64,000 nucleotides of DNA from Serratia symbiotica (GTDB lineage: Bacteria; Pseudomonadota; Gammaproteobacteria; Enterobacterales; Enterobacteriaceae): assembly GCA_900016775.1 (NCBI GenBank), contig LN890288.1, forward strand, positions 496,001 through 560,000, in the 5' to 3' direction. A program made the position numbers and the translations under genes. Of this stretch, positions 1-64,000 are shown piece by piece (position 1 is the first letter of the stretch; the number at the start of each line of letters is the position of its first letter). Under the pieces are notes generated by a model, which was given only the letters and a program-made list of their open reading frames with translations, had not been told where the DNA came from and searched no databases.

Positions 1-603
1 TTTATTGAACAGCCATTAAATGGAAGAGTAATGATTAATTTTTATAAAATAGCAGATATTACGGGTTCTGGGAGAATAAATTCATTAAAAGTAGCTTCTT
101 TTATTTTACGTAATAACCATAATAATTGGTATTATCCAGAATCTAATATTTTTATAAATCCTTTTAATATAACAACATTAACTTGTAATATTACTAATAC
201 AATTAAAACCATTAATATGGGTGTAATAGAAAAAAATGATTTTAAAGGTATAGGAAGTTGGCCAAGTTCAGATCATACTAAAGATATTATCATTCCTTTA
301 AATTGTAATACAAGTACACATGTAAGTATACAAGTTGATGGTATCATAGAAGATGCATCAAAAGGAATTCTAAAAATAAATAATTCTAATCAATGCCATA
401 CTAATAGCGTAGCATGTGGTATTGGTATACAATTATTATATAATAATATTCCATTATTTCTTGGATCAGAAATTCCAATAAATTTTAATGAATTTAAAAA
501 TAATTATAATATTGTATTAAAAGCAAGATATTATCAAATAGAAAAATTTATCAAACCAGGTAATGCTAATAGCAATGCTTCATTTACTATAACTTATCAA
601 TAA
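1..603 (+). CDS. Fimbrial adhesin / tip pilin, C-terminal part (5' end outside window)
   Basis: The reading frame is open to the left edge, so the Met at 31 is probably internal and the gene is cut by the window. The last 140 or so residues look like the pilin domain of chaperone-usher fimbriae: a first cysteine in TLTCNIT, a second in IPLNCNT about 45 residues later, a GIGIQLLYN strand, IVLKARYYQ, then GNANSNASFTITYQ with the penultimate Tyr typical of donor-strand pilins. The sequence before this domain and the extra NQCHTNSVAC cysteine pair resemble two-domain tip adhesins (FimH/MrkD-like) rather than a major rod subunit. It would be exported and assembled outside the outer membrane with a periplasmic chaperone and usher, neither of which is visible here. 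Family call is firm; adhesin versus minor subunit is inference. Confidence 0.75.
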   Translation, partial: FIEQPLNGRVMINFYKIADITGSGRINSLKVASFILRNNHNNWYYPESNIFINPFNITTLTCNITNTIKTINMGVIEKNDFKGIGSWPSSDHTKDIIIPLNCNTSTHVSIQVDGIIEDASKGILKINNSNQCHTNSVACGIGIQLLYNNIPLFLGSEIPINFNEFKNNYNIVLKARYYQIEKFIKPGNANSNASFTITYQ

Positions 604-954
604 TATATTAAATTATATTATTGATAATAATATTTAAATAAATTATTTCATATATATTATATATTATAATATAATAATAGTTATAAATAAATATTTTTAA
701 AAATATTATATTAATTTTATATAATTATGAAATTTATATTTATAAATTATTTATTTTTAATACAATTTTATATAATATTTAAATTAAAAAATAAAATAAA
801 AATTAACTTAATGATTAAATATTATTTTTTAATTTTTTTTATTATTAATATAATACAATAAATATAAATATTATATTTAACATATGATTTATTTTAAAAA
901 TAAAATTATATTTATTATTTAAAATTTATAAATTATTTATTAATGATAACTATT
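604..954. other. Gene-free AT spacer between the fimbrial gene and gmk
   Basis: Almost pure A/T with short runs and small inverted repeats and no open frame of note. It must hold the gmk promoter, but the background is so AT-rich that no -10/-35 pair stands out. Confidence 0.6.
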
Positions 955-1578
955 ATGAATCATGGTACACTTTATATTATTTCTGCTCCCAGTGGTACAG
1001 GAAAATCAAGTCTTATTCAAGCTTTATTAAAAACTCAATCGTTATGTAATATAAAAATTTCTATTTCATATACTACTCGTAAAATTAGACCAGGTGAATA
1101 TAATGGTAAACATTATTTTTTCATTTCAAAAAAATTATTTCTCCATATGATTAAAAAAAATGTATTTATTGAATATGCTATAGTCTTTGGAAATTATTAT
1201 GGTACTTCACGTACTTTAATTAAAAAAATATTATCAACAGGTTCAGATGTTTTTTTAGATATTAATTGGCAAGGAGCAAAAAAAATACGATCAGAAATAT
1301 CAAAAGTATGTAGTATTTTTCTTTTACCACCATCAAAAGAAGAATTAAATAGACGATTATTTCATCGTAAACAAGATAAAAAAGATATTATCTTAGAACG
1401 TATGACACAAGCTATCAATGATATGATACATTATATAGAATATGATTATTTAATTATTAATGATAATTTTAATTTAACATTATTTAATTTAAAAACAATT
1501 ATTCGTGCTGAACGTTTACGTTTAAATTATCAATTATTAATAAATAATAATTTAATTAATAAATTAATATCTATATAA
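955..1578 (+). CDS. gmk: Guanylate kinase
   Basis: Phosphorylates GMP to GDP in the cytosol, an essential step of guanine nucleotide supply. The P-loop [10 protein letters not shown] lies near the N-terminus, followed by the GMP-binding segment ([18 protein letters not shown]) and the lid around FGNYYGTSR; the C-terminal [11 protein letters not shown] and [10 protein letters not shown] match E. coli. I chose the ATG at 955 over the one at 943 because it gives [14 protein letters not shown], which aligns with the E. coli start, and exactly 207 residues, the E. coli length. Neither start has a clear Shine-Dalgarno sequence. rpoZ follows 58 bp downstream on the same strand, as in E. coli, so the two are probably co-transcribed. 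Confidence 0.96.
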
Positions 1579-1636
1579 ATATATTATTAATAATTATATT
1601 TTATTTTTTATTTACTATTTATGGAGTAATATTAAT

Positions 1637-1876
1637 ATGGCACGTGTTACCGTTCAATATGCTGTAGAAAAAATTGGCAATCGCTTTGATTTAGTATTAG
1701 TTGCTGCACGTAGAGCACGTCAAATTCAAACTGGTGGAAAAAATATACTTATTCCTAAAGAAAATAATAAACATACTATTATTGCACTGCGTGAAATTGA
1801 AGCGGGTTTAATTACTAAAAAAATATTAGATATATATACTTATGAAGAAAAAAAACATATAAAAAACAACAATTAA
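1637..1876 (+). CDS. rpoZ: RNA polymerase omega subunit
   Basis: Small subunit that helps assemble RNA polymerase around beta-prime. The N-terminal two thirds ([29 protein letters not shown]) is nearly identical to E. coli. The protein is 79 residues against 91; the acidic, alanine-rich tail is replaced by a short Lys/Asn tail. A GGAG Shine-Dalgarno lies about 10 bases before the ATG. In E. coli spoT follows directly; here the next gene is the convergent mnmE, so the spoT end of the operon has been lost or moved. With that neighbour gone, an omega role in ppGpp binding may no longer matter (inference). Confidence 0.96.
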
Positions 1877-1929
1877 TAATTATTTTTTTAAAATAAAATT
1901 AATTAAACAAATATTATAATTTAACAATA

Positions 1930-3294
1930 TTATTTTCCAATACAAAATGTTGAAAAAATACGTTCTAATAAATTATCTGAAGTAAAATTACCAGTAATTT
2001 TATTTAATTCTTGTTGTACTAATCTTAGTTCTTCAGCTAATAAATCATATGTATAAATATTTTGTATATAATTTTTACCTTTAATTAAATAATTTTTTGC
2101 TTTCTTTAATGCTTCTAAATGACGTTGTCTTGCTAAAAAATTATTTTCTGTATTATTATTTAAATTTATATTTTTTTTTAAATAATTCTTTAATAAATCT
2201 ATACCTTCACCTGTATAAGCAGATAAATAAATTAATGGATAATTATTTAATTTTACTATTTTTGAGGTTTCATGAGTTATATCAATTTTATTTCGTATAA
2301 TAATAATAGATAAATCTTTAGAAATATATTTTTTTAAAGTTAATAACATTTTTGTTGAATCAGTAAAAATAGTAGTAGTACTATCTATTACCAATAATAT
2401 TATATTGGCTTTTTTTATTTCATTTAAAGCATAATTAATACCAATTTTTTCAATTTTATTATTTGATTTTCGTAAACCAGCAGTATCTATAATACATAAT
2501 GGTATACCATCAATATTAATATATTCACGTAATATATCACGTGTAGTACCAGGAATATCTGTCACAATTGCTGTATTATATCCAATTAATAAATTAAAGA
2601 TAGTAGATTTACCTGAATTTGGTTTACCAATAATTACTATTTTTTTTTCTTCACGTAAAATACTACTACAATTTGCTTCATAATAAATTTTATCTAAATT
2701 TATTAAAATACTGTTATAATTCATTGCAATTTTTTTAATAAATAAAAAATTTGTTTTTTCATTTGGAAAATCAATTTCTGATTCTATATCAATCCTTAAG
2801 TTTATAAGTTTCTTTACCAATTTATTAATTAAAGTAGAAAAGTTTCCTTGTAATGAATTTATTGCTGATTTAGCTGCTTGTTCAGAATGAGCATCAATTA
2901 AATCAGAAATAGCTTCTGCTTGTGTTAAATCTAGTTTATTATTTATAAATGCACGCTTACAAAATTCACCAGGATGAGCAATTCGTACATTAGATTGTGA
3001 TAATATGCATTTTAATAATAAATTAACAATTACTAATCCACCATGACCTTGTAATTCTAAAACATCTTCTCCTGTAAATGAATTTGGCGCTGGAAACCAC
3101 AATGCAATACCTTTATCTAATATTTTTCCATTAATATCAAAAAATGAAAGATAATTAGCATATCGTGGTTTAGGTAATTTACCTAATAAAATTAAAGCAA
3201 GTTTTTTAGTTTCCGTTCCAGAAATACGTAAAATACTAATACCTCCACGTCCAATAGGAGTAGCTTGTGCTACAATAGTATCAGTAATACTCAT
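1930..3294 (-). CDS. mnmE: tRNA modification GTPase MnmE
   Basis: With MnmG it installs the cmnm5/nm5 group on U34 of tRNAs reading NNA/NNG codons. The protein has 454 residues, as in E. coli, with the N-terminal tetrahydrofolate-binding domain (DTIVAQATPIGRGGISILRISG), a helical domain, an inserted G domain (P-loop GKPNSGKST, DTAGLR, NKID) and the C-terminal FCIGK with its catalytic Cys. In E. coli mnmE closes the rpmH-rnpA-yidD-yidC block; here that block is about 50 kb away, so a rearrangement has separated them. It is convergent with rpoZ. Confidence 0.97.
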   Translation of the reverse strand: MSITDTIVAQATPIGRGGISILRISGTETKKLALILLGKLPKPRYANYLSFFDINGKILDKGIALWFPAPNSFTGEDVLELQGHGGLVIVNLLLKCILSQSNVRIAHPGEFCKRAFINNKLDLTQAEAISDLIDAHSEQAAKSAINSLQGNFSTLINKLVKKLINLRIDIESEIDFPNEKTNFLFIKKIAMNYNSILINLDKIYYEANCSSILREEKKIVIIGKPNSGKSTIFNLLIGYNTAIVTDIPGTTRDILREYINIDGIPLCIIDTAGLRKSNNKIEKIGINYALNEIKKANIILLVIDSTTTIFTDSTKMLLTLKKYISKDLSIIIIRNKIDITHETSKIVKLNNYPLIYLSAYTGEGIDLLKNYLKKNINLNNNTENNFLARQRHLEALKKAKNYLIKGKNYIQNIYTYDLLAEELRLVQQELNKITGNFTSDNLLERIFSTFCIGK

Positions 3295-3520
3295 ATTTTT
3301 ATTCCTTTATTTAAAAAATATAATATAATTTACTTTTTATTAATTTATATTAAATTATATAAATTTTATTTAATTAATATTTATAATATTATTATATATT
3401 TAATTATATTAATAAACTATCTAATTATTAAAATAAAAATAAATTTTATAGTATATATAATATAAATAATATGATAAAATAATATTAATTTTAAATATTA
3501 ATTTTTTTTAAGAAAATAAC

Positions 3521-3997
3521 ATGAAAATTATTGAAGGTAATATTATTAATCCAGATGCACATATTGCAATTGCAATTGTACGTTTTAACAATTTTATAAA
3601 CAAAAATCTTCTTCAAGGTGCTTGTGATACTTTAAAACGTATTGGTCAAATTAAAGAAGAAAATATTACTATAGTATGGATACCTGGTTCATATGAATTA
3701 CCATTAATTATACGTTTATTAGCTATTACAAATAAATATGATGCAATTATTGCGTTAGGTACTATTATTCGTGGAAATACTACACATTATCAACATATAG
3801 CACATGAAACTAGTGCGGGAATTTGTAATATTTCTTTAAATACTGAAATACCTATTACTTTTGGTATACTTACTACAGATAATATTGAACAAGCTATAGA
3901 ACGTGCTGGTACAAAATTAGGAAATAAAGGCTCTGAAGCTGCTTTAGCAGCACTAGAAATGATTAATATCATTAAACATATTAAAAATTTAATATAA
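3521..3997 (+). CDS. ribE: 6,7-dimethyl-8-ribityllumazine synthase
   Basis: Condenses 5-amino-6-ribitylaminouracil with 3,4-dihydroxybutanone phosphate to give lumazine, the penultimate step of riboflavin synthesis. Full length (158 residues, E. coli 156). Visible motifs: ARFNNFIN-like ribityl site ([13 protein letters not shown]), [26 protein letters not shown] with the catalytic-region His, and [16 protein letters not shown]. The partner riboflavin synthase is at 28072-28716, so both last steps are in this window. It is not next to nusB or ribD as in E. coli. Also named ribH in other organisms. Confidence 0.97.
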
Positions 3998-4019
3998 TAT
4001 TTTATATAATTTATTTTAA

Positions 4020-4895
4020 TTATTTATTGAAATATTTTTTAAAATTAATATAAGGGTATATACTTCCATATTTTCCAAATAAAATCGAAATAAAAAATAT
4101 TATACTAGCACTTAAAACAATTGTTGGACCTGCAGGTAATAAAGAATAATATGACCACTCTAAACCTATAAAACTAGAAATCATACCAAATATTATTGAT
4201 ATTATTAATATATTTGGTAAATTACATGACCAAAAACGTGCACTAGCAGCAGGTACCATCATTAAACCTACTGACATTAAAGTACCTAATATTTGAAAAC
4301 CTGCCACTAAATTAATAACAACTAAAAATAAAAATAATCCATTAATTAAAAATAATAATTTTGGAGAATTTACTTTTAAAAAAGTAGTATCAAAAGATTC
4401 AATAACTAATGCACGATATAAGATTGCTGATATTAATAATGAAAAACTAACAATTATACCTACCATTAACATAGTATTAGAATCTATTAATAAAATTGAT
4501 CCAAATAATATATTTAATAAATCAATATTTGAACCATACATTGATATTATTATTACACCAAATGATAAAGAACCAAGATAAAAACCAGCAAAACTAGCAT
4601 CTTCTTTTAATAATGTATGACGACTTACAAAACTGGATAATATTGCTATTAAAAAACCTGCAATACATCCACCAATACTTATCGAAATAAGAGATACACC
4701 ATAAATTAAATAACTTATTGCCACACCAGGTAAGATAGCATGTGATAATGCATCACCAAATAAACTCATACGACGTAATAATAAAAATACTCCTAATGGT
4801 GTTGTACTTAATGATAATGCTAAACACGCAATTAAAGCTCGACGCATGAAACCAAAAGATATAAAAGGATCAAATAATAAATATAATAATGTCAT
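4020..4895 (-). CDS. Metal (Zn/Mn-type) ABC transporter permease, ABC-3 family
   Basis: An integral membrane permease of about eight or nine hydrophobic segments over 291 residues. The signature RRMSLFGDALSHAILPGVAISYL and the conserved LVAGFQILGTLMSVGLMMVPAASARFW place it in the ZnuB/SitC/YfeC family of zinc, manganese or iron chelate importers. The N-terminus (LLFDPFISFGFMRRAL) is closer to the SitC/D-YfeC/D type than to E. coli ZnuB, so I leave the symbol blank. Neither the ATPase nor the periplasmic metal-binding protein lies beside it; it is convergent with ribE and is followed upstream by tsgA on the same strand. It only works if its partners are encoded elsewhere. Confidence 0.85.
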   Translation of the reverse strand: MTLLYLLFDPFISFGFMRRALIACLALSLSTTPLGVFLLLRRMSLFGDALSHAILPGVAISYLIYGVSLISISIGGCIAGFLIAILSSFVSRHTLLKEDASFAGFYLGSLSFGVIIISMYGSNIDLLNILFGSILLIDSNTMLMVGIIVSFSLLISAILYRALVIESFDTTFLKVNSPKLLFLINGLFLFLVVINLVAGFQILGTLMSVGLMMVPAASARFWSCNLPNILIISIIFGMISSFIGLEWSYYSLLPAGPTIVLSASIIFFISILFGKYGSIYPYINFKKYFNK

Positions 4896-5068
4896 AAATA
4901 ATCACTATTTTAAATCAATAATTAATAAATTTTAAGATCTACATAATGTTTAAAAATATAATAATATTTATATAATTATATTTTTATAAAAATATCATAT
5001 ACTATAAATAATATTTTATTATTTATATAAATAAATTAATTAATGATATTTTATAATAATTATTATTA

Positions 5069-6244
5069 TTAATTAATATATTGACGATGTTTAGTTACAA
5101 AACCCAACAATACACACATTATTACTACTATAAAATATAAACCAGTAGAAATATTTAATGCTGCTAATATTCCTTGATTTTTTACAATAGGAGTTGTGAT
5201 TAAAAAAGTTAATACTGTACCAATAGTACCACAAGTTAAAATTAAATTAACTAATTTAGGCGAAGTAATTTTAGTTTGTAAAGAACCTAAAGTAATCAAT
5301 GTAGTATAAATTGCACTAGAAACAAAACCTAAAATTATTATATAATAATTTAAAAATTTAGAATGATTAGTATTAATAAATAAATACATAAAAATTGTTG
5401 ATAACAAAGATAAAATAGTAATAATTTTTTGCAAATCAAAAAAACGTAATATATAACTAAAAACCCACATTCCTATCATATAAAAAGTCCAAAAATCACT
5501 AATTAATTTTCCAGCTTGATTAATATTCATACCAAATGATTTATTTACATATTCTGGTACCCACTGAATAAAACTAAGTTGACCTAATATATAACATAAT
5601 GCAGCAATAGATAAAAATAATACTCCAATTCCCCATTGTTCTTGAATATATATAGATTTCATATATATATTTTTTTTTATTAAGATAGGAAATCTTGTAT
5701 ATAATGTTAATATAAAAATACCTAAATACAATAATGCAATACAAACATAAATCCAATACCAATTAATCTTATGTTCTAATAACATAGCAGTAATTATAGG
5801 AAATATCATACCAGACATACTAAAAAAAGAATCAGTAAGAAGTAAACGTGAAGCACGTTTATGACCATTATATATATAAGTAATTAAAAAAGTACCTATA
5901 GACATTGTAATACCACTAATAAATCCTAAAATAAATAAACAAAAAGATAACAAAATTAAATTTTTACTTAATATCAATCCAATTATTGATAACAACATTA
6001 AAATAAAACCTAAAAATAGTTGATATTTTAATGTTATAATTTCTATTAACCAAGAATTAAAAAAAATTGCTATTAAAATACCAACATTAAGAAAAGTAAA
6101 AATATAACTAATATTTGTAACTGATACATTAAAATATTTTGCAATATTTTCCATTACCATTCCTGTAATAATTACTAATGCACCTGTTAATGCATATGAA
6201 AGAAAGCTAATCCACAAAAGTTTTATACGGTTGCTATCATTCAT
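5069..6244 (-). CDS. tsgA: Major facilitator superfamily transporter TsgA
   Basis: Twelve-segment inner membrane protein, 391 residues (E. coli 393). The first 35 residues ([20 protein letters not shown]) and later blocks such as [45 protein letters not shown] segment and [20 protein letters not shown] follow E. coli TsgA closely. The substrate is not known with certainty; the family was named for a tellurite/selenite-related Salmonella gene. Retention in such a reduced genome suggests a real transport role. Stands alone, upstream of the metal permease on the same strand with about 170 bp between them. Confidence 0.92.
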
Positions 6245-6671
6245 TTTTATACCTAATTAATGTTAATATAAATAAAAAAATATAATACATATTATAAAAA
6301 AAATAAAAACGATGTAAATAATTAAATTAATAATAATATAATTATATATAAATTTTAATCCTTAAAATTATTATATAATTAACATTTTTAGATATGTATA
6401 TAAATAAAACAAATTAATTTAAATAAAATAATTAATAAAATTACATTATTTTATTTTAATATATGTAAAATAATTATAAAAATAATTAAATAATATATAT
6501 TATATTAAATTAAATAATTTATATTATATATTATAATAAAACAATATTAATATATAAATTAATATTATTTTATATTTTATTATTAAATAAATAATAAATA
6601 ATTTTATATTTTAAAAATATATATTTAATTTAATAAATTTAAAAATATATTATATTATTATTTAAATAATA
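6245..6671. other. Gene-free AT spacer between tsgA and ppa
   Basis: Upstream region of tsgA and downstream region of ppa (both on the minus strand). It is nearly all A/T; I see no open frame, RNA gene or GC-containing hairpin. Confidence 0.6.
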
Positions 6672-7199
6672 TTATTTATTTTTTCTTTTCACAGAAGATA
6701 AAATTTCAGATTTTGCTTCCTCAGAATCTATCCAACCTTCAATTTTTACCCATTTTTTTATTTCTAAATCTTTATAATGCTGAAAAAAATGAACAATTTT
6801 AATACATAATGATTCCGGTAAATCATTTATATTTTTAATGTCATTATATTCTTTAGTTAATTTATAATGTGGAACAGCAATTATTTTTATATCCTCTCCA
6901 GATTCATCAATCATTTTTAATGCACCAATTGGACGAGAACGTATAACTGAACCCGATTGTAATGGATATATTGTAGGTACTAATACATCAATAGGATCAC
7001 CATCTAAAGAAATAGTATTATTTATATATCCATAATTACATGGATAAGACATTGAAGTAGGTAAAAATCTATCTACAAATAATGTATTTGTATTTTTATC
7101 TATTTCATATTTTACTGGAACAGAATTAGCTGAAATTTCTATAATTACATAAATATCTTCTGGAACATTTTTACCAGATGGTATTAAATTAAAACTCAT
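6672..7199 (-). CDS. ppa: Inorganic pyrophosphatase
   Basis: Hydrolyses pyrophosphate in the cytosol and so drives polymerisation reactions. Family I motifs are present: [24 protein letters not shown], and the metal-binding DGDPIDVLV plus [13 protein letters not shown]. An in-frame extension to 7250 exists, but the start at 7199 gives [18 protein letters not shown], which aligns with the E. coli start, has an AGGAAAG Shine-Dalgarno just upstream, and yields 175 residues (E. coli 176). Confidence 0.96.
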
Positions 7200-7464
7200 G
7201 TTTCTTTCCTTTAATTTTATATAATTTATTAAAATATATATTAATATCAATTTTTAAATTTTATATAATACTATGTATTAATATATATTTTATAATGTAA
7301 AACTAATATTAAAAATATATTTATTTGATTTTTATTAAATATTATTTTAAAATATTTAATAAAAAATAAAAATTATAATTAATAATATTTATAATATCGA
7401 TTTTAAAAATATTAAATAATAATAAAATTATTTATAAATATATATTTTAATATATAATATATTT

Positions 7465-7788
7465 TTATTTAATTAAATCAAAAATAACTTTAGTTTGTAA
7501 TTTTACAGCTTTATTAAATATTTCATTAAAAGATCGCTTACTACGATTACAAATCCAAACATTATCACAATAATTAAAATGATAACCGTTAGTTATAGTA
7601 GCTAACCATATTTGATGAATTGATTCTTGACGATTAATTATAATTTTACTATTATTTTCAAAAATTAATGTCATTACATTACCATAAATTTCATAATCAA
7701 TATCTATACTTTCAGAAATATTATTGATTACCTCTTCAATATTAAATATTAAATTATCAGCTAATTGATGAAATTGACTATTATTCAT
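7465..7788 (-). CDS. cyaY: Frataxin homologue CyaY
   Basis: Iron-binding regulator of iron-sulfur cluster assembly on IscS. It has 107 residues (E. coli 106), with NNSQFHQLADNLIFNIEE, the central beta-sheet FENNSKIIINRQESIHQIWLA, and GYHFNY. Some N-terminal acidic residues typical of the iron-binding ridge remain (EEVINN, SIDIDYE). Divergent from lptM and dapF exactly as in E. coli. It goes with erpA (41453-41797) and grxD (28895-29248) as the iron-sulfur genes in the window. Confidence 0.95.
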   Translation of the reverse strand: MNNSQFHQLADNLIFNIEEVINNISESIDIDYEIYGNVMTLIFENNSKIIINRQESIHQIWLATITNGYHFNYCDNVWICNRSKRSFNEIFNKAVKLQTKVIFDLIK

Positions 7789-7868
7789 ATCTAATTCCTA
7801 TTTCATTTACATTATTTATTTATAATAATAAAATATTATTCATAAATTATAAATTTAAATATATATAT

Positions 7869-7982
7869 ATGAAAAAAAAACTACAATATATATTACTTGT
7901 AATATTACTAATAAATCTTTCTAACTGCGGATTAAAAGGTCCATTATTTTTTTTCACGAATGATATAATTAGTGATAAATAA
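7869..7982 (+). CDS. lptM: LPS-assembly lipoprotein LptM (YifL), strongly shortened
   Basis: A 37-residue open frame: MKKK, a hydrophobic stretch, then LSNC followed by GLKGPLFFF. The cysteine at residue 20 with the CGLKGPL block is the hallmark of LptM/YifL, and its position between cyaY and dapF is the same as in E. coli. E. coli LptM has about 67 residues; here almost everything after the lipidated N-terminus is gone. The lipobox has Asn just before the Cys, which is unusual. In E. coli LptM binds the LptD-LptE translocon and aids LptD oxidation. There is no clear Shine-Dalgarno; the ATG follows an AT repeat. Confidence 0.85.
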   Translation: MKKKLQYILLVILLINLSNCGLKGPLFFFTNDIISDK

Positions 7983-8109
7983 TTATTATTTTATATAAAA
8001 ATAAATTATATAATAAATAAAATTCTTTAATAAAAAATACTAGTAACTAACAAAACATTTTAATTACATTAATATACTATATATTATAATAAATATTGGA
8101 GAATGTAAT

Positions 8110-8934
8110 ATGTGGTTTTCCAAAATGCATGGTTTAGGTAATGATTTTATCATATTAGATGGTATTAATCAAAATATCCAATTTTCATCTAAATTAATTA
8201 AAAAACTATCTAATAGAAATACAGGAATTGGATTTGATCAATTATTAATAGTTGAATCATCTAATAATCCTAAATTAGATTTTAATTATCGAATATTTAA
8301 TGCTAATGGTAATGAAGTAACACAATGTGGAAATGGTGCACGTTGTTTTGCATATTTTGTACAAAAAAAAGGATTAACTAAAAAAAAGAAAATACATGTG
8401 AGTACAAAAACAGGCAATATAATTATGAATATAATTAAAAATAATAAAATCTCTGTTAATATGGGTAAACCAAATTTTAAAAAAAAAATAACTTTTCATC
8501 TTATTCAAAGTATAAAAGAAATTAATGATACTTATAAAAATTTAAATATTAAATTATTTGGTATAGTATCCATAGGAAATCCACATTGTGTTATCCAAGT
8601 AACTAATATTAATTCTGAAAAAATAAAATTAATTGGATCTATTTTAGAAAAAAATAAATGTTTTCCTGAACGAGCAAATATTGGATTTATAAAAATAATT
8701 ACTAAAAAATGTATTAAACTACGTGTTTATGAACGTGATGTAGGTGAAACAAAAGCTTGTGGTAGTGGAGCATGTGCTGCTGTAGCTATAGGTATTCAAA
8801 AAAAAATATTATCTAATAAAGTACATGTAAAACTTTTAGGGGGGAATTTATCTATTTATTGGAAAGGAAAAAATGATTCATTATTTATGATAGGTCCAGC
8901 TACTCATGTTTATGATGGATTTATAAAAATATAA
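8110..8934 (+). CDS. dapF: Diaminopimelate epimerase
   Basis: Interconverts LL- and meso-diaminopimelate for peptidoglycan and lysine synthesis. It has 274 residues, identical to the E. coli length. Both catalytic cysteines are present: Cys73 in TQCGNGARC and the second in KACGSGAC. The N-terminus [11 protein letters not shown] and ERANIGF are typical. GGAG lies about 8 bases before the ATG. Follows lptM by 127 bp. The usual downstream yigA-xerC is missing. Presence suggests the cell still makes a peptidoglycan wall. Confidence 0.97.
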
Positions 8935-9251
8935 TATATAATATAAATATTAATATAATATAAGAATATTACACTAAATTACATTATAAAATATAATTAA
9001 AAATAAAATAAATTATTACTAAAATAAATTTATTATATAAATAATATATAATATATACAGTAAAATTTTAAATTATAAATTCATAAAAATAATATAAAAT
9101 ATTTCTTAAAATTATATGATTAATAATATTAATAAATTTATTATTAATATTATCAATAATTTATAAAAAAAAAATAAAATCATTTATCATATCTTATAAT
9201 AAAGATATTTAATTAATTAAAAATAACAACAAATTTATATAAAATAATTAA
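8935..9251. other. Gene-free spacer between convergent dapF and gyrB
   Basis: Three-prime flank of both genes. AT-only with short inverted repeats that could serve as weak terminators; no gene visible. Confidence 0.6.
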
Positions 9252-12316
<3,065 letters not shown>

Positions 12317-12390
12317 ACGCTCGTAACTCAGTGGGAAAGAGTATTATTTTCCGAAAGTAATAGTCACAGGTTCGAATCCTGTCGAGCGTA
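12317..12390 (+). tRNA. argX: tRNA-Arg (anticodon CCG)
   Basis: Acceptor stem ACGCTCG pairs with CGAGCGT, discriminator A, T-arm AGGTTCGAATCCT. The anticodon stem TTATT/AGTAA encloses the loop TTCCGAA, so the anticodon is CCG, reading CGG. Sequence and order (Arg-CCG, His, Leu-CAG) match E. coli argX-hisR-leuT. CCA is not encoded. Keeping a tRNA for the rare CGG codon in such an AT-rich genome is noteworthy. Confidence 0.93.
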
Positions 12391-12440
12391 TTTAAAATAT
12401 AATATATAAAATATATTATATATTATATTATAATTATTAT

Positions 12441-12517
12441 GGTGGCTATAGTTCAGTTGGTAGAGCTCTGGATTGTGATTCCAGTTGTCGTGGGTTCGAG
12501 TCCCATTAGCCACCCCA
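12441..12517 (+). tRNA. hisR: tRNA-His (anticodon GTG)
   Basis: Begins GGTGGCTATAG with the extra G-1 of tRNA-His, anticodon loop TTGTGAT inside CTGGA/TCCAG, T-arm GGGTTCGAGTCCC, and ends AGCCACC-CCA. CCA is encoded here, unlike in the other three tRNAs of the window. Nearly identical to E. coli hisR. Confidence 0.96.
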
Positions 12518-12550
12518 ATCACAATAAAAACATATAAATCATTTTATTAT

Positions 12551-12638
12551 GCGAAGATGGCGAAATTGGTAAACGCTCTAATTTCAGGTATTAGTGTTTT
12601 TAAAAAAAAACTTGAGGGTTCAATTCCCTCTCTTCGCA
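12551..12638 (+). tRNA. leuT: tRNA-Leu (anticodon CAG)
   Basis: A class II tRNA with acceptor GCGAAGA/TCTTCGC, D-arm GGCGAAATTGGTAAACGC, anticodon stem CTAAT/ATTAG around TTCAGGT (CAG), and a long variable arm with an A-run. T-arm GGGTTCAATTCCC. CCA is not encoded. In E. coli proM follows; no proline tRNA is visible here. Confidence 0.94.
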
Positions 12639-12741
12639 TAAAATATATATTTAAATAAATATTAAAATAATTAAAAATATAAAAATTATTTAATAATATA
12701 TTATAAAATAATTATCATTTTAAAATAATTAATAATAAACA

Positions 12742-12776
12742 TATAAATCCGGAAATATAAAATTTCCGGATTTATA
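12742..12776. terminator. Bidirectional terminator between tRNA-Leu and grpE
   Basis: A perfect stem with AAATCCGGAAAT (12745-12756) and ATTTCCGGATTT (12762-12773) around a 5-base loop, extended three A/T pairs outward. CCGG in this background is conspicuous. It lies between the plus-strand tRNA operon and the 3' end of minus-strand grpE and can serve both. Confidence 0.75.
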
Positions 12777-12829
12777 AAATATTTATAAAATATTTAATTT
12801 ATTTAAAAAATAAAAATAAAATTATATAA

Positions 12830-13423
12830 TTATGTTTTAACTTTAGATACAATAACCATTGCTGGTCGTAATAATCTTCCATTTAACATATAACCTTTTT
12901 GCATAATCATAATTACATGATTTGGTTGATGATCATTAGATTCACTTAAACTTATAGCTTGATGTATATCTGGATTAAATGGTACATTAATATCATTAAT
13001 AATGATTATACCATATTTATAAATAACATCTTGTAAAGATTTTAATGTTAATTCAATTCCTTTAATCATTGGTATTAATTCAGGATTATTTTTATTTGTA
13101 AGTTCAAGAGCGCGTTCAAGATTATCAATTACAGGTAATAAATCACTAGAAAAACTTTCTAATGCAAATTTATGTATTTTTTGAATATCTAATTCCGTAC
13201 GTCGACGAATATTTTCTACTTCTGCTTTAGCACGTAATAAATTATCATATTCAGTATGTTCCTTTTTTTTAAGTTCAATTAATTGTAATTCTAATTCAGT
13301 AATACGTGCATCTTTTAAATCAACATTTATTTCTGTTTCTTTTGATAAATTATCAGATTGTTTTTTTTCTTGTATTTCTTCTAAAATTTGCTCATTTAAT
13401 GTTTTACTTTCTATATTACTCAT
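12830..13423 (-). CDS. grpE: Nucleotide exchange factor GrpE
   Basis: Releases ADP from DnaK in the DnaK-DnaJ-GrpE chaperone cycle. An acidic N-terminal coil (residues 1-60) is followed by the long dimerisation helix ([23 protein letters not shown]) and the beta domain ([32 protein letters not shown]). The start at 13423 gives MSNIESKT with a GGAG seven bases ahead and 197 residues, the E. coli length; the in-frame extension to 13438 has no such support. A sigma-32 promoter lies upstream (13468-13494). Divergent from nadK, as in E. coli. Confidence 0.96.
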
Positions 13424-13467
13424 CAAATATCTCCGCATTTTAGCATTAATCCCACAAGTTGGATTAT

Positions 13468-13494
13468 TATAGGGATCAAAATTAAGGTTTCAAG
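13468..13494 (-). promoter_or_regulatory. Sigma-32 (RpoH) heat-shock promoter of grpE
   Basis: Read on the minus strand: CTTGAAA (13494-13488), a 13-base spacer, then CCCTATA (13474-13468). This matches the sigma-32 consensus CTTGAAA / CCCCATnT and sits about 45 bases before the grpE start. Its own sigma factor, rpoH, is encoded at 54133-54990. Confidence 0.8.
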
Positions 13495-13548
13495 TTAATC
13501 CATCATAATGCGAAGCATAAAATAGCTTCCATAAAAGGCATTATAACA

Positions 13549-14427
13549 ATGAATAAAAAATTCACATGTATTGGTATTATTGGTCACCCACGTTATCTTT
13601 CTGCATTATCAACACATAAAATACTATATCATTGGTTAATATCTCATGGATATTATGTAATAATTGAACAAAAAATTTCTAAATTTTTAAAATTAAAAAA
13701 AGCTATAACTGGTAGTTTAAAAGATATTGGACAAAAAGCGGATTTAGCAATAATAGTAGGTGGTAATGGAAATATGCTAAATGCTGCACGTATATTAGCT
13801 TACTGTGATATTAAAGTAATTGGAATTAATCATGGAAATTTAGGTTTTCTTACTGATCTTAATCCTAGCAATGCAATTAAATATTTAAAAGATATATTAA
13901 AAGGTGAATATATTAATGAACAACGTTTTTTATTAGAAACTAATATATATAAAAATAAAAAAAAAAAATATATTAGTACTGCTTTAAATGAAGTTATATT
14001 ACATTCTGGTAAAATATCACATATGATTGAATTTGAAGTATATATCAATAACTGTTATGCTTTTTCTCAACACTCTAATGGTATTATTATTGCTACTCCA
14101 ACAGGATCTACTGCTTATTCTTTATCTGCTGGAGGACCAATACTTACTCCACCTTTAAAAGCTATCACATTAATACCAATGTTTCCACATACTTTATCAG
14201 CTCGCCCATTAGTAATTAATAGTAATAGTACTATCCAATTAAAATTTATAAAAAAATATAATAATTTAGAAATCAATTGTGATAATCAAATTTTTCTACC
14301 TATCAAAAATGGTGAAAAAATATTAATTCAGCGTAGTAATTCTTATTTAAATCTTATTCATCCAAAAAATTATAATTATTTTAATATATTAAGTTCAAAA
14401 TTAGGTTGGTCTAAAAAATTATTTTAA
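13549..14427 (+). CDS. nadK: NAD kinase, with two motif Asp-to-Asn changes
   Basis: Makes NADP from NAD and ATP; usually essential. 292 residues, co-linear with E. coli over the full length ([57 protein letters not shown]). The hallmark GGDGN motif reads GGNGN: residue 73, the Asp thought to activate the NAD ribose hydroxyl, is Asn. A second conserved Asp in the SDG segment before TPTGSTAY is also Asn (residue 177). The frame is otherwise intact with no stop or frameshift. It may be impaired, tolerated, or mis-sequenced. Divergent from grpE. Confidence 0.95.
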
Positions 14428-15021
14428 AATACAATATAATAATAAATAACTCATAAATTAAATTATATAACAAATTCATAAAATAATTATTATTTTTATT
14501 TTTTCAAAAATAATGCTATTAAAGTAACTAAAAATTTTATAATTTTGTTGAAATATTTAATTTTTAATAATTTTTAAATAAAATATTTAATTATTTAATA
14601 TAAAATTATATTAATAATTATATTTTTAACTCAAATAATTTATTTTTTAAAAATAAAAAAATTTAAATTATATTAAAATTATAAAAATATTTAATATTAT
14701 TTTTAAAAAAATAAATATTATCATATCAAATAATATTAAAATTTAATTTATTATTTTATTTATATATAAATATTTCATAAAATTATTATTTAAATTAAAA
14801 TTAAAAAATATTTTAATAAAATATATTAATATAATCTACTTTATTTAATAAAATATTAATATAAATTATTAAATTTAATATTATTTATGTTTAAAATATT
14901 TAATAAATTTAATTTAGTAATTTTATTTAAAAAAATAATTAAAATATAAATGTTTTAATATAAAGTATATCATTATGTTTACATTAAAATATATTTATAT
15001 AATATAAAATACATTTTTTAT
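14428..15021. other. Gene-free AT region between convergent nadK and nrdB
   Basis: About 600 bases of nearly pure A/T. I see no residual coding similarity, no RNA gene and no GC-containing hairpin; probably the remains of deleted genes. Confidence 0.6.
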
Positions 15022-16152
15022 TTATAACTTAAAATCACTTAAATCATCCATATGTACCGATGAATCAATTTGACCTACTAAATAAGAACTAATTTCTACT
15101 TCTTGTGGCGCAACTTGTACATTATCAGATACTAACCAAGAATTAATCCATGGAATAGGATTAGAATATATTTTAAATGGAATTTTAAGACCTACTGCAT
15201 GCATTCTAATATTAGTAATATAATCTATATATTGACATAAAATTTCTTTATTTAATCCAATCATTGATCCATCACGAAATAAATATTTTGCCCATTCTTT
15301 TTCTTGTTGAGCAGCTAATACAAATAAATTATACGATTGGTTTTGACATGCTATAGAAATTTCTTTCATTTCCGGATCATCAATACCAGAACGCATTAAA
15401 TTTAATATATTTTGAGTACCAGTAAGATGCAATGCTTCATCACGAGCAATTAATTTAATAATTTTAGCATTACCTTCCATTAATTTACATTCTGCAAAAG
15501 AAAAAGAACAAGCAAAACTAACATAAAAACGAATTGCTTCTAATACATTAACACTCATTAAACATAAATATAATTGTTTTTTTAAAGCATATAAATTTAC
15601 AGTAATAATTTTATTGTTTATTTTATGAACACCTTCTCCTAATAAATGATAATAACTTGTCATTTGAATTAAATCATCATAATAACTAGTAATATCTTTT
15701 GAACGTTTAATAATTTCTTTATTTGTAACAATATCATCAAATACTAATGCTGGATCATTAACAATATTACGAATGATATGAGTATAAGAACGTGAATGAA
15801 TAGTTTCAAAAAATGACCAAGTTTCTATCCAAGTTTCTAATTCTGGAATAGAAATTAATGGAAGAAAAGCAATATTAGGACTACGTCCTTGAATAGAATC
15901 TAATAATGTTTGATATTTTAAATTACTAATAAAAATATGTTTTTCATGTTCCGGAAGTTTTTGATAATCAATTCTATCACGAGATACATCAACTTCTTCT
16001 GGACGCCAAAAAAAAGATAATTGTTTTTCAATTAATTTCTCAAATATCTCATATTTTTGTTGATCATAACGAGCTACATTAACTGATTGACCAAAAAACA
16101 TAGGTTCTAATAGTGGGTTATTTTTATTTTGAGAAAAACTAGTATAAGCCAT
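15022..16152 (-). CDS. nrdB: Ribonucleotide reductase class Ia, beta subunit
   Basis: Holds the diferric-tyrosyl radical that drives dNTP synthesis with NrdA. 376 residues, same as E. coli. The radical Tyr (Tyr123 counting Met) is in IHSRSYTHI, and the iron ligands lie in [11 protein letters not shown] and RDEALHLTG. The C-terminal tail that docks on NrdA ends in DDLSDFKL. Lies 185 bp behind nrdA on the same strand, as in E. coli; the ferredoxin-like yfaE that follows in E. coli is absent. Confidence 0.98.
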
Positions 16153-16337
16153 AAATCTTAATCCATTTAAATATAATAAAATAAAATATCATTTTAAAAT
16201 ATTTTAATTTATTATTATACTTACTCTTAAGTATAAATTATATTAATAATATTTTTATATAATTTATATATATTTTTTTAAAGAAATATATAAAAAATTT
16301 ATAAAAAAATATATTATTTTATTAAAATAATATAAAA

Positions 16338-18626
16338 TTAAATTTTACAAGCACCACGTTCACAATTATTATCATCTATTTTAGAAAATTGTAAATCTTC
16401 TTGTATATCTTTTGCACCATCTCGAGTATTTTGATAATATAAAGTTTTAATACCTAATTTATAAGCAGTTAATAAATCTTTTAACAATTGTTTCATAGGT
16501 ACTTTTTTTCCTGGAAATTTAGTTGGATCATAATTTGTATTAGCAGAAATAGATTGATCAATAAATTTTTGCATTAAACCAACTAGTTGTAAATAACCAT
16601 CATTATTTGGCATATCCCATAATAATTCATAATTATTTTTTAAATATTCATATTCTGGTACTACTTGTCTTAAAATACCATCTTTTGATGCTTTAATACT
16701 AACATAACCACGAGGTGGTTCAATTCCATTAGTAGCATTAGATATTTGCGAAGAAGTCTCTGATGGCATTAAAGCAGATAATGTGGAATTTCGTAAACCA
16801 TTTTTTTTAATATCTTTACGTAAAGTTTCCCAATCATAATGTAATGGTTCATTACAAATAATATCTAAATCTTTTTTATAAGTATCAATTGGTAGTATTC
16901 CTTGCGAATAACTAGTTTCATTAAACCATAAACAAGCACCTTTTTCTTTAGCTAATCGATTAGACGCTTTTAACAAAAAATATTGTATAGCTTCAAAAGT
17001 TTTATGAGTTAAATTATTAGCACTACCATCAGAATAACGAACACCATTTTTCGCTAAATAGTAAGCAAAATTAATTACACCAATACCTAAAGTACGACGA
17101 TTAATTGCTCCTATCTGAGCAGCTTTAATAGGATAATCTTGATAATCTAATAATGCATCTAATGAACGTACTGCTAAAATTGATAATTCTTCTAAATCAT
17201 CTAAACTATCAATAACACCTAAATTATAAGCAGATAATGTACATAAAGCAATCTCACCATTCTCATCATTAATATTATTTAATGGTTTAGTAGGTAAAAT
17301 AATTTCTAAACATAAATTAGATTGACGTACTGGAGCTAATTTAGGATTAAATGGACTATGTGTATTACAATGATCAACATTTTGAATATAAATACGACCA
17401 GTAGATGTACGTTCTTGCATCATAAGAGAAAATAATTCAATTGATTTTATTTGTTTTTTTCGAATATTTTTATCTTCTTCATATTTTATATATAAACGTT
17501 CAAATTCATCTTGAGCTATAAAAAATGCTTCATATAATCCTGGAACATCGGATGGACTAAATAATGTAATATCTAATCCTTTAATTAAACGTTGATACAT
17601 TAAACGATTTAATTGTACTCCATAATCCATATGACGAATTCGATTTCCTTCAGTACCACGATTATTTTTTAAAACTAATAAACTTTCTATTTCTAAATGC
17701 CATATTGGATAAAATAATGTTGCTGCACCACCTCGTATACCACCTTGAGAACAAGATTTTACAGCAGTTTGAAAATGTTTATAAAATGGAATACAACCTG
17801 TATGAAATGCTTCACCATGACGAATCGAACTACCTAAAGCACGAATACGACCAGCATTAATACCAATACCAGCTCGTTGTGAAACATACTTCACAATAGC
17901 GCTAGAAGTAGCATTAATAGAATCTAAAGTATCATCACATTCAATTAATACACATGAACTAAATTGACGAGTGGGAGTACGAACACCAGACATAATTGGT
18001 GTAGGTAATGAAATTTTAAAGGTAGAAATCGCATTATAAAAACGTTTAACATAATTTAAACGAGTTTCAGGTGGATATTTTGAAAATAAACAAGCTGATA
18101 CTAAGATATATAAAAATTGAGCGCTTTCATAAATTTCACCATTTATACGATTTTGAACTAAATATTTTCCTTCTAATTGTTTAACAGCTGCATAAGAAAA
18201 ATTCATATCACGCCAATGATCAATAAAAGTATCCATTTGTTCAAATTCTTCAAAATTATAATATTTTAATAAAAGATGATCATATTTACCTAATTTTATC
18301 ATACGTGTTACATGAGTATATAATTTAGGTGGTTTAAACTGACCATATGCTTTTTTACGTAAATGAAAAATTGTTAAACGTGCAGCTAAATATTGATAAT
18401 CAGGTGCATCATGAGATATTAAATCAGCAGCAGTTTTAATTATAGTTTTATGAATATCAGAAGTTTTAATACCATCATAAAATTGAATATATGAACGCGG
18501 CTCTACTTGAGAGATAGAAATATTTTTTAATCCTTTAGCCGCCCAATCAATAACTCGGTGGATTTTATTAAAATTAATGCGCTCTTTACGGCCATCGCGC
18601 TTAATTACAAGTAAACCTTGCTTCAT
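16338..18626 (-). CDS. nrdA: Ribonucleotide reductase class Ia, alpha subunit
   Basis: Catalytic subunit reducing ribonucleoside diphosphates. 762 residues (E. coli 761). The N-terminal ATP-cone (LLVIKRDGRKERINFNKIHR) for overall activity control is kept, followed by the barrel with FSSCVLIEC, NLCLEI and the C-terminal CERGACKI, which supplies the Cys pair reduced by thioredoxin or glutaredoxin. Similarity to E. coli is very high over the whole length, so the gene is under strong constraint. The upstream region is unusually structured (see 18627-18841). Confidence 0.98.
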   Translation of the reverse strand: MKQGLLVIKRDGRKERINFNKIHRVIDWAAKGLKNISISQVEPRSYIQFYDGIKTSDIHKTIIKTAADLISHDAPDYQYLAARLTIFHLRKKAYGQFKPPKLYTHVTRMIKLGKYDHLLLKYYNFEEFEQMDTFIDHWRDMNFSYAAVKQLEGKYLVQNRINGEIYESAQFLYILVSACLFSKYPPETRLNYVKRFYNAISTFKISLPTPIMSGVRTPTRQFSSCVLIECDDTLDSINATSSAIVKYVSQRAGIGINAGRIRALGSSIRHGEAFHTGCIPFYKHFQTAVKSCSQGGIRGGAATLFYPIWHLEIESLLVLKNNRGTEGNRIRHMDYGVQLNRLMYQRLIKGLDITLFSPSDVPGLYEAFFIAQDEFERLYIKYEEDKNIRKKQIKSIELFSLMMQERTSTGRIYIQNVDHCNTHSPFNPKLAPVRQSNLCLEIILPTKPLNNINDENGEIALCTLSAYNLGVIDSLDDLEELSILAVRSLDALLDYQDYPIKAAQIGAINRRTLGIGVINFAYYLAKNGVRYSDGSANNLTHKTFEAIQYFLLKASNRLAKEKGACLWFNETSYSQGILPIDTYKKDLDIICNEPLHYDWETLRKDIKKNGLRNSTLSALMPSETSSQISNATNGIEPPRGYVSIKASKDGILRQVVPEYEYLKNNYELLWDMPNNDGYLQLVGLMQKFIDQSISANTNYDPTKFPGKKVPMKQLLKDLLTAYKLGIKTLYYQNTRDGAKDIQEDLQFSKIDDNNCERGACKI

Positions 18627-18841
18627 TTTAGTTTCTATACCTGTCTATAGAGTACCACTCAGCAGGAGTGTAATTACTTTACCTAGTATATATATCTTAT
18701 AATCATAAGATATGTCTTAGTTAAGTAATAAGATAATAAGGAATTATAGTATTTTAAATAAACAAAATTTTATATTTTAATTAAAAATTAAAATATAAAA
18801 TTTAATTACAAATACTAACTTTAACTGAGGCGACGGGTTTA
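18627..18841 (-). promoter_or_regulatory. Structured nrdA leader with candidate -10 box
   Basis: Less AT-rich than the surrounding spacer. On the nrdA strand, from upstream to downstream: a GC-bearing segment (complement of GAGGCGACGGG, about 18827-18837), a perfect 18-bp hairpin (18765-18803), a TATAAT (complement at 18743-18748), a 9-bp palindromic stem (18692-18700 with 18705-18713), and a small stem CACTC/GAGTG (18656-18670). The first part may be an attenuator or the end of a small RNA; the last two lie in the likely untranslated leader of about 110 bases. I do not recognise a known riboswitch or NrdR box. Confidence 0.4.
18765..18803. terminator. Perfect 18-bp AT-only hairpin upstream of nrdA
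   Basis: Arms at 18765-18782 and 18786-18803 are perfectly complementary around a 3-base loop. On the minus strand it is followed by TGTTTATTT, a weak U-tract. Neither neighbour ends here (nrdA and xthA diverge), so it would terminate an unannotated transcript or act as an attenuator. Confidence 0.5.
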
Positions 18842-19537
18842 TCAAAATAAAAATAAAATTTTTTATATAATATAAATATTTTTTATTTTTATTTTATTAA
18901 ATATTTAATAAACATTAAATTATAATATACATTTATATTATATTAATAATAATTAATATTAAAATTATTTTAAAATATATAATAAAAAATATATTTACAT
19001 ATTATATTTAATAACTAATAAAATTACATTTAATATTATCAACATAATTAAATTTTTTAATGATTATTTATATATATTATTTATATTTTTTTATAAAAAA
19101 TATAATTTTTATATTAAAATACTAAAAATTATTATTATTATTAAAAATAAAAATATTTAAAATAATTTTATTTTTTTATTATAATAAAAATATTAATTAA
19201 TATCAATATTAACATAAAGATTAATAATATTTTAAACATATAATAATATAATATTTTATATAAATATTATTTAAAATATATTAATTTTATTATTTAAATC
19301 ATATTTATAGTATATATAAAAATATATATTTAATAAATACAAAATTATTTTTTTTCAAATTAATCTTTAAATATAAATTTAATTTTAAAAAAATTTATAC
19401 ATTATATTTATAATAATTAACAATATAAAATAAATTATGCTATTTATTTTGATATTACTTTTTAAAATAATATTATTAATTATTATATATAATATTTATT
19501 TTCAAAATTTTATTATTTTTATATAAGGTAATATTTT
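18842..19537. other. Gene-free AT region upstream of xthA
   Basis: About 700 bases of A/T runs with no convincing ORF or RNA. The xthA Shine-Dalgarno AAGG lies about ten bases before its ATG at the right end. Confidence 0.6.
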
Positions 19538-20344
19538 ATGAAATTTATTTCTTTTAATATTAATGGATTACGAGCACATTTACATCAATTATCAGAAATA
19601 ATAACAAAACATCAACCAGATATAATTGGTTTACAAGAAACAAAAGTTCATGATGATTTTTTTCCATTAAAAGATATTAATCATTATGGATATCATATAT
19701 TTTATTATGGACAAAAAAGTTATTATGGTGTAGCATTTTTAATTAAAAATAAACCTATAAAAATACATTATGGTTTTAAAAATGATAAAAAAGATCTACA
19801 ACGTCGTTGTATTATCGCTCAAATCACTACTATTCAAGGTATACTTATAATTATTAATTGTTATTGTCCACAAGGTGAAAATAAAAATAATATTATTAAA
19901 TTTTCAGCTAAAAAACAATTTTATCAAGATTTGCAATCTTATATAAAAAAAAAATTATCTAAAAATTCATTAATTATGGTTATGGGAGATATGAATATTA
20001 GTTATCATAATTTTGATATTGGTATTAATGAACAAAATCGTAAACGTTGGTTACGTACCGGAAAATCTTCATTTCTTCCAGAAGAAAAAAAATGGATGAA
20101 AAATTTATTAAATTTAGGATTAATAGATACTTATCGTTATAAAAATCCTATAAAAAATAATGAATTTTCATGGTTCGATTATCGTTCTAATGGAATTAAA
20201 AATAATCGAGGTTTGAGAATTGATTTAATTTTAGTTACTAATTCATTAATAAAATATTTTTATGATAGTGGTATTGATTACAAAATACGTAATATGAACA
20301 AACCTTCAGATCATGCTCCAATTTGGGCAGAATTTTCTTTTTAA
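19538..20344 (+). CDS. xthA: Exonuclease III
   Basis: AP endonuclease and 3'-5' exonuclease of base excision repair. 268 residues, the E. coli length. Catalytic and metal residues are visible: Glu in IIGLQETKVHDD, GDMNIS, NRGLRIDLIL and the final SDHAPIWAEF. NRKRWLRTGKSSFLPEE is nearly identical to E. coli. One of very few repair genes in the window. Confidence 0.97.
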   Translation: MKFISFNINGLRAHLHQLSEIITKHQPDIIGLQETKVHDDFFPLKDINHYGYHIFYYGQKSYYGVAFLIKNKPIKIHYGFKNDKKDLQRRCIIAQITTIQGILIIINCYCPQGENKNNIIKFSAKKQFYQDLQSYIKKKLSKNSLIMVMGDMNISYHNFDIGINEQNRKRWLRTGKSSFLPEEKKWMKNLLNLGLIDTYRYKNPIKNNEFSWFDYRSNGIKNNRGLRIDLILVTNSLIKYFYDSGIDYKIRNMNKPSDHAPIWAEFSF

Positions 20345-20404
20345 TCTTAATTTAAAATATTTCTTTATTTTATAATAAAATAATATTAAAATAATATAAA
20401 TAAA

Positions 20405-20905
20405 TTATTTTTTTAATTTTAATATTTTATTTTTATTTTGTTTATTTTTTTTACGACATAAAATAAAAAAATTATTTAATTTTTGAATACATTTTTCCTT
20501 TAATACACCTGAAACAATTTCTATTTTATGATGAATATTAGGATTATGTAAAATATTTATTAAAGAATCTACAGCACCATTTTTTTGATTAGATGCACCA
20601 TACACTAATCTATTAATTCTACTGTGTATTACTGCACCTGAACACATAATACAAGGTTCTAATGTAGAATACAATGTAGTATTTAATAATCTATAATTTT
20701 TTAAAATTTTAGCACCATGACGTAATGCTACAATTTCTGCATGAGCAATTGGATCATTATTTTTAATTGATTGATTCCAACCTTTACCAATAATTTTATT
20801 ATTTAATACTAATAATGCACCTACTGGTATTTCACCTTCTTTTTGAGCATATTGAGCTAATTTTAATGCTATATTTATCCAATATGAATCACTATATTTA
20901 ATCAT
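20405..20905 (-). CDS. tadA: tRNA adenosine(34) deaminase
   Basis: Converts A34 to inosine in tRNA-Arg(ACG), allowing it to read CGU/CGC/CGA. Zinc cytidine-deaminase fold: HAE in DPIAHAEIVALRHG (zinc His and proton-shuttling Glu) and PCIMCSGAV (two zinc Cys). 166 residues, with a Lys/Asn-rich tail. Convergent with xthA. Confidence 0.96.
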   Translation of the reverse strand: MIKYSDSYWINIALKLAQYAQKEGEIPVGALLVLNNKIIGKGWNQSIKNNDPIAHAEIVALRHGAKILKNYRLLNTTLYSTLEPCIMCSGAVIHSRINRLVYGASNQKNGAVDSLINILHNPNIHHKIEIVSGVLKEKCIQKLNNFFILCRKKNKQNKNKILKLKK

Positions 20906-21412
20906 TATTAATATTCTTAAAAATTTAATTTAATTATTATTTTATAATTAAATTTATTATAAAAACATATTATTATATTAATTTTTAATTATACTTATAA
21001 AATATTATACAATAAATTTATTAATTTATTTTATAATAATTATTTAATATATATTAAAATATTAATCAATTATTTAATTTTAATATATAACATATTTATA
21101 CATTACACTTAAGTATTAAATTAATAATTAAATTAAGAATATATTATTAATTACAATTAATTTTATGATTAATTAATTATTATTTTAAAATTAATAATAT
21201 TCAATATACTTTTTATACAAATTTAAATTTAAGTATTTCAAAATATTACAATTATTGAAATATTAAATTATTTTATATTTTTATAAAATTTTATTATAAA
21301 ATAATATTTTTTTATTATAGATATAGAAGTTATTTTTATTATAATATAATAAAAAATTTAATAATATTTTTTTTATATAAATAATTTTATATTTTATAAA
21401 ATTATTAATAAT
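20906..21412. other. Gene-free AT region between tadA and rne
   Basis: About 500 bases upstream of tadA and downstream of rne, almost wholly A/T; nothing recognisable. In E. coli the two genes are far apart, so this is a deletion or rearrangement joint. Confidence 0.6.
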
Positions 21413-23986
21413 TTATATAGAATAATTTGTAATTTTTTCTATATTATTTTTTTTAATAAAAGTAACTTTTACTATCGAATAGTGTATCCAAACTTTACCT
21501 AATGCTAATTCTGGTGAAGAAACAGCAAAAGATAATGGCATAAATGACTTTAATAATAAAGAATATTGATCATTACAATAACCATAACGACGTTGACCAC
21601 TAACATACAAATGACGTGGTAAACGTCGTAATCTATGAGATAAAATATTTTTTTTATTATAAGTATTATTGTAACTTAAAACATTTTTTACTTGAGATAT
21701 TAAAGTTTTTGATAAGACTTGATGATTTTTTTCTAAATTTATTAATTTAATTTTTTTTATTTTTTTTGTTGGTTCTTTTGATATTAAAAGTTCTTTTTCA
21801 ATATAATCTATTTTTTTATCAGATGATTTAATATAAATTTTATTTTTTACAAGATTACATTTGTTATATAACATATTTTGATTATTATATTTTTTAAATA
21901 TATTAATATTATCTAAATTAATAATTTTTTTTAAATTTTGAATTTTTTTTTCTCGCGAATGATAATATTTTTTAGAATATTTTTTAATATTTCTTTTTTC
22001 ATTATTAGAAATTATTCTAATATCATTAGATATTATTTTTTTAATAATAAATGTATTTTCTAATTTTCTATTATAATTAAAATTTAATTTATTATTATAT
22101 TTTTTTAATTGATTATTTATATTATTTTTATTTTTTTTACTATATTTTGTTTTATAAAAATCATCTGAATTTTGATTAAATAATTTTGATTTTTTACAAA
22201 TTTTTCCTATCTGAGAAGATATATTATTTGTTTTTTCTTTTAAAATAATAGAATTTATATCAATAGTTAATAATGATTTTATACTAGTGATAAAACGACT
22301 TAATAAATTAGGTTCATTATTAGAAGCTTTTAATTTTAAATAAGTAGTAATAGATTTATTTTTAGATAATGAAATATTTGTAATTAACGGTAATGAAGAT
22401 AAAACTGATTTTTTAGGACGTTTATATTCTTGAGAAATATCTTCTAATGATTTCATAATTTCTTCTTCATATAATTTTGGTAACATATAACTAAGAGTAG
22501 TAGTTTGATCTCCTTTACGAACACGTAATATAGAATATTGTGGAGTTTGCATTTGATCATTAGGGACAATAATTGCTTTAACACCAGCTTGACATTTTTC
22601 AATTGCACTAATTGTATCACGTTTTTCATTTAATAAATAAGAAGCTACCTGAACAGGTACAATAGCATGAACTTCTTTTGTATTTTCTTTAAGAGCTTCT
22701 TCTTCAATTAAACGCAAAATAGAAAGCGATAACGATTCATTATCACGAACAATACCAGTACCGTTACATCTTGGACAAACATGATGACTAGATTCACCTA
22801 AAGATGGACTAAGACGTTGACGTGACATTTCAAGAAGACCAAAACGAGAAATACAACCAATTTGAATACGTGCACGATCTTGACGTACTAATTCACGTAA
22901 ACGATTTTCTACTTCACGTTGATGATGCAATGGAGTCATATCTATAAAATCAATTACTATTAATCCACCAATATCACGTAAACGTAATTGACGAGAAATT
23001 TCATCTACTGCCTCTAAATTAGTATTAAACGCAGTTTCTTCAATATCTCCACCACGAGTAGCACGTGAAGAATTAATATCAATAGCATTTAATGCTTCAG
23101 TACTATCAATTACAATTGAACCACCAGAAGGTAAACGGACTTCACGTTGAAAAGCTGATTCAATTTGTGATTCAATTTGAAAATGACTAAACAAAGGGAC
23201 TTCACTATTATATAATTTTATTTTACTGCTAAAATCTGGACGACCAAGAATAGCAATATATTCTTTAGCTAAATTAAGAATTTTAGGATTATCTATTATA
23301 ATTTCACCAATATCTGGACGTAAATAATCACGAAATGCACGTATAATAACATTACTTTCTTGATGTATTAAAAATGATGCAGAACGACTTTTAGCAACTT
23401 TTTTTATTGTATCCCAATGTTTAAGTCGAAAAGAAAGATCCCATTGTAAAGCATCAATAGATTTACCAACACCAGCAGTTCGAACAATTAAACTCATACC
23501 TTCTGGTAAATGTAAAGAAGAAAGTATTTCTTTTAATTCAATTCTATCATCACCAATAATACGACGAGAAATACCACCAGCTCTAGGATTATTTGGCATT
23601 AAAACTAAATAACTACCTGCTAAACTAATAAAAGTAGTTAATGCAGCACCTTTATTTCCACGTTCTTCCTTATCTACTTGAACAATAACTTCTTGTCCTT
23701 CATATACAGCGTCTTTAATGGTTGGACGATTATGTAAAGAATAATGATTTAAAAAATATTCATGTGCAATTTCTTTTAATGGCAAAAAACCATGTCGTTC
23801 TTCACTATAATCTACAAATGCTGCTTCAAGACTAGGTTCAATACGAATAATTTTGCCTTTATAAATATTTGCTTTTTTTTGTTCATAACCTGAACTTTCA
23901 ATATTTAAATCATATAAACATTGCCCATCTACAAGAGCAATACGTAACTCTTCTTGTTGAGTTGCGTTAATCAACATTCTTTTCAT
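21413..23986 (-). CDS. rne: Ribonuclease E, with a trimmed degradosome scaffold
   Basis: Endonuclease for mRNA decay and rRNA/tRNA processing. The catalytic half (residues 1 to about 520) is close to E. coli: S1 domain, 5' sensor, DNase I-like domain ([23 protein letters not shown]) and the zinc link CPRCNGTG. The membrane-binding helix survives as [14 protein letters not shown]. The Arg-rich middle is replaced by a Lys/Asn-rich linker with little similarity. Residues from about 783 again match E. coli: [15 protein letters not shown] (AR2-like) and [15 protein letters not shown] (enolase-binding microdomain). The protein stops soon after, at 857 instead of 1061, so the PNPase-binding end is missing. 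Confidence 0.96.
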
Positions 23987-24190
23987 CTTAACTTACTCAT
24001 TATTTTTATATAATCAAAAAAAACTGCAGGCAAAATAATAATTTTTTGGATTAATATAAAAACCCAAAATTTTTTACAAAGATCTTAACTTTACAGTTAT
24101 AATTTACATAATGGTAAATTATTTTAATAAATTTTGCTTAATTTATGAAGAAAGTACTCTGTCTTTTTTTAAGAAATAAATTTTGATTAA
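23987..24190 (-). promoter_or_regulatory. Putative rne 5' leader
   Basis: This part of the rne-rluC divergent gap is less AT-rich than the rest and holds small stems, for example TTTTGG/CCAAAA at 24044-24069 and AATTTAC/GTAAATT near 24102-24120. In E. coli the long rne leader mediates feedback by RNase E. Whether the same holds here is inference; I could not match the individual hairpins. Confidence 0.3.
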
Positions 24191-24506
24191 CGCTAATAAA
24201 TATTATAATATTTATTATTACAATTAAAATTAATTAATTATATAATTTTTAATTATGTTTTATAGTATTATTTTATATAATTAAATAAATTTATTATTTA
24301 ACTTTAAAATTAAAATTAATATCAAAATAAAATATAACATTTTATTATTATTTTTTTATATAAAATTAACTTTTATTAATATATTTAAAGATAATAACTT
24401 TTTATATAAATATATTTTATTCTTAATTATTAAATATTATTAAAATTATAAAATAATTTATTATAAAATATAACACTATTAAAATATTTATTTAACATTT
24501 TATTTT
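24191..24506. other. AT spacer upstream of rluC
   Basis: Near pure A/T rest of the divergent rne-rluC region; must hold the rluC promoter. No gene visible. Confidence 0.55.
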
Positions 24507-25460
24507 ATGAACATTAATAATATCAAAACACAAATCATTACTATTTCTGATAATGCAGTTAATCAAAGAATTGATAATTTTTTATTTACTTATCTGAAAT
24601 ATATACCTAAAAGTAGAATATATCGACTTATACGAAAAGGTAAAATACGTGTAAATAAAAAACGTATTAAAATAAATTATAAATTATTTATAAATGATAT
24701 GGTACGTATACCACCTCTTTATTTAATTAATAAAAAAAAAATATCTTTATCTATTAAATTAGATAAAATAAGTTCATTAACTAATTACATCTTATATGAA
24801 GATAATCATTTATTAATTATAAATAAACCTTCTGGTACTGCAGTACATGGTGGAAGTGGATTAAAATTTGGTATTATTGAAGGATTACGCGCACTAAGAC
24901 CAAAATCTCATTTTTTAGAATTAGTACATCGTTTAGATCGTGATACATCTGGTATTTTATTAATTGCTAAAAAACGTTCTGCATTACGTTTTTTACATGA
25001 ACAACTTCGCATGAAAAAAATAAAAAAAAATTATTTAGCATTAGTAATAGGTAAATGGGAATCTCAATGTAAAACAATTAAAGTACCATTATTAAAAAAA
25101 AATTCCAAAAATGGTAAATGGATTGTTTATGTGAATAAACAAGGTAAAATATCAGAAACACATTTTAATATCGAAACATCTTATAAATTTGCTACTTTAA
25201 TAAAAGCAACTCCTATTACTGGACGTACTCATCAAATTAGAGTTCATGCTCAATATGCTGGTCATCCAATTGCATTTGATAATCGTTATGGTAATTATGA
25301 ATATGATAAAAAGTTATTCGGTATTGATTTAAAAAGAATTTTTTTACATGCTTATTCATTACATTTTAAACATCCTAATACTGGAAAAATGATGTATATT
25401 AAAGCAAAAATAGATAAAATACTTTTTAATTTTTTACAAAAAATAAATAATATAAATTAA
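24507..25460 (+). CDS. rluC: 23S rRNA pseudouridine synthase RluC
   Basis: Makes pseudouridines 955, 2504 and 2580 in 23S rRNA. An N-terminal S4-like domain (QRIDNFLFTYLKYIPKSRIYR, GKIRVNKKRIK) precedes the synthase domain with LVHRLDRDTSGIL, holding the catalytic Asp, and ITGRTHQIRVHAQYAGHPIAFD. 317 residues (E. coli 319). Divergent from rne, as in E. coli. RluC rather than RluD is supported by the N-terminal domain and the neighbour. Confidence 0.95.
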   Translation: MNINNIKTQIITISDNAVNQRIDNFLFTYLKYIPKSRIYRLIRKGKIRVNKKRIKINYKLFINDMVRIPPLYLINKKKISLSIKLDKISSLTNYILYEDNHLLIINKPSGTAVHGGSGLKFGIIEGLRALRPKSHFLELVHRLDRDTSGILLIAKKRSALRFLHEQLRMKKIKKNYLALVIGKWESQCKTIKVPLLKKNSKNGKWIVYVNKQGKISETHFNIETSYKFATLIKATPITGRTHQIRVHAQYAGHPIAFDNRYGNYEYDKKLFGIDLKRIFLHAYSLHFKHPNTGKMMYIKAKIDKILFNFLQKINNIN

Positions 25461-26066
25461 TAATGTTATTTATTTTATTTTATATTATAAATATAATTTT
25501 TTATTTAAAATAATTATATTATAATACTATAAATATTAATAATATTAAACATTATTTTTATAATATTTTATTTAATTTTATAAAATAAAAAAATATTAAA
25601 TGTTAATTACTTAAAATTTATATATATAATACTATTCATTTAATATATAAAATAATTTTAATAATTATATTTTAATTCATATTTTTTTAAAAAAATAATT
25701 AACTTTAATTTAATTATTATATTTATTTTATTATATTTTTATAAAATATTTTAGTAATTTATATTTAATTAAAATTTATAATAAAATATATTTTATATAA
25801 AAATTTTTATTAATATAATTAAGTAATATTATTAAATTTATAATAAAATAATAAAATAAATAAAACAAAAATATTTAAATTAAAATATTTAATTATTTTT
25901 ATATTTTTTTTATAAAAAAAATAAAATATATTAATAAATATTTTTATATTTTTATATAAAATTCAATTATAATCTTATATATTTTAAATCTTTTAAATAA
26001 AACAAATATATATTAATTTATTTTAACATTAATATATGTAATATTTTACATTTTTATAAAAAATTT
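25461..26066. other. Gene-free AT region between rluC and holC
   Basis: About 600 bases with only A/T runs. In E. coli pepA precedes holC; I find no trace of it. Confidence 0.6.
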
Positions 26067-26528
26067 ATGAATAATATTATAAAACAAGTTACTTTTTATT
26101 TACTTCAAAACAATAAAATAATAAATAAACTTAATACATATGAAGCTTTAGCTTGTGATATAGCTTCAAAATATTGGCGTTCTGGAAAACGATCATTAAT
26201 TATATGTAATAATGAAAAACAAGCTTATAAATTAGATGAAGGACTTTGGAAATATAAACCATATACATTTATTCCCCATAATTTACTTGGAAAAGGACCA
26301 AAAAAAGGTGCTCCAATTGAAATTAGTTGGTCTAATAAAATTAGTAATAATCCATATGATGTTTTAATTGTTTTAAAGCTACATTTTATAAATTATTTTT
26401 CTAATTTTAATAAAATAATCGATTTTGTACCTTATGAAGATATTTTAATAAAATTAGCACGAGATCGTTACATAGCTTATCGTAATATAGGTTTTCATTT
26501 AGTTACAAAAATACCAAAATATTATTAA
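26067..26528 (+). CDS. holC: DNA polymerase III chi subunit
   Basis: Chi links the clamp loader (through psi) to single-strand binding protein. 153 residues (E. coli 147). Matches include ATFYLL-like VTFYLLQNN, KYWRSGKRSLIIC, EKQAYKLDEGLW, FIPHNLLGKGPKKGAPIEI and VDFVPYEDILIKLARDRYIAYR. HolC is often lost from highly reduced genomes, so its retention is of interest. Both E. coli neighbours, pepA and valS, are absent. Confidence 0.94.
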   Translation: MNNIIKQVTFYLLQNNKIINKLNTYEALACDIASKYWRSGKRSLIICNNEKQAYKLDEGLWKYKPYTFIPHNLLGKGPKKGAPIEISWSNKISNNPYDVLIVLKLHFINYFSNFNKIIDFVPYEDILIKLARDRYIAYRNIGFHLVTKIPKYY

Positions 26529-26704
26529 TTAATTACATAAATTTTACAAATAAATAATAAATATTATATTTTTAAAATAAAATTATATAATTATGAAAAT
26601 AAAATATTAATATTAAAAAAAATAAAAAATATTTTTTAAAATTTTAATAATTTATATTTATATGATTTATTATCAAATATATTAAAAGATATAAAAATAA
26701 CATA

Positions 26705-27796
26705 TTAAATTTTAAATAAAAAATTCATTATATCACCATCTTTAACGATATAATTTTTACCTTCTAAACGAATTTTACCAAATTCTTTAGCACCTTGTTC
26801 ACCATTATACATAATAAAATCTTTATATGAAATAACTTGTGTACGAATAAACCCTTTTTCAAAATCAGTATGAATTTTTCTAGCAGCTTGTATAGCAGTA
26901 GAACCAATAGAAATAGTCCAAGCACGTACTTCTTTAATACCAACAGTAAAATAAGTCTGTAAATTAAGTAAATTATAACTAGAATAAATTATTTGATTTA
27001 TATTCGATTTTTCTGAATTACATATTGAAATAAATTCGTAACAATTTTTATTATTTAATTTAGATATATTTAACTCTCTTTGGGCACAAATTACCACAAC
27101 TAATGAACCTTCAATTGTAGCAATTTTTTGTATATCTTCTAAATATTTATTATTTTTTAAATTTTTTTCTTTAATATTAGCAATATATATAGTCGGTTTT
27201 AATGTTAAAAAATTTAAATAATAAATTATTTTTTTATCTTCCAGACTTAAATTTAATACACGTAACATAATAGATTGTTCTAAATATGATTGACATCTTT
27301 CTAATATCATTAATTCATATTTAGAATTCTTATCTCCAGTTTTAACTTTTTTATATACATAATTAATAGCACGTTCACATACATCAAGATCAGATAATAT
27401 TAATTCAGTATTAATTATTTTAATATCTTTAATTGGATTAATTTTATCATATAAATGAATAATATTTTCATCTTCAAAACAACGAACTACATGACAAATA
27501 GCTTTAGTTTCTCGAATATTTTTTAAAAATTTATTACCCAAACCTTCTCCTTTTGATGCACCTTCTACTAATCCAGCAATATCCACAAACTCCATAATAG
27601 TAGGAATAATACGCTTAGGTTTAACAATATTCGCTAATTTATTTAAACGTAAATCAGGAATAAATACTGTACCTATATTAGGTTTAATAGTACAAAATGG
27701 AAAATTAGCTACTTTAGCATTTAATTTAGTTAAAGCATTAAATAATGTAGATTTTCCTACATTAGGTAAACCTATAATTCCACATTTAAATCCCAT
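26705..27796 (-). CDS. ychF: Ribosome-binding ATPase YchF
   Basis: Obg-family P-loop protein that prefers ATP and binds ribosomes. 363 residues, identical to E. coli, when started at 27796 ([17 protein letters not shown]); an in-frame GTG three codons upstream is rejected. AGG lies eight bases before the ATG. G1 [10 protein letters not shown]3 DIAGL and the C-terminal TGS domain ([39 protein letters not shown]) are clear. Its usual neighbour pth is absent. Confidence 0.97.
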
Positions 27797-28071
27797 ATAT
27801 TTCACCTTTAATATAAATAATTAATTTTAAAGATTTGAATTTCAAAAAAATATCATATAAATTATTATATAATAATATTTTTAATAATTATATTATAATA
27901 TAATATAAAATATTTTTAATAAAAAAATAAAATATTTATATAATTTATATAAAATCTTAATATTTTAATTAAATTAAAATTTAAATTAATAAAAAAAACA
28001 CTATTTAATATATAAAAATTATTTATATATATAAAACATAAATTTATTAAAAAATTATAAAAGGAATATAT

Positions 28072-28716
28072 ATGTTTAGTGGTATTATACAAGATATTGT
28101 TCCATTAATTGGTATTTCTGAAAAAAATAATTGTCGTACTCATATAATTAAAATGTCTTCTAATTTATTATCTGGATTGAAATTAGGATCTTCAGTGGCA
28201 CATAATGGTTGTTGTTTAACAATTGTTTCTATAAAAGATAAAAAGGTTAGTTTTGATTTAATTAAAGAAACTTTAGATCTCACTAATTTAGGAAAATTAA
28301 TATTAGGTGATAAAATTAACATTGAATGCGCAATAAAATATCATGAAGAAATTGGAGGGCATTTAATTTCTGGTCATATTATTTGTACAGCAGAAATAAC
28401 TAAAATTTTAACTTCAAAAAATAATTATCAAATTTGGTTTCGTATATCAAATCAAAAATTGATGAAATATATTCATTATAAAGGATTTATTGCGATTGAT
28501 GGTATTAGTTTAACTATCGGGGAAGTAATAAATAATTTATTTTGTGTATATTTAATTCCAGAAACATTAAAACGTACAACATTAGGTATAAAAAAATTAA
28601 ATGATATAGTCAATATAGAAATTAATCAACAAACCCAGACAATAGTAGATACTATTGAACGTATTTTAACTATTAATAAAATAAAAAATAAAATTAATAA
28701 TAAAATAGTATTTTAA
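28072..28716 (+). CDS. ribC: Riboflavin synthase, alpha subunit
   Basis: Dismutates two lumazines to riboflavin, the last step of vitamin B2 synthesis. Two tandem lumazine-binding barrels: MFSGIIQDI...SVAHNGCCLTI in the first and HLISGHI...GFIAIDGISLTI in the second, each with its conserved substrate residues. 214 residues (E. coli 213). AAAAGGA precedes the ATG by about nine bases. With ribE (3521-3997) it covers the final two steps. No FMN riboswitch is visible upstream. Called ribE in many other bacteria. Confidence 0.97.
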   Translation: MFSGIIQDIVPLIGISEKNNCRTHIIKMSSNLLSGLKLGSSVAHNGCCLTIVSIKDKKVSFDLIKETLDLTNLGKLILGDKINIECAIKYHEEIGGHLISGHIICTAEITKILTSKNNYQIWFRISNQKLMKYIHYKGFIAIDGISLTIGEVINNLFCVYLIPETLKRTTLGIKKLNDIVNIEINQQTQTIVDTIERILTINKIKNKINNKIVF

Positions 28717-28730
28717 CTAAAAATATATTA

Positions 28731-28778
28731 TTAAATTCAATAAATTAATGAAAAAAATTATTAATTTATTGAATTTAA
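28731..28778 (+). terminator. Perfect 19-bp AT-rich hairpin after ribC
   Basis: Arms 28731-28749 and 28760-28778 are perfectly complementary around a 10-base A-rich loop and start 14 bases after the ribC stop. Position suggests a transcript end or mRNA stabiliser, though no strong U-tract follows. Confidence 0.6.
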
Positions 28779-28894
28779 TAAATTATCTTTATATAATTAT
28801 ATATATTTTATATAAATAATTTGTTTTATATATCTATATCTATAATTTATATTATAAATATTATTTTTATATAATTATTATTTAGGAAAAAAAC

Positions 28895-29248
28895 ATGAAA
28901 ATAATTACAACAATTGAAAAAATTAAATCTCAAATTTCTAAAAATTTAATATTATTATATATGAAAGGATCACCAGAATTACCAAAATGTGGTTTTTCTA
29001 AAAAAGCCGCACAAATATTAATTGATTGTAATGAACGTTTTGCTTATGTAGATATTTTAGAAAATGAAGATATTCGTACTGAATTACCAAAATATTCTAA
29101 TTGGCCAACTTATCCTCAATTATGGATAAATAATAAATTAATTGGTGGTTGTGATATTATGATAGAAATGTATCAATGTGGTGAATTAAAAAAACTTATT
29201 CATAATACTATAAAAAAATATAATATAAATAAAAAATTAACTTCTTAA
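28895..29248 (+). CDS. grxD: Monothiol glutaredoxin 4
   Basis: Carries or delivers [2Fe-2S] clusters. 117 residues (E. coli 115). Active site CGFS in SPELPKCGFSKKA; WPTYPQLWINNKLIGGCDIMIEMYQ is nearly identical to E. coli. AGGA precedes the ATG. Functions with CyaY and ErpA in iron-sulfur trafficking. In E. coli it lies in the same region as ribC, rnt and tyrS. Confidence 0.97.
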   Translation: MKIITTIEKIKSQISKNLILLYMKGSPELPKCGFSKKAAQILIDCNERFAYVDILENEDIRTELPKYSNWPTYPQLWINNKLIGGCDIMIEMYQCGELKKLIHNTIKKYNINKKLTS

Positions 29249-29666
29249 TTAATATTAAATTTTATTAAACAAAATATTTTAATAAAATATAAATAAAAAA
29301 TAAAATTAAATATATTTTAATATATTTAATTTTATTTAAATTTTATATAAATTATAATTTGGTAAAATTAATTCAATTTTTTAATATAATTAATTGCAAT
29401 AAATACCTTACTAACTAATAAATACATAAAATAGCTTATATATTTTAATATATTAATGTAAAATTAATATTTATTTAAAATAAATAAATATAATAAATAT
29501 TATAATATAAAAATATATTGTTATTAAACAAATATACTAATAATATAAAATTATTAAATATTTATATAAAACATAAAAATATTTTTTATAAATAATATTT
29601 AAAATTAAATTATAATTATAAGGAAAAAAATTGATATATATTTAATGTTGTTATAGCATAAATAAT
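29249..29666. other. AT spacer between grxD and nlpD
   Basis: Apart from a strong hairpin near its left end, it has no gene. An AAGGA near 29621 lies too far (about 40 bases) from the nlpD ATG to serve it directly and precedes only a four-codon TTG frame. Confidence 0.55.
29298..29337 (+). terminator. Perfect 19-bp AT-only hairpin after grxD
   Basis: Arms 29298-29316 and 29319-29337 are exact complements around a 2-base loop, 49 bases past the grxD stop. Likely a 3'-end structure of the grxD transcript. Confidence 0.55.
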
Positions 29667-30635
29667 ATGAATAAAAAAAAAATAATAAAAAATGTAAAAA
29701 AAAATATTATAAATATAATATTACATTTATTATTAATAATTTATATTAATTATCAACCAAAATTTATTTATGCTAATAATATTAATTATATTATTTCATC
29801 ACCAAATTATATACATAATCAAAAATTTTATAATAAATTTAATTCCTTTTATAAAAAAAAATATAAATTATTATATAAAAAAAAATATAATAATATTTAT
29901 AGAGTTAAAATAAATGATACTTTATTTCATATTTCTTTAATAACACATAATGATATTTTAGATTTAGCAAAATACAATAATTTAAAAAAACCATATATTC
30001 TTTATATTAATCAAAAAATTTATTTTTATAAAAAAAAAATAAATAATAAAAAAAATATATTAATAATTAATAAAAATATAAAAAAAAATATTTCTAATAT
30101 TAAATTTAATATTAATAATTCTTATAATGTTATTTCTTCTTATTCAAATAATATATTTCCTTTAAATATAAATAAAAAAAATATTTTATCTATATCTATA
30201 ATAAATACTAAATCTTTAATTATTAATCCAATAGATTATTCATATCGTTCTAAAAAAAAATCCATATATAATTGGAAATGGCCAACAAAAGGTAAAATTA
30301 TTGATAATTTTTCTTCATTAGAAGGTGGAAATCAAGGAATTGATATTTCTGGATTTCGCGGACAACCTATTTTTGCTACTGCTGATGGTTTAGTGGTATA
30401 TGTAGGTCATGCTTTAAATGGATACGGTAATTTAATAATTATTAAACATAATAATTATTATTTAAGTGCTTACGCTCATAATGATACAATATTAGTTAAA
30501 GAAAAACAAAAAGTTAAAGCTATTCAAAAAGTAGCTACTATGGGTAGTACTGGAACTAATTCAGTACGTTTACATTTTGAAATTCGTTATAAAGGTAAAT
30601 CTATCAATCCATTAAATCTTCTTTCATTACAATAA
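29667..30635 (+). CDS. nlpD: NlpD-like LysM/M23 amidase activator lacking a lipobox
   Basis: Activator of the septal amidase AmiC in cell separation. A hydrophobic N-terminal segment (about residues 14-36, ending FIYANN) is followed by a Lys/Asn-rich region with a LysM domain (about 78-121, YRVKINDTLFHIS) and a LytM/M23 domain (about 218-320: WPTKGKIIDNF, GGNQGIDISGFRGQPIFATADG, LIIIKHNNYYLSAYAHND, GSTGTNSVRLHFEIRYKGKSINPL). As in E. coli NlpD the zinc-binding His positions are degenerate (GNQGID, RLHFE), so it should be a non-enzymatic activator. The whole protein has no cysteine, so it cannot be a lipoprotein as E. coli NlpD is. pcm and rpoS, its usual neighbours, are absent. Confidence 0.9.
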   Translation: MNKKKIIKNVKKNIINIILHLLLIIYINYQPKFIYANNINYIISSPNYIHNQKFYNKFNSFYKKKYKLLYKKKYNNIYRVKINDTLFHISLITHNDILDLAKYNNLKKPYILYINQKIYFYKKKINNKKNILIINKNIKKNISNIKFNINNSYNVISSYSNNIFPLNINKKNILSISIINTKSLIINPIDYSYRSKKKSIYNWKWPTKGKIIDNFSSLEGGNQGIDISGFRGQPIFATADGLVVYVGHALNGYGNLIIIKHNNYYLSAYAHNDTILVKEKQKVKAIQKVATMGSTGTNSVRLHFEIRYKGKSINPLNLLSLQ

Positions 30636-30650
30636 ATTATTTAAATAAAA

Positions 30651-31925
30651 TTATATCCAATATATTAAGCAATAATTTTTATTACCACGTTTAAGTAAAG
30701 TATAATGATGAAATAAGCGATCACTATTAACAAAAACATATAATATATTAGATTGTTTTTTTCCATTAATACTTATTGCATTAGAATTTATCATTATTCT
30801 TGCTTGATTTTTAGAAGATGCTAATTTAGCGTAAACTAATGCTTGTCGTAAATCAATACCCCACACAAGTCTAATTACTGGTATACCATCTTGAATTAAT
30901 TGAATAAAATCAGATTCAATCATATTATTTAATGTACCAGAAAATAAATTTTTACTTATACGTTTAGCAGAAGATGTTTTTATAGAACCATGAACAATAT
31001 TAGTTACTATTTCCGCTAAAATATATTGAACTTTTAATATATTATTAGTATTTTTATTTATTTTTTTTAATTGATCGATTTCTTTTAAACTTAAAAAAGT
31101 AAAAAATTTTAAAAAACGATAAACATCAGAATCTGCTGTATTAATCCAAAATTGATAAAATTTATAAGGACTAGTTTTTTTTGGTGATAACCAAATTGTA
31201 TTATCTTCTGTTTTACCAAATTTAATACCATTTGATTTAGTAATCAAAGGCATAGTTAAACCAAATACTAAATGTTTATGTACACGACGAGTTAAATCAA
31301 TTCCTGAAATAATATTACCCCATTGATCAGAACCACCTATTTGTAATTCTACTTTATAACGATTATATAACTCACAAAAATCAAAACTTTGAAGTAAATT
31401 ATAAGAAAATTCAGTAAAAGAAATACCAGAAGTATTATTTTTTAAACGCTGTTTAACTATTTCTTTACGAATCATTTGATTGATAGAAAAATGTTTACCA
31501 ATATCACGTAAGAAATTTAATACTTTCATATTACCAAACCAATCATTATTATTAACAATCACTGCACTATTATTCGTATTATTAAAATCAAGAAACAAAG
31601 AAATTTGTTTATAAATTTTTTCTGTCCATTGATAAACTATTTCATTTGTATTTAATTTACGTTCTATTGATTTAAAACTTGGATCACCAATTAAACCAGT
31701 AGCCCCCCCAATTAATATAATTGGTTTATGACCTGCTAATTGAAAACGTTTTAAACATAAAAGTGGAATTAAATGACCTAAATGTAAACTATCAGAAGTA
31801 GGATCAAAACCACAATAAACAGAAATTGGTTTTTGTGATAATTTTTTTATTAAACCTTTTTCATTAGTTATTTGTGTTACTAATTCACGATCTTTTAATA
31901 CTTTAATTATATTATCACTAATCAT
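30651..31925 (-). CDS. tyrS: Tyrosyl-tRNA synthetase
   Basis: Charges tRNA-Tyr. 424 residues, as in E. coli. Class I signatures HLGH (LHLGHLIPL) and KFGKT; the Tyr pocket [10 protein letters not shown] and [11 protein letters not shown]; a C-terminal S4-like domain ([18 protein letters not shown]) ends in KNYCLIYWI. Convergent with nlpD with 15 bases between stops. pdxH and pdxY, its E. coli neighbours, are missing. Confidence 0.98.
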
Positions 31926-33092
31926 TAATTACTCCATTTTATATTTTTTTTTAAAAAATAATTTTTATTCTACTTAAAACTAATAAAATTAATATTACAA
32001 TAAAAATAATTATTAATATAAAATAAAAATATTTAAAAATTCTATTTAAAATTATAAAATTTTTATTTTTAAGATAAAATAAAATAAATTTTCTAATATT
32101 ATTTATTTTATTAAGATATAAATTAATTATATAAATCATATGTACTTATTATTTGTAATTCTAAAAAAATTAATTTTTACATAAAATATTTCTTTAAAAA
32201 ATTAGTAATAACATTTAATTATTTTTAAATTTTTATTTAATTTTTAATATTTTTAAATAACTATTTTAATATTAATAACTATTAAAAAAAAAATCTAAAA
32301 ATTAATTTAATTATTTTTATTTTATTATAAAAATAATTTAATATTTCAAACATAAAAAAGTTTATATTTTTTAAAATATTACTTACAATTCCATCTCATA
32401 CCATATAAAAATAAACTAATATATAAATTATGATATAATTATTTTATTTTAAAATTATTGAAATTAATATAAAAATAATTCGTTATTCTGAAACTATTTC
32501 AATAAAACAATACATTAATAAAAATAATTTTTTATTCAAGATAAAAATATCTATAATACTAAAATATAATAAATATATATAATATGATTATCATAATTAA
32601 CATTTAAATGAATTAAATAAATTAAAATTTAAATTATTATTTTTTCAATTATTTTTAATATATTTAAAATACTAATTCTTTATTTTAAATTTATAATTAA
32701 TATTTATATATTTTCTTAATAAAAATAAATTATTATTTAATAAAAAAATACTAACATGATAATATTATGAAAATTCTTTTAAAAATAAAATATACATTAA
32801 ATTTAAATTATTTTTTATATTTTATATTTAAAAATAAATTTAAATATTATTATATTATATGCAATAATATTTTTATATATTTAAATAAATTTATATTAAT
32901 ATTACTTTTATATTAATTAATTTTTAAATATAAAAAAATTTATTTATTTTATTTAAATATTAATTTAATAATATAAAATTATTTATAAAACATTATTAAT
33001 TTTATAAATATATTATAAATATAATAAATAAATATAATTATTTTAAAATAATTTTATATAATATTTTATATATTCAATAAAGATAAAAAATA
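31926..33092. other. 1.17-kb gene-free region between tyrS and rnt
   Basis: In E. coli many genes lie between tyrS and rnt. Here only AT-rich sequence remains. A 62-codon, very hydrophobic Ile/Leu/Asn frame on the minus strand (31951-32139) has no recognisable homologue and looks like chance. A less AT-rich patch lies about 32340-32520, without a readable gene. Confidence 0.6.
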
Positions 33093-33743
33093 ATGATTGA
33101 AAAATATAATTTTAATACTTTAAATAATCGTTTTCGTGGATTTTATCCTGTAGTAATAGATGTAGAAACTGCTGGTTTTAATTCAAAAACTGATGCATTA
33201 TTAGAGATAGCTGCTATTACATTAAGAATGGATAAAGAAGGTTGGTTACATTCAGATGAAAGTTTACATTTTCATATAGAACCATTTAAAGGATCTAATT
33301 TACAACCAGAAGCACTTGCATTCAATGGTATAAAACCAGATAATCCATTACGTGGTGCAGTGAGTGAACATTACGCTTTAGATGCTATTTTCAAAATGGT
33401 ATTTACTGGTATAAAATATCATTCTTGTAATCGTGCAATTATTGTGGCACATAATGCTAATTTTGATTATAATTTTTTAATGGCTGCTACTGAGCGAACA
33501 AATTTACAACATAATCCATTTCATCCATTTGCTACATTTGATACCGCAGCATTAAGTGGTTTAGCACTAGGCCAAACAGTATTAGCAAAAGCTTGTTCTA
33601 TTGCTGGTATATCATTTGATAGTAATCTTGCACATTCGGCATTATATGATACTAAACAAACAGCTCTTTTATTTTGTGAATTAGTAAATAGATGGAAAAG
33701 ATTAGGTGGTTGGCCACTACCTATTAATAATGTAAATAAATAA
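33093..33743 (+). CDS. rnt: Ribonuclease T
   Basis: 3'-5' exonuclease that trims tRNA, 5S and 23S rRNA ends and removes tRNA 3' nucleotides. 216 residues (E. coli 215). DEDDh motifs: [10 protein letters not shown] (ExoI), [11 protein letters not shown] (ExoII) and [14 protein letters not shown] (ExoIII). GGWPL near the end is conserved. Three of the four tRNAs here lack encoded CCA, so tRNA end turnover depends on RNase T and the CCA enzyme. lhr, next in E. coli, is absent. Confidence 0.97.
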
Positions 33744-34097
33744 AAATATAATTATATAATTTAATATTTATATATAATAAATCAATTCATTAAAAATATA
33801 TTTTATATATTAAAATATAATACAATAAAATCAATATTATTAATATTAAAAATATTTCAAATAAACAATTAATTTATAATATAATTTTCTTTATAATTAA
33901 TATTAAAATATTTAATTATATAAATATAAAATATTTTTTATAAAATACTAAATTAAGTAAAATAATCTTTAAAATAAATATAATTAAATATTATATTAAT
34001 AATATAAAAAATACTTTATTCAATACTATATTAATAGTATTTAACTATACTAAAATAAATAAAATATAAAATATATTTAATTCTGGAATTAAACTGC
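33744..34097. other. AT spacer between rnt and mdlA
   Basis: Gene-free; contains the end of the rnt transcript and the mdlAB promoter. A TGGAATTAAACTGC just before the mdlA GTG is the only less AT-rich piece. Confidence 0.55.
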
Positions 34098-35870
34098 GTG
34101 AGATTATTTGTTCAAATTAGTTGGTATTTCCGTCGAGAATGGTATCGTTATCTAGGAGCTATTATATTATTAATTATAATTGCTATCTTACAATTATTAC
34201 CACCTAAATTAGTAGGAATTATTATAGATAGTGTTATTAAAAAACAAATATCTAATAATAAATTACTATTTTTACTTGGAATAATATTTGGTACTGCTAT
34301 TTTTGTTTATTTATTACGTTATTTATGGAGAATATTATTATTTGGTGCTTCATATCATTTAGCAATTGAATTACGAGAAAATTTATATCATTATCTTAGT
34401 TGTCAAAATCCAACTTTTTATATAAATCATCGAACTGGTGATTTAATGGCAAGAGCTACTAATGATGTAGATAAAGTAGTATTCGCTGCCGGTGAAGGTG
34501 TATTAACATTAGTAGATTCATTAGTAATGGGAATTATGGTATTAATAGTTATGAGTACTCAAATTAGTTGGCAATTAACATTTCTATCTTTAATTCCAAT
34601 GCCAATTATGGCAATTGCTATTAAATCTTATAGTAATAAATTACATCAACAATTTAAATTAGCACAAGCAGCTTTTTCTAATTTAAATGATCAAGTACAA
34701 GAAAGTATGACTAGTATTCGTATGATTAAAGCATTTGGATTAGAAAATTACCAATCTAAACAATTTTCTAAAGTAGCAAAAAATACTAGCAAAAAAAATA
34801 TGAATGTAGCAAAAATAGATGCATATTTTGATCCAACAATTTACATTGCTATTGGTACTTCTAACCTATTAGCTATTAGTGGGGGAAGTTGGATGTTAAT
34901 TCATGATATACTTACAGTAGGACAATTAACTAGTTTTGTAATGTATCTTGGTTTAATGATTTGGCCAATGTTAGCATTAGCATGGATGTTTAATATTGTT
35001 GAACGTGGAAGTGCTGCATATGGACGTATTCTTAATCTTCTTGAAGAAACCACAGAAATTAAAGATGGTACATTACTTTTACCTAATCATCAAGGTATAT
35101 TAATAGTAAATATTCAAAAATTTTATTATTCAATTAATAAATTACCTATTTTAAATAACATTATATTTAAATTAAAACCTGGAGAGATGTTGGGATTATG
35201 TGGACCAACAGGTTCTGGAAAATCAACATTATTATCACTTATTCAACGTCAATTTAATGTTGATTTTGGTCAAATAAGTTATCATAACATACCATTAAAT
35301 AAAATAAAACTTGATAATTGGCGTTCACGATTATCTGTAGTTAGTCAAATACCATTTTTATTTTCTGATAGTATATTTAATAATATTTCATTAGGAAATC
35401 CACATGCTACACAAGAACAAATTAAAAAAGTTTCAAAATTAGCTGATATTCATGAAGACATTTTAAATCTTCCACTAGGATATAATACTGAAGTAGGTGA
35501 ACGGGGTGTTATGTTATCAGGTGGTCAAAAACAACGTATTTCTATTGCTCGTGCTTTATTACTAAATACAGAAATATTAATATTAGATGATGCACTTTCA
35601 GCAGTAGATGGTCATACTGAAAGTAAAATTTTACATAACTTACAATATTGGCGTAAAAATCGTACAGTAATTATTAGTGCACACAGATTATCCTCATTAG
35701 TAAAAGCTAATGAAATAATAGTTATACAACACGGTAATATAGTACAACGTGGTTCACATTTAATACTTGTAAAACAAAAAGGATGGTATCGTGATATGTA
35801 TTGTTATCAACAATTACAAGAAATAAATGAAATACCTAATATTAGTAAGGAACCATTTATTAATGAATAA
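34098..35870 (+). CDS. mdlA: ABC exporter half-transporter MdlA
   Basis: Inner membrane half-transporter pairing with MdlB; substrate unknown. 590 residues, as in E. coli. GTG start gives [17 protein letters not shown], co-linear with E. coli. Six membrane segments in residues 1-300, then the ATPase: Walker [10 protein letters not shown], signature LSGGQKQR, Walker [13 protein letters not shown]. The residue after the Walker B Asp is Asp rather than the catalytic Glu, as in E. coli MdlA, so this half is probably the weakly hydrolysing site. Overlaps mdlB by 8 bp. Confidence 0.96.
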
Positions 35871-37623
35871 AATCAAAAAATTATGGCCAACATTAAAACG
35901 ATTATTAAATTATGGTTTTTCATATAAAAAAAAATTAGGAATTGCAATATTAATGTTATGGGCTGCTGCAGCAGCAGAAATTTCTAGTCCAATATTAATT
36001 AGTTATTTTCTTGATAATTATATTATAAAAAAACAATTTCCATTAAAAATAATTATATTATTAACTATAACTTATATAATACTATCATTATTAGCAGCTA
36101 TATTACATTATTTTCAATCTTTATTTTTTAATAAAATAGCTATGAAAATTATACAAAAATTAAGAATTAATGTCATGAATGCTGCTTTACGTCAACCACT
36201 TAATTCTTTTGATGTTAAACCTGTTGGACAATTAATTTCACGTGTTACTAACGATACAGAAGTCATCAAAGATCTATATGTTGTAGTAATTTCTACAATA
36301 TTAAAAAGTATTGCTTTAATAGGTACTATGCTTGTAGCAATGTTTAGTCTTAATTGGAGTATGGCATTAATAGCTATTTGTATTTTCCCCGCAGTATTTT
36401 TAGTAATGAGTATATATCAATATTATAGTACACCAATAGTACGAAGAGTACGTAAATATCTTGCTGATATTAATGATGGTTTTAATGAAATTATTAATGG
36501 TATGACTGTTATTCAACAATTTCGACAAGAAATTCGATTTGGTAATCGTTTACGAGAAGCTAGTAAAATACATTATATTGCACGTATGCAAACTCTTAGA
36601 TTAGATGGTTTTTTATTAAGACCATTATTAAGTTTATTTTCAACCATAGTATTATGTGGTTTATTAATGCTTTTCGGATTTAACGATAAAAGTATAACTA
36701 GTGTCGGTATATTATATGTTTTTATTAATTATTTAGGACGTTTAAATGAACCATTAATCGAATTAACTTCACAGCAATCTATTTTGCAACAAGCTATTGT
36801 TTCAGGTGAACGTGTTTTTGAATTAATAGATTGTCATCAACAATGTTATGGTATAGATGATCGTTCATTAATTAATGGAAATATTAATATTAAAAATTTA
36901 AGTTTTTCTTATAATACAAATAAAAAAGTATTACAAAATATTTCACTTTCAATACCTTCATGTAGTTTTGTAGCATTAGTAGGTCACACTGGTAGTGGAA
37001 AAAGTACTTTAGTTAATTTATTAATGGGTTATTATAAAATAAATGAAGGTGAAATTCGAATTGGAGATCGTCTATTATCAAATTTATCACATCGTGCTTT
37101 ACGTGAGGGATTAACAATGGTTCAACAAGAACCAACAATCATTGCTGAATCAGTTATGACTAATATCACATTAGGACGTAATATAAAAGAACAAGAAGTT
37201 TGGAAAGCATTAAAATCTGTACAATTAATAAATTTAATTAAAAATTTACCTCAAGGTATTCATACTAAATTAAGTGAACAAGGCAATAATTTATCTGTTG
37301 GTCAAAAACAACTTTTAGCTATAGCACGAGTATTAGTTCAATTACCAAAAATTCTTATACTTGATGAAGCTACAGCTAATATTGATTCAGGAACAGAACA
37401 AGCTATTCAAAATGCATTACATTTAATTCGTAAACGTACTACATTAGTAGTAATTGCTCATCGTTTATCTACTATCATTGATGCTGATTCTATTTTAGTA
37501 CTTCATAATGGTTATGCTATAGAAAATGGTAATCATAAAGAATTATTAAAAAAACAAGGTTATTACTATAAAATGTTTCAATTACAAAAAATAAATGAAT
37601 CATTAATAATATCTCATAAATAA
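35863..37623 (+). CDS. mdlB: ABC exporter half-transporter MdlB
   Basis: Partner of MdlA. The ATG at 35863, inside the mdlA end, gives [18 protein letters not shown], which aligns with E. coli; an AAGGA lies 12 bases upstream. A longer in-frame reading from 35827 is not supported. Membrane domain, then Walker [10 protein letters not shown], signature LSVGQKQ and Walker [11 protein letters not shown] with a normal catalytic Glu. Translational coupling with mdlA is likely. Retention of a 3.5-kb exporter in so small a genome argues for a needed lipid or toxin export role (inference). Confidence 0.96.
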
Positions 37624-37931
37624 ATTAATTTTATTAAAATATCAATTTTTTATAATTTATTTATTTCATATTTAAATTATATAATTTTAATTATATAATT
37701 ATTTTAAAACTAAAAATAAAATACAAATTCTAATCAATACATTAAAATAATTCCTATATAATATATAATATTAATTTTTATTGAAAATTTTATATTAAGA
37801 TATATAATATATTTATATACAAAATTATTTAATAATTTTATATATAAACATATTATATATAAATATTATCGTAAAATATAATTTATCTTATTATAAAATT
37901 AAAATTTAATATTAAAAAAAACACAAAACAT
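37624..37931. other. AT spacer between mdlB and tRNA-Val
   Basis: Gene-free. Two copies of the palindrome AATTATATAATT lie about 37675-37700 and form an 11-bp stem that could end the mdlAB transcript. Confidence 0.5.
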
Positions 37932-38005
37932 GCGTCCGTAGCTCAGTTGGTAAGAGCTTTATCTTGACGTGATAAGGGTCGGTGGTTCAAATCCACTCGG
38001 ACGCA
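37932..38005 (+). tRNA. valV: tRNA-Val (anticodon GAC)
   Basis: Acceptor GCGTCCG/CGGACGC, discriminator A, D-arm GCTCAGTTGGTAAGAGC, anticodon stem TTATC/GATAA around TTGACGT (GAC), T-arm GGTGGTTCAAATCCACT. CCA is not encoded. Closest to E. coli valV/valW, which map near ribC and pykF as here. Confidence 0.95.
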
Positions 38006-38383
38006 TAAATATTTTTATATCATTTAAAAATATTTTAATATTATTTATTTTAATATTTATAATATAAAATAAAATTTTATATAATAATTATTATAACCTA
38101 TCTATCAACTTTCATTTAAATTATTTAATTTTAATTATATTTTATATAACATTTATTATTTAAAAAATAATATATATAAAATTATTATTAAAAAATACAT
38201 ATATAAATATTATAAAAATATAAAATAATCATTAAAAATATAAAAATCTATTTAAAATTTATATAATTTAATTAAAATTATATTATATAAAAAATTTTTT
38301 ATTATAAATATATTTTATATCATATAAATTATTTTATTATTTACACAATTAATTTAAAAAACACAACTAATAGAAACTTTATT
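38006..38383. other. AT spacer between tRNA-Val and pykF
   Basis: No gene visible; holds the pykF promoter. No Shine-Dalgarno better than a weak GAAA lies before the ATG. Confidence 0.55.
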
Positions 38384-39796
38384 ATGAAAAAAACCAAAAT
38401 TGTTTGTACTATCGGACCAAAAACTGAATCAGAAGAAATGCTTACTATGTTATTAAATGCTGGAATGAATGTTATGAGATTAAATTTTTCACACGGAAAT
38501 TATAAAGAACATAGTAATAGAATTCATACTATGCGTACTGTTATGGCTAAAACAGGTATTCATGCAAGTATATTACTAGATACTAAAGGTCCGGAAATTC
38601 GAACTATGAAACTTCAAAATAATAAAGATGTTTCTTTACACGTTGGTCAAATTTTTACTTTTACTACTGATAAAAATATTATTGGGAATCATAAACGAGT
38701 TGCAGTAACTTATAGTGGTTTTTCCAATGATCTTAAAATTGGAAATATTATATTAGTTGATGATGGTTTAATTAGTATGAAAATTATTAAAATTAAAAAA
38801 AATGAAGTAATTTGCATAGTATTAAATACTGGTAATTTAGGTGAAAATAAAGGTATTAATCTTCCAGGTGTTTCTATAAATTTACCTGCATTAGCTATAC
38901 AAGATCAACATGATTTAATTTTTGGTTGTAAACAAGGTGTAGATTTTATTGCTGCTTCATTTATTAGAAAACATTCCGATGTATTAGAAATACGTGAATA
39001 TCTAAAAAATCAAGGTGGAGAAAAAATTCAAATTATATCTAAAATTGAAAATCAAGAAGGTTTAAATAACTTTGATAAAATTCTTGAAGAATCTGATGGT
39101 ATCATGATAGCTAGAGGTGATTTAGGAGTTGAAATTCCAGTAGAAGAAGTAATTTTTGCTCAAAAAATGATTATTAAAAAATGTAATTATGCTAAAAAAG
39201 TAGTTATTACCGCGACACAAATGTTAGAATCTATGATTAAAAACCCAAGACCTACAAGAGCAGAAGCAGGTGATGTAGCTAATGCTATTTTAGATGGTAC
39301 AGATGCAGTTATGTTATCGGGAGAAAGCGCTAAAGGAAAATATCCTTTAGAAGCAGTTACTATAATGGCAAAAATTTGTGAACGTACTGATCGTGTAATG
39401 TTAAGTAATGTTAATAACATAAATTATAATAAAAAATTAAGAATTACTGAAGCTGTTTGTAAAAGTGCAGTAGAAACTTCAGAAAAATTAAATTCACCAT
39501 TAATTGTAGTAGCAACTAATGAAGGTAAATCTGCTAAATCAATACGTAAATATTTTCCAAATGCATTAATATTAGCATTAACAACTAATAAAATTACCGC
39601 TAATCAGTTAATTCTTAGTAAGGGTATTATTCCAATGAAAGTAAAAAAAATAACTTCTACAGATAATTTTTATAGAATTGGTAAAGAAGCTGCAATATCA
39701 AGTGGTTTAGCAAAAAAAGGTGATATAGTAATAATGGTTTCTGGTGCATTAGTACCTAGTGGTACTACTAATACAACTTCAGTTCATGTATTATAA
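38384..39796 (+). CDS. pykF: Pyruvate kinase I
   Basis: Makes ATP and pyruvate from phosphoenolpyruvate, the last step of glycolysis. 470 residues, exactly as E. coli Pyk[32 protein letters not shown], the metal/substrate site [31 protein letters not shown], and the C-terminal allosteric domain ([25 protein letters not shown]) identify type I, fructose-bisphosphate-activated, rather than PykA. Goes with fbaA and pgk in this window. Confidence 0.97.
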
Positions 39797-41452
39797 TTTT
39801 ATAATTTAATGATAATTTAAAATAAAAATAAAATATTATTAAAGATAAATATTATATACATATAATTTTTTTTAATTAAATATTTAATATAAATATAAAA
39901 ACTATTAAATATATAATTTATACAAATTTTAAATTAATTACTACTTTAATATCTAAAATAATATTTTTATCTCTATAAATTAAATTATTTAATAATATTA
40001 TTAAATTTAATATTATTTATTTTAATATTTTTATTTCTAAATATAATATATATAATTATATATTTATTTTAAAAAAAATAATTATTAACAATATTTTATT
40101 ATTAAATGATATATTAATTTTTATTATTTTAAATAATTTAGAATTTAATTCAATTTTTTTTAATATTAAGTTTACTATAATTTATTGCTTCATATTTAAT
40201 TATTTATAAAATTAAAGTTTTTATCATAATGTTTAGAATAGCAAAAATAATATCAATATTTATTCCATCTTCTTCTAAAACAATAATATTAATACTAATT
40301 AATTCTATATTTAAATTAATTAATTTATCACTAAAATTTTAACAATTAATTATAACATTAATTTATATAAAATTTTTATAATTTTAAATATTTAGTTTAC
40401 TATATTTTAATATAAAAATAATCAATAAAATAATAGTACAATATAATTCATAAGAATTGTCAATAATAATAAAATAATTATCAATATGTAATTTATAAAA
40501 TTATACTATTTTAATAAAAAAATAACAAAATATAAATTTTTTATAATTATTATAATATTATAATACTAACCAATATTTAATTTTATTTAAATTTTTATTA
40601 ATATTATAACTAACATAATTATTAGTTACTAATATCATTATTAATAATAAAAAAATATTACTAAAAAATCAATAATTTAAAAAATTTTTTATGTTATTAA
40701 ATAATTTATCTGATTTAAATTTATAAAAAGATATATTCTAAAATAAAGAATTATTCTTATAAAATAAATAATTTTTATTAAAAATTTTTAAAATTGTTAT
40801 AATATATTAAATATATTAGTTTTAATATTCCTTATATATTAATACTTACCATATAAGACATAACTATTTTAATATTTTAAATACACTTAGTAATAATATA
40901 AATTAAATATTTCAATTTTCTTAATCATATTATTTTTAAATTATTTCATTAATATATTTAAGATTAATAAATATAATTTTAAAAAATATAGTTTTTATAT
41001 ATATAAATATTTTTAATTTAATAATTTTAAAAATATTTAATAAATTTAATATAATTTCAAATTAAAAATAACTTTAAATTTTAACAAAATTTAAAATAAA
41101 ATATATTAATTATATTATAAAAATATTTTTAAAAATATTAAATTTAATAAATTAATATTTAATAATAATTTCTTATAACAATTTATAAAATTAAAAAAAA
41201 ATAAAATTAAAATTATAATAATTAAATATGTATTTAATTAAAATTATTTAATATATTTTATAATGAATATATGTTAATAATTTAAAAAAAATAACACAAT
41301 AAATTTAAGTATAAAATACTATATACAAAAAAAATTCATAATATTTAATAAAATATTAAAAAATTTAATTAAATATAATTAATATTATACATTTAAATAA
41401 ATTTATTTAAAAAATAAAATTATGTAATTTATTAATATATTAATAAATAAAA
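39797..41452. other. 1.66-kb gene-free region between pykF and erpA
   Basis: Longest intergenic stretch in the window. It is AT-rich throughout, with slightly less AT-rich patches around 40140-40350 and 40800-40870. On the minus strand 40204-40338 is an open stretch of 44 codons containing IIVLEEDGINIDIIF, without a start codon; I cannot assign it. Likely the remains of deleted genes. A 20-bp palindrome (41429-41448) just after erpA may act as its terminator. Confidence 0.55.
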
Positions 41453-41797
41453 TTAAATACTAAATGAAGATCCACAACTACAAGTTATTTTAGCATTTGG
41501 ATTATGTACTATAAATTGTGAACTTTGTAAAGTTTCAATATAATCTATTTCCCCTCCTAATAAATATTGTAAACTAATTGAATCTACTACTAATATTATA
41601 TTTTGTTGTTTAATAATTACATCATTTTCTTTAATTCTATTATCAAATATAAATTGATATTTAAACCCACTACATCCACCACCAATAATATAAATTCGTA
41701 ACTTTAAATTTAAATTTTTTTTATTATTAATTATTTTTTGTAATTTATTAACTGCTGATTTAGTAAAAGTTAATGGAAATGTATTTTTTTGATTCAT
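41453..41797 (-). CDS. erpA: Iron-sulfur cluster insertion protein ErpA
   Basis: A-type carrier that delivers Fe-S clusters, for example to the IspG/IspH isoprenoid enzymes. 114 residues, as in E. coli. The three cluster cysteines are in [12 protein letters not shown] and CSCGSSFSI. The ending [16 protein letters not shown] distinguishes ErpA from IscA/SufA. AAGG lies upstream of the ATG. Confidence 0.96.
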
Positions 41798-42353
41798 AAT
41801 TTTAACCTTTTAATTTAATATTAATTATATTTACAATATAAATATTTATTAAAATTAATCATACTCACAGTATTTATTTAAAACGTTTAATATATAAAAT
41901 TATATAAAAAATATTGAATTTTAAAACTTATATTAATTAAATATTTTATTTTAAAATAAAAATATTATTACTTATTAAATAATAAAATAATGTTATTATT
42001 TAATATATTTAATAATATTTATTTATATTATTTAAAATATCAATATATATATTTAATAAAATTTATTAAATAATTTATAATAAATATTATATTTAATTTT
42101 AAAAAAAATGTAATATATAAATATTTTTATTTTATTATTAAATTAAATATTTATAATATATTATAATATTAATTGATTATAAATCATTCTATATCATTTC
42201 ATATTATTAAAATTATAAATACAATATTTATTTTATAATTTTAATTATATGATTTATTTTAATATGAATAATACATTATCTATATAAAATTAATATTTAA
42301 ATAATTATTTTATAATTAACATATTTTTTATAAATTTTGGATAATTTAAAAAA
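41798..42353. other. AT spacer between divergent erpA and coaE
   Basis: About 550 bases with both promoters; nothing recognisable apart from A/T runs. A GGATAA lies shortly before the coaE ATG. Confidence 0.55.
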
Positions 42354-42968
42354 ATGACTTATATAATTGCATTAACTGGAGGTATTGGAAGTGGAAAATC
42401 AACTATAACAGATATTTTTTCAAGTTATGGTGTAACTATTGTTGATACTGACATAATTTCACGTCAAATTATTGAAAAAGATGTTTCAATATTAATAAAA
42501 ATTGTTCAATATTTTGGTAATGAAATTTTATTAAAAAATGGTACTTTAAATCGTATGATGTTACGAAAAAAAATTTTTAATCAACCTAATGGTACATTAT
42601 GGTTAAATAATTTATTACATCCATTAATTTTAAAAGAAAGTAAAAATCAATTAAAAAAATCTATTACTCCTTATACTTTATGGGTAGTACCTATGTTAAT
42701 AGAAAATAATTTACAAAAATATGCTAATAGAATATTAATTATAAATGTTAATATAAATAATCAAATCAATAGAACAATAAAACGTGATAACATTAGTGAT
42801 ATAGAAGTAAAAAATATTTTATTAAAACAAACTACATATACACAAAGACTCATCATAGCAGATGATATTGTTGATAACAATGGAGATATTTCAAATTTAA
42901 AAATATTAACTAATAAATTACACAATTTTTATTTAAAATTAGCAATTTCATCAATAAAAAATAAATAA
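42354..42968 (+). CDS. coaE: Dephospho-CoA kinase
   Basis: Last step of coenzyme A synthesis. 204 residues (E. coli 206). P-loop ALTGGIGSGKST, the substrate segment IVDTDIISRQI, LHPLI, and VVPMLIENNLQKYANRILIINV are typical. The usual neighbours (guaC, zapD, yacG) are absent. Confidence 0.95.
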   Translation: MTYIIALTGGIGSGKSTITDIFSSYGVTIVDTDIISRQIIEKDVSILIKIVQYFGNEILLKNGTLNRMMLRKKIFNQPNGTLWLNNLLHPLILKESKNQLKKSITPYTLWVVPMLIENNLQKYANRILIINVNINNQINRTIKRDNISDIEVKNILLKQTTYTQRLIIADDIVDNNGDISNLKILTNKLHNFYLKLAISSIKNK

Positions 42969-43622
42969 TAAAAATTAACATAATATTTATACTTTGTTAA
43001 ATTTAATAAATATTAAAATATTTTAATATTTTAATATTTAATTTTATTATTATTTTATATATAAATTATTAATATTAAAAATAATATAATTAAAATTTTA
43101 TATAAAATAAAATGTTTTATTTTATATAAAATAAAATTAATAATATTACTATTAAATTTAAATTACATTATTAATATTTTATACTATAAAATATTAATAA
43201 ATAACTATTTAAAATTATATTTATTATACTCATTAAATAAATAAACTTAATTTAATTGTTAAATATTTTAAAATATACAATGATAATATTATTATTTATT
43301 AAATTAAAATAATATCAAATAAAATAATATTAAAAATTAATATAACTTATATTAAAAGTAATACTGATATATTTATAAATATTTTAATAAAATTCACACT
43401 TCATAAAATTAAAATATATTATAATATATAATAAAATATATTATAAAAAAAAACTAAAAACTAATACTACATATAATTTTAATAATCATTGTATAATTCA
43501 CTATTATATTATTACAATATATACATTAAATATTAGTGATTCTATTATTTATCGTAAAATTATAAATAATATTATAAAAATAACTTATATTATAAAAAAT
43601 TAATAAAGGAAGTACGATACTA
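42969..43622. other. AT spacer between coaE and acpS
   Basis: Gene-free except for an 18-bp hairpin at 43095-43132. AAGGAAG about 11 bases before the acpS ATG is a clear Shine-Dalgarno. Confidence 0.55.
43095..43132. terminator. Perfect 18-bp AT-only hairpin after coaE
   Basis: Arms 43095-43112 and 43115-43132 are exact complements with a 2-base TG loop, about 125 bases past coaE. Similar in design to the hairpins after ribC and grxD. Confidence 0.45.
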
Positions 43623-44003
43623 ATGACCATATTAGGAATAGGTATTGATATTATTAAAATAATACGTATTAAAAAAATATTTATACATAGTGGAAATCGT
43701 TTAGCAAAACGAATATTAAATACTACTGAATGGAAAAATTATACAAAAAATAAACAACCTATACGTTTTCTTACTAAACATTTTGCAATTAAGGAAGCTG
43801 TTTCAAAAGCATTAGGTACTGGCATTCGCAATGGATTAACATTTAATCAATTTGAAGTATTTCATGATAAATTAGGTAAACCAAACATTTATTTACATCA
43901 TAAAGCTGCTGAAATTGCTAAAAATATGGGAGTAACTAAAATTCATGTTTCATTAACTGATGAAAATTGTTATGTTTTTGCAACAGTTATTATTGAAAAT
44001 TAA
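43623..44003 (+). CDS. acpS: Holo-[acyl-carrier-protein] synthase
   Basis: Transfers phosphopantetheine from CoA to acyl carrier protein. 126 residues, as in E. coli. Metal Asp in ILGIGIDIIKI, FAIKEAVSKALGTGIRNGL with its conserved Glu, and HVSLTDENCYVFA. In E. coli it ends the rnc-era-recO-pdxJ-acpS group; here rnc-era lie about 14 kb away and recO/pdxJ are not seen. Confidence 0.96.
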   Translation: MTILGIGIDIIKIIRIKKIFIHSGNRLAKRILNTTEWKNYTKNKQPIRFLTKHFAIKEAVSKALGTGIRNGLTFNQFEVFHDKLGKPNIYLHHKAAEIAKNMGVTKIHVSLTDENCYVFATVIIEN

Positions 44004-44222
44004 ATATTAAATTAATATTTAAATATAATTTATAAACTATTAAATAATATAAATATTAAAATATATATTTAAAAAATTTTAATAATGTAAAAATTTTAAA
44101 TTATTTTAATAAAAAAATTTTTATTATTTTATATAAAAAATAAAAATTATATAATAATTAATTAATTTTAATTTAAAAAATCAATATATATAAAAATTAA
44201 AATAATACAGAGCAATTATATT

Positions 44223-44792
44223 ATGTATTTAAAATATACCTCTAATTTTATATCTATTATTAATGCACTTCATCATAAAAAAATTATTGCATATCCTACT
44301 GAATCTGTATTTGGTCTGGGATGTGATCCTAATAGTGAATTTGCAGTTAATAATTTACTTATTTTAAAAAAACGTTCATGGAAAAAAGGATTTATTCTGG
44401 TTGCAGCAAATTATCAACAATTAATTCCATATATTAATGATAATGCATTAAACAATAAACAACGTAATACAATACTTTCTAGTTGGCCTGGACCTATAAC
44501 TTGGGTTATTCCTACTAATTCTAAAACACCTAAATTTTTAACAGGACATTTTAATTCTATAGCAGTACGAGTTAGTGCTCATCCATTAATACAAACATTA
44601 TGTACAAAATATGGAAAACCTATTATATCCACTAGTGCTAATTTTAAAAAACAAATACCATGTCGTAATATACAAGAAGTAAAACAAAAATTTGGTGATA
44701 CTATACCAATATTAATTGGTAAAATCGGTAATAATCTTCATCCCTCTGAAATTAGAGATGCTATTAGTAATCAAAAAATTAGAATAGGATAA
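44223..44792 (+). CDS. tsaC: Threonylcarbamoyl-AMP synthase TsaC
   Basis: Makes threonylcarbamoyl-AMP for the t6A37 modification of ANN-decoding tRNAs. 189 residues (E. coli 190). YrdC fold with IAYPTESVFGLGCDP, KRSWKKGFILVAAN, SSWPGPITWVIP and the STSAN motif; NPSEIRD-like HPSEIRDAI near the end. A 9-bp AT stem overlaps its stop and may end the transcript. Confidence 0.96.
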   Translation: MYLKYTSNFISIINALHHKKIIAYPTESVFGLGCDPNSEFAVNNLLILKKRSWKKGFILVAANYQQLIPYINDNALNNKQRNTILSSWPGPITWVIPTNSKTPKFLTGHFNSIAVRVSAHPLIQTLCTKYGKPIISTSANFKKQIPCRNIQEVKQKFGDTIPILIGKIGNNLHPSEIRDAISNQKIRIG

Positions 44793-44935
44793 ATAAAAAT
44801 TATATTTTATTTATTTAAAATAATATATAAATAATTACTAATTTAAAAAAAATTCTATAATATATAGATACATAAAATAATTTTATATTACAATTAAAAT
44901 ATAATTAATTATCTAAAATAAATAATAAAAAAATA

Positions 44936-45940
44936 TTATTTTTTTAATAAAAAACCAATAGCTTGATAAACTTTTTCTAAAGTTTTCTTTGCATAAATAC
45001 GTGCTTTAATTGATCCATTAAATATAATTTCTTTAAGATAAATTTCATTTTGACGAAAATAATAATAACGATTTTGTAATTTTTTTAACATAATAGACAT
45101 AGATTCTCCTACTACATCTTTTAAAAAATTATAATTTCTATTAATAAATTCATATTCTAATTGAGTAATACTTTTTTTAGTTAAAATAGAAAGTATATCT
45201 AAAAGATTAGAAATTCCTGCTTTATTAATTTTATCATAACGAATAACTGGAGGATTTTCAGAATCAGTAACTGCATATTTAATTTTTTTTATTATAATAT
45301 TTGGTTCTTCTAAAAGACTTATAAAATTATTTTTATTAATATCTGATTTAGACATTTTTTTATTAGGTTCTTGTAATGCCATAATACATGAAGAAAAACG
45401 AGAAATAAAAGGTTCAGGTATTTGAAAAATTTTACCATATATAGCATTAAAACGTTTACTAATATCACGACTTAATTCAAGATGTTGTTTTTGATCTTTA
45501 CCAATAGGTACTATATTTGTTTGATATAATAAAATATCTGATACCATTAATACTGGATAATTAAATACACCAACATTAATATTATTTTTATTATGTTGAA
45601 ATTTATGTTTAAATTGAGTCATACGATTTAATTCACCATAATAAGTAAAACAATTTAATATCCAATATAATTGAATATGTTCCGGAACATGAGATTGCAA
45701 AAAAATAATACTTTTTTCTGGATTAATACCACAAGCTAAATAAAGTGCTAAAGTATCTAAAGTAGATTTACTTAACATAACTATATTAGTATGTTCAGTA
45801 ATAGCATGTAAATCCACAATACAATAAATACAATTATAATCATCTTGCATTTTTACCCAATGAATTAATGCTCCCATATAATTTCCAATAGTTAATTCAC
45901 CAGATGGTTGCATAGCACTAAATAAAATAGGTTTATTCAT
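44936..45940 (-). CDS. trpS: Tryptophanyl-tRNA synthetase
   Basis: Charges tRNA-Trp. 334 residues, as in E. coli. [15 protein letters not shown] holds the HIGH-type TIGN, and KKMSKS lies in [22 protein letters not shown] and [20 protein letters not shown] [16 protein letters not shown] bind Trp-AMP. Follows rpe on the same strand, as in E. coli, but gph between them is gone. Confidence 0.97.
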
Positions 45941-46064
45941 ACTTTATTTTCCTAATTTTATAATTATCACTATATAATTAATAAAAAATATAAATATTAT
46001 TTTTTATAATATATAACAATAATTATATAATTAAATATAAATAATAAAAAAATAACAATATAAT

Positions 46065-46736
46065 TTAAATTATATTTATTAATTCATTTTGTATATTATT
46101 AATAATTTTTTTATAATTTTTATTGTTAAAAATTTCTGATCCAATAATAAATGTATCTGCACCAGAAATCGCAATTTCAGCAATATTATTTACTTTAACT
46201 CCACCATCTACTGCTAATTTAATATTATAACCACTAATATCAATTAATTTTCGAACTTTTCGTAATTTACGAAGTGTATTTTTAATAAATAATTGACCAC
46301 TAAAACCTGGATTAACTGACATTAGTAAAATTATATCTATTTTATCTATAATATAATCAAGAGAAATTAATGAAATATTTGGATTAAATCCTAAACCTAC
46401 TTTACATCCATAATCTTTAATTAACTGAATAGTATGATTAATATTATCTGAAGATTCAGGATGAAAAGTAATATAAGTTGCACCAGACTTCACAAAATCA
46501 GGAATAATACGATCAACTGGTTTTACCATAAGATGAATATCTATTGGAGCTATAATACCATAATCACGCAAAGATTTACATACCATAGGACCAATAGATA
46601 AATTAGGAACATAATGATTATCCATCACATCAAAATGTATTATATCACCACCAGCAGATAATACATTTGAAACATCTTTACCAAGTCGAGCAAAATCTGC
46701 TGATAAAATAGATGGAGCAATTAAAAATTTTTTCAT
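46065..46736 (-). CDS. rpe: Ribulose-phosphate 3-epimerase
   Basis: Interconverts ribulose-5-P and xylulose-5-P in the pentose phosphate pathway. 223 residues (E. coli 225). [26 protein letters not shown] with metal His/Asp, [22 protein letters not shown] and [10 protein letters not shown] are all present. Likely co-transcribed with trpS (about 125 bp apart). Confidence 0.97.
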
Positions 46737-47065
46737 CCATTCACCTATACTTAAAAATTTTAATATTTTTTATAATTTAATATCTTTAATATTATAAAAA
46801 TACTAAAATTTATATACTGTATTAAATAAAAATTACTATAATCAATTTTATTATAAATAAATTAATTATGATTATAAAATAATATATTAAATATATTATA
46901 TAAATAATAAATATAATTATTAATATTAAACAATTTATATAAAATAAAAATAATAAAATAATTTTAAACAAATTATTTAATATAAAATTAATTTTATAAA
47001 AATAATTATTTATTTTTTATTATATTATTTATATATATTTTATAAAATTAAAAAACAATTTATTA
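46737..47065. other. AT spacer between thiK and rpe
   Basis: Upstream of rpe and downstream of thiK, both minus strand. No gene visible. Confidence 0.55.
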
Positions 47066-47899
47066 TTATAATAAACAAAAACTACGATGAAAAGGTTCGG
47101 ATAAATATAAATATTTAATATCACCACTTTGATTCCATCGTACTTCAAACCACATTAATATTAAATAATCTACCCATAATAACCAATTACGTATTTGATT
47201 ATATAACGTAAATTGATTTAAATAACTATACTGTGTATAATATTTTAAAAAATAATCACATTGTTTAAATGTCCAATTATTAATTCGAAATAAAATCGCA
47301 ATTTCTAACGCAATATCTCCATCCATAGCATATTCCCAATCAATTAATTTTAAACCATTTAAACTAAAAATTATATTACCTGGATGAATATCCATATGTA
47401 ATGGTGCTAATTTAAGTGGAGTAGGTAATGATATTTTTAAAAAATATTTTTGACAATTTAACCATGCAGGAGTTAAACGTTTTTTATCTAAAAGATTCCA
47501 ATAAATAAGTAATTGTTTTTTAAAATTAAAATAATAACCACTAAGTGGTTGTTGATGTAATTGAGATATTATCAATGCTAATTTATGACTAAAATTTAAA
47601 GAATTAAAAATTTTACTCGTAACTTCTTTACCATAAATCCATTCAATAATTATCCAATGATTATTATAAAATAAAACTTTAGGACCAATATTTTTACCAC
47701 AACGATATAAAAATTTTGCTTCTCGTGAAAAACTAATACCTAATGCATTTTTATCTATAGTTTTTTTTTTAATTAATATATTAATATCTTTATAATTAAT
47801 ATAAAAACTATGATTAGTAACATTTTTAATAAATTTATAATTATTTTTATTAAAAATAAATGATATAAAAGATTTCATATTTAAATAAATATTTAACAT
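47066..47899 (-). CDS. thiK: Thiamine kinase
   Basis: Phosphorylates thiamine to thiamine monophosphate in salvage. Aminoglycoside-phosphotransferase fold of 277 residues (E. coli 274). The catalytic block LAPLHMDIHPGNIIF and the metal block LKLIDWEYAMDGDIALEIA match E. coli ThiK, as does WFEVRWNQSGD near the C-terminus. The N-terminal half is more diverged. Start is uncertain: Met at 47899 or 47878. Its E. coli neighbours (lpoB, nagZ) are absent. Presence implies thiamine uptake or exchange with the host (inference). Confidence 0.85.
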   Translation of the reverse strand: MLNIYLNMKSFISFIFNKNNYKFIKNVTNHSFYINYKDINILIKKKTIDKNALGISFSREAKFLYRCGKNIGPKVLFYNNHWIIIEWIYGKEVTSKIFNSLNFSHKLALIISQLHQQPLSGYYFNFKKQLLIYWNLLDKKRLTPAWLNCQKYFLKISLPTPLKLAPLHMDIHPGNIIFSLNGLKLIDWEYAMDGDIALEIAILFRINNWTFKQCDYFLKYYTQYSYLNQFTLYNQIRNWLLWVDYLILMWFEVRWNQSGDIKYLYLSEPFHRSFCLL

Positions 47900-48421
47900 T
47901 AATAATTAAAATTTATCAATGCTATTTAATATATAACGATACTAAAAAATTAATTTTATTATATATAATTAATAATTTTATATTTTTTATAATAAAATAT
48001 ACATTAATTTTATTTATAAAATAAAATAAAAAACTTCAATTATAAAATATTAAATTAATTACAAATTAAATTAATTATTAATATATAATATATTTTAAAA
48101 TTTATCTTAAATAAAATTTTATATAATATTATTTAAAATAAATATATAAAATTAATAATAAAAACTATTAAATTCAATAAATCTATATTAAAATTAATCA
48201 TTAAATTTTATAAAAAAATAAAAATATCTTATATAATTTTATATTTATATATTTAACTTAAATAATTAAATAATTATAAAATAAAAAATTTATTAACTAA
48301 ATTAATATAAATACTTACTTATTAAAAATATAATTAATTATATCTTATAAATATTAAAAAATATATTATAAATATATTAATTTTATAATATAATTTAAAT
48401 TTATAATTAAAATTATTATAT
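47900..48421. other. AT region between thiK and dnaN
   Basis: About 520 bases where recF would follow dnaN in E. coli. I find no remnant of recF; only A/T runs. Confidence 0.6.
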
Positions 48422-49522
48422 TTATAAACGTATTGGCATAACTATATAAATTACTTCTTTACTTATACTATCTTCAATTTGAACACTAGAAATAGAATCA
48501 GTAAATAAAAAACGTACATTTTTACATTTTAAAGAATTTAATATATCTAATATATAATTCACATTAAAACTAATTTCAATTTCAATATTATCATAAATCA
48601 CATCTAATATTTCTTCTGCTTTTTCTTGTTCAATATTTTGAGCTACAATTTTTAATTGATTAAAACTAATATATAATCGTACACTTTTAAATTTTTGATT
48701 GGAAAGAATAGCAACACGAGAAAATGCTTTTTTAAGTAAATCACAATTAGCTATTAATATCTTATCAGGACATTTTGGAAATACACAACGATAATCTGGA
48801 TAATTACCTACTATTAATTTAGAAGTAAAAATAAAATCTCTAATATGAGCACGAATATTATTTTTACCAATTTGTAATTTAAATAAATTATTACTATTAT
48901 CTAATAAACGTAATAATTCCATTATTCCTTTACGTGGAATAATAACAGAATATGAAGGTAAAAATTGATCTATATTTATTGAACATAAAGATAAACGATG
49001 ACCATCAGTAGAAACTGTATGTAATTCTTTACCTTGTGTTTCAAAAAGCATTCCATTTAAATAATAACGTACATCTTGATGAGCCATTGAAAATTGAGTA
49101 ACTTCAATTAAACGCTTTAAAATTAATTGTGGTAATATAAATTCTATTTCACTTTTCCAATTATCTAAATTTGGAAAATCTGTTGCTGGTAATGTAGATA
49201 ATGAAAAACGACTACGCCCAGAAAAAATTAATATACGTTCACTTTCTAACATTACAGTAATTTCTGATTTTTCTAATAAACTACGGCAAATATCAAAAAA
49301 TTTACGTGCAGGAACAGTAATAGAACCAATCTTATAAGAAGATAATAAAGTAATATGTACTATAATTTCTATTTCTAAATCAGTACTAGTTAATAACAAA
49401 AATCCATTTTTAACTTGTAATAATAAATTATTTAAAACAGGTAATATCGGACGATGACTTAATAAACTACTAATTTGTTGTAATGGTTTTAATAAATTTT
49501 CACGATTAATAATAAATTTCAT
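48422..49522 (-). CDS. dnaN: DNA polymerase III beta sliding clamp
   Basis: Ring clamp that tethers DNA polymerase III. 366 residues, as in E. coli. Three repeated domains; MKFIINRENLLKPLQQISSLL at the start, GRSRFSLSTLPATDFPNL, and the C-terminal YIVMPIRL (E. coli YVVMPMRL), which forms part of the binding pocket. Begins four bases after dnaA stops, so translation is probably coupled. recF does not follow. Confidence 0.98.
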   Translation of the reverse strand: MKFIINRENLLKPLQQISSLLSHRPILPVLNNLLLQVKNGFLLLTSTDLEIEIIVHITLLSSYKIGSITVPARKFFDICRSLLEKSEITVMLESERILIFSGRSRFSLSTLPATDFPNLDNWKSEIEFILPQLILKRLIEVTQFSMAHQDVRYYLNGMLFETQGKELHTVSTDGHRLSLCSINIDQFLPSYSVIIPRKGIMELLRLLDNSNNLFKLQIGKNNIRAHIRDFIFTSKLIVGNYPDYRCVFPKCPDKILIANCDLLKKAFSRVAILSNQKFKSVRLYISFNQLKIVAQNIEQEKAEEILDVIYDNIEIEISFNVNYILDILNSLKCKNVRFLFTDSISSVQIEDSISKEVIYIVMPIRL

Positions 49523-49526
49523 AATT

Positions 49527-50909
49527 TTAAGATGATAATATTTTAATAAAATTTAAAAAATCATCTTTAATATTATGATTTTCTATACATAATTGTTTAA
49601 TTTTTCGACAAGCATATAATACTGTAGTGTGGTCACGACCTCCAAAAGCATTACCAATTTCTGATAAACTATAACTTGTTAATTTTTTTGATAATGCCAT
49701 AGCTATTTGACGGGGGCGCGCTACTGAACGTGAACGTCTCTTAGATAATAAATCTATAATTCTAATTTTAAAATGTTCTGAAATTATCTTTTGAATATGT
49801 TCAATAGTAATTAATTTTTCTTTTAATACTAATAAATCACGTAATATTTCACGTACAAAATCTATAGTAATAGCATGACCAGTAAAATTTACATGAGCAA
49901 TAATTCGATTTACTGCACCTTCTAACTCACGTACATTTGATTGTAAATGCTTAGCAATAAATAATGCAACTTCCTTTGAAAGATAAATATTATTTTCATA
50001 TGCTTTTTTTATTAAAATTTCAACACGAGTTTCTAACAATGGAGATTCAATAACAATAGTTAAACCCCAACTAAAACGAGATTTAAGACGATCTTCTATA
50101 CCTATAATTTCTTTTGGATGACGATCTGAAGTTAATATAATTTGCTGATTTCCTTCTAATAAAGAATTAAAAGTATGAAATAATTCTTCTTGAGAACGTT
50201 CTTTATTTGCAAAAAATTGAATATCATCAATTAACAATACATCTGCAGAACGATAATATTGTTTAAATTCTTCAATAAAGTTATTTTGTAAAGCTTTTAC
50301 CATATCTTGAACAAAACGTTCAGAATGTATATATACTACTTTTGCATTTTTTTTCCATACCATAATACCTTTTCCAACCGCATGTAATAAATGAGTTTTA
50401 CCTAAACCAGTATTACCATATAAAAATAAAGGATTATAAGAACCTCCAGGATTATTTGAAATTTGACGTGTTACTATATACGCTAATTGATTAGATTTTC
50501 CCTTAACAAAATTATCAAAATTATGTTTTAAATTAATATTAGAAGGATAAAAAATTTTAGATTTATTAATTAAATTATTATAACTTAACTGAGAAGATAT
50601 AGTATGTGTGACTGGAGCAATAGGTATATTAACAATTAAAGATTTAGTAACAATTTTATTAATAGGTTTATTACCTATTTCAAAACGTAATAAAGGCGCT
50701 TTTTTACCACAAAAAATATTTAATAAATGATTAATATTATCTAAATATTTATTACTCACCCAATCTAAAACAAAACGATTAGGTGCATATAATGCTAAAA
50801 TATTTTCACTTAATTCTGCTTGTAATGGACGTATCCATATACTAAATTCTGTGGCAGGTAATTCATCCTGTAATCGGATAAGACATTTCTGCCAAATAGA
50901 AAGTGACAC
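49527..50909 (-). CDS. dnaA: Chromosomal replication initiator DnaA
   Basis: Binds oriC and opens it. Domain I ([30 protein letters not shown]), a shortened domain II, AAA+ domain III (Walker [12 protein letters not shown], Walker [10 protein letters not shown]) and the DNA-binding domain IV ([34 protein letters not shown]). I place the start at a GTG at 50909: GGAG lies six bases ahead and the reading VSLSIWQ aligns with E. coli, whose dnaA also starts with GTG. That gives 460 residues (E. coli 467). The longer in-frame GTG at 50921 would destroy the Shine-Dalgarno. Its presence contrasts with some endosymbionts that have lost dnaA. Confidence 0.97.
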
Positions 50910-51582
50910 AGTATGCTCCACTAAAAAATAAAATCTATAATAAAAATTAAATAATTTATATCTTTATTTATAATTTTTATTATATATTTAATATTAAATA
51001 TTTTATAAATCATTTTATATAACTAATTATTCTAAATTTTTATAATCAAAATAATTAAATTTATAAATATAAAACATTAATATTATATAGATTAAAAATC
51101 TAATCATTCATAAATTAAACATATTTTATAAATATATAAAATATTGTTTTTAATTAATATTAATATATTATTATAAAATTGTTTAATTTTAATTAAATTA
51201 TAAAATGATTTATTTATAAAATAATTAATTTAAATTCTAATATATTTGCAAAAATATATAATTTACTAAAAATTAAATTTAAAATATTAAAAATTATATT
51301 TTAAATTTTATTATAATTTATATTATTTATTATATATTATACTAATTTATTATATATATATTTTTTAATAAAAAATAAAAAATAATTTATATTATTAATA
51401 AAAAAATACTTTTATTTATATATAATTTAATACGTTAATATAATATACATTGACTCAGAGCTATGCACTTATTATAATTTTATTTATAAATTCCCATTAA
51501 GGTATAAAAATTTTATACTAAATAATTAAATATATTTTACTTATTTAGTGAATTATTATTTTAATTTTAAATAGAGATTACT
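50910..51582. other. Divergent dnaA-rpmH intergenic region
   Basis: Mostly A/T with no DnaA box (TTATNCACA) that I can see, so I do not call an origin here. The rpmH promoter lies at the right end. The dnaA promoter cannot be singled out. Confidence 0.55.
51450..51478 (+). promoter_or_regulatory. Sigma-70 promoter of rpmH-rnpA-yidD-yidC
   Basis: TTGACT (51450-51455), a 17-base spacer and a perfect TATAAT (51473-51478), about 105 bases before the rpmH start. The spacer holds CAGAGC and TGCAC, far less AT-rich than its surroundings, which supports a conserved functional site. Confidence 0.8.
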
Positions 51583-51726
51583 ATGAAACGTACTTTCCAA
51601 CCATCTATACTAAAACGTAATCGCCGACATGGTTTTCGTACTCGTATGTCTAATAAAAATGGTCGTCTAGTTCTATCTCGTCGTCGTTTAAAAGGACGTA
51701 CTTGTTTAACTGTTTCTCATAAATAA
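51583..51726 (+). CDS. rpmH: 50S ribosomal protein L34
   Basis: A 47-residue, very basic protein: [21 protein letters not shown], then [13 protein letters not shown], ending LTVSHK. E. coli L34 has 46 residues and nearly the same sequence. GAG lies upstream of the ATG. First gene of the rpmH-rnpA-yidD-yidC run; divergent from dnaA as in E. coli. It stays Arg-rich despite the AT bias. Confidence 0.97.
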
Positions 51727-51744
51727 AAAAATTAATTAAATTAT

Positions 51745-52089
51745 ATGATAAAATTAACTTTTCCTAAAAAATTACGTTTATTAACTTCTGCTAATTTTAA
51801 TTTTGTTTTCCAAAAACCATCACGAGTTAGTACACAACAAATTACAATTTTAGGACGAACAAATAAACTTTTACACCCTCGTATTGGCTTAAGCATCGCT
51901 AAAAAATATATAAAATATGCACATGAACGTAATAGAATTAAACGTATAATCCGAGAAAGTTTTCGATATCACCAACATAAATTATTAACAATAGATTTTA
52001 TTGTTTTAGTAAAAAAGGAAATAGAAACTTTAGATAACCATACATTAATGAAATCATTGGAAAAATTATGGCACCGATACTATCATTAG
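51745..52089 (+). CDS. rnpA: Ribonuclease P protein component
   Basis: Protein cofactor of RNase P in tRNA 5' maturation. 114 residues (E. coli 119). [50 protein letters not shown] with the RNR motif. Starts 18 bases after rpmH and overlaps yidD by 22 bases. Confidence 0.96.
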
Positions 52090-52322
52090 GATCTTATATT
52101 ATAATTAAATTTATACGTTTTTATCAATTTACAATTAGTCCAATTTATGCACCTCATTGTCGATTTCAACCAACATGTTCTCATTATGCTATTAAAGTTA
52201 TATATCGATTCGGTATTATAAAAAGTAGTTGGTTAATATTAAAACGAATATTGAAATGCCATCCTTTAAATCCAGGTGGTGAAGATCCAATTCCAACTAA
52301 AACTAATAATAATAGAGAATAA
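52068..52322 (+). CDS. yidD: Membrane protein insertion efficiency factor YidD
   Basis: Small inner-membrane-associated protein thought to help YidC-dependent insertion. 84 residues (E. coli 85). [26 protein letters not shown] and [17 protein letters not shown] with the three conserved Cys. Starts inside rnpA and ends five bases before yidC, in the usual order. Confidence 0.95.
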
Positions 52323-52327
52323 TAATA

Positions 52328-53944
52328 ATGGATTCGCAACGAAATCTTTTTTTTATCATTTTACTTTTCATGTTATTTATAATTTGGCAAACATGGCAAG
52401 CAGATAATATTTCAAAACAAAATGATCAATCTCAATATCAAATTTCAAAAACAAATAATAATATTTCTAATTCTGAATTTATAAATAATAAAAAAAAATT
52501 TATAACTATAAATACTGATGTACTTTCATTAACAATTAATACTTATGGTGGTGATATTGAACAAGCTAAATTATTAGTGTATCCAGAAAAATTGGATTCA
52601 TCACTACCCTTTCAATTATTAGAAACTACTCCATCATTTATTTATCAAGCACAAAGTGGATTAACTGGAAAAGATGGAATAGATAATCCTATAAATGGTA
52701 ATAGACCAATATTTACAACTACAAAAAATATTTTTTCTTTAAAAGAAGGAGAAAATGAACTATATATACCTTTATTTTTTACTAATAAAGATGGAGTTAT
52801 TTATACAAAAACTTTTACTTTAAAACGTAATAATTATATTATAAATGTTAATTATCATATAAATAATAAAAGTACTAAACCATTAGAATTAATCTTATTT
52901 GGTCAATTAAAACAAACTATCAACTTACCTAAATATCGTGATACTGGAAGCCATAACTTTGCTCTTCATACTTTTCGTGGTGCAGCATACTCTTCTAGTG
53001 AAAATAAATATCAAACTTATTCATTTGATAAAAATCAACAATTAAATATTTCTACTACAAATGGTTGGATTGCTATGTTACAACAATATTTTGCTGTAGC
53101 TTGGATACCAAACACTGAAGGAAAAAATAATTTTTATACTACTAATCCTATAGATAACATATCTGCTATTGGATTCAAATCAACACCAATATTAATACCA
53201 CCAGGTATACAAAAAAAATTAAATGCTAATCTTTGGATTGGTCCAGAATTGCAAGATAAAATGTCTAAATTAGCTAAAAATCTTGATTTAACTGTAGATT
53301 ATGGTTGTCTTTGGTTTATCTCTCAACCATTATTTAAATTATTAAAATTTATTCATAGTTTTATTGGAAACTGGGGTTTTTCTATAATTATTATTACTTT
53401 TATTGTTCGAGGAATTATGTATCCATTAACTAAAGCACAATATACCTCAATGGCAAAAATACGTATGTTACAACCAAAAATTCAGGAAATAAAAGAACGT
53501 ATTAATAATAAACAATTAATGAGTCAAGAAATGATGGCATTATATAAATCAGAAAAAGTTAATCCATTAGGTGGATGCTTACCTTTAATTATTCAAATGC
53601 CAATTTTTTTAGCATTATATTATATGTTAATGGGTTCTGTTGAATTACGTCATTCACCATTTTTTATGTGGATACATGATTTATCAGCTCAAGATCCATA
53701 TTATATTTTACCAATATTAATGGGTATTACAATGTTTTTTATACAAAAAATGTCACCCAATACAATGACTGATCCTCTACAAAAAAAAATTATGATATTA
53801 ATGCCAATAATTTTCACTATATTTTTTTTATGGTTTCCATCTGGTTTAGTGCTATACTATATTATTAGTAATTTAGTTACTATTATTCAACAACAAATAA
53901 TTTATAAATGGTTAGAAAAATGTGGTTTACATAACAAAAATTAA
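52328..53944 (+). CDS. yidC: Membrane protein insertase YidC
   Basis: Inserts and folds inner membrane proteins, alone or with Sec. 538 residues (E. coli 548). N-terminal anchor about residues 7-24, a large periplasmic beta domain to about 330, then the conserved five-helix core with the functional Arg in [11 protein letters not shown] and the cytoplasmic hairpin [36 protein letters not shown] is nearly identical to E. coli. mnmE, which follows in E. coli, is at 1930-3294 here. Confidence 0.97.
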
Positions 53945-53977
53945 AAATATAAAAAAATATTGATATAAATTATTTTA

Positions 53978-53995
53978 AGCGGTCTAATGACCGCT
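53978..53995. terminator. Hairpin between yidC and rpoH
   Basis: AGCGGTC (53978-53984) pairs with GACCGCT (53989-53995) around TAAT. It is the only GC-bearing stem in this gap and lies about 35 bases after yidC, so it probably ends that operon; the following U-tract is poor. Confidence 0.6.
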
Positions 53996-54132
53996 ATTAT
54001 ATAAAAAATAATTTATTTAAATTGTATAATATAAAAAATTTATATAATATTAATATATTATTATAAATCAAATAAATATAATATTCTTAAATTATAAAAA
54101 ACTTTAAATTTATTTTATATTTTAATTAAAAA

Positions 54133-54990
54133 TTATGATTCAATCATAATTTTTAATTTTTTCATAGCATTCTTTTCAAGTTGACGTACACGTTCAGCAG
54201 TAATATGATATTGATTAGCTAATTCTTGTAATGTTGATTTATTTTCATCATCTAACCACCGAGAACGAATAATATGTTTACTACGTATATCTAAACTTTC
54301 AATTGCATAAATTAATTTTTCTGCTGCATTATTTATCCAATTATCCTCTTCAATATCTTCAGCAAAATCAGAACTTCTATCTTGTAAATATAAAATAGGT
54401 GCTAATGCCTGTCCATCACGATTTTCATTATCTGTAGTTAAATCAAATGTCATATCCTGTGCGGCCATACGAGATTCCATTTCTTGAACATCTTTACTAG
54501 TTACCCCTAACTCACGAGCTACTAATGCTACCTCTTCTTTATTAAACCAACCAAATCTTTTTTTTGTTTTACGTAAATTAAAAAATAATTTTCTTTGTGC
54601 TTTAGTAGTAGCAACTTTTACAATACGCCAATTTCGTAAAACATATTCATGAATTTCTGCTTTAATCCAATGTACTGCAAAAGATACAAGACGTACACCA
54701 ACTTCTGGATTAAAACGACGTACAGCTTTCATTAATCCAATATTACCTTCTTGAATTAAATCTGCTTGAGGTAAACCATATCCCGAATAATTACGAGCAA
54801 TATGAGCTACAAATCGTAAATGTGCTAAAATAAGTTGTTTTGCTGCAACTAAATCACCTTGAAAATGTAATTTTTCAGCTAAATCCCGTTCTTCTTCTAC
54901 TGTTAACATAGGATATGTATTAGCAATACGAATATAAGATTCTAAGTTACCTTGAGATACTAAAGATAAAACTTTCATTTCTTTAGTCAT
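54133..54990 (-). CDS. rpoH: Heat-shock sigma factor RpoH (sigma-32)
   Basis: Directs RNA polymerase to heat-shock promoters. 285 residues (E. coli 284). Region 2 ([38 protein letters not shown]), the RpoH box ([15 protein letters not shown]) and region 4.2 ([27 protein letters not shown]) are clear. A matching promoter lies before grpE at 13468-13494. In E. coli the order is ftsY-ftsE-ftsX-rpoH; ftsE and ftsX are missing here. GAGA lies about nine bases before the ATG. Confidence 0.97.
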
Positions 54991-55532
54991 TTAAAGTCTC
55001 TATTATATGATGATTATCATATTAATAATAAAATCAATATATAATTAATTATAATTAATTATATATTTATAAAAATTAATATATTTAATAAATATTTTAT
55101 ATATTGAATATTATATAATAATTTTATTTTTATTAATAAAAATATTTTATATTATATATAATTATATCAATATATATATATATATTATTAAATAATGAAA
55201 TATTTTACAAAAAATAAATAAAAATATACTCCTAAATTAATATTATTTAATTATTTTATTAAAAAACAAAAAATATAAAATATAAAATCAATTATATATT
55301 CTAAAAATATTATAATTATTTATATTATAAATAATTTAATTATTAATTAATATATATATTATATTAATTAACTTAAAATCTTTTTAAAATATGTAAAAAA
55401 ATTCATAATATTAAATTAAATCATTTTAAAATTATTTCATTTTTTTTATTAATAATAAAAATATTTTTTATAAAAAATTATTATTAAATATAAACTTAAT
55501 ATTAATTTATAAAATATATAATTTTATACTTT
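54991..55532. other. AT region where ftsE and ftsX are missing
   Basis: About 540 bases between ftsY and rpoH. I find no remnant of the ABC ATPase FtsE or the permease FtsX in either strand, only A/T runs including a long TA repeat near 55165-55185. Confidence 0.6.
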
Positions 55533-56825
55533 TTATGAAAATAATGCTTCAATAAAAATATTAGATTGAAATAATCGTAAATCTTCTATTTGTTCTCCTA
55601 TACTAATATAACGGATAGGAATACCTAATTGATCAGATATAGCAAAAATTATACCGCCTTTAGCAGTACCATCTAATTTAGTTAATGTTATTCCAGTTAA
55701 TCCTATAGCTTCATGAAATGTTTTTGCTTGACTAATAGAATTTTGTCCTGTAGTTGCATCAAGTATTAACATAATTTCATGTGGAGCTTGAATATCTATT
55801 TTTTTTATAACACGAACAATTTTTTTTAATTCTTCCATTAAATGTATCTTGTTTTGTAATCTACCTGCAGTATCAGCAATTAATATATCAACATTACGTT
55901 TTTTAGCAGTTATTATTGCATCGAAAATAACTGATGCTGAATCTGAACCAGTATGCTGTGAAATTACTGAAATTTTATTACGATCTCCCCATATCTGTAG
56001 TTGTTCTATTGCTGTTGGACGAAAAGTATCACCTGCTGCTAATATTACTGATTTACCTTCTTTTTGAAAATAATGCGCCATTTTACCAATCGTAGTAGTT
56101 TTTCCAACACCATTAACACCAACTATTAAAATAATATATGGATTTTTATTACTAATACATAATGGTTTACTAGAAACATTTAAAATGTTAGCCATTTCTA
56201 TTTTTAATTTATCATATAATAATTCAGCATTTTTTAATTGTTTTTTAGTAGCATACTTAACTAAAGTGGTTATAATTTTATGTGTAGTTTCTATTCCAAT
56301 ATCAGAAATAAGAAGTTTTTCTTCTAATTTTTGAAATAAATCAGTATCAATATTTTTACCTCGAAAAAAATACCAAAAACTAAATCCAATATTTTTTTTA
56401 GTTTTTATAAGACTGTTTTTTAATCTAGTTAATAAACTATCTTTTTTAATATTTTTTGGATTCAAAATAGAAGTAAATGTAGATAATTTTAAAGATTTTT
56501 TGATTGAAGAAAAAAATATTTTTTTTGAATCAAAATTAACTATTTTTTTTGATGTCATTTTACCAATATCATTTTTATATTTAGAAGCATCATTTAATTT
56601 TTCTATAGATTTATTTATATTTTTAATATTTAATGTATTTTTTTTATTAAATAAATTATTATTTTTTTTATTATTTTCATCTATAGATAAAATAGAATTA
56701 GAAATTTTATTAGTAACTAAATTCACTGATTTATTAATAACTTTATTTTCTATATTTTTTTCTTTTTTATTTTTTTTTTCTAAATTAAACCAAGAAAAAA
56801 AATTATGTTGTTTATTTTTTTCCAT
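55533..56825 (-). CDS. ftsY: Signal recognition particle receptor FtsY
   Basis: Docks SRP-ribosome complexes at the inner membrane. 430 residues (E. coli 497). The N-terminus HNFFSWFNLEKKNK keeps the amphipathic membrane helix pattern, but the acidic A domain has become a Lys/Asn/Ser-rich stretch of about 130 residues. The NG domain is intact: GVNGVGKTTTIGKMA, AGDTFRPTAIEQL, DTAGRLQNK, TKLDGTAKGG. Loss of acidity in the A domain is likely drift under AT bias. Confidence 0.97.
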   Translation of the reverse strand: MEKNKQHNFFSWFNLEKKNKKEKNIENKVINKSVNLVTNKISNSILSIDENNKKNNNLFNKKNTLNIKNINKSIEKLNDASKYKNDIGKMTSKKIVNFDSKKIFFSSIKKSLKLSTFTSILNPKNIKKDSLLTRLKNSLIKTKKNIGFSFWYFFRGKNIDTDLFQKLEEKLLISDIGIETTHKIITTLVKYATKKQLKNAELLYDKLKIEMANILNVSSKPLCISNKNPYIILIVGVNGVGKTTTIGKMAHYFQKEGKSVILAAGDTFRPTAIEQLQIWGDRNKISVISQHTGSDSASVIFDAIITAKKRNVDILIADTAGRLQNKIHLMEELKKIVRVIKKIDIQAPHEIMLILDATTGQNSISQAKTFHEAIGLTGITLTKLDGTAKGGIIFAISDQLGIPIRYISIGEQIEDLRLFQSNIFIEALFS

Positions 56826-57038
56826 ATTGTAATATAACTCTATAATGAATAATTATTAAATATTTATTTTATAAAATTTAATGATATTTAATAATACATT
56901 AAAAATTAAATACTAATTTTATAAAATATTATAAAATATTTTATAAATTATTTAATTAATAAAAATAATAAATAATTTTTTAACAAAATTAAAACTATAA
57001 TTAATTATATATAATTATAATATATATTATTAATTTAT

Positions 57039-57893
57039 TTAATTAAATTTTACTTTTATCCAAAGTTTTAAATGTACTTTATTACAAAATATTTTTTCCA
57101 TATCTTGACGTGCTGTTACTCCAATAATTTTTAATTTATTTCCATTATTACCAATAATAATTTTTTTTTGACTTTTACGTTTTACTAAAATAATAGCGTC
57201 TATTTTATATTCATTAAATTTATTTAACATAAATTTTTCAATATTTACTTGAATATGATATGGTATTTCTCCTCCTACAAAACGTAAAAATTTTTCACGT
57301 ATAATCTCCGATGCTATAAAAATATGAGATTGATCTGTAATAAAATTATTTGAAAAATAATGTTTTGATTGAGGTAAACATTTTTTTACAATATTAATAA
57401 TAATGTTTATTCCTTCTTCTTTTTTAGCAGAAATTGGAATAATATTTAAAAAATTCATTTTTTTACTTAAAAAAGAAATATGCGGTAATAATTGAGATTT
57501 ATTATTAATATGATCAATTTTATTAATTACTAATAATACTGGACATGTTATATTATTTAATTTTTGAAGTAATATTTTATCATCAAACATCCAATAAGTA
57601 CCTTCTACTACAAAAATTATTAAATTTACATATTTAATTAAATTATTAATTATATTATTTATTATATTACTATTAACATACTTATTTTTAATTATAAAAC
57701 CAGGAGTATCAATATAAATAGCTTGATAAAAATTTTCAGTATTTATACCTATAATATTATAATTAGTAGTTTGTTTTTTATGTGAAGTAATAGAAATTTT
57801 ATGACCAATTAATTTATTTAATAATGTAGATTTACCTACGTTAGAACGACCAATTATTGCAATAAAACCACAATATTTTTTAACTTCATTCAT
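57039..57893 (-). CDS. era: GTPase Era, C-terminally shortened
   Basis: Aids 30S subunit assembly by binding the 3' end of 16S rRNA. G motifs: [20 protein letters not shown] domain with [15 protein letters not shown] and [13 protein letters not shown]. 284 residues against 301: the protein stops just after LKLWIKVK, losing the last 17 or so residues. Its start overlaps the end of rnc by four bases (ATGA), as in coupled translation. recO, next in E. coli, is absent. Confidence 0.96.
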
Positions 57894-58570
57894 TCAATTT
57901 CCAATTTTTTTAATGTTTGTTCTGCTGCTGCTTGTTCAGCTTTACGACGATTTGATCCAATACCTATCACAGGTTCATTTAAACTACTTACTTGACAATG
58001 TATAGTGAATTCTTGATCATGCGCTTCACCACAAACTTGCACTACTAAATAAGATGGTAAGGGTAAATGACGACCTTGTAAAAATTCTTGTAAACGAGTT
58101 TTAGGATCTTTTTGTTTTTCACCTGGAGAAATTTCATTTAATCTGTTATAATACCAATTTAAAATTAAATGTTCAACACATTGAATATTACTATCTAAAA
58201 ATATACTTCCAATTAATGCCTCTACTGTATCTGCTAAAATTGAATCACGACGAAAACCACCACTTTTTAATTCACCTGGTCCAAGTCGTAAACTAGTACC
58301 TAAATCAAATTCTCTAGCTATTTCAGCAAGAGTATATCCACGTACAAGAGTAGCACGCATACGACTCATATCACCTTCATCTATTCGAGGAAATCGATAA
58401 TATAACGCATTAGCAATAACAAAACTAAGAATTGAATCACCAAGAAATTCAAGACGTTCATTATGTTTATTACTAGCACTACGATGAGTTAAAGCAAGTA
58501 ATAATAATTCTTGCTGTTGAAATGTATAACCTAACTTTCGTTGTAATCTATTTATTACTATAGAATTCAT
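57890..58570 (-). CDS. rnc: Ribonuclease III
   Basis: Cuts double-stranded RNA in rRNA and mRNA processing. 226 residues, as in E. coli, and unusually well conserved. The RNase III signature is [10 protein letters not shown], with the second catalytic Glu in [11 protein letters not shown]; the dsRNA-binding domain covers [12 protein letters not shown] to [13 protein letters not shown]. Part of the lepA-lepB-rnc-era run. Confidence 0.98.
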
Positions 58571-58725
58571 TCGTTACCAATAGATCCGGAATACGTTAAA
58601 AATTTATAAAATAAAAAATATTTATTTCATAAAAAATAATTTCTATATTTATATATAATTAAAAACTTTAAAAAATTCATTAATAAGATATACTAGAATA
58701 TATAAAAAATAATAATATATAAAAT

Positions 58726-59706
58726 TTAATAAATAAAACCTATTCGATTTAATCTTAATCCAGTAGGCCATTTATTTTCTTGTTTTTCAAAGCTCATCCA
58801 AATAGCTATAGCTTTACCTACTAAATTTTTTTCTGGTACAAAACCCCAATATCGACTATCAGAACTATTATCACGATTATCACCCATCATAAAATAATAA
58901 CCTTCTGGAACTACCCATTCTGCTAAAGATTTTCCAGTTTGTTTATAATAAGCTAATATTTGATCTTGTGTACCTGGTATAATTAAAGTAGAATATTTTA
59001 TATTTTCATTTTTTTCTTTAGATTCATATAAACGAATACTATTTTTTGGTATATGATTATTTAATGGAATTTTATAAAAATAATTACTAATTTCATCAAC
59101 ATTATTATGTACAAATGCTTGTACAAAATTACTTGGATGTATTTTATCATATATTATTATTGATTTTTTATTACACAAAGAATTATTCTTACAAATAGGT
59201 TTTACTATAACTTGTTTATTAACAAAATTATAAATAATATGATCACCTGGTAAACCAATAATACGTTTTATATAATTTAATTCTGGATTTAATGGATATT
59301 TAAATACTGCAATATCACCATGATTTGGATGACCAGTATTAATTAAAGTAGTTTGAGTAAGAGGATTTTTTATTCCATAAGTATATTTCTCTACTAAAAT
59401 AAAATCACCAATTAATAATGTTGGCATCATTGAACTAGATGGAATTTGAAAAGGTTCATAAATAAATGATCGTACTATAAATACAAATAATAATACAGGA
59501 AAAATAGATGAACTAGTTTCCAACCAATTAAACTTACTTTTTACTATATTAATATTTTTTTTATTACATAAAATCTTATCATTTTTTGTATCTAATTTAG
59601 AATTTTTTTTTCGATAAGACATTATTAATTTTAATTTATCAAAACACCAAATAATTCCAGTAACTAATGTCATTGATGCTAAGATAAGAATAAATATATT
59701 AGCCAT
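58726..59706 (-). CDS. lepB: Signal peptidase I
   Basis: Cleaves signal peptides at the periplasmic face. 326 residues (E. coli 324). Two N-terminal membrane segments (about 3-20 and 67-83), the nucleophile Ser92 in PSSSMMPTL, the general-base Lys in YIKRIIGLPGD, and GDNRDNSSDSRYWGFV. GAGGT lies just before the ATG. The region around residues 30-60 between the two segments is Lys/Asn-rich. Confidence 0.97.
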   Translation of the reverse strand: MANIFILILASMTLVTGIIWCFDKLKLIMSYRKKNSKLDTKNDKILCNKKNINIVKSKFNWLETSSSIFPVLLFVFIVRSFIYEPFQIPSSSMMPTLLIGDFILVEKYTYGIKNPLTQTTLINTGHPNHGDIAVFKYPLNPELNYIKRIIGLPGDHIIYNFVNKQVIVKPICKNNSLCNKKSIIIYDKIHPSNFVQAFVHNNVDEISNYFYKIPLNNHIPKNSIRLYESKEKNENIKYSTLIIPGTQDQILAYYKQTGKSLAEWVVPEGYYFMMGDNRDNSSDSRYWGFVPEKNLVGKAIAIWMSFEKQENKWPTGLRLNRIGFIY

Positions 59707-59734
59707 TTAGCTACCTCATAACAATAATTTATTA

Positions 59735-61537
59735 TTATTTATTACTATTTTTATTAATATTAAAAATAGATAAAAAAATTTCTGATGGTAATTTTATATT
59801 TCCAAGTTGTTTCATACGTTTTTTTCCATCTTTTTGTTTTTGTAATAATTTTTTCTTTCGACTTATATCACCTCCATAACATTTCGAAATAACATTTTTA
59901 CGTACTTGTTTTATCGTAGCACGTGCAATAACATTAGTACCTATAGCTGCTTGAATAATAATATCAAATTGTTGACGTGGAATTAATTTTTTTATTTTTT
60001 CTACTATTTTAAATCCAAAATTTTGAGAATTTTTACGATGCATAATAATTCCTAATGCATCTACATAATTATGATTAATTAAAATATCAACACGTACTAT
60101 ATCAGAAACTTGAAAATATTTAAATTGATAATCTAATGATGCATAACCATGTGAAGTTGACTTTAAATAATCAAAAAAATTAAAAATTATTTCTATCATA
60201 GGAATATTACAAATAAGAATTACTTGTAAATTATGATAAATTATATCTACTAATATCCCACGCTTTTCAATACATAATGTAATAATTTTACCTAAAAATT
60301 TTTTTGGCATAATTATTTTACATCTAGCTATTGGTTCAGATATTTCATAAATATTTTTTAATATTGGAAACTTAGATAAACTACTAATATAAATTACTTT
60401 TTTATCTATAGTTTTAATTTGATATAATACTGTTGGTATCGTAGTGATTAATTCTAAATTATATTCACGTTTTAAACGTTCTTTAACTATTTCCATATGT
60501 AGTAAACCTAAAAAACCACAACGAAATCCATGACCTAAAGAATTTGAACTCTCTGATTCATAAAATAAAGAAGTATCATTAAGACTTAATTTACCTAATG
60601 CATCACAAAATAATATATAATCATTAGAATTAATAGGAAACAAACTAGCATATACTTGAGGTTTTATTTTTTTAAAACCAGGCAAAATATTATTTGCAGG
60701 TTTATTTGATAAAGTTAAAGTATCACCTACTGGGGCTCCAAATATATCTTTAATACCACAAATCAACCAACCTACTTGTCCACAATTTAATCTATTACAA
60801 TTTATACGTTTTGGAGTAAACAAACCTAAATAATCAACATTATAAATTTGATTAGTACTCATTACTTTTACTTTATCACCTTTACATAAAGTACCATTTT
60901 TTATGCAAACTAACGAAACTACACCTAAATATTTATCAAACCAAGAATCAATAATTAATGCTTGTAATGATGCTTTAGGGTCACCTGTAGGTGGTAAAAT
61001 ATTACATATTAAACATTCTAATACTTCAGATACACCAACACCAGTTTTAGCTGAACAACGTATAATATGATTATTTTCTATATTCATAACATTTTTAATT
61101 TCTTTTGAAACACGATCAGGATCAGCAGTAGATAAATCTATTTTATTTAATATTGGTATTATTCTTAAATTCATATCTAATGCAAGATAATAATTTGATA
61201 ATGTTTGAGCTTCTATACCCTGTGTTGCATCTATTAATAATAATACACCTTCACAAGCAGCAAGTGAACGAGAAACTTCATATGAAAAATCAACATGACC
61301 TGGAGTATCAATAAAATTTAATTGATAAATATGACCATTTAATGCTTGATAATTTAATGTTACACTTTGTGCTTTAATAGTAATTCCACGTTCGCGTTCT
61401 AATTCCATTGAATCTAATACTTGTGTAGACATCTCACGCTCAGTTAATCCTCCACAAATTTGAATAATACGATCTGACAATGTAGATTTACCATGATCAA
61501 CATGAGCAATAATAGAGAAATTTCTGATATATTTCAT
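59735..61537 (-). CDS. lepA: Elongation factor 4 (LepA)
   Basis: Ribosomal GTPase related to EF-G. 600 residues (E. coli 599). G motifs [17 protein letters not shown] and NKID, then [11 protein letters not shown] and the LepA-specific C-terminal domain with [20 protein letters not shown]. First gene of the lepA-lepB-rnc-era run, 28 bases before lepB. Confidence 0.98.
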
Positions 61538-61982
61538 TTTATATTATTTTCTATTTTAATATTTTTAATTATTAATTAATTATAATTAACAGTAATGGAA
61601 ACAATGATTATTTATATTTTAAAATATTATAATATCTTATTAATAATTATTTTAATAAATTTTTATAATATATATTATCTATAAAATTTTAAAATATATA
61701 TTATCAATACAAAATATTTAAATACTTTAATTTAATATAAATTCTAAAGAAATATTAATTACTATATAAATATATAAAAAATAGATTTTATATTTTAAAT
61801 AAATATTTATATAATAATTAAATTAAAAAAATAAAATAATTAATATATATTAAAAATATAAATTATAATTTTTAAAAAATCAAAAATATTAATAAAAATT
61901 CTTGAATTGTATTTTTTTTTTAAAAAAACAGGCTCCCTTTATAATAAAGGGGCCTGTTTTTTTAAACATATCTAATTAAAAT
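61538..61982. other. AT spacer between fbaA and lepA
   Basis: Gene-free. Contains the lepA promoter region and, near the right end, a strong terminator for fbaA. Confidence 0.6.
61922..61963 (-). terminator. Rho-independent terminator after fbaA
   Basis: A GC-bearing stem: AAAAAAACAGGC (61922-61933) pairs with GCCTGTTTTTTT (61952-61963), and CCCTTTAT/ATAAAGGG extends it inward past one bulged T. On the minus strand it lies about 20 bases after the fbaA stop and ends in seven T. The clearest classical terminator in the window. Confidence 0.92.
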
Positions 61983-63062
61983 TTATAAAATATCTAATGC
62001 ATTTAAATCTTTAAATACTTTTTTTAAACAAACTATCATACTAATTTGTGAAAAACGTATCCATACACGTGGATCATAATATTTTTTATTTGGTTTATCC
62101 ATACCATGTGGATTACCTAATTGACTCTGTAAATAATCAATATTTTTTTTATAATATTTTAAAATACCGTTCCAAGATGACCATTGTATATCAGTATCAA
62201 TATTTACTTTAATTACACCATAACTAATAGATTCCTGAATCTCTAAATTACTAGAACCAGATCCACCATGAAATACAAAATTTAAACTATTTTTTGGTAA
62301 ATGATATTTTTTAGATACGTATTCTTGAGAATCACGTAATATAGTAGGAGTTAATTTTACATTACCTTGTTTATATACACCATGTACATTACCAAATGAA
62401 GCAGCAATAATAAAACGTGGACTAATAGCATGTAATTTTTCATAAGCATAAGCTATATCTTTTGGTTGAGTATATAATGTAGAAATATCTATGTAATCAT
62501 TATTTACTCCATCTTCTTCACCTCCTGTACAACCTAATTCAATTTCTAAAGTCATATCAATTTTTGACATACGACTTAAATATTTACTACAAATTGAAAT
62601 ATTTTCTTCTAATGTTTCTTCAGAAAAATCAATCATATGAGAAGAAAACAATGGTTTTCCAGTTTTAATAAAATATTTTTCACCAGCATCTAAAAGACCA
62701 TCTAACCATGGTAATAATTTTTTAGCACAATGATCAGTATGTAAAATAACTGGTATACCATAATGTTTAGCCATTTTATGAACATGGTATGCTCCAGAAA
62801 TTGCTCCAAGAATTGCTGCACCTTGAGGAATATCTGTTTTAATACCTTTTCCAGCAATAAATTCAGAACCACCATTAGAAAATTGTATAATTACTGGTGC
62901 ACGAACTTTCATTGCTGTTTCCAACACTGCATTTATAGAATCAATACCTATACAATTAACTGCTGGTAATGCAAAATTATTTTGCTTTGCTATTAAAAAT
63001 ACTTTCTGAAGGTCATCACCCGTAATGACACCTGGTTTTATAAAACTACCAATTTTAGACAT
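61983..63062 (-). CDS. fbaA: Fructose-bisphosphate aldolase, class II
   Basis: Cleaves fructose-1,6-bisphosphate. 359 residues, as in E. coli. Zinc ligands in LHTDHCAKK, LEIELGCTGGEEDG, SFGNVHGVY and FVFHGGSGS. The end YYDPRVWIRFSQISM follows E. coli. Lies 108 bp after pgk, as in the E. coli epd-pgk-fbaA operon, and ends at a strong terminator. Confidence 0.98.
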   Translation of the reverse strand: MSKIGSFIKPGVITGDDLQKVFLIAKQNNFALPAVNCIGIDSINAVLETAMKVRAPVIIQFSNGGSEFIAGKGIKTDIPQGAAILGAISGAYHVHKMAKHYGIPVILHTDHCAKKLLPWLDGLLDAGEKYFIKTGKPLFSSHMIDFSEETLEENISICSKYLSRMSKIDMTLEIELGCTGGEEDGVNNDYIDISTLYTQPKDIAYAYEKLHAISPRFIIAASFGNVHGVYKQGNVKLTPTILRDSQEYVSKKYHLPKNSLNFVFHGGSGSSNLEIQESISYGVIKVNIDTDIQWSSWNGILKYYKKNIDYLQSQLGNPHGMDKPNKKYYDPRVWIRFSQISMIVCLKKVFKDLNALDIL

Positions 63063-63170
63063 ATGTCTTTACCTTGTTATCATCGGCTATAGACATTAAA
63101 TAAAAAATAAATAAATTTCTTTTATCATAAGATGATAAATATAGTATAAAAATAAATATTTTAATTTTAA

Positions 63171-64000
63171 TTAATTTAAATATTTCTTAGCAAATTCTGT
63201 TAACATAACAACTGAAGGTAATGGATTTCCTGAAATATATTCCAGAAAAGCACCTCCACCAGTAGATATATAAGATATTTTATTAGAAATACCAAATAAA
63301 TCTATTGCAGCTAAAGTATCTCCACCACCTGCAATAGAAAAAGCTTTACTATTAGCAATAGCATGAGCAATTATTTTTGTTCCTTTACAAAAATTAGGAA
63401 ACTCAAATACACCAACAGGACCATTCCAAATAATAGTTTTAGCATTTTTTAAAATAAAAGATAAACGTTCTAAAGAAATATCACCTATATCTAAAATTTG
63501 CTCATTATTTTTAATTTCATTAGATTTTTTTAAAATATCAGTAGCTATTTCAGAAAATTCAGTTGCTACACGTACATCTGTTGGTACTAAAATATTACAA
63601 GTTTTAAGAAGTATCTTTACATGTGATATAAGATTAGGTTCATATAAAGAACGACCAATATTATTACCTTTTGCTGCTATAAAAGTATTAGCTATACCCC
63701 CACCCACAATTAATTCATCAACAATTTTAGATAATGAATCTAATACCATTAATTTAGTAGAAACTTTAGAACCTCCAACAATAGCTACTACAGGATGAAC
63801 GGGATTATTTAATGCTTTATTTAACATTTTTAATTCAAAAGATAATAAAGGACCAGCACAAGCTAATGGTACAAATTTACCTATTCCATAAGTAGATGCT
63901 TGTATACGATGTGAAGTAGCAAAAGCATCCATAACGTAAACATCACACAATGATGCATATTTTTTAGATAAAATTTCATCATTTTTTTTTTCACCTTTAT
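63171..64000 (-). CDS. pgk: Phosphoglycerate kinase (5' end outside window)
   Basis: Makes ATP from 1,3-bisphosphoglycerate. The frame stays open to the right edge and the residues there ([16 protein letters not shown]) align with the E. coli N-terminal domain, so the gene is cut by the window and the Met at 63950 is not the start. Visible: [43 protein letters not shown] and [11 protein letters not shown] plus [11 protein letters not shown]. About 276 of roughly 387 residues are here. Upstream of fbaA on the same strand. Confidence 0.97.

Follow-up and report, generated by a model that had tools for sequence, protein, structure and literature searches.

Two papers name NAD kinase as the only enzyme by which NADP is made (PMC4518329; PMC9208755). 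The locus described here is a nadK gene that has lost the codon for the catalytic aspartate. The gene lies in a window of 64,000 nucleotides (the whole stretch of DNA that was analysed), which belongs to a genome of one contig with 650,317 bp, probably that of an insect symbiont. Whether its product still phosphorylates NAD+, and where the NADP of the cell would otherwise come from, was approached by comparing the protein with NadK of larger and of similarly reduced genomes and by following the genes which use NADP.

The nadK gene and its four altered residues

No stop was found inside the nadK frame, which is neither broken nor truncated as the frame of a pseudogene would be. The protein aligns without gaps to two NadK structures, over 291 residues to 4hao and over 292 residues to 2an1. 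Both the N-terminal and the C-terminal NAD kinase domain of Pfam are recognised (PF01513 with 81 bits, gathering threshold 25.5; PF20143 with 127 bits, gathering threshold 23.7), and the score of 477 bits for the NCBIfam NAD(+) kinase equivalog NF002893 exceeds the cut-off of 386. An AlphaFold2 model of the protein reached a mean pLDDT of 85.3, with values under 50 for residues 189-194, a segment which sits in the GSTAY loop. The best structural matches of the predicted fold were 4hao (TM 0.92) and 2an1 (TM 0.90, both normalised to the query). In the model the NAD kinase fold is present, which speaks to the fold of the protein and not to its activity.

Table 1. Positions of nadK, its altered codons and neighbouring genes within the window
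Feature	Position	Strand	Remark
grpE	12830..13438	-	NF010748, 258 bits; divergently oriented neighbour of nadK
nadK orthologue	13549..14427	+	292 aa; open frame by translation
Codon 73, AAT	13765..13767	+	Asn replacing the catalytic Asp of GGDG (reads GGNGN); from sequence
Codon 95, CAT	13831..13833	+	His replacing Arg; from sequence
Codon 175, CAC	14071..14073	+	His replacing the Arg on which the choice between NAD+ and NADH depends in the E. coli enzyme; from sequence
Codon 177, AAT	14077..14079	+	Asn replacing the Asp whose contact with the nicotinamide amide bridges the dimer interface (reads SNG); from sequence
nrdB-like ORF (presumed)	15022..16152	-	By translation
nrdA-like ORF (presumed)	16338..18626	-	By translation

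Judging by their sequence, the two nrd-like ORFs probably encode the small (nrdB) and the large (nrdA) subunit of ribonucleotide reductase. NrdA, NrdB and the DapF encoded nearby retain their catalytic residues, so active sites are not decaying in all genes of this region. The GC content of the window, taken in 4-kb steps, ranges from 11 to 24%. Its lowest step (11.3%) covers positions 40001-44000, and the part between 39.8 and 42.35 kb holds one ORF of at least 110 aa. An ORF at 31-603 (+) faintly resembles FimI, a subunit of type 1 fimbriae, its 33.6 bits being far below the cut-off of 300; such a gene is unexpected in so small a genome.

In the first comparison set, D73, R95, R175 and D177 were each present in 109 of 110 loci, with the window as the sole exception at all four positions. 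Each of the four changed codons could have arisen by one G-to-A step. The first-pass annotation had described an intact frame co-linear with NadK over 292 residues, with Asn in GGNGN (residue 73) and SNG (residue 177). It had regarded the first Asp as near-invariant and as acting in catalysis, and had ascribed both changes to G-to-A steps under AT bias. These statements hold, both codons reading AAT and the kind of change fitting an AT bias; what had been overlooked are R95H and R175H. A second NAD kinase, for which a search had been advised, was not matched in the whole genome, in which the nadK frame is the sole match to NadK.

With regard to the motifs stated for active NAD kinases in a review (PMC8553519), the GGDG motif lacks its catalytic Asp, and conserved region II has lost its leading Asp (Asn177) with the downstream TPTGSTAY being kept. 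The short NE/D motif is present, as N147 and E148, both of which are among the invariant columns. His175 is one of the four residues (Gly, Gln, Thr or His) which at position 175 of the E. coli enzyme characterise an NAD(H) kinase. Going by its sequence, the protein is a NadK by descent which fails two stated motif features of active NAD kinases. Compared with other enterobacterial NadK proteins (NF002893; 2an1 and 4hao; P0048 from E. coli), it shares the ungapped alignment, the fold and the other conserved motifs, but differs from them by D73N, R95H, R175H and D177N.

The functions of three of these positions can be taken from work on other NAD kinases. The Asp of GGDG abstracts a proton from the 2′-hydroxyl of NAD+, with catalysis being assisted by the diphosphate of NAD, and mutagenesis of the equivalent Asp85 in Ppnk from M. 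tuberculosis showed this residue to be vital for activity (PMC8553519). The nicotinamide amide is contacted from the adjacent subunit by Asp189 of Ppnk, the equivalent of Asp150 in LmNADK1 (PMC8553519). With Arg175 of the E. coli enzyme matching Gly187 of Ppnk (PMC8553519), Asp189 is the counterpart of residue 177 here. For E. coli NadK, the same review reports that R175G, R175Q, R175T and R175H phosphorylate NAD+ as well as NADH, and gives R175K, R175E and R175I as being without NADH kinase activity (PMC8553519). The R175H laboratory variant carries the same specificity-site change as the window enzyme and is described there with that change alone, so that the acids of GGDG and of SDG are both present in it. 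Read from its residues, the window enzyme combines a specificity-site change already tested in the laboratory with the loss of the acid at two further active-site positions.

Recurrence of the substitutions and constraint on the protein

Genomes of the same family with 2.0 Mb or less were considered as reduced (24 + 80 + 17, 121 in all), their status as symbionts being inferred from the reduced size save where a named protein fits. NadK was matched in 77 of the 121, and 70 of these contain an open frame of at least 280 aa. The seven matched genomes without such a frame are G021, G168, G216, G225, G350, G392 and G409. In four of them, G021 (L128), G168 (L201), G225 (L202) and G216 (L203), nadK is interrupted by stops or split frames.

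Among the 70 full-length NadK proteins, Asn73 was found in four and Asn177 likewise in four; the 217 collected NadK proteins include four with Asn73, three with Asn177 and one with Ala177 (P0105). The carriers of GGNG are the window, an Arsenophonus sp. MAG (P0188), the endosymbiont of the louse Pedicinus badii (P0121) and Sodalis sp. CWE (P0195). The latter three resemble the window in having GGNG with the codon AAT, an intact frame, a reduced genome and a replaced R95, but R175 and D177 are unchanged in them, and their identity to the window protein amounts to 48-62%. Apart from the window, D177N was found in three reduced genomes (G162, G171 and G264) and in the proteins P0116 and P0208. 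These five share SNG with the window but retain GGDG. The NadK of G171 (L187) exhibits Asn at both 175 and 177 (QNSNG) with GGDG intact; the listed contamination of this genome is 8%. The combination of D73N, R175H and D177N occurs in the window only, as far as the reduced-genome comparison is concerned.

Further analyses of the reduced genomes were based on 68 of the 70 rows, as G009 (2.0 Mb) and G029 (1.2 Mb), both with GGDG, were grouped with the larger genomes. R95 is altered in 28 and R175 in nine of these 68 rows. His175 belongs to the window alone, both among the 217 collected proteins and among the 70 full-length reduced rows; the other reduced rows with a change at this position have Y, K, N or C. 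Asp73 was present in all 78 comparison rows, which consist of the named loci minus two from S. symbiotica and are largely free-living, with some MAGs. When genomes were searched with a DNA pattern for GGNG, matches were obtained in 14 of 392 genomes of the family and in 15 of 394 genomes of the order; of the 26 loci thus collected, only the four named above are NadK. This pattern demands ATG and then YT past the motif, so that GGNG with Leu is missed; the direct reading of the reduced genomes is unaffected by this. The first-pass annotation had treated the case as singular, which is at odds with the recurrence of both D73N and D177N. It had also considered that GGNGN might turn out to be a common and active variant in related genomes; the motif does recur in related symbionts, but it is rare among them.

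On the first tree (94 rows), position 73 accounted for four changes in four rows and position 177 for four changes in six rows; two rebuilt trees gave five or four changes for position 177. Forcing all four D73N rows into one clade was disfavoured (p-AU 0.023). When only the rows of G008 (Arsenophonus) and G049 (Pedicinus) were forced together, the tree obtained was 40 log units better than that of the free search (p-AU 0.97). Without G008, G049 joined a starred group of eight rows, its nearest rows including P0168 and P0194; this is the earlier neighbourhood of G008. As G049 forms a very long branch, which shifts when G008 is omitted, the number of origins is given as a range: D73N may have arisen by three or four separate changes, three if the Arsenophonus and the Pedicinus rows share one.

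In the 78 comparison rows, 205 columns reach an invariance of at least 97%. The window NadK is altered in 37 of them, a value in the lower third of the 68 reduced rows, which range from 17 to 91. Of these invariant columns, 33 are also without any difference among all the other reduced rows, and the window protein keeps all 33. Measured by these columns, the window NadK exhibits no excess decay. Every change on the tree at positions 73 and 177 leads to Asn, which at the other Asp columns makes up 175 of 393 replacements. Taken as independent draws, an all-Asn outcome has p = 0.039 for four of four and p = 0.0015 for eight of eight changes. Adding Ala177 of P0105, which lies outside the tree, results in eight of nine (p = 0.008), and with three changes at position 73 the count is seven of eight (p about 0.017). 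The test is weak, with few events, a row-based background and Asn being a favoured product of AT bias. It hints that sites 73 and 177 are restricted with the isosteric amide being favoured, as would fit a protein still in use.

Columns changing together with D73N were also looked for in the 68 reduced rows. The lowest p value (0.004) was obtained for P210, changed in three of the four D73N rows versus five of the other 64, and R95 is changed in all four D73N rows versus 24 of 64 (p 0.025). Neither association withstands correction over 204 columns, and a tree-based pair test of R95 with D73N was not significant, the pairs being too few to reach 0.05. For this reason, no compensation of D73N by co-varying columns is claimed.

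NADP demand and relatives without nadK

The RibD step of riboflavin synthesis uses NADPH. The genome of the window keeps ribD (433 bits, above the cut-off), and riboflavin synthase and lumazine synthase are encoded in the window itself; riboflavin synthesis thus appears to be retained. Also kept is zwf (392 bits), whose product, G6PDH, retains K18 and R50, the residues reported to bind the 2′-phosphate of NADP in the E. coli enzyme (PMC4807051). With ribD and an NADP-type zwf being kept, NADP(H) has a use in this cell. The need was estimated at 0.1 to 2 new NADP molecules per second and cell, a rough figure which assumes a pool of 0.1-0.3 mM, a volume of 1 cubic micrometre and a doubling time of 1-5 days, and at such a need a small fraction of the normal turnover could suffice. 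Among the relatives with D73N, zwf is kept in G049 and G105 and has no match in G008; no match to zwf was found in the D177N genomes G162, G171 and G264 either.

Some reduced relatives seem to go without the gene altogether. Of the 121 reduced genomes, 44 yielded no nadK match by single-sequence search (5/24, 31/80 and 8/17), and four of these 44 are under 90% complete. A profile of 26 NadK sequences recovered all five control genomes, including one with a broken gene. Applied to the 44 genomes, it yielded no convincing NadK but five weak matches (E 0.0017 to 0.0054). One of these is a 28-aa frame with a stop, and the other four belong to ORFs with 322 to 333 aa, the length of a phosphofructokinase. 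The GGDG motif is common to NAD kinase and phosphofructokinase (PMC8553519). Five of the genomes without a nadK match (G112, G170, G422, G131 and G317) have congeners with one (genus codes g104, g162, g47 and g123), which suggests that these losses are recent. As nadK is unmatched in 44 of 121 reduced relatives, NadK activity would be dispensable in some of them.

Nevertheless, enzymes which use NADP are widespread among these 44 genomes. FolD, which in E. coli uses NADP, was found above the cut-off in 38 of them; in G122 it is fragmentary. The folD match of G323, a 300-kb genome, lies at C1:252120-252590 and contains two internal TGA, which may stem from decay or from an altered genetic code. 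A G6PDH ORF of at least 486 aa without stops was found in 27 of the 44 genomes lacking nadK versus 25 of 36 genomes bearing it, using the same search. Both K18 and R50 are present in 24 of the 27. The other three, G410 (L243), G285 (L244) and G198 (L245), all from one genus, have T18 with R50 being kept. For the E. coli enzyme, K18T is reported to be indistinguishable from K18A in cofactor preference (PMC4807051). Of 14 nadK-bearing genomes that were read (the window and 13 of the 25), 13 have K18 and R50, and G204 has Asn18. The reduced genomes without nadK thus seem to use NADP which no known NadK of theirs could form. The missing matches could instead stand for a kinase that has diverged beyond the reach of the profile, or for gaps in the assemblies. 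According to two papers, NADK is missing only in Chlamydia trachomatis (PMC4518329, whose Table 1 departs from this claim) or only in Chlamydia spp. (PMC9208755). Among the titles listed from the openly available literature, with most subscription papers being outside this scope, none concerned the loss of nadK in insect symbionts.

Possible states of the window enzyme

The reading we prefer, held with about as much doubt as trust, is that of a weakened NAD kinase. It is encoded in full length and apparently under selection, would probably be relaxed towards NADH, and would be tolerated as the demand is low and an outside supply of NADP appears possible. In such an enzyme, Asn73 would still hold the 2′-hydroxyl but make a poor base, so that turnover would fall and catalysis would lean on assistance by the diphosphate of NAD. 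The side chain of Asn177 could still form a hydrogen bond with the nicotinamide amide, and His175 may admit NADH besides NAD+ for phosphorylation, as in R175H of E. coli. A slow-growing symbiont would need few new NADP molecules per second, for which a small share of the normal activity would be enough, and AT-biased mutation together with weak selection could fix changes that are purged in free-living cells. This reading is supported by the intact ORF, the full-length homology, the recurrence of D73N, the changes on the tree being to Asn only, the 33 of 33 retained columns and the retention of ribD and zwf. It is weakened by the vital role of Asp85 in Ppnk, by the missing nadK match in 44 of 121 reduced relatives, in some of which the activity would be dispensable, and by the restriction to Asn not being absolute (Ala177 in P0105). 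Furthermore, Asn is the commonest AT-driven replacement, and G008, G162, G171 and G264 are without a zwf match, as if the demand for NADP had fallen there.

The main rival, which we consider the less probable of the two though a serious one, assumes a catalytically dead or nearly dead enzyme. NADP(H) would then come from the insect or a co-symbiont, and the gene would be an intact relic heading for loss. This would agree with the catalytic Asp being called vital in Ppnk (PMC8553519) and with the 44 of 121 reduced genomes in which nadK is unmatched and without a convincing profile match, 27 of them with an intact G6PDH (24 with both NADP-contact residues) and 38 with FolD. It fits less well with a window gene that is without excess decay and keeps all of the 33 most conserved columns, and with residue 73 being replaced by Asn in four of four rows. 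The first-pass annotation had named a crippled enzyme, an adapted one or NADP from elsewhere as outcomes. Sequence cannot separate the three, yet the third has gained support from the relatives without a nadK match, and those with G6PDH among them raise the question whether the insect cell supplies its symbionts with NADP(H).

Extending the preferred reading of a weakened enzyme beyond this genome leads to a tentative proposal. Reduced enterobacterial symbionts might repeatedly run a working NAD kinase without the catalytic Asp, many others might use NADP while lacking any NAD kinase, and NADP(H) might pass between host and symbiont. The window enzyme would then be an intermediate, with its relaxed choice between NAD+ and NADH as a side effect. 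Natural Asn variants of the catalytic Asp, having more than one origin, offer ready tests of the contribution of the base in vivo.

Clearly unlikely, in our view, is an adapted NAD(H) kinase, in which R175H together with D177N would lead to direct phosphorylation of NADH and so supply NADPH without a transhydrogenase. R175H is indeed among the changes that add NADH kinase activity to the E. coli enzyme (PMC8553519), and pntB had no match in the genome of the window. However, His175 is found in the window alone, and Lys, one of the residues seen at this position elsewhere (Y, K, N or C), is given as being without such activity in E. coli in the same review. Moreover, NADPH could be regenerated with zwf being retained, and D73N would slow the phosphorylation of NAD+ and NADH alike.

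An origin of the Asn codons in faulty assembly or sequencing is very improbable, as four separate changes in one otherwise open frame would be an unlikely set of errors, GGNG with the codon AAT was also found in three other assemblies, and the identical protein is listed on two contigs (the longest with 650,445 bp), possibly from independent assemblies.
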